From IMG/VR virus record IMGVR_UViG_3300021425_000242, positions 1-20,343 of that record: a stretch of DNA of 20,343 nucleotides; one strand, written 5' to 3'. The position numbers and the translations under genes are program-made. Origin of the DNA: a virus. Below are positions 1 to 20,343 of the stretch, one piece after another (position 1 is the first letter of the stretch; each line of letters begins with the position of its first letter). The notes beneath the pieces are model-generated. The model was not told the origin of the DNA. It did not search any database and saw only the letters and a program-made list of their open reading frames with translations.

Positions 1-74
1 AATACACAACTCCTTTGGAGTTCAACACAATGAAGGCTTTTCAACATGTAGATTCAGTAACTTGGAGAGAATAG
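1..74 (+). CDS. C-terminal end of a partial or tiny plus-strand reading frame
   Basis: An open frame enters from the left edge (first full codon at position 3) and stops with TAG at 72-74. It either ends a longer protein outside the window or is a 14-residue microgene starting at the ATG at 30, which has a GGAG at 17-20 nine bases upstream. That GGAG lies in a perfect inverted repeat (AACTCC, TTT, GGAGTT at 8-22), which could hide the ribosome site or could just be sequence of a longer gene. The next tiny frame begins two bases after this stop. No family is recognised. Reality as a gene is uncertain. Confidence 0.3.
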   Translation, partial: YTTPLEFNTMKAFQHVDSVTWRE

Positions 75-75
75 C

Positions 76-156
76 ATGAAGAAAGCATGGAAAAAATTTG
101 ATAACTTTATGAAATCTGGTAGGCTTACTAGAGTAAGTAAACTAGTTATTGGTTAG
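76..156 (+). CDS. Tiny basic hypothetical protein (26 aa)
   Basis: A 26-residue frame starts at ATG 76 and stops at TAG 154-156. A GGAG lies eight bases before the start, a good ribosome-binding arrangement. The product is strongly basic (six Lys and two Arg) and begins MKKAWKKFDNFMKSG, compatible with a short amphipathic helix. It follows the preceding plus-strand frame by one base and its 3' end overlaps the stop of the convergent exonuclease gene by 11 bp. No family is recognised. Small size keeps confidence low, but the tight spacing and ribosome site favour a real microgene. Confidence 0.38.
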   Translation: MKKAWKKFDNFMKSGRLTRVSKLVIG

Positions 157-697
157 AGTGTATCTTAAAATGATCAAATGATTTTTGTACAGCAATAGCC
201 TGTACAATAGCATCAGCAAGTGCATCATGGTGACCTGTTTGATTACCCTGAGCGTCTTTTCTCGGGTCACCAGGCATAAGATTAAATATAGTTCTGCTGT
301 CTGCTTCTTGCCAATAAAACCAATTTATGTGATGATCAAAATCTTGATATAAACTTTCTAAAATACCATAGTCAAAACGTGGACCTTGAGCCCACTTGAT
401 ATCAACACCAACTAACCATTTATTAAATGCAGTACAAAATGTTTTAATATCTATTCTGTCCTCTAAACTAAATGCTTCTTCCTGTATTTCTGGTGCTTGT
501 TTCCCCCACCATGCAAGTGTTCCTTCATCAACAAATCTGCCTTGTGCAGTTTGTTCGTCAACATCTAGTCTCATAATAAAATGGTCATATGGTTCAGCCA
601 TACTGAAAGGATCAAACTTACATCCTCCCACAGTCAAAACAACACTATTAGGCTTTGTGCCTAGTGTTTCTATATCTACCATTGCATGTATGGCCAT
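146..697 (-). CDS. DEDDh 3'-5' exonuclease, DexA-like
   Basis: This 183-residue protein is a DEDDh-family 3'-5' exonuclease resembling phage T4 exonuclease A (DexA) and the related Rv2179c-like exoribonucleases. The N-terminal DIE motif supplies D8 and E10, a third acidic residue is D109 (RFDYGILE), and the last motif is H157-x4-D162 (HHDALADA). Together these give the complete two-metal site on an RNase H fold. Length fits a stand-alone nuclease without a polymerase domain. The likely role is trimming DNA or RNA ends, with nucleotide salvage or repair during takeover. A consensus sigma70-type promoter lies just upstream (721-748), which fits early expression as in T4. Start is ATG 697, where the D8/E10 motif sits close to the N terminus as usual. 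Family is clear; DNA versus RNA preference is not. Confidence 0.9.
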   Translation of the reverse strand: MAIHAMVDIETLGTKPNSVVLTVGGCKFDPFSMAEPYDHFIMRLDVDEQTAQGRFVDEGTLAWWGKQAPEIQEEAFSLEDRIDIKTFCTAFNKWLVGVDIKWAQGPRFDYGILESLYQDFDHHINWFYWQEADSRTIFNLMPGDPRKDAQGNQTGHHDALADAIVQAIAVQKSFDHFKIHSNQ

Positions 698-720
698 AAG
701 ATTACTCCATTTAAAGTAAT

Positions 721-748
721 ATTATAGCAAAAGATATACTTATGTCAA
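721..748 (-). promoter_or_regulatory. sigma70-type promoter upstream of the exonuclease gene
   Basis: Read on the minus strand, TTGACA (plus 743-748) and TATAAT (plus 721-726) are separated by 16 bp. Both hexamers match the bacterial consensus exactly. The -10 box lies 24 bp before the exonuclease ATG, so the mRNA would have a short leader. No T4-type late motif is present here, which points to transcription by unmodified host polymerase early in infection. Confidence 0.75.
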
Positions 749-751
749 GTA

Positions 752-1639
752 CTATAGTGAAATAACTGTATCGTCTGGTAATTCCTCAGGGTCTCCTAGT
801 GAGTTTAATTGGCCTGCACCTTTTACACCTTCTGCCCATTTCATTTTCTCAAATGGATCTTGTGTACCTTCAACCACTTTATCCCACCAATCTGAGTGTT
901 TACCTATTTTATCTAAATACCAGGCAATTTTGGCCGCACTACTTACTCTGGCACCTTGCATGTCTGCATGTCCAAAGTCTTTAGGGTCATTAGGATTTCC
1001 TTCCATATACTTTCTGTTTTGGAAAGTTTCGTCATCGTTGTTGCCTGTGATGTCAGCTCTGTCATGTATAAACTCAAAATCTACTCTTTCAAATATGTCT
1101 AACATATATGCAATATGACTTAGCCAAGCATCATTTTGTGGATTTTGGCTTAAATGCCCCATTAGAATAAACCAATCTTTAGGCACAATAGGCAATATAG
1201 CATAAGGATGACCTTCATGATTATCTTTAGGTCCTAGTAATTTAAATTCTCCGTCATACTGTCTTATTACATCGTCCCAACCTTCTGATACCATTAGGCA
1301 ATCATCGTTCCAAAAGAATAGCCATTCACCTGTGGCCGCACCTGCCAGGGTATTCACGTATATATGTAAATTTTCGTATCCTAACGGTTTAAACACACTT
1401 GCTCTTGCTTCAACTTTATGTGTATTAAAATAAGGTGCCATCTCTTCTTTGATAAATTCTTGTATTCCTTCATCGTCTTCATCTATACCAAATAAGATTT
1501 CTACTTTATCTTTTTGATTTGCTTTATCTATTAGAGTGTGGATACTTTTTTTAAGTAAATCTCGTCTACCTCTTGTAGGGAGTAATACTGATATCGTTGA
1601 ATCGCTTACTGATTGTCTTTTAGGTTGTTGTTTTGCCAC
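752..1639 (-). CDS. Glycosyltransferase, GT-A fold (family 2-like)
   Basis: This 295-residue protein looks like a GT-A nucleotide-sugar glycosyltransferase. The N terminus carries the family 2 start (ISVLLPTRGR, about residues 16-25), then a Rossmann-like segment, and an acidic FFWNDD stretch (residues 108-113) in the place of the metal-binding DxD. The longest frame would start at ATG 1723, but GTG 1639 is preferred. It has an AAGAGGT ribosome site, begins just before the catalytic fold, and its first residues (MAKQQPKRQ) resemble those of the neighbouring transferase. This start gives a 20 bp overlap with the upstream transferase gene. The two transferases and the oxygenase fusion upstream look like one operon for modifying a glycan on DNA, virion or host surface. 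Donor and acceptor cannot be told from sequence. Confidence 0.78.
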   Translation of the reverse strand: MAKQQPKRQSVSDSTISVLLPTRGRRDLLKKSIHTLIDKANQKDKVEILFGIDEDDEGIQEFIKEEMAPYFNTHKVEARASVFKPLGYENLHIYVNTLAGAATGEWLFFWNDDCLMVSEGWDDVIRQYDGEFKLLGPKDNHEGHPYAILPIVPKDWFILMGHLSQNPQNDAWLSHIAYMLDIFERVDFEFIHDRADITGNNDDETFQNRKYMEGNPNDPKDFGHADMQGARVSSAAKIAWYLDKIGKHSDWWDKVVEGTQDPFEKMKWAEGVKGAGQLNSLGDPEELPDDTVISL

Positions 1640-2555
1640 GTTGTACCTCTTGTTTTCTAGAATAATTGTTTTCGCCTGTGAATAGTTTTCTAATATTTCC
1701 TCTAAATGTATAATGCCCAACATGATTTAATGCTGTTCTAGGATCTAAATAAATTGTTCCGCCCATGTTCTGCCATAATCTACAAAAGGTATAATCCTCT
1801 GAAAGATATCTTCTACTTTCTGGATCTATCATTGTATCAAATAATGCATACATAAATGGTTCAAACTTTTGGTCTACATTAATATCATTTACATATTTCA
1901 TTTCTGGATGGTTATCAAATAGTTTTTGTATTACAGATTTTTCAATGCACATAAATCCTGTACCTGCATCTTTTAGTTTAACTAAATTATCTTCTATTTG
2001 AACCTGTGGAGTAGGTTTACCATCTTCGTCCTTTAAAAAATCAAAGTTTACAACATAATTTGAACTATGTCCTTCGATTGTTTCTTCTGTTTCTTCTTCA
2101 TTAGCTCTTGCGGCATTTATAATACTAGTCCAGTTAAGAGCTTTTTTAGGATATGCTCCTACCACAACAGGCTTATCATATGCTACCATTCTGAGTATAT
2201 CTTCTGGATTAAATTCTATGTCAGCATCAATAAAAAATAAATGTGTTGCCTGTTTGTTCTCCATAAAGAAACTTGTTAATGTGTTCCTACCTCTAGTAAC
2301 TAGACTTTCATTTGCTAATGTACTTACAGTATATTGGATGTTATATTTGTTACATAGTATAGCAAGTCTCATCATACTTCTAAAGTATGGCTCACCAATT
2401 TGACCACCATAACAAGGTGTGGCAATAAAGATATGTTTTTGTCTAAGTAATCCTAAAGGTATTTCTATCCTAGAGTCTAATAAATCAAACATTACATCAT
2501 TATCTTTTTGCTGTTCTGTTTTAGGGGATTGTGTTTTTGTTTTTTTCTTTGCCAT
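1620..2555 (-). CDS. Glycosyltransferase, GT-A fold
   Basis: The 311-residue product begins with a Lys-rich tail (about 20 residues) followed by a GT-A domain. It shows HIFIATPCYGG (41-51), SLVTRGRN (84-91) and the DxD-type metal motif FFIDADIEF (107-115). This arrangement is typical of phage and bacterial transferases using NDP-sugars. The gene starts 2 bp after the stop of the upstream oxygenase fusion, with AAGGT lying inside the end of that gene, and overlaps the next transferase by 20 bp, so the three are probably co-translated. The basic N-terminal tail may anchor it to nucleic acid or membrane, but this is inference. The substrate is unknown; glycosylation of a surface or virion component is the simplest reading. 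Confidence 0.8.
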   Translation of the reverse strand: MAKKKTKTQSPKTEQQKDNDVMFDLLDSRIEIPLGLLRQKHIFIATPCYGGQIGEPYFRSMMRLAILCNKYNIQYTVSTLANESLVTRGRNTLTSFFMENKQATHLFFIDADIEFNPEDILRMVAYDKPVVVGAYPKKALNWTSIINAARANEEETEETIEGHSSNYVVNFDFLKDEDGKPTPQVQIEDNLVKLKDAGTGFMCIEKSVIQKLFDNHPEMKYVNDINVDQKFEPFMYALFDTMIDPESRRYLSEDYTFCRLWQNMGGTIYLDPRTALNHVGHYTFRGNIRKLFTGENNYSRKQEVQRGKTTT

Positions 2556-2557
2556 GT

Positions 2558-3694
2558 TTACCTTGTGTGTCCTAATAATAAGTCCGGGTCTTCTTCATCG
2601 TTAATATACTCAAATATTTTATCTAAGTACTTTCTTTCCTTGTCATTATTTAACAATATCCTTTCATCAACAAATAAAAGATCGGTATTATTTTCAAATG
2701 CAAGGTCTATAAGTTCGTCTCTACGTTCCTTATCGTATGTCATTCCTAAAATGCTTGGAAATATTATACCCTGAATATTTGGATCACGTATAAAGTCTTC
2801 TAACATAGGTTCCCAATGACAAAAACTTAGTTCTAATGGATAGTCTGCTGGCTCTATTCCAACATCCTTACAAAACTGTTGCATAATCATACTTGTTACA
2901 AAGAAAGGAGTTGTTTCACAAAACCTACTATTCATATCAATATAATTAATCCAAGTTTTGTTTGTATCTATATTTGTTAAAGGTTGTCTATATGTTCTAT
3001 GTAGTCTAAAGTATCCACCTGGTCTGCGTCTGCCATAGTTACCACCTTTTACTAATACTCTGGTATCAAAACTCCAACGTGTAATGTCAGTATCATTGTT
3101 TATATTGCCATGTAAATGACCTTGCTGGAACAACCAACTCTGTCCTGGTGATGCATTACATGGTATGGAATTTTCTAAACAAAGTTTTTGTATTTCCTGA
3201 TAACTTAACTGCTCATCGTATGCCTTTTGAGTTATCATTCTACTTTCTTCCCATGGTAAAATTTGCATAGTATTAGAATCATATGCCTCTGTTATCGGAC
3301 TCCAAATACTAAACATACCTGGGCCATGCCCAAACCAAATACCCTGATGAAAGTTAAGTGTTCTACCATGTTTTGCTTGGTTTGGTATTACTACTCTTAC
3401 ACCTACAACATCTTGTACCATAAAGTCTGCACCATCTAGACGAGGCCTTGCAACATCGTCCATAAAGTCATCTAACTTTTTAGCAAACTCTTCTGTTTTA
3501 CAGATACGTTGTACGTCCCAAACAAAATCATTTATTTCGTTAGGTGCCATTACTTCGTGTAGTTTTTCTAATTCTTTAACTTGAGGATACTTTTGTTGAA
3601 CAGCATCTATAAAATACTGCCTCCAATTATATTTTTCATGATCGTGATCTATTAATTGGTTATCCCATCTAGGGTCTAATTTATTTAATTCCAT
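2558..3694 (-). CDS. PhyH-like 2OG oxygenase domain fused to a sporadic-carbohydrate-cluster-like domain
   Basis: The 378-residue product has two parts. Residues about 90-235 match the phytanoyl-CoA dioxygenase pattern: NFHQGIWFG (114-122), SIWSPITEA (129-137), then a distal His and 2OG-binding Arg/Ser spaced H195-x10-R206-x-S208. In normal enzymes the first motif is HxD; here it reads H116-Q-G118, so the iron-binding carboxylate is missing. Residues about 255-378 (including IQGIIFPSILGM) recall the small LIC12192-type protein of the sporadic carbohydrate clusters, where a 2OG oxygenase is often a separate neighbour. I recognise this second part from memory only. Start ATG 3694 has AAGGAA eight bases upstream. 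With two glycosyltransferases directly downstream it probably acts in sugar or lipid-sugar modification. The HxG site may mean halogenation, a changed metal site or loss of catalysis. Confidence 0.7.
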   Translation of the reverse strand: MELNKLDPRWDNQLIDHDHEKYNWRQYFIDAVQQKYPQVKELEKLHEVMAPNEINDFVWDVQRICKTEEFAKKLDDFMDDVARPRLDGADFMVQDVVGVRVVIPNQAKHGRTLNFHQGIWFGHGPGMFSIWSPITEAYDSNTMQILPWEESRMITQKAYDEQLSYQEIQKLCLENSIPCNASPGQSWLFQQGHLHGNINNDTDITRWSFDTRVLVKGGNYGRRRPGGYFRLHRTYRQPLTNIDTNKTWINYIDMNSRFCETTPFFVTSMIMQQFCKDVGIEPADYPLELSFCHWEPMLEDFIRDPNIQGIIFPSILGMTYDKERRDELIDLAFENNTDLLFVDERILLNNDKERKYLDKIFEYINDEEDPDLLLGHTR

Positions 3695-3711
3695 TCATTT
3701 TTCCTTATAAA

Positions 3712-3787
3712 TGGTGGAGCGAACAGGGGTCGAACCTGCGACCTCCTGGTTGCAAACCAGGCGCTCTCCCAACTGAGCTACCGCCCC
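3712..3787 (-). tRNA. tRNA-Ala (UGC anticodon)
   Basis: A 76-nt cloverleaf on the minus strand with encoded 3' CCA. The anticodon loop reads TT-TGC-AA between CCTGG and CCAGG arms, giving UGC, which reads GCA alanine codons. The acceptor stem contains the G3:U70 wobble pair, the classic identity element for alanyl-tRNA synthetase. D-arm (GCTC/GAGC) and T-arm (GCAGG/CCTGT, TTCGACC loop) are intact, so it should be functional. It lies 18 bp upstream of the oxygenase fusion gene. Confidence 0.96.
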
Positions 3788-3794
3788 AAATTTA

Positions 3795-3983
3795 TTATCT
3801 ATCCATGTATGCTTTTATATTAGCACCTATTCTTTCAGCATTTGCCTGAATGTTTTTAGCAATCTGTTCTGCATTCTTTTGAATGTTTGCCGCAATAACT
3901 TCACCACTCCATGGATTTGGTGTTACTTTGGTTGCTCTTTTTTTTGCTGGAGCCTTTGCTTTTGTTGTCTTTGCCTTTGGCAT
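3795..3983 (-). CDS. Small Lys/Ala-rich protein with an 11-residue helical repeat
   Basis: A 62-residue protein encoded between two tRNA genes. The first 20 residues are a Lys/Ala/Thr-rich basic tail. From about residue 34 the sequence runs in 11-residue units, NIQKNAEQIAK then NIQANAERIGA then NIKAYMD. Such hendecads form long amphipathic helices or coiled coils. Basic tail plus helix suggests binding to nucleic acid, ribosome or membrane, but no family is recognised. An AGGAAGGA ribosome site lies upstream of ATG 3983. It is probably co-transcribed with both tRNAs from the promoter at 4114-4141, so it may act early or in translation takeover; that link rests on position only. Confidence 0.72.
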   Translation of the reverse strand: MPKAKTTKAKAPAKKRATKVTPNPWSGEVIAANIQKNAEQIAKNIQANAERIGANIKAYMDR

Positions 3984-4020
3984 AATATCCTTCCTGTGCT
4001 ATTGCACTTTATTTAAGTAA

Positions 4021-4096
4021 TGGTGCTGGTTGTCGGATTCGAACTGACGACCTACTGATTACAAATCAGTTGCTCTACCAACTGAGCTAAACCAGC
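4021..4096 (-). tRNA. tRNA-Thr (UGU anticodon)
   Basis: A 76-nt cloverleaf with encoded CCA. The acceptor stem pairs GCTGGTT with AACCAGC, which sets the 5' end at 4096. The anticodon loop reads TT-TGT-AA between ACTGA and TCAGT arms, giving UGU, which reads ACA threonine codons. D-arm (GCTC/GAGC) and T-arm are well formed. It is the first transcribed element behind the promoter at 4114-4141. ACA and GCA are codons favoured by AT-rich phage genes, so these tRNAs may supplement host supply. Confidence 0.95.
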
Positions 4097-4111
4097 CTTT
4101 ATTACGACAAG

Positions 4112-4119
4112 TATTTATA
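4112..4119 (-). promoter_or_regulatory. TATAAATA late-type motif overlapping the tRNA promoter -10
   Basis: Plus-strand TATTTATA reads TATAAATA on the minus strand, the exact T4 late promoter consensus. The same bases form the -10 box of the sigma70-like promoter, so the tRNA group could be transcribed in both phases. Confidence 0.5.
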
Positions 4120-4141
4120 GATTAGAATTTTATTAAGTCAA
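4114..4141 (-). promoter_or_regulatory. sigma70-like promoter for the tRNA group
   Basis: On the minus strand TTGACT (plus 4136-4141) and TATAAA (plus 4114-4119) are 16 bp apart. The -10 box ends 17 bp before tRNA-Thr. It sits immediately downstream of the terminator of the preceding gene, giving an insulated start for tRNA-Thr, the 62-residue gene and tRNA-Ala. Confidence 0.65.
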
Positions 4142-4168
4142 GAAAAAGGGCGAAAGAATCGCCCCCTT
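4141..4168 (-). terminator. Rho-independent terminator of the acidic protein gene
   Basis: On the minus strand GGGCGA, TTCTT loop, TCGCCC is followed by TTTTTC. The hairpin (plus 4148-4153 pairing with 4159-4164) lies just after the stop of the 202-residue gene and directly before the tRNA promoter. Confidence 0.8.
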
Positions 4169-4180
4169 AAATTTTTGTTG

Positions 4181-4789
4181 TTATACCTGTGGAGGAGTAT
4201 CGTCACCTTCTTGAGGAGCCTCTGGAGCCTCTGGTGCAACCTCACCTTCTACTGGAGGTACTGGTGTTGGTTCTACCGGAGCCTCTTCTATTACAAATCC
4301 ATCTGCATCTAAAACAGGTTCAGTTGATACTGGTTCCATTGGTTCAGACATATCTGCATTTGCTTCATCATTTTGCTCATGATTTTCTTCAACAAAGACT
4401 GTGTTTGCTGAGTCATAAGTATACCATTCACTAGCATAGTCATTACTCCAATCACTGCCTTCTACCCATGTGTTTGATTCACATTCATATGAAACAGATG
4501 CGTTTGCATTGTCGCAATAATTGTATGTGTCCCATTCCCATTGAGTAGGTTCCATCCAACACTGACAGCACTCGTCCCAATAAGCCGCATCGCTGAAGCC
4601 TTCTGGTTTTTCGTGGGTCGGTGTCATTGGATGTAAGTAATCACCTTCTGCCGGTGCTGTAAATACTGCTTCGTATTCTTCTACTGGTTCTTGATGATGT
4701 GGGATTTCCCAAAGTTTCATCTCAATTTGATTGAGCTTTTCTCTGAGTTCGTGTAGCATATTTGCTAGGTCTATTCTTGGGTCTAACAT
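4181..4789 (-). CDS. Acidic low-complexity hypothetical protein (202 aa)
   Basis: No family recognised. Residues about 7-30 form a predicted heptad helix (LANMLHELREKLNQIEMKLW). The middle (about 70-140) is rich in Trp, Tyr, Asp, Asn and contains several Cys (CCQC). The last 60 residues are a Pro/Glu/Val-rich, strongly acidic tail likely to be disordered. ATG 4789 has CAGGAG upstream. A late-type motif lies about 20 bp before the start and a terminator follows, so this is a single-gene late transcription unit. The layout (oligomerising helix, sticky aromatic middle, acidic tail) could suit a virion decoration or assembly protein, but this is only inference. Confidence 0.7.
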   Translation of the reverse strand: MLDPRIDLANMLHELREKLNQIEMKLWEIPHHQEPVEEYEAVFTAPAEGDYLHPMTPTHEKPEGFSDAAYWDECCQCWMEPTQWEWDTYNYCDNANASVSYECESNTWVEGSDWSNDYASEWYTYDSANTVFVEENHEQNDEANADMSEPMEPVSTEPVLDADGFVIEEAPVEPTPVPPVEGEVAPEAPEAPQEGDDTPPQV

Positions 4790-4806
4790 AATATTTCTCC
4801 TGTATG

Positions 4807-4814
4807 TATTTATT
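4807..4814 (-). promoter_or_regulatory. Late-type motif AATAAATA
   Basis: Minus-strand AATAAATA (plus TATTTATT at 4807-4814), 18 bp before the ATG of the acidic protein. One mismatch from TATAAATA. A second copy lies 45 bp further upstream. Confidence 0.45.
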
Positions 4815-4851
4815 TTCTAGAATATTATGTGTGTTAATTTGTATGTAGTTG

Positions 4852-4859
4852 TATTTATC
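4852..4859 (-). promoter_or_regulatory. Late promoter motif GATAAATA
   Basis: Minus-strand GATAAATA followed by C, the variant repeated before several late-type genes of this window. It lies downstream of the terminator of the 56-residue gene and upstream of the acidic protein gene. Confidence 0.55.
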
Positions 4860-4876
4860 TTGTGGACATTAATCAT

Positions 4877-4899
4877 AAAAAAAGCACCTAATGGTGCTT
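4877..4899 (-). terminator. Rho-independent terminator of the 56-residue gene
   Basis: On the minus strand AAGCACC, ATTA loop, GGTGCTT followed by a run of Ts (plus 4877-4883 As). It begins 3 bp after the stop of the small gene and is a standard hairpin plus U-tract. Confidence 0.85.
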
Positions 4900-4902
4900 A
4901 AT

Positions 4903-5073
4903 TTATCTATCATTAAATGGTTTTTTAGACACGAATTCGTTTAATCGTTCTGCCTCTTGTAACACCTCTTCTGTCGTAGGCATTTCTTCTGGATTTTTTG
5001 CTTTAGCCTGTAGAATTTCTTTTGCTTCTCTGACTAAGTCTAAACGTATCTCATACGGAGTCTTGTTTGACAT
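4903..5073 (-). CDS. Small charged helical hypothetical protein (56 aa)
   Basis: A 56-residue frame from ATG 5073 to TAA 4903-4905, beginning MSNKTPYEIRLDLVREAKEI. It is rich in Glu, Lys and Leu and looks mostly helical with amphipathic spacing, with no membrane segment. Small proteins starting in this way are common in T4-like marine phages, although I cannot name a function. Its transcription unit is complete: a GATAAATA late motif 33 bp upstream and a hairpin terminator 3 bp downstream. The ribosome site is weak (GGTAAC). Having both promoter and terminator around one short frame makes it convincing as a gene. Confidence 0.78.
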   Translation of the reverse strand: MSNKTPYEIRLDLVREAKEILQAKAKNPEEMPTTEEVLQEAERLNEFVSKKPFNDR

Positions 5074-5105
5074 TTATGTTACCCTATAAATAATTTATAT
5101 GCCAA

Positions 5106-5113
5106 TATTTATC
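5106..5113 (-). promoter_or_regulatory. Late promoter motif GATAAATA
   Basis: Minus-strand GATAAATA (plus 5106-5113), 33 bp before the 56-residue gene. An AT-rich inverted repeat (TAGTTAT pairing with ATAACTA, about 5116-5138) lies just upstream between this promoter and the end of the 204-residue gene. Confidence 0.6.
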
Positions 5114-5143
5114 ATAGTTATACTAATATTATATAACTATACT

Positions 5144-5758
5144 TTACTCTACGTGCCTTAAAGTTTTTGCAGATGCTAAAATGGCTGTAGGTATTTGATT
5201 AGGATTTTTATACAATGATTTTGCTAAGTCTAAATCAAATCCACCTGCGTTTGGGTCTAGTTCTCTTGAACAAGTATCAATAATACATGCTAATCTAAAG
5301 TGCTGTGGAGATAACCAAAAATCTTTATCATCCATCTTTCTATTATAATTTAAATTAAATTGTACTAAGTTTACATAATTCCAATTATAGTCTCTGTCAT
5401 GGTTAATCCAACTTTCAAATAAGTCCCAAGTTTCTTGGTCAAACATTTCTAGATCTGCGGTACTAGATAATGCTTCTTTAAATGTAATTGGTTCTGGACC
5501 ACCCCATGCAGATTCCCTTACTAAATCCCTAAACTTGTTTGCAAGATCAGTAAGATATGGTTCAGGATCTTGACCTCTTGTAAGTAGGTAAGTTCTACTA
5601 TCATTTTGAGGATCTGCTTTTTCTTTATCTTCTAGATTAGTTCTTACATTAAAGGCTTCACTAATTATGCGATCTACTGATATCATTTTTTCAACTGGAC
5701 TTAAAACGTCTGATTCCATTATCTCATCAGTTTTACTTTTTAAATTATCTAGTTCCAT
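5144..5758 (-). CDS. Hypothetical protein (204 aa)
   Basis: No family recognised. The first 45 residues are charged and helical, then a mixed domain rich in aromatic residues, Asp and Asn (for example DRDYNWNYVNLVQFNLNYN, about 122-140, and DFWLSPQHFRL). There is no signal peptide or membrane segment, so it is likely cytoplasmic or a virion component. ATG 5758 has GGAG seven bases upstream and a GATAAATA late motif 31 bp upstream, so late expression is expected. The gene stands alone between two late promoters. The overall composition resembles small phage structural or assembly proteins, but that is weak evidence. Confidence 0.75.
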   Translation of the reverse strand: MELDNLKSKTDEIMESDVLSPVEKMISVDRIISEAFNVRTNLEDKEKADPQNDSRTYLLTRGQDPEPYLTDLANKFRDLVRESAWGGPEPITFKEALSSTADLEMFDQETWDLFESWINHDRDYNWNYVNLVQFNLNYNRKMDDKDFWLSPQHFRLACIIDTCSRELDPNAGGFDLDLAKSLYKNPNQIPTAILASAKTLRHVE

Positions 5759-5788
5759 TAATCAACTCCATATACGGTTTATAATATG

Positions 5789-5796
5789 TATTTATC
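5789..5796 (-). promoter_or_regulatory. Late promoter motif GATAAATA
   Basis: Minus-strand GATAAATA followed by CA, 31 bp before the ATG of the 204-residue gene and just after the stop of the small membrane protein gene. Confidence 0.6.
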
Positions 5797-5797
5797 T

Positions 5798-6055
5798 TTA
5801 TTTTGTTTTTCTCAAACTTTTTATTTCTTTTTCTAAGTTGTCTAGTTTATCTGATATTAATGGATACTGTTTTCTAAACTTAGCATCTTTCTTTGCGACT
5901 TCTATGTCGTATTTAACTGCAAGATATTGCATAAAGTTATCAATTTTCTGTTGAAACCATATACCCATTTTTGTTTTTTGAAACCACTGATAAAAACTAC
6001 TACCGATAATGCTTGATAGGATAGCCTTAAGTGATAATATAATTAACCAATTCAT
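5798..6055 (-). CDS. Small membrane-anchored coiled-coil protein (85 aa)
   Basis: Residues 3-24 are hydrophobic and form a likely transmembrane helix or uncleaved signal anchor. The rest is charged, ending in a predicted coiled coil (about 60-83, with LDNLEKEIKSLRK). This is a bitopic membrane protein with a soluble helical tail. An AAGGAAAA ribosome site lies directly after the stop of the lipase gene, nine bases away, so the two genes are translated together from one late mRNA. The pairing suggests a shared job at the cell envelope, such as lysis or membrane disruption, but no spanin or holin family is recognised. Confidence 0.72.
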   Translation of the reverse strand: MNWLIILSLKAILSSIIGSSFYQWFQKTKMGIWFQQKIDNFMQYLAVKYDIEVAKKDAKFRKQYPLISDKLDNLEKEIKSLRKTK

Positions 6056-6064
6056 ATGTTTTCC

Positions 6065-6886
6065 TTATTTAGGTAATTGCTCGCCGTTGTCATCCATGTT
6101 GTATAAGAATTCATGATATAATCCCATACTGTGATCAGCAAAACCATCAATTAAATTAAAAGATTTAAGTGCCATCCAATGTCCTCTACATTTGTCTTTA
6201 AAACGTTGAAGCCATGTTGCTGGTCTTATATTACCATATGTATTAATATACCTTAATACGCCACCGTGTTTAAAACATAAGAATGAAGGTGGTACTGCCG
6301 TTACAGCATCATTATTGTTTCTATATCTATAATATTTAATACCATCTAATGCTGATAGGAACCCTTTAGTGCCAACTCTTGGTTGACCAAAAGTATGTAG
6401 TCCGCCTGATACTCCTAAAGGACAAGTATTTAATTCAGCCGCAACTAATACTGCCATTGCTCCACCTAAACTGTGACCTGTAATCCATAAAGTTTTTGTT
6501 TGCTTTTTATCATGTTTTTTAAGAGCATCGTATATACCAGGCATAACTTTTTTGTATTCTGCATAGAACCCTCTATGTACTCTTCCTGATACATGATGCT
6601 TTACTGGAAACATTTTTAAGTCTGCTAGTATATCATTAATTTGTGTTGGCTCTGTACCTCTACATGCAATAAGTACATCATCTTTATCACTCATTACATA
6701 AGCCTGAGCTCCATCTACATCAATAAATGTTGGTGGTAAAGGTTTATTTAAGAATTTTTTAAGCGGTGATAAATCTTTTATTCCAGGCCTTGCCTTTAAT
6801 AAATCTTCTGGTGATTGATAACATTGGTGAGCATACATACTCAACAACAACCCGCGATCGCGATACGACATATCTTTAATTGACAT
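6065..6886 (-). CDS. Class 3 lipase (alpha/beta hydrolase)
   Basis: This 273-residue protein is a class 3 (Rhizomucor-type) lipase with the full catalytic triad. The nucleophile is S139 in GHSLGGA (137-143), the acid is D193 in YRNNNDAVTAVPP, and the His is H252 in DHSMGLY. Other family marks are CRGTEP near the oxyanion site (75-80), RVHRGFYAEY (102-111) and HTFGQPRVG (164-172). It hydrolyses acyl esters of glycerolipids or phospholipids. There is no signal peptide, so it would act in the cytoplasm, at the inner membrane or from the virion. A strong AAGGAGT ribosome site and a GATAAATA motif indicate late expression. Co-translated with the small membrane protein, it may help membrane breakdown at lysis or modify envelope lipid at entry; both are inference. 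Confidence 0.9.
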   Translation of the reverse strand: MSIKDMSYRDRGLLLSMYAHQCYQSPEDLLKARPGIKDLSPLKKFLNKPLPPTFIDVDGAQAYVMSDKDDVLIACRGTEPTQINDILADLKMFPVKHHVSGRVHRGFYAEYKKVMPGIYDALKKHDKKQTKTLWITGHSLGGAMAVLVAAELNTCPLGVSGGLHTFGQPRVGTKGFLSALDGIKYYRYRNNNDAVTAVPPSFLCFKHGGVLRYINTYGNIRPATWLQRFKDKCRGHWMALKSFNLIDGFADHSMGLYHEFLYNMDDNGEQLPK

Positions 6887-6897
6887 TTGTTACTCCT

Positions 6898-6916
6898 TAA
6901 TAATCTAAAATTATTA
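6898..6916 (-). other. AT-rich stem-loop in the lipase leader
   Basis: TAATAAT, five-base loop, ATTATTA forms a 7 bp hairpin between the late promoter motif and the AAGGAGT ribosome site. It would sit at the very 5' end of the lipase mRNA and could protect it or affect translation. AT-only stems also arise by chance here. Confidence 0.35.
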
Positions 6917-6922
6917 TAGTAG

Positions 6923-6930
6923 TATTTATC
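6923..6930 (-). promoter_or_regulatory. Late promoter motif GATAAATA
   Basis: Minus-strand GATAAATA followed by CTA, 37 bp before the lipase ATG, at the usual distance for this set of genes. Confidence 0.6.
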
Positions 6931-6934
6931 TGTA

Positions 6935-7612
6935 TTAAGTGATATTTTTTGGGGTAAATTTTTGTTTTATTCTGTTATCGCCATTCATACCATTTTTATA
7001 ATAATGTTCATATAAACTATGGTTTTTTACACTTTCCATGGAACTAACAGTATATCCAAATAAAGTTCTTCTTATTGTACCTGGCTTTGTCCTATAGGTA
7101 TGCCAAGTACTATTTCCAGGTAATTTTCCATTTTGATTATTAAAACCTGACATTACAAAAGCTCTATTATACTTATGTTCTATTTCTTTAACAAATTGTT
7201 TTTTATCATTATATAGCTCTGTACCATTATTATGATCTTTGTTTAAATAAACTACAAGTGAAACGGCCTTGTATATATTTTCTGTATGCACAGGATAATC
7301 TTCAACTTCAGGTTTTGCTCTAGGAAAGTATGCATATTGTGAAGTATATGTCTTTTCTTTGTCTTGTTTTATATCTAAAGTATCTATTAATTTAAAGTAC
7401 TTTGATAATGGCTCATCAATATCTATATTATAATCATATAGTTGTTTCATTGACAATCTTTGTCTAGATCTGTTAGTATTAAAAACATCGTAGATGTCAG
7501 TATTTTCTATTTTATAATCTATTTTACTTTGAATAAAGTCTAGGGTATCGTTATCAAAAAAGTTATCTATAATAACGTATTTAAAAGGATCGTTATAATA
7601 CTGTATTTCCAT
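6935..7612 (-). CDS. 2OG-Fe(II) oxygenase-like protein (225 aa)
   Basis: This looks like a double-stranded beta-helix oxygenase of the prolyl-hydroxylase-like group. A candidate triad is H109-x-E111 (PVHTEN), followed by the strand AVSLVVYLN (116-124) and H171 with R181/R182 ten or eleven residues later (TWHTYRTKPGTIRR), the usual place for the 2OG-binding Arg. A longer frame starts at ATG 7645, but ATG 7612 is preferred because it has AAAGG eight bases upstream and puts the start at MEIQYYNDPF, a typical N terminus. The gene overlaps the upstream oxygenase by 20 bp, so the two are probably translated together. Such enzymes hydroxylate proteins, sugars or small molecules; the substrate is unknown. 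The acidic ligand as Glu rather than Asp is tolerated in the fold. Confidence 0.7.
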   Translation of the reverse strand: MEIQYYNDPFKYVIIDNFFDNDTLDFIQSKIDYKIENTDIYDVFNTNRSRQRLSMKQLYDYNIDIDEPLSKYFKLIDTLDIKQDKEKTYTSQYAYFPRAKPEVEDYPVHTENIYKAVSLVVYLNKDHNNGTELYNDKKQFVKEIEHKYNRAFVMSGFNNQNGKLPGNSTWHTYRTKPGTIRRTLFGYTVSSMESVKNHSLYEHYYKNGMNGDNRIKQKFTPKNIT

Positions 7613-8465
7613 AATTACCTTTAAGTCCCTCCAATATATGTCCATCCAATATCATTTCTAATGGATGCATTTCACCATAAAATTCATTTGTTTGCCAACA
7701 TTGTTCTTGTTCGTTCCAGTCCCACCATGGTGATACATTTATAACTATATGTGTGCGATCTGTTTTACATGGTCTCATACTTACAACTCTATGCAAAACA
7801 GTTGTGTCCCAGGCATAAGCATATCCTTTTTTTAAATGGACTGGCTCTGGAAGTGTTTTTAAATCAAATACATATGGTTTTGCTGTGTCTACAGGTATAT
7901 TTACTCTTGTGCCTATAAAAAAAGAACCGTCCCTGTGATAAGGCCAATCTTGACGCATAATTCTATTTCCTGACATAGTAGATACCCTACTCTTAATTAA
8001 AGTTCTTTTTACATTATTGTTTAATAAATCGCCTAATGCACCATTTTTACTTGCTCTTGTTCTCACATTAAAACCATAAGTATCACTATAATCATCTTTT
8101 AATTTTATATTAGGATTGGATTTTGTGGTTTGATCATTTAAAGAATATTGATCATAAGAAAACTTTATTCGGTCAGGACTACCTAAAACACTTTGATGCT
8201 CTGGTATATTTTCTATATGATTGGGATTCCATGTTAACCCAAACCCGCTATATGGCTTTTCATCTCCGTTAGGATCTTCTGAAGACATCCAACCATAATC
8301 TCCATAAAGCTCTTTAGCCTCGGAAATAGATTTAGATATAGCATCTAAGTCAAATTCGTGTTTAAATTCCATTAACATAGGAAATTTTTGTAAATCTGTT
8401 TTTTGTAATACTTTGTTTTGCTGTTCTATTTGATCACTATTATTGCAAATCCATGTCCATGTCAT
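7593..8465 (-). CDS. 2OG-Fe(II) oxygenase, aspartyl/asparaginyl hydroxylase-like
   Basis: A 290-residue protein whose C-terminal half has a complete 2OG oxygenase motif set: H177-R-D179 (WPYHRDGSF), strand FIGTRVNIP, distal H225 (DTTVLHRVVSM) and R237 (KTDRTHIVI). This pattern resembles the aspartyl/asparaginyl beta-hydroxylase group. The N-terminal 150 residues (including GFGLTWNP at 74-81) are not recognised. The longest frame starts at ATG 8501, but ATG 8465 has AAGGAAAA upstream and is preferred. It overlaps a second oxygenase gene downstream by 20 bp. Several oxygenases are commonly carried by marine T4-like phages, where they are thought to modify protein or nucleic acid; I cannot assign a target. 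Confidence 0.77.
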   Translation of the reverse strand: MTWTWICNNSDQIEQQNKVLQKTDLQKFPMLMEFKHEFDLDAISKSISEAKELYGDYGWMSSEDPNGDEKPYSGFGLTWNPNHIENIPEHQSVLGSPDRIKFSYDQYSLNDQTTKSNPNIKLKDDYSDTYGFNVRTRASKNGALGDLLNNNVKRTLIKSRVSTMSGNRIMRQDWPYHRDGSFFIGTRVNIPVDTAKPYVFDLKTLPEPVHLKKGYAYAWDTTVLHRVVSMRPCKTDRTHIVINVSPWWDWNEQEQCWQTNEFYGEMHPLEMILDGHILEGLKGNYGNTVL

Positions 8466-8497
8466 GTTTTCCTTGTGATCTTTTTTATACAGTTTTA

Positions 8498-8677
8498 TCA
8501 TACAATATGATGTTCTCTACTTTTTTCTGCTGTGTAAATCTTACCTGTTTTTCTTCCGTAGTATGGTTCTTGTTCTATACCTTTTGTACCGCCATCATTA
8601 TTAATTACTTGAAACATTAAACTAAACAAGCCAATTATGGCTGGTACCACTACTGCTATTAAAATTACTCCGTCCAT
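8498..8677 (-). CDS. Small single-pass membrane protein (59 aa)
   Basis: A 59-residue frame from ATG 8677 to TGA 8498-8500. Residues 3-26 are a hydrophobic transmembrane helix (VILIAVVVPAIIGLFSLMF), followed by a polar tail with Tyr, Lys and two adjacent His near the end. A good AAAGGAAA ribosome site precedes the start. The ATG shares one base with the stop of the upstream 46-residue gene (TAATG), a standard coupling junction. No family is recognised. It belongs to the ferredoxin and microgene string, where one-helix proteins are repeated. Confidence 0.72.
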   Translation of the reverse strand: MDGVILIAVVVPAIIGLFSLMFQVINNDGGTKGIEQEPYYGRKTGKIYTAEKSREHHIV

Positions 8678-8817
8678 TATTTTCCTTTGTCTTTATACTT
8701 CGCTTTGCGAGGTATAATTTTAGTTTTATCTTTTTGCACTTTATGTCCGTAAGGCGTGTCATGAGTAAACAACTCAAGATGCGATCTTGTTGTTGGTGTC
8801 TTAATTTTCTTCGACAT
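8677..8817 (-). CDS. Small basic hypothetical protein (46 aa)
   Basis: A 46-residue frame from ATG 8817 to TAA 8677-8679, beginning [20 protein letters not shown]. It is very basic, with Lys/Arg clusters at both ends and no hydrophobic segment, which suggests nucleic-acid or ribosome contact, although no family is recognised. The start lies inside the last codons of the ferredoxin gene (17 bp overlap) with a GGTGAG ribosome site. Its stop overlaps the next gene as TAATG. Tight coupling on both sides supports it as real. Confidence 0.7.
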
Positions 8818-9136
8818 GTTTCTCACCTATTGCTATTGCCTCTTCTGTACTGTATGGACTTTCGTGTGCCATTGGTTCTTTAGTTTCTGCTATGTTAGGC
8901 CATATTTCAGACATCTTTGCATTTATTTCTATAAAAGGAATCTGATCTGTAGGTAACTCATCATCACTCCATATTGCTTCTACTGGGCATTCTGGTTCAC
9001 ACAATGCACAATCTATACACTCATCAGGATTAATCACTAGCATATCAGGTCCTTCATAGAAGCAGTCTACAGGACATACCTCTACACATTTTGTATCTTT
9101 ACATCCGACACATGGACTGCCTACTACGAAACTCAT
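8801..9136 (-). CDS. fdxA: 7Fe ferredoxin, FdxA-like ([3Fe-4S][4Fe-4S])
   Basis: A 111-residue low-potential electron carrier closely resembling Azotobacter-type 7Fe ferredoxins. Nine Cys sit at 9, 12, 17, 21, 25, 40, 43, 46 and 50, in the patterns C-x2-C-x4-C-x3-CP and C-x2-C-x2-C-x3-CP. By analogy with that family, C9, C17 and C50 hold the [3Fe-4S] cluster and C21, C40, C43 and C46 hold the [4Fe-4S] cluster. The family phrases [12 protein letters not shown] and [14 protein letters not shown] are intact, as is the longer C-terminal part (IWPNI). A consensus sigma70 promoter lies directly upstream, suggesting early expression. Possible partners are radical SAM enzymes or host reductases and oxygenases. 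Such a gene is expected in proteobacteria; in a phage it is probably acquired from a host. Confidence 0.93.
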
Positions 9137-9159
9137 AACTGTACTTATCTAAAATACAT

Positions 9160-9187
9160 ATTATACTTACTAATTTGCGTTTGTCAA
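9160..9187 (-). promoter_or_regulatory. sigma70-type promoter upstream of the ferredoxin
   Basis: TTGACA (plus 9182-9187) and TATAAT (plus 9160-9165) on the minus strand, 16 bp apart, both exact consensus. The -35 box overlaps the stop of the upstream 52-residue frame. The -10 ends 23 bp before the ferredoxin ATG. The sequence AGATAAGTAC, close to the late motif, lies 5 bp before the ATG. Confidence 0.75.
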
Positions 9188-9342
9188 GTAAAAAAAGAAG
9201 TTATGATTAATAAAGACGATACTGCACCTAAAAAGATTAATGCTACTAAGATTGCAAATAGAATAATTCGCAATGGAGTGGGTTTAAAAGAGCCGCCATT
9301 TTTGCCTACGCCTATGACGGCTCTTAATGCGTTCTTAATCAA
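9184..9342 (-). CDS. Probable one-helix membrane microprotein (52 aa, TTG start)
   Basis: A frame from TTG 9342 to TGA 9184-9186. A stop codon lies only four codons upstream, so TTG is the only usual start. The TTG overlaps the TGA of the upstream gene by two bases. Residues about 24-51 are a long hydrophobic segment (LRIILFAILVALIFLGAV and onward), preceded by a basic, Gly-rich stretch with Lys and Arg, the expected topology signal. No clear ribosome site is present, so translation would depend on coupling. A 51-codon plus-strand frame (9203-9358) covers the same bases but lacks such structure. The hydrophobic pattern favours the minus strand. Confidence 0.48.
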   Translation of the reverse strand: MIKNALRAVIGVGKNGGSFKPTPLRIILFAILVALIFLGAVSSLLIITSFFT

Positions 9343-9518
9343 AATATCATCTGGTTAAGGCCCATAACTGCCAACATCATACCAAAAACTAATACTTGTA
9401 CTACTGCTGGTATTACTACAAACATAACTAAAGGATCAAAGTCCATCTTGTTCCAATAATCGGTTTCTCTCCATTTTGCAAATTCTTCTGGAGTTGCATC
9501 TGTTACTTCGTATTTCAT
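9339..9518 (-). CDS. Small membrane protein (59 aa)
   Basis: A frame from ATG 9518 to TGA 9339-9341. The N-terminal half is soluble and charged (MKYEVTDATPEEFAKWRETD), then residues 29-57 are a hydrophobic helix (LVMFVVIPAVVQVLVFGMML). This soluble-then-helix order marks a tail-anchored type protein. A TAGGT ribosome site lies upstream of ATG 9518. It is followed by the TTG-start membrane frame with a two-base overlap. Well-formed domain structure in so short a frame makes it likely real. No family is recognised. Confidence 0.7.
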   Translation of the reverse strand: MKYEVTDATPEEFAKWRETDYWNKMDFDPLVMFVVIPAVVQVLVFGMMLAVMGLNQMIF

Positions 9519-9521
9519 TTT

Positions 9522-9587
9522 TTACCTATGTTGTGGATGCCAAGGCTGAATCCAGTATTTAAAAAATATCTTAAAAATTTTATTCAT
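9522..9587 (-). CDS. Very small basic frame (21 aa), tentative
   Basis: A 21-residue frame from ATG 9587 to TAA 9522-9524 reading MNKIFKIFFKYWIQPWHPQHR. It is aromatic and basic and could form a membrane-interacting helix. It fills the gap between two better supported microgenes, starting 4 bp after one stop and ending 3 bp before the next start. No ribosome site is visible, so it may be only a spacer. Confidence 0.3.
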   Translation of the reverse strand: MNKIFKIFFKYWIQPWHPQHR

Positions 9588-9591
9588 AATA

Positions 9592-9720
9592 TTAAAACAT
9601 CTGTGCAAGACATAAAAACATTGAACCCCAAAGTAGAGCATAACATAATGCTTCTATTTTTGCTTCAACCTTTTTAAATATGCCAGACTTATCTATAATT
9701 TTAAGTGCCACCGTTCTCAT
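9592..9720 (-). CDS. Small membrane-associated protein (42 aa)
   Basis: A frame from ATG 9720 to TAA 9592-9594. The first half is basic and amphipathic (MRTVALKIIDKSGIFKKVEA) and the second half is a short hydrophobic helix with two Cys (CYALLWGSMFLCLAQMF). The ribosome site is a purine-rich AGAGATAGAAAAGA stretch. No family is recognised. It is the third gene of the microgene string and shares the basic-then-hydrophobic layout of its neighbours. Confidence 0.55.
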   Translation of the reverse strand: MRTVALKIIDKSGIFKKVEAKIEALCYALLWGSMFLCLAQMF

Positions 9721-9747
9721 TCTTTTCTATCTCTGTAAATGTAAATG

Positions 9748-9849
9748 TTAAACCACAGGAGCAATAGCAAATACACTTGTTATAAAGATCGAAATTAGTG
9801 TAAACAGTTCTAAATGTTCTTTTATTTTTCTAACTTGTTTTTGGCTCAT
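9748..9849 (-). CDS. Membrane microprotein (33 aa)
   Basis: A frame from ATG 9849 to TAA 9748-9750. A basic N terminus (MSQKQVRKIKEHLE) is followed by a hydrophobic helix (LFTLISIFITSVFAIAPVV) reaching the C terminus. A good GGAGTG ribosome site lies ten bases upstream, and ATGA overlap joins it to the preceding 29-residue frame. No family is recognised. The strong ribosome site and coupling support expression. Confidence 0.58.
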   Translation of the reverse strand: MSQKQVRKIKEHLELFTLISIFITSVFAIAPVV

Positions 9850-9935
9850 TTACTACACTCCAACTCGTAATATCCCTTACACTTCGTAGAGCACCGTAAA
9901 GTTGGTCGTTCACTTGGATGGAGCAAACTAACCAT
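9846..9935 (-). CDS. Cys-containing microprotein (29 aa)
   Basis: A 29-residue frame from ATG 9935 to TGA 9846-9848, reading MVSLLHPSERPTLRCSTKCK then GYYELECSK. Three Cys (C15, C19, C27) in a small basic peptide could bind a metal or form a disulfide. An AGGT lies nine bases upstream and the stop overlaps the next start as ATGA. An alternative frame from ATG 9955 (41 residues) is possible but has no ribosome site. First gene of the string behind a TATAAATA late motif. Confidence 0.48.
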   Translation of the reverse strand: MVSLLHPSERPTLRCSTKCKGYYELECSK

Positions 9936-9982
9936 AACATAACTACCTGTTTCATAATATGTGTAATGGAGGTTAATATATT

Positions 9983-9998
9983 AATGACTTATGTCATT
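9983..9998. repeat. Perfect dyad AATGAC-TTAT-GTCATT
   Basis: A 6 bp inverted repeat with a four-base centre, containing TGAC-N4-GTCA. It lies just downstream of the TATAAATA late motif and upstream of the microgene string, the place expected for an operator or a 5' mRNA stem-loop. Confidence 0.45.
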
Positions 9999-10008
9999 AT
10001 ATAAAGTG

Positions 10009-10016
10009 TATTTATA
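10009..10016 (-). promoter_or_regulatory. Late promoter motif TATAAATA
   Basis: Exact T4 late consensus on the minus strand (plus TATTTATA), about 75 bp before the first microgene. It probably drives the string from 9935 down into the ferredoxin region in the late phase. Confidence 0.6.
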
Positions 10017-10061
10017 TATAGGTGTTTGAATAGTATAGATAATAGGTTAATTTTGAACGAT

Positions 10062-11156
10062 TTAGAAATCAAAGGTATATCTGTTTATACATTCTAGTTC
10101 ATTCTCTCTCACATAAGTTAGAAAATCCTTGTAAACTTGTTGTGCATCTAAAGAATATTTTATATTTCGATTAAATGGAGTCTTAGATTTTTGATCATTT
10201 CTTTGAAAATTAAATCCATCATGTTCTAATAATCTAAAGTTAATGGAATTTTTATTTTGTGCCATTTGTGGTCTTCTATACAATATATCATATTGGTTAT
10301 AGATACCTGATTCCTGAGCTAAAATCTTTTTCAAAGTTTCAAACCCTGTTGTTTCTGTTCGTTGAGGGATAAGATCAGGTATAATGTTTTTATAATATTG
10401 ATACTTGTATTCGTAAATGTCTTTTCCGTAAGCACTATTACCTACTGATTCTTCAGCATATATTTTTTTATTTTTTAATACATCTAAATTATTTTCAAAT
10501 GATTTATAAACCGCTTCAGGACTATGGTAGTAAATATCTCTTAGGCATTCTACACCTATACTCTTACAAAAAATATAATAAGGTGCCATTATGTCTTGGA
10601 AGAACCGTTCCCCCGCCATTATTAATTTATTATTAGTAAATTTTATACTTTTGTCATTTTTAATAATTGGAGGATCACCACCCATTAATATATGATCTAT
10701 GCCAAATTTTTTCTTTAATAATTCTATAAAGTATAGATGAACAGATATCTGAGGACTGCCATTAAGATAATTTGCACCATACTTGTAATGCATAAGGTTA
10801 TTATAAAAATTTTCTAAATCGATATCAATAATATGATGTTTTATTTTATGTTTTTTAGTAATTTGTTCAGCCAAATAAACATCTTCCACATTTAAAATTA
10901 CACCTTTCCATATTGATCTGTATGTAAAAGCAGTAACATTTTTATTTAACTCTAAACAGTACATCAAAGAAAATTGGCTGTCGATGCCACCACTTAAACA
11001 TAAATTAATGTCTGTTTTATTACACAGTAATTCAGATATACATTCCATTAAAGACTTATCTGTTTTAGTTGCATTAATTTTACAAAAATGCTCAATAGAA
11101 AAATCCATTTGTATTCCTGGAGGGTCACCTAATTCTATGTAATAATCTTTGCTCAT
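10062..11156 (-). CDS. Asparagine-synthase-like ATP pyrophosphatase
   Basis: A 364-residue protein with the PP-loop of the asparagine synthase C-terminal domain, SGGIDS at 55-60 within INLCLSGGIDSQFSLMYCLE. A second family feature is SPQISVHLYFIE (134-145), followed by ILMGGDPP (156-163) at the place of the usual GGDE-type loop. The N-terminal glutaminase domain with Cys2 is absent, so any amidation would use free ammonia or another amine. The PP-loop adenylates a carboxylate for amide formation in asparagine synthase, beta-lactam synthetase and lasso-peptide cyclase, so the product need not be asparagine. The C-terminal 200 residues are unfamiliar. The gene appears more AT-rich than its neighbours. 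No ribosome site is visible before ATG 11156. It stands back to back with the subtilase. Confidence 0.78.
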   Translation of the reverse strand: MSKDYYIELGDPPGIQMDFSIEHFCKINATKTDKSLMECISELLCNKTDINLCLSGGIDSQFSLMYCLELNKNVTAFTYRSIWKGVILNVEDVYLAEQITKKHKIKHHIIDIDLENFYNNLMHYKYGANYLNGSPQISVHLYFIELLKKKFGIDHILMGGDPPIIKNDKSIKFTNNKLIMAGERFFQDIMAPYYIFCKSIGVECLRDIYYHSPEAVYKSFENNLDVLKNKKIYAEESVGNSAYGKDIYEYKYQYYKNIIPDLIPQRTETTGFETLKKILAQESGIYNQYDILYRRPQMAQNKNSINFRLLEHDGFNFQRNDQKSKTPFNRNIKYSLDAQQVYKDFLTYVRENELECINRYTFDF

Positions 11157-11182
11157 ATATATTTTATATTATTGTAAAAAAT

Positions 11183-11203
11183 GATAAATACATTGTATAA
11201 ATA
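11183..11203 (+). promoter_or_regulatory. Tandem late promoter motifs before the subtilase
   Basis: Plus-strand GATAAATA (11183-11190) and TATAAATA (11196-11203) lie 13 bp apart, 49 and 36 bp before the subtilase ATG. Both match the late motif. No such motif is seen on the minus strand for the divergent asparagine-synthase-like gene. Confidence 0.6.
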
Positions 11204-11238
11204 TAGTTATCATGAAATTTTAATTAGGAGTTCACATA

Positions 11239-12756
11239 ATGGCAACATATATCGTAGGAATGGATCCAGATACACATGCTGATGATACAGCGGCAAAAAA
11301 TGCCATCACATCTGCAGGTGGCACAGTAACGAAAACATATAGTTTTCCTTTAACATATAAAATAGATTGTACAGCAGAACAACTTAGTGCAATGACTGGT
11401 GTAGCAACATCAGAAGGGGCAGACGCAGAAGCCGTTTTAACTCCTGCATTTAACGTAGATCATTTAAAGATTTTATCTAATGACATAGGTACTACAACTG
11501 CTAATTATAATCCAATAAGTACTGCTGAAGGTGAACATCTTTACTTAGTAGATACTGGTATTAATACAACCCATAATGAATTTACAGGCGCAACTGTTAA
11601 TAACCTTTATACTGCGTTTGGAACTGATTTTTCAGATACAGCAGGACATGGTACGGCAATGGCTAGTTTGATAGTAGGCCAAAATATAGGTACTGCCAAA
11701 GATGCAACTTTACATAATGTAAAAGTAATGAACTCTAATCCATACACAGGAACAATTGGTGCAATGGTAGATGCTTTAGAAGAAATTTTAGTACATCACA
11801 ATGCTAATACACCAGCACAAACTAAAGTTGTTATTTGTTGTTGGACTACTGGCAAAAATCAATTACTTGATATAAAATTACAGCAACTTGAAGACAATAA
11901 TATGATTGTTGTTTGTTCAGCAGGTAATGATGCTAATGATGTAGACTTTTATTCACCAGCAGGTTTAGACCAAGTAATGACCGTAGGCGGACATAATGCT
12001 AGTGGTGTTGTTGGATATTTTTCAGGTGGTAGTACTAATGGTAGTAACTTAGGACCAGAAGTAGACATTTTTGGAATGTCAGATGACGTTTCCATAGTTG
12101 ATGTTTCAAATAATACAGATTACACAACATCAGACGGAACATCAGTTGCTACGGCTCAGATAGCAGGATTAGTTGCACAATATATTGATTTATATCCAAG
12201 TGCAGATGCTAGAACAATTAAATCGTATGTAACTGCTGAAGGTTCAGTTTTAGGTAGAGGTGGTGCAATTACTTTTGATTCAGGACTTATAACTGATACA
12301 GCACAAGAGGAATATCATTTACAAAAAGTTATAGGCGTAAGTCCTCAAATAGGCGACTTATCATTAGCGGCTAAGCCTTCAGGTATAGCAGTTTATGTGC
12401 AGTCAGGACAATCAGCATCATCAAATATAGAAATTAACAATAGTGCAAGTAATGTTAGTGTAATGAGTTTTAGTCCAGTGCCTCCATTTGCCACGTTTGC
12501 AAATACAGGTGTAAATATCGGAACTATTGCAGTAGATACATCATCTAATATGGAACATGTTACAGTACCAGGAATATATCATTTTGCTGTAAAAGGTGAA
12601 GTAGGTGGTTCTATATTAGTTGAAGAATATTCAATTGGTATTTATAATGCAGATGTTTCTGAATTAGATTCATCTCCAGAGTTTTATTATGACTCAGATG
12701 GTGTTGGAGCAGAAGCATATGACCAAGTTGTAAATTTTAATGCTACAAAAGAATAA
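11239..12756 (+). CDS. Subtilisin-like serine protease with I9-type propeptide
   Basis: A 505-residue S8 family protease. The triad is D105 (VDTGI), H137 (GHGTA) and S302 (DGTSVA), with oxyanion N230 in CSAGN. Residues about 1-75 look like an inhibitor I9 propeptide (MATYIVGMDP and a terminal KIDCTAEQL strand), which normally chaperones folding and is then cut off. Residues about 360-505 form a beta-rich domain of unknown role, perhaps for virion attachment. No signal peptide is present, so it stays in the cell or goes into particles. A strong TTAGGAG ribosome site and tandem late promoters precede it, and a rho-independent terminator follows. It could mature virion proteins or process a peptide. 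Together with the divergent ATP pyrophosphatase and the radical SAM genes nearby it suggests a modification module. Confidence 0.92.
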   Translation: MATYIVGMDPDTHADDTAAKNAITSAGGTVTKTYSFPLTYKIDCTAEQLSAMTGVATSEGADAEAVLTPAFNVDHLKILSNDIGTTTANYNPISTAEGEHLYLVDTGINTTHNEFTGATVNNLYTAFGTDFSDTAGHGTAMASLIVGQNIGTAKDATLHNVKVMNSNPYTGTIGAMVDALEEILVHHNANTPAQTKVVICCWTTGKNQLLDIKLQQLEDNNMIVVCSAGNDANDVDFYSPAGLDQVMTVGGHNASGVVGYFSGGSTNGSNLGPEVDIFGMSDDVSIVDVSNNTDYTTSDGTSVATAQIAGLVAQYIDLYPSADARTIKSYVTAEGSVLGRGGAITFDSGLITDTAQEEYHLQKVIGVSPQIGDLSLAAKPSGIAVYVQSGQSASSNIEINNSASNVSVMSFSPVPPFATFANTGVNIGTIAVDTSSNMEHVTVPGIYHFAVKGEVGGSILVEEYSIGIYNADVSELDSSPEFYYDSDGVGAEAYDQVVNFNATKE

Positions 12757-12771
12757 TATAACACAAATTTT

Positions 12772-12802
12772 AAAGCCAGTTCATAGTAACTGGCTTTTTT
12801 TT
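12772..12802 (+). terminator. Rho-independent terminator after the subtilase
   Basis: AAAGCCAGTT and AACTGGCTTT form a 10 bp stem around a short loop, followed by a run of eight Ts (12795-12802, partly in the stem). It lies 16 bp after the subtilase stop, so the next plus-strand gene needs its own promoter. Confidence 0.88.
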
Positions 12803-12813
12803 GACTAGTAAAT

Positions 12814-13749
12814 ATGTATATGAATAAAGTTTTTTTAGACGTTACAACAAAGAATTGCTTGTTCAATAGTATTGAGCCACAAGGAAGTTATTTATTTCAT
12901 AGATTCGGTAAAAGAGTTATTCCAGAAGAGCATTTAGATATAGATCTTATTACAAATTATATTGATGAGGAAAATATACAACAAATTATTTTAGAAAGTG
13001 TTTTTGGAGACCCTTTAGAATACAAGTATATAGAAGAACTGTTTAAATACTGTAAAGAAAATACTATAGATATTGTAATTGTATGTAATGGGTACTCAGA
13101 TAATTTAAAATTATTAGAGGAATATAATGCTTATGTTTTATTTAAAATATACGGTTTAAATAAGTCTTTTGATATTATAATGCCTGGATATAATACTTAT
13201 ACACTTATTAATAATCTTAAATATTGTGATAAAATAATATATCATCTATATGAACAAAACCTGTGTGATGTAGAACATGTTTACAAAACAGGTAAAGAAA
13301 TAGAATTTGTTAAAGGTCCATTAGTACATTCAAATATTAATCATATTTTTACATCTGGTGGTGAATGGTTATATGATATCAATGGTCTGGATAATTTAGA
13401 TATAAAAAACTTAGATTATGAATCATTATTACCATTTAAAAATATTAAAATAAATTTAAATAAAACAATGAAGGGATATCATTTACTAAAAAACTATGTA
13501 ATGCCTATAAAGGGTCAAAGTATATTAGACACTAATGTATATAATATAGAATATAAAGAAGATTATTCTAAACAAATATCAATATCATATAAAGGACATA
13601 TTTTTAATACTATAGAAGAAAGAAATGCAGTATCTAATGCATATATACCTGATTGGAGGGTAGACTTATTTGGTACAAATATTGGATACCATAATTCAAT
13701 TTTGTCTATGCTTAGTAAATTTGCAAATAATAAAAAAATATCAATCTAG
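12814..13749 (+). CDS. Radical-SAM-like protein lacking the Cys motif (311 aa)
   Basis: I recognise this only by its fold pattern. The segment IILESVFGDPLEYKYIEELFKYC (58-80), then IVIVCNGYSD (87-96), resembles the GEP and TNG strands of radical SAM TIM barrels, but no CxxxCxxC is present; the only N-terminal Cys is C15. It may be an inactive partner of such an enzyme, or an unrelated barrel. The C-terminal 150 residues are unknown. The start may be ATG 12814 or ATG 12820; no ribosome site is seen, and AGTAAATA just upstream suggests a leaderless late mRNA. The gene is very AT-rich, more so than the subtilase, as seen for the asparagine-synthase-like gene. Its stop overlaps the convergent radical SAM gene by 9 bp. 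Confidence 0.6.
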   Translation: MYMNKVFLDVTTKNCLFNSIEPQGSYLFHRFGKRVIPEEHLDIDLITNYIDEENIQQIILESVFGDPLEYKYIEELFKYCKENTIDIVIVCNGYSDNLKLLEEYNAYVLFKIYGLNKSFDIIMPGYNTYTLINNLKYCDKIIYHLYEQNLCDVEHVYKTGKEIEFVKGPLVHSNINHIFTSGGEWLYDINGLDNLDIKNLDYESLLPFKNIKINLNKTMKGYHLLKNYVMPIKGQSILDTNVYNIEYKEDYSKQISISYKGHIFNTIEERNAVSNAYIPDWRVDLFGTNIGYHNSILSMLSKFANNKKISI

Positions 13750-14775
13750 AGTTTTTGTTATAGATATATCACTTATGTTATTACAAAATGCATAAGGACA
13801 TGTAGTTTTACTTTGCGGTAAATTCCAATTAGTATCTGATATATTTCCAAAGTTTACAGCACCACACCAACTACTATACATGTCACCACTAGCATCTATG
13901 TTTAAACTTTCAAAACCCAAATGACATCGCATACCTTGAAAACTGTTTAGTTTTTTATCTATTATCTGATGACTTTGAACATACTCAGCAGTACCATCAT
14001 CATACAAGAATTCTGTCATCCAAGCATTTGGATCAGGCTTAGGCTCTGGAAATTCTTCTGCATCTGGTATATTTAACTTTTCTCTTTCTGGTATAATTTG
14101 CTGTATAATGCCTGGTTTCTTTAACACTTCTTGCTCTTCTGTAGTGTATTGCCAATATGTTTCCTGCTTGTTCTGGCGTCCTAAGAGCTTCTTATACATG
14201 GTTTTAACACATATACTTACCATATTGTAATCATTATGTTTACAACCTTTAAATAAATCACGCAATTCCTCTGCGAATTCGCCCAATTTGAGCACGTCTC
14301 CGCCTATTCCAGCGATGTTTATGTCAATATGTACATAATCCTTAATTTCGTTTATAACTGCTTTAAAATGCTCGGAATCTTGGGATTGGGGATGGTAAGT
14401 TAGAATTACCTTATCCATATAGTGTTTTGCTTTACTCCACCAATTAGTTGTTCTACTACCATTTGTGTATACAATACTAGTACTATTTTGCTCACTTATT
14501 GTTTTTATAATGTCTTCAAAGCCTGGTATAACAGTGACTTCTCCTCCTATTAATTCATACTCTGTCTGTTTGTCTAATGCTCTATAATGCGAAGAAAGAC
14601 GCGATATTGCTTCTATATACTGTTGTTTATTTAACCAAGGCTTAGAACCGTCATGTAATATAGGAGGACAATATTCACATTCATAATTACATGAATTACC
14701 CATGTTCCATTGTATTCTTATTACATTGTTAGTGTTCCTGGCGTGTGGGCCACGTACAGAAACGAGACTAGGCAT
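13741..14775 (-). CDS. Radical SAM protein with C-terminal Cys cluster region
   Basis: A 344-residue radical SAM enzyme. C29-x3-C33-x2-C36 (SCNYECEYCP) binds the [4Fe-4S] cluster that cleaves S-adenosylmethionine, and further barrel marks are ELIGGEVTV (58-66) and IVYTNGSR. The C-terminal part has four more Cys (284, 304, 326, 331) in a SPASM/Twitch-like layout that may hold an auxiliary cluster, as in peptide- and protein-modifying members. It requires a reductant such as flavodoxin or ferredoxin. The ATG at 14775 overlaps the stop of the PAAR gene (TAATG), so the two are translated together, which hints that the spike or another virion protein may be a substrate. Convergent with the cluster-less radical-SAM-like gene. 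The reaction is unknown. Confidence 0.85.
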   Translation of the reverse strand: MPSLVSVRGPHARNTNNVIRIQWNMGNSCNYECEYCPPILHDGSKPWLNKQQYIEAISRLSSHYRALDKQTEYELIGGEVTVIPGFEDIIKTISEQNSTSIVYTNGSRTTNWWSKAKHYMDKVILTYHPQSQDSEHFKAVINEIKDYVHIDINIAGIGGDVLKLGEFAEELRDLFKGCKHNDYNMVSICVKTMYKKLLGRQNKQETYWQYTTEEQEVLKKPGIIQQIIPEREKLNIPDAEEFPEPKPDPNAWMTEFLYDDGTAEYVQSHQIIDKKLNSFQGMRCHLGFESLNIDASGDMYSSWCGAVNFGNISDTNWNLPQSKTTCPYAFCNNISDISITKTLD

Positions 14776-15047
14776 TATAAGCCTACATTGACAGTTAGAG
14801 CCCCCATAGTAACAGAATGAGCACAGGTGGCCATTGAACCTACCATTGCTACTGGTTGTCCTTCAGCAAATACTGTTGTAGAGCATCCTCCAACAATAGC
14901 AGGAGAAATATGTGGTGCTTCTCCATGCGTAGATACCATATCGCCTAATGTTGCAATAGGCAACCCTTCTACTTTAACTGTCATGACTTTGGTTGTTGTG
15001 ATAACACCAGTTCCTACCAGACTCATCTTTTTTGCTACTTGTGGCAT
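14775..15047 (-). CDS. PAAR-domain spike tip protein
   Basis: A 90-residue PAAR protein, a small beta-rich cone that caps the tail spike of contractile phages and type VI secretion (like T4 gp5.4). Typical phrases are GLPIATLGD (28-36), VGGCSTTVFAEGQPVAMVGS (52-71) and ATCAHSVTMGA (73-83). Candidate zinc ligands are H41, H46, C75 and H77. Length matches a complete single-domain PAAR. No Shine-Dalgarno is seen before ATG 15047; instead the late-type motif GATAAATA (15053-15060) ends five bases from the start, so a leaderless late mRNA is possible. It is followed directly by the radical SAM gene. Confidence 0.88.
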   Translation of the reverse strand: MPQVAKKMSLVGTGVITTTKVMTVKVEGLPIATLGDMVSTHGEAPHISPAIVGGCSTTVFAEGQPVAMVGSMATCAHSVTMGALTVNVGL

Positions 15048-15052
15048 AGTAT

Positions 15053-15060
15053 TATTTATC
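15053..15060 (-). promoter_or_regulatory. Late promoter motif GATAAATA before PAAR
   Basis: Minus-strand GATAAATA ending five bases before the PAAR ATG. A start site about six bases downstream would fall at or near the ATG, giving a leaderless mRNA. Confidence 0.45.
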
Positions 15061-15068
15061 TTTAAAGA

Positions 15069-15389
15069 CTATGTGTTTTTATTGTCTCTATCTGAAATAA
15101 ATTGCAAATAGTCGTCTGATGATGTTCCTGCATCTGCTGGCCCAACTGATAAATATTGTTCTCTTAAAATAAATGTTTCTTTAGAGTGACTTGTAAGAGT
15201 ATATGGTACAACTGCTACTGCCTGCTCTTCTTCTATAGAATTAGTAACTACTACTAATTGAGGGTTTTGTAATGTTAAATTTTCTGTTTTTTCATCGAAA
15301 CCCATTAATGTTGCTATAATTTCTATTCCAGCAGTTGTTTTTATAGAAACTACTTTACCTAGATTTTCTTTTAATATTTCCGCGTACAT
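15069..15389 (-). CDS. Sm/LSm-like phage protein
   Basis: A 106-residue protein with the Sm fold signature: GKVVSIKTTAGIEIIATLMGFDEKTENLTL, about residues 11-40, corresponds to the strand-turn pattern of Sm1, followed by a second half with the VVVTNSIEEEQ and VPYTLTS strands. A crystal structure of an Sm-like protein of putative cyanophage origin from marine DNA is known, and this gene seems to be of that kind. Sm rings bind RNA in cells; here an RNA or virion role is open. It starts at ATG 15389, sharing one base with the NrdB stop, so it is made together with the reductase. The acidic C-terminal tail (about 85-106) may be flexible. Confidence 0.75.
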   Translation of the reverse strand: MYAEILKENLGKVVSIKTTAGIEIIATLMGFDEKTENLTLQNPQLVVVTNSIEEEQAVAVVPYTLTSHSKETFILREQYLSVGPADAGTSSDDYLQFISDRDNKNT

Positions 15390-16486
15390 TATAAACTAAA
15401 TCCTTTAAATGTATTATCATCTACGTCTTGTTTGGTACCACCAATAACATAAGATGATATTTCTGTCTCTTGTGGTGCAACTTGTACTGAACCACCTGTA
15501 ATCCATGCCTGTGTCCAAGGCAAAGGATTAGTACCACTATTATATATCTTTTCTAAGCCTACGGCATGCATTCGTTTGGCCGCAATAAATTCAACATATT
15601 GCTTTAATAGTTCTGCATTTAGTCCTATAATACTTCCGTCTTTGAACAAATAATCTGCCCATGCCTTCTCTTGTTCTACAGCATCTATAAACATTTGCTT
15701 ACATTCCTCTGCTGTTTCTTTTTTAATTTTAGCAAAGTCTTTGTCGTCTTGTGGTAAAAATTTTAGCATTTGTTGTGTACTTGCTAAGTGTACATTTTCG
15801 TCACGTGCAATAAGTTTAATAATTTTAGCATTACCTTCCATTCTTTTAAGTTCAGCAAATGCCCAACTACATGCAAATGATACATAAAAGCGAACACCTT
15901 CTAAGATGTTTACACTCATAAGTGCTAACCATATTCTTTTCTTATGCTCATACTCATCATAAGTTTTATAACCTTTTTCCCTTAACAAGTTATACTCTAT
16001 AAGTTTGTCATAATTTTCAGTAATACTATCTGCACAATCACATATTTCTTGTATGTCTAACATCTCATCAAAAACTTTGCTTGGGTCAGGATATATGTTT
16101 CTGATAATATGTGTATAACTTCTACTATGAATAGTTTCACTAAATGCCCAAGTTTCTATCCAGGTTTCTAATTCTGGAAGACTTACTATAGGCAGAAAAG
16201 CCAAATTAGGGGAACGGCCTTGTACACTATCTAAAATAATCTGTCTTTTTAAATTACTTGTAAAAATATGTTTTTCAAAATCAGTTAAGTTTTTAAAATC
16301 TGTTGCGTCTTTAAGTATGTCTACTTCCTCTGGTCTCCAAAAGAATCCTAACTGCTTATCAGTCAGTTTATCAAACTGTTTATATTTTAATGTATCATAT
16401 CTCTGTACGGCTACGCCTCCAGCAGGATCTAAGAACATCTTAGCCTTAGTATGATGTGTTTTATTTTTGGTATCTAATACTGTCAT
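15389..16486 (-). CDS. nrdB: Ribonucleotide reductase class Ia beta subunit
   Basis: The small subunit (365 residues) that holds the di-iron tyrosyl-radical cofactor used by NrdA to reduce ribonucleotides. Metal ligands equivalent to E. coli NrdB are visible: D86, E117 and H120 (ETIHSRSY), E196 (NILEGVRF), E230 and H233 (ARDENVHL). The radical Tyr is Y124. The C-terminal DDNTFKGFSL resembles the tail that docks on NrdA. The ATG overlaps the nrdA stop as ATGA, giving coupled synthesis of the two subunits. All ligands are intact, so the enzyme should be active and supply dNTPs for phage replication. Confidence 0.96.
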   Translation of the reverse strand: MTVLDTKNKTHHTKAKMFLDPAGGVAVQRYDTLKYKQFDKLTDKQLGFFWRPEEVDILKDATDFKNLTDFEKHIFTSNLKRQIILDSVQGRSPNLAFLPIVSLPELETWIETWAFSETIHSRSYTHIIRNIYPDPSKVFDEMLDIQEICDCADSITENYDKLIEYNLLREKGYKTYDEYEHKKRIWLALMSVNILEGVRFYVSFACSWAFAELKRMEGNAKIIKLIARDENVHLASTQQMLKFLPQDDKDFAKIKKETAEECKQMFIDAVEQEKAWADYLFKDGSIIGLNAELLKQYVEFIAAKRMHAVGLEKIYNSGTNPLPWTQAWITGGSVQVAPQETEISSYVIGGTKQDVDDNTFKGFSL

Positions 16487-18771
16487 ATTTTACAACTCTC
16501 GCAATCTTCTTCGTCTATTTCAGTAATGGCAAGTTCGCCCTGAGCGTCATCTTTATGAACATCGATTTCGCCCTGTCCGTCATAGGTGTTGTTATAGTAT
16601 AATTGTTTGCCACCGTATTTATAAAAAGTTAGTATATCTTGTATTAAAACGGACATAGGAACCTTCTCATCTTCGTAGTGTTCAGGGTTATAACTAGTAT
16701 TTACACTAATACCTTGGTCAATATACTTCTGTAATACTGCCATTATTTTTAAATATCCTTGAGGGGACTTTTGATCCCAAAGTAAATCATACTTATTTTT
16801 GTAATAAGGATATCCTGGTACCACTTGTTTTAATACACCATGCTTACTTTGTTTAATACTAACAAAACTGCGAGGCGGTTCAATACCATTAGTACTATTA
16901 CTAATCTGTGCGGATGTTTCAGCAGGCATAAGTGCCATTAACGTACTATTTCTAATACCATGTTCTTTTAAACTTTTCCTTAGTTCTTTCCAATCTAAAC
17001 GTTCCTTGTGTTTAACTAACTCGTCAATATCTTTTTTATATGTTTGGTTAGGTGTAATGCCGTGTCCATACTTAGTTTCATTACTCTTAGGACATGCACC
17101 TTTTTCTTGTGCTAGTTCTAAACTTGCTTTGATAAGTCCATAACTCCAGGCTTCTGCCCATTCATCTACAAGTTCTAAATTAGGTTCTTGATATGTGCTA
17201 TCATTTTTTGCTAACCAATATGCAAAGTTAATAATACCAACACCTAGTGGGCGTCTGTTCATTGTGCTAAGTTTTGCCGCGATCACAGGATACTCTTGAT
17301 AATCTAATAATTCATCTAATCCTCTAACTGCTAAATTACATATCTTCTGCATTTCGGTTGTGTCTTTTACTACACCCCAATTTACAGCACTTAATGTACA
17401 TAAACTTATTTCTCCCTCTGGATCATTTACATCTGACAAGGGTTTAGTTGGTAGATCAATTTCACAACATAAATTACTTTGTTTAATTGGTGCTACTTCT
17501 TCTATAAATGCTCCATGTGTGTTAGCATGATCAACATTCATTAAATATATTCTACCTGTGTCTTTTCTCTCAGTCACAAAAGCACTAAACAATTCTATAG
17601 CAGGAATAGACTTTTTCCTGATACTTGTCATACGTTCTGCTTTCTCATACAGTTCCTGGAATTTTTCTTGATCAGCAAAGAAGGAGTCGTAAAGACCAGG
17701 CACATCATTAGGACTAAACAATGTAATGTTTTCTCCTTTGATAAGCCTTTCATACATCAGTTTGTTAAATTGTACACCATAGTCCATATGACGTACTCTG
17801 TTGTCCTCTGTTCCCTTATTATTTTTTAATACTAGTAAGTCTTCAACTTCCAAATGCCAAATAGGATAGTATAGTGTGGCCGCTCCGCCTCTTACACCAC
17901 CTTGGCTACAACTCTTAACTGCTGACTGGAACATTTTATAGAAAGGAATAACACCTGTGTGAGTTGCGTCTCCACTTCTAATTTTAGAACCTACTGCTCT
18001 AATACTTCCTGCACCTATCCCAATACCTGCCTTTTGACTTACATACTTTACAATACTACTACTTGTTGCATTAATGCTATCCAAACTATCATCAGTTTCA
18101 ATTAATACGCAACTACTAAACTGTCTTTGCGGTGTTCTAACACCTGCCATAACTGGCGTAGGCAAACTAATTTTAAATGTGCTGATAGCATCATAGTATG
18201 CCTTCACATAACTCATTCTAGTTTCTGCTGGATACTTGCTGAACAATGTTGCCGCAATCATCATGTATGCAACTTGTGGTGTTTCGAATATTTCGCCTGT
18301 TGCTCTATTCTGTACTAGGTACTTGCCACGGAATTGTTCCATAGCCGCATAAGTTAAAACTTCGTCTCTGTTATGATCTATATAAGTTTGTAATTGATTT
18401 ATTTCTTCTTTGGTGTATAGCTCTACAAACTCAGAGTCATAAAACCCTGCATCTATGTTATCCTGAATAATATCACATAGACAAGGAGGTTCGAAGTTAC
18501 CATATACTTGCTTACGCAAATGGTAATTTATTAATCTACCTGCTACATATTGATAGTTTGGGGATTCTTCACTAATAAGATCAGCGGCACTTTTGATAAG
18601 TGTTTCTTGAATATCTTCTGTTACTATTTTATCAAAGAATTGAATTTTAGAATTTATTTCAACTTCACTTGCACTAACACCAGAAATATCTTCACATGCA
18701 TACATTACTACTTTATGTAGTTTTTCTATATTTAAATCTTCTAGTGTGCCGTCTCTTTTCTGTACTTGCAT
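16483..18771 (-). CDS. nrdA: Ribonucleotide reductase class Ia alpha subunit
   Basis: The 762-residue catalytic subunit. An ATP-cone lies at residues 1-95 (VQKRDGTLEDLN start), giving allosteric activity control. Active-site residues equivalent to E. coli are C221 (SSCVLI), N433, C435 and E437 (SNLCCEI), and C458 (SLCTLSAVNWG). The radical-transfer tyrosines are Y725-Y726 (QLYYNNT), and the redox-active C-terminal pair is C757-x2-C760 (DCESCKI), slightly shorter than the C-x4-C of E. coli. Length is normal and no interruption by an intron or intein is seen. A TTGACT/TAGAAT promoter and a GATAAATA motif both lie upstream, so expression may span early and late periods. Coupled to nrdB by ATGA. 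Confidence 0.97.
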   Translation of the reverse strand: MQVQKRDGTLEDLNIEKLHKVVMYACEDISGVSASEVEINSKIQFFDKIVTEDIQETLIKSAADLISEESPNYQYVAGRLINYHLRKQVYGNFEPPCLCDIIQDNIDAGFYDSEFVELYTKEEINQLQTYIDHNRDEVLTYAAMEQFRGKYLVQNRATGEIFETPQVAYMMIAATLFSKYPAETRMSYVKAYYDAISTFKISLPTPVMAGVRTPQRQFSSCVLIETDDSLDSINATSSSIVKYVSQKAGIGIGAGSIRAVGSKIRSGDATHTGVIPFYKMFQSAVKSCSQGGVRGGAATLYYPIWHLEVEDLLVLKNNKGTEDNRVRHMDYGVQFNKLMYERLIKGENITLFSPNDVPGLYDSFFADQEKFQELYEKAERMTSIRKKSIPAIELFSAFVTERKDTGRIYLMNVDHANTHGAFIEEVAPIKQSNLCCEIDLPTKPLSDVNDPEGEISLCTLSAVNWGVVKDTTEMQKICNLAVRGLDELLDYQEYPVIAAKLSTMNRRPLGVGIINFAYWLAKNDSTYQEPNLELVDEWAEAWSYGLIKASLELAQEKGACPKSNETKYGHGITPNQTYKKDIDELVKHKERLDWKELRKSLKEHGIRNSTLMALMPAETSAQISNSTNGIEPPRSFVSIKQSKHGVLKQVVPGYPYYKNKYDLLWDQKSPQGYLKIMAVLQKYIDQGISVNTSYNPEHYEDEKVPMSVLIQDILTFYKYGGKQLYYNNTYDGQGEIDVHKDDAQGELAITEIDEEDCESCKI

Positions 18772-18807
18772 GTGTGTAAATTCCTAAAAATCTATTTTGT
18801 AAAGTAA

Positions 18808-18815
18808 TATTTATC
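18808..18815 (-). promoter_or_regulatory. Late promoter motif GATAAATA before nrdA
   Basis: Minus-strand GATAAATA (plus 18808-18815), 37 bp before the nrdA ATG, the same distance as for the lipase. Confidence 0.5.
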
Positions 18816-18823
18816 GCAGAATA

Positions 18824-18852
18824 ATTCTACTATATAACTGTATTAAAGTCAA
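18824..18852 (-). promoter_or_regulatory. sigma70-like promoter of nrdA
   Basis: TTGACT (plus 18847-18852) and TAGAAT (plus 18824-18829) on the minus strand with a 17 bp spacer. One mismatch in each hexamer. The -35 box touches the stop of the 143-residue gene. Confidence 0.55.
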
Positions 18853-19280
18853 TAAGAAAGTTTATTTTTATCTAATTTATGTATTTGGAATATAGTTGAA
18901 TTATCTTTAACGTATTCCCAACTTTCAATTTTACCTGGCGTAAAATTATAAACGTTATCGTTATTTAAAAGTACTATTCCAGAGTCTCCTGTTGTGTTAT
19001 TACTTATCACTGGAAACAATAATTGGTCACTAGTAATGAAACCTTTATTAATAAGAATTACTGTAATAAGTATAGTAACTCCACTACAACATAAGTATCC
19101 TTCACTTACTATTTCAAAAGGAGTTGGCCAACTAGATGGTGTATAGTAATCTAAATACCTAGATAGTATTTTTATTTCAGAAAACTCGTTCAGTATTTCT
19201 TGTTCTGTAGAGAAGTTCTTTTGCCTAACTTCTCTCCAAATCCTTAATCTATCTTCAGAGGTTTGTGTTTTAAGAAACAT
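18849..19280 (-). CDS. Hypothetical protein (143 aa)
   Basis: No family recognised. The N-terminal 45 residues are charged and helical (TSEDRLRIWREVRQKNF), then a beta-rich part with SWPTPFEIVSEGYLCCSG (54-71), a hydrophobic stretch ILITVILINKGF (70-81) and a short C-terminal domain. The hydrophobic run is followed by polar residues and is probably a buried strand rather than a membrane segment. The gene begins 6 bp after the stop of the large structural-type gene upstream, with no clear ribosome site, and is likely co-transcribed with it. By position it may be an accessory to that virion or fibre protein, such as a chaperone, but this is inference. Confidence 0.72.
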   Translation of the reverse strand: MFLKTQTSEDRLRIWREVRQKNFSTEQEILNEFSEIKILSRYLDYYTPSSWPTPFEIVSEGYLCCSGVTILITVILINKGFITSDQLLFPVISNNTTGDSGIVLLNNDNVYNFTPGKIESWEYVKDNSTIFQIHKLDKNKLSY

Positions 19281-19286
19281 TAACTG

Positions 19287-20343
19287 TTAAGTTAAAGGTG
19301 CGTTCCATTTTCTTACAAGATATTTCATATTGCAAGGTTGATTTACACTACTTACTGCTGTGAGTGTTAATACACTACTTGACACATTTGCTGTGAACTG
19401 AACATTTCCTGTTACGCCGACTGCTTTATCTGTACCATAGTCTTGAATAATTACATCTGCAGGATTACCAGAACCGTAATCATAACTTGATAATTGTAGT
19501 ATTCCAACTTTTCTATATAAATCTGAGCCACTTCTAAAATCTAAACTGTAATCTATTACAAATGTATCATATGTAGTCATGTCAAATGTTTTAATATTTG
19601 TATTGGCTTCTTTAGGTATACTTGCTGTTTCAGTAGTATCATAACCTACATCAGGTAAACCACTTGCGGCCCCTTCGGCAGTTTGTAATTGAATATTATT
19701 TTTAACATTAGTAAGTCCACGTGAGTTTACACTTAAACTTCCTAATCCTCCATCTCCTGGAGTGTTATAAGTACTATATTCAAAATATAATTTGTTTACT
19801 AATGTACTAAAATTTCTGGCTTCTTCATTACTGTTAAAAGTAATCTCTGTACCTTCAGTATTTGTATTTAAACTATAATCCCCAATACTTGCCTTAACTG
19901 TTGTATTACTTGTATACTCTTGATTAGTGTTAATCGATTCAAATAAGTTTAATGTAGGATTAATCATAACATCATGTAAAAATACTTCTAATTTTGCTTT
20001 AATAGTATCGTCTTTTGTATACGACTTAGCAGTTAATTGTAATTTTGACAATGTTCCATTTGCTTCATCTTCATGTAATGTGAAGTCTAAAGGTGTACTG
20101 CTTTGAGCAGATTTATGGGTAAAATATACCTTGGTTGAATCTTCTGCTACGCCTGTTTCGGAACTATACTTTGGCAATAATTGTAAACTATGCCAACAAG
20201 GAGTAATTGTAGTACCTGTTGTGATATTTCCAGTGTTGTTTACTATTCCACTTGCTGTAGATAATGCTGTTGTGACACCACTACCAGTTGGTACGCCTGA
20301 TAAATCAAACTGTAAAATTCTTGTATGGTCTAAATTACCACTT
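19287..20343 (-). CDS. C-terminal part of a probable virion structural or fibre protein (partial)
   Basis: The frame is open from the right edge to TAA 19287-19289; 352 residues are inside the window and the start lies outside it. The TTG at 20177 is only an internal codon, because the coding pattern continues upstream with the same Ser/Thr/Gly-rich style (for example FDLSGVPTGSGVTTALSTAS). The protein is rich in Thr, Ser, Asn and beta-forming residues, with no enzyme motif or signal peptide. The end (MKYLVRKWNAP) recalls the last strands of fibre proteins in T4-like marine phages, where MKY-V-R-W endings are common. It is probably part of a tail fibre, neck or other surface structure involved in host contact. 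The function is suggested by composition and by this ending only. Confidence 0.65.
   Translation of the reverse strand, partial: SGNLDHTRILQFDLSGVPTGSGVTTALSTASGIVNNTGNITTGTTITPCWHSLQLLPKYSSETGVAEDSTKVYFTHKSAQSSTPLDFTLHEDEANGTLSKLQLTAKSYTKDDTIKAKLEVFLHDVMINPTLNLFESINTNQEYTSNTTVKASIGDYSLNTNTEGTEITFNSNEEARNFSTLVNKLYFEYSTYNTPGDGGLGSLSVNSRGLTNVKNNIQLQTAEGAASGLPDVGYDTTETASIPKEANTNIKTFDMTTYDTFVIDYSLDFRSGSDLYRKVGILQLSSYDYGSGNPADVIIQDYGTDKAVGVTGNVQFTANVSSSVLTLTAVSSVNQPCNMKYLVRKWNAPLT

Follow-up and report, generated by a model that had tools for sequence, protein, structure and literature searches.

Gene content of the locus

The window analysed here, a stretch of viral DNA of 20,343 nt, contains four open reading frames between positions 10062 and 14775, which encode a PP-loop ATPase/ligase, an S8 subtilase, a protein with a radical SAM fold (SAM-like) and a true radical SAM enzyme. 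All four were present at the positions given in a preliminary description of this DNA, and the domain content assigned there was borne out by Pfam, motif, fold and open reading frame checks. The two middle genes, S8 (11239–12756, plus strand, 505 aa) and SAM-like (12814–13749, plus strand, 311 aa), are, as had been described, the only long genes on the plus strand, with the remaining plus-strand open reading frames of the window reaching at most 107 aa. They are flanked on the minus strand by the PP-loop gene (10062–11156, 364 aa) and the radical SAM gene (13741–14775, 344 aa), the latter followed by the gene of a PAAR tail-spike-tip protein (14775–15047, minus strand, 90 aa; Pfam 2.8e-9), and the PAAR and radical SAM genes overlap by one base at a TAATG start. 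Across all four genes dN/dS lies at 0.02–0.30.

The AF2 model of the PP-loop protein (pLDDT 89) matched human asparagine synthetase with a Z of 14.1 and beta-lactam synthetase with a Z of 13.9, and the PP-loop SGGxDS motif is present in 66/68 relatives. Compared with the asparagine synthetase B family, the protein shows the synthetase-domain fold and the motif, and lacks the N-terminal Ntn glutaminase domain, for which there is no room given that SGGxDS starts at residue 55 of 364. The S8 protein consists of propeptide-like N-terminal, catalytic and beta-rich C-terminal domains followed by a hypervariable, Lys-ended tail. Its subtilase domain is well matched in Pfam (1e-25), and the catalytic triad and oxyanion Asn (D105/H137/N230/S302) are intact in 71/71 relatives; as judged from these alignments the triad, and hence catalysis, is under selection. 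An alignment of the S8 profile with the solved subtilisin-like chain 3afg begins at position 10, which supports the presence of a propeptide, and the start of the protein shows no signal-peptide-like sequence.

The two radical-SAM-type proteins differ in their cluster motif, consistent with the preliminary description of an intact enzyme with four extra Cys and a fold-like protein without CxxxCxxC, and both parts of that description held in motif and fold checks. SAM-like (AF2 pLDDT 92.7) has the radical SAM barrel fold, matching MoaA with a Z of 14.4 (rmsd 3.6 over 213 residues) and SuiB with a Z of 14.4. The CxxxCxxC motif is absent in 81/81 sequences, and a conserved DxT...QG...HRFGKR loop and a GD motif are carried instead. 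SAM-like is a radical SAM relative by fold and is not a working radical SAM enzyme. In the true radical SAM enzyme CxxxCxxC is present, with C29, C33 and C36 unchanged across 75 relatives, and four additional C-terminal residues, C284, C304, C326 and C331 (window numbering), are also invariant and are putative ligands of the twitch/SPASM type. Its best solved relative is SkfB (E 8e-4). The idea that the two are close paralogues was rejected, as profile comparison gave a probability of 8% and no convincing match.

Conservation and exchange of a three-gene unit

Among the radical SAM loci of IMG/VR flanked by 4 kb or more, the order and orientation PAAR–radical SAM–SAM-like–S8–PP-loop was kept in 41/43, an arrangement far beyond chance. 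Wider profile searches identified the constant unit as SAM-like, S8 and PP-loop adjoining PAAR. S8 and PP-loop were both present in 36/36 SAM-like loci, and in the 65 distinct PP-loop loci with enough flank S8 was beside PP-loop in all (65/65) and SAM-like was found in 63/65, with radical SAM in only 50/65. The slowly evolving radical SAM gene is absent from dozens of distant loci that keep the other three genes, and records of up to 102 kb contained no second radical SAM copy. The true radical SAM enzyme is thus an optional partner outside the core, and the set of four proposed earlier reduces to a trio, with radical SAM also lying outside the exchanged block described below. That the genes form a functional set, as had been suggested, agrees with their very strong co-conservation; independent occurrence of the genes in related phages was looked for and is not the case.

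Single-sequence scans of IMG/VR had recovered 0 and 4 loci for PP-loop and SAM-like, which made them appear unique, an impression dispelled when alignment-based scans recovered dozens; both proteins change too quickly to be caught by exact peptide patterns. The gene set is missing from 50,697 deposited phage records (tblastn), and a pattern scan of 84,980 genomes did not find it either. Bacterial and archaeal genomes likewise yielded no match, and literature searches for the combination turned up no published description. Although unseen in the deposited records, the set is common among uncultured T4-type phages, and the earlier impression that it is unusual in a T4-like phage has to be revised. 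The records linked to the set are mostly fragments, and gp23 was found in only 1/18 of them.

The trio also diverges as one. Within-trio partial Mantel correlations, given radical SAM and nrdB, were 0.50, 0.57 and 0.47 (0/1000 permutations), and for fibre and c10–c12 controls co-divergence with the trio was mostly about 0. Between loci L063 and L066, dS is 1.6–2.2 for the trio versus 0.03–0.18 for fibre, nrdA, nrdB, LSM and radical SAM, and identity, 0.97 up to the 3' end of radical SAM, drops to 0.75 at precisely that point and recovers past PP-loop. The same replacement pattern is seen between L070 and L062, and the converse case exists in L054 and L062, which share an almost identical trio and differ in radical SAM by a dS of 0.5. 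The exchanged block holds no open reading frame besides SAM-like, S8 and PP-loop, with gaps inside the window's block of only 57 and 82 nt. The genomic data show that SAM-like, S8 and PP-loop of T4-type phages are adapted to one another and can be exchanged as a single functional unit. Because they diverge and are swapped together, the three proteins very probably work on one task, and because the block holds no further open reading frame, any coevolving phage-encoded client must be a member of the trio. S8 is the only member without a maturase-type fold. In a per-domain comparison that is exploratory and uses non-independent pairs, the divergence of SAM-like follows that of the S8 C-terminal domain most closely (partial correlation 0.42, versus 0.21 for the catalytic and −0.16 for the pro domain). 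The sharp breakpoints of block exchange make the partnership directly testable by allele mixing.

Expression signals and the S8 tail

In the window a late-promoter-like element, GATAAATAC (11183–11191, plus strand), lies 56 nt upstream of S8, and a second, GATAAATAA (15052–15060, minus strand), lies just upstream of PAAR and the PAAR–radical SAM pair. Across relatives an exact motif was found upstream of S8 in 47/67 cases (0.1 expected), as well as upstream of fibre (29/29) and lipase (15/16) genes, with none upstream of nrdA, nrdB, SAM-like, radical SAM or PP-loop. PAAR upstream regions matched TATAAATA within one mismatch in 66/73 cases, against 19 expected. The cyanophage late promoter is NATAAATA (PMC2984593), and S8 carries a NATAAATA-like element of the kind that marks T4-type late genes, predicting late expression from the motif. 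Between S8 and SAM-like the window contains an intrinsic-terminator-like hairpin with a T run (12772–12802, plus strand), and such hairpins were present in 29/45 S8–SAM-like junctions with a gap of at least 25 nt, compared with 0.7 expected in shuffles.

Lys occupies one of the last two positions in 59/65 unique S8 tails, versus 126/407 background open reading frames (Fisher 1e-20). An explanation in which the terminal Lys codon is merely the ribosome site of SAM-like was rejected, with Lys present in 142/145 junctions with a gap of at least 25 nt (a count that is not de-duplicated) and missing mainly where the S8–SAM-like gap is short. Five close relatives carry read-through extensions of S8 instead of the terminal Lys. 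The pattern could serve another purpose.

Proposed role and comparison with known systems

The reading preferred here, to which a probability of about 0.35 is given, is that S8 is the main late product and that SAM-like and PP-loop are dedicated partners that mature it. A promoter of its own would drive S8 late, and in many loci, among them that of the window, a terminator behind S8 would separate it from SAM-like and so leave S8 in excess. The cluster-less SAM-like protein would bind S8, probably at the C-terminal domain, and PP-loop would use ATP to give S8 an amide or isopeptide bond, with the Lys-ended tail as a plausible site. Matured S8 might then be built into the virion or act on it, perhaps at the PAAR tail tip, and in loci that have it the true radical SAM enzyme would add an optional tailoring step. 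The chemistry, the complex and the presence in the virion are putative elements of a largely inferred reading. A broader reading, less likely than not, treats the trio as an autonomous phage system. A dedicated ATP-dependent ligase and a radical-SAM-derived protein, stripped of its iron-sulphur cluster and carrying a newly acquired conserved loop, would build, crosslink or activate a late or virion protease, and phages would exchange enzymes and client together like a specificity cassette.

Block exchange would also fit a late effector directed at the host. S8 would then be an intracellular protease serving takeover, lysis timing or counter-defence, with SAM-like and PP-loop regulating it or setting its specificity, and the exchange would stem from an arms race between phage and host. 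The lack of a signal-peptide-like start, the active-type triad in every relative and the fast diversification of a unit swapped as a whole are all consistent with this role, as is a match of S8 to one subtilase model of a defence library that matched no other partner. However, S8 shares its late-promoter-like motif with the fibre gene, a sign of late timing, and both the constant PAAR linkage and the need for an ATP ligase would be left unexplained, making this role possible but on balance doubtful. The preliminary description had suggested that a virion protein, perhaps the PAAR tip, may be the target, which would place the modified protein outside the trio. PAAR adjoins the unit in 83/83 loci by six-frame search, remains beside it in L073, L230 and L257 where gene order is rearranged, and in a 250-kb relative is the only PAAR match. 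Despite this adjacency, PAAR lies outside the exchanged block (dS 0.41 between L070 and L062, versus 1.0–2.2 for the trio), its tested co-divergence with the trio is weak (partial correlation 0.04–0.17, versus 0.47–0.57 within the trio) and its invariant residues are of the Zn-site type only, so PAAR is an unlikely target. A structural or assembly role, in which the three folds serve as tail scaffold or chaperone proteins with catalysis secondary, draws on loci L073 and L100. There SAM-like is absent, and S8 and PP-loop, overlapping by 4 nt directly after PAAR, are kept although both have lost their catalytic motifs; the role in this lineage is thus non-enzymatic, which also counts against the reading preferred here. 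SAM-like being cluster-less everywhere points the same way, but the conserved S8 triad and PP-loop motif in all other members place catalysis under selection, and for the unit at large this role is distinctly unlikely.

The resemblance to ribosomal peptide modification noted earlier would require a free precursor peptide, from which S8 would remove the leader and which PP-loop would cyclise and radical SAM modify. The peptide maturases SkfB and SuiB are the nearest solved relatives of both radical-SAM-type proteins, and S8 weakly resembles QhpE and PatA/PatG. Against this, the two gaps of the window's block leave no room for a precursor and no conserved short open reading frame follows PP-loop or lies beside the block, though a distant precursor may exist; radical SAM is optional, the window has no RRE or transporter gene, and all family scores are far below their cut-offs, which leaves this scheme with a very low probability. 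Neutral hitch-hiking of four unrelated cargo genes held by position alone would accord with the frequent conservation of local phage gene order, but is very improbable and for the trio already refuted by the rearranged loci, in which the genes stay together; trio co-divergence exceeding that of neighbours and exchange exactly at the trio also oppose it. Nucleic-acid modification of the 7-deazaguanine type is already nearly refuted: QueC and QueE profiles match PP-loop and radical SAM weakly, but the scores (22.5 versus the curated 150.3 bits for QueC; 23.8 versus 206 bits for QueE) are far below cut-offs, the PP-loop fold is nearest to asparagine and beta-lactam synthetases rather than QueC, and S8 would have no explanation.

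If S8 is indeed matured by its two partners, phages possess an exchangeable maturation unit in which a protease, an ATP ligase and a radical SAM protein without cluster are combined, and which these searches did not find in cultured phages. The radical SAM fold would then have gained a second use that does not depend on its chemistry, and a phage tail or late protease would be armed or assembled in a new manner.

Several known systems share parts of this arrangement. Asparagine synthetase B and the beta-lactam and carbapenam synthetases match the PP-loop fold over its whole length (Z 12.5–14.1) and have SGGxDS in common with it, but unlike them the phage protein has no glutaminase domain and identity is only about 10%. 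The viperin-like and STM4011 radical SAM families are the best NCBIfam/PADLOC matches of the true radical SAM enzyme, with scores of 53.6 versus 200 and 40.6 versus 180 bits, the 40.6 bits being the viperin score, below its curated cut-off; the phage enzyme differs in having extra C-terminal Cys and no defence partner genes. Pelagimyophages, also marine T4-type phages, carry radical SAM gene cassettes in a variable region described as hypervariable (PMC7029224); the passages on these cassettes mention radical SAM only, and the words 'protease', 'peptidase' and 'asparagine' do not occur in that text. The SkfB (sactipeptide) and SuiB (streptide) systems are close to both radical-SAM-type proteins by sequence and fold, yet the true radical SAM enzyme scores 17 against an SkfB family cut-off of 300, SAM-like cannot hold the SAM cluster and the phage set has no linked precursor peptide. 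The maturation genes of quinohemoprotein amine dehydrogenase (QHNDH) bring together the radical SAM enzyme QhpD and the subtilisin-like protease QhpE in one cassette, as here, with a weak match of the window S8 to the QhpE model (31 bits, below the cut-off of 165). Unlike that system, the phage set has no QhpC-like small subunit and adds an asparagine-synthetase-like ligase and a cluster-less radical SAM protein, its S8 protease looks like the client, and its radical SAM enzyme is optional.

A three-gene unit linked to the PAAR gene

The SAM-like, S8 and PP-loop genes form a co-adapted, exchangeable unit linked to the PAAR tail-spike-tip gene (14775–15047, minus strand). Judged by sequence, the unit comprises a subtilase-type S8 protease (11239–12756, plus) and an asparagine-synthetase-like PP-loop enzyme (10062–11156, minus), both with intact motifs, together with a cluster-less radical SAM relative (SAM-like; 12814–13749, plus). 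Within the window, which is an entire IMG/VR record (20,343 bases), the preliminary description had placed these ORFs and that of a true radical SAM enzyme (13741–14775, minus) correctly. The S8 and SAM-like genes are indeed the only long plus-strand genes, with PP-loop and radical SAM on the minus strand either side. The 3' ends of the radical SAM and SAM-like genes overlap, and the radical SAM and PAAR genes have one base in common (TAATG). Pfam matches were clear for S8 (Peptidase_S8, 1e-25) and weak for radical SAM and SAM-like (both Radical_SAM) and for PP-loop (QueC/Asn_synthase), while PHROGs matches were to radical SAM families and no others. A Sm/LSM-like small protein (LSM; 15069–15389, minus) is encoded between nrdB and PAAR.

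At least 93 relatives of the radical SAM protein are present in viral contigs. When genes were called at these loci and searched with profiles, the order nrdA-nrdB-LSM-PAAR-radical SAM(+)-SAM-like(-)-S8(-)-PP-loop(+) recurred. Where the sequence past radical SAM was at least 4 kb long, 41 of 43 loci had all four genes in this order and orientation; L073 and L100, which depart from it, are closely related to each other. The dN/dS ratios of 0.02–0.30 across all four genes indicate real genes under purifying selection. IMG/VR contigs are fragments, partly redundant, and certain loci share a contig; counts marked as distinct proteins were de-duplicated by protein.

Scans with profiles built from the SAM-like and PP-loop alignments extended to distant loci, and LSM-PAAR-SAM-like-S8-PP-loop without radical SAM was found at L174–L182, L207–L210, L214, L227, L230, L231, L233–L242 and L254–L262. 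A profile search of the long records holding radical-SAM-less loci (fragments of up to 102 kb) detected no second-site radical SAM copy. S8 and PP-loop adjoin SAM-like in 36/36 cases, and PP-loop neighbours S8 in 65/65, SAM-like in 63/65 and radical SAM in just 50/65 (all distinct proteins). The four-gene functional set proposed earlier is thus upheld for SAM-like, S8 and PP-loop, which are co-conserved, but not for radical SAM, which is missing from many loci; the unit is three genes. At L230, L257 and L258, SAM-like and PAAR have changed places and orientation, and the genes nonetheless stay together, excluding simple positional inertia.

Co-divergence and exchange of the unit

Among phages with NrdB 90–98% identical, median identity is 81% for radical SAM, 60% for S8, 50% for PP-loop and 42% for SAM-like. 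After removal of radical SAM and NrdB distances, the trio remains inter-correlated at 0.47–0.57 (0/1000 permutations; pairwise distances non-independent), and PAAR correlates with the trio at only 0.04–0.17 over similarly non-independent pairs. The LSM-like protein is also fast-evolving (median identity 58% at the same NrdB range), its partial co-divergence with the trio being 0.10–0.26 and highest with PP-loop.

The co-divergence of the trio is explained by the pattern of synonymous divergence. Between L063 and L066, dS is 0.03–0.18 for fibre, nrdA, nrdB, LSM and radical SAM, and 2.2, 1.6 and 2.1 for SAM-like, S8 and PP-loop respectively; between L070 and L062 the jump is likewise restricted to the trio. 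In both pairs the 3' end of radical SAM marks the exact point at which nucleotide identity drops, and identity is regained just past PP-loop. L054 and L062 show the converse, with a near-identical trio and differing radical SAM, LSM and PAAR, the near-identical stretch extending further downstream. These dS jumps and breakpoints show SAM-like, S8 and PP-loop to be exchanged together as a single cassette whose movement does not depend on PAAR or radical SAM.

Predicted proteins and proposed function

The predicted SAM-like structure (pLDDT 92.7) is a radical SAM barrel, with Z 14.4 to MoaA and SuiB. Its conserved residues are D9, T11, Q23, an HRFGKR loop, G65-D66, N149, W185, D188, D280 and W281, and CxxxCxxC is absent from 81/81 sequences; with these ligands lost, SAM-like would be unable to hold the usual SAM cluster. 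The closest solved chain to the radical SAM protein is SkfB (E 8e-4), and none of the curated families was reached. A 250-kb relative encodes two more radical SAM/SPASM proteins distant from the unit (L280 16626–17603, minus, Pfam 2e-14; L277 9667–11001, plus, 7e-11), the former matching the SAM-like profile at 1e-7 and perhaps resembling the SAM-like ancestor.

The PP-loop protein is predicted (pLDDT 89; Z ~14) to resemble asparagine and beta-lactam synthetases, enzymes that adenylate a carboxylate and then form an amide, and its glutaminase domain is missing. The S8 triad is unchanged in 71/71 sequences. The S8 N-terminal domain aligns with a solved subtilisin-like chain starting at position 10, the C-terminal domain is beta-rich with no Pfam name, and the tail is highly variable in length, with Lys among the last two residues in 59/65 unique tails versus 126/407 background ORFs. 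SAM-like divergence is best tracked by the S8 C-terminal domain (partial 0.42; exploratory, non-independent pairs).

PAAR had been suggested as a possible target of the enzymes. Since the exchanged block holds no further ORF, PAAR or radical SAM, a phage-encoded coevolving client would be one of the trio, and S8 appears the best candidate. Block content, together with the tracking of the S8 C-terminal domain by SAM-like, leads to the proposal that PP-loop and SAM-like serve as maturation factors for S8, possibly acting on the Lys-ended tail, with the true radical SAM providing an optional added step. The main rival is a host-directed protease. Part of the unit's role may also be structural, as L073 and L100 have no SAM-like gene and retain S8 and PP-loop in forms devoid of catalytic motifs. 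These degenerate genes (L073 4031–6126; L100 4033–6128), with the S8 triad and PP-loop SGGxDS lost, overlap by 4 nt and lie immediately after PAAR, an intact radical SAM following ~4 kb further along. Two adjacent ORFs at L073 6089–7680 resemble, by eye, membrane fatty-acid desaturases.

Neighbouring genes, expression signals and relatives

A small HExxH protein (120–152 aa; LAHELVHAKQ or HEMIHVKQ; no Pfam match) is encoded after PP-loop, often 0–3 nt past it, at L176–L182, L214, L230, L254–L261, L063, L066 and L069, its frequency being 11/16 in radical-SAM-less loci versus 4/26 in those with radical SAM. Also phage-encoded are a c-type cytochrome after PP-loop (CAACHG; Pfam Cytochrom_C, 1.6e-8) at L045, L046, L076, L084, L135, L140, L145 and L250, and an A-type iron-sulphur carrier (PF01521, 5e-10) ~300 nt past PP-loop at L231. 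The window ferredoxin (8801–9136, minus; Fer4 and DUF3470 matches) is a possible electron donor; a ferredoxin lies downstream of the unit at 14/26 loci with radical SAM versus 1/16 without, a comparison confounded by phylogeny. At L006, L007, L009 and L084, an optional ORF of 156–161 aa between nrdA and nrdB resembles GIY-YIG endonucleases by eye, a 60-aa piece having no Pfam match.

The motif GATAAATAC occurs upstream of fibre (29/29), S8 (47/67), PAAR (27/74) and lipase (15/16) genes, with ~0.1 expected, and upstream of no nrdA, nrdB, SAM-like, radical SAM or PP-loop gene. It agrees with the T4-like cyanophage late promoter, NATAAATA (PMC2984593). A hairpin and T run separates S8 from SAM-like in the window and in 29/45 such junctions with room (0.7 expected). 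The simplest reading of these signals is a late S8 transcript in excess over SAM-like. The window class 3 lipase (6065–6886, minus; match 1.6e-24) has an exact GATAAATAC at 6922–6930 on its strand and is therefore probably a late gene.

No description of the unit was found in the literature searched. Among 50,697 deposited phage records no relatives were present save generic subtilases for S8, and scans of GTDB genomes returned none, although relatives can escape such scans, which search with short conserved peptides. The clade is T4-type, as indicated by the gp23 of the 250-kb relative, which shares 69% identity with the major head protein of Pseudomonas phage PA5oct. That relative has one PAAR match.
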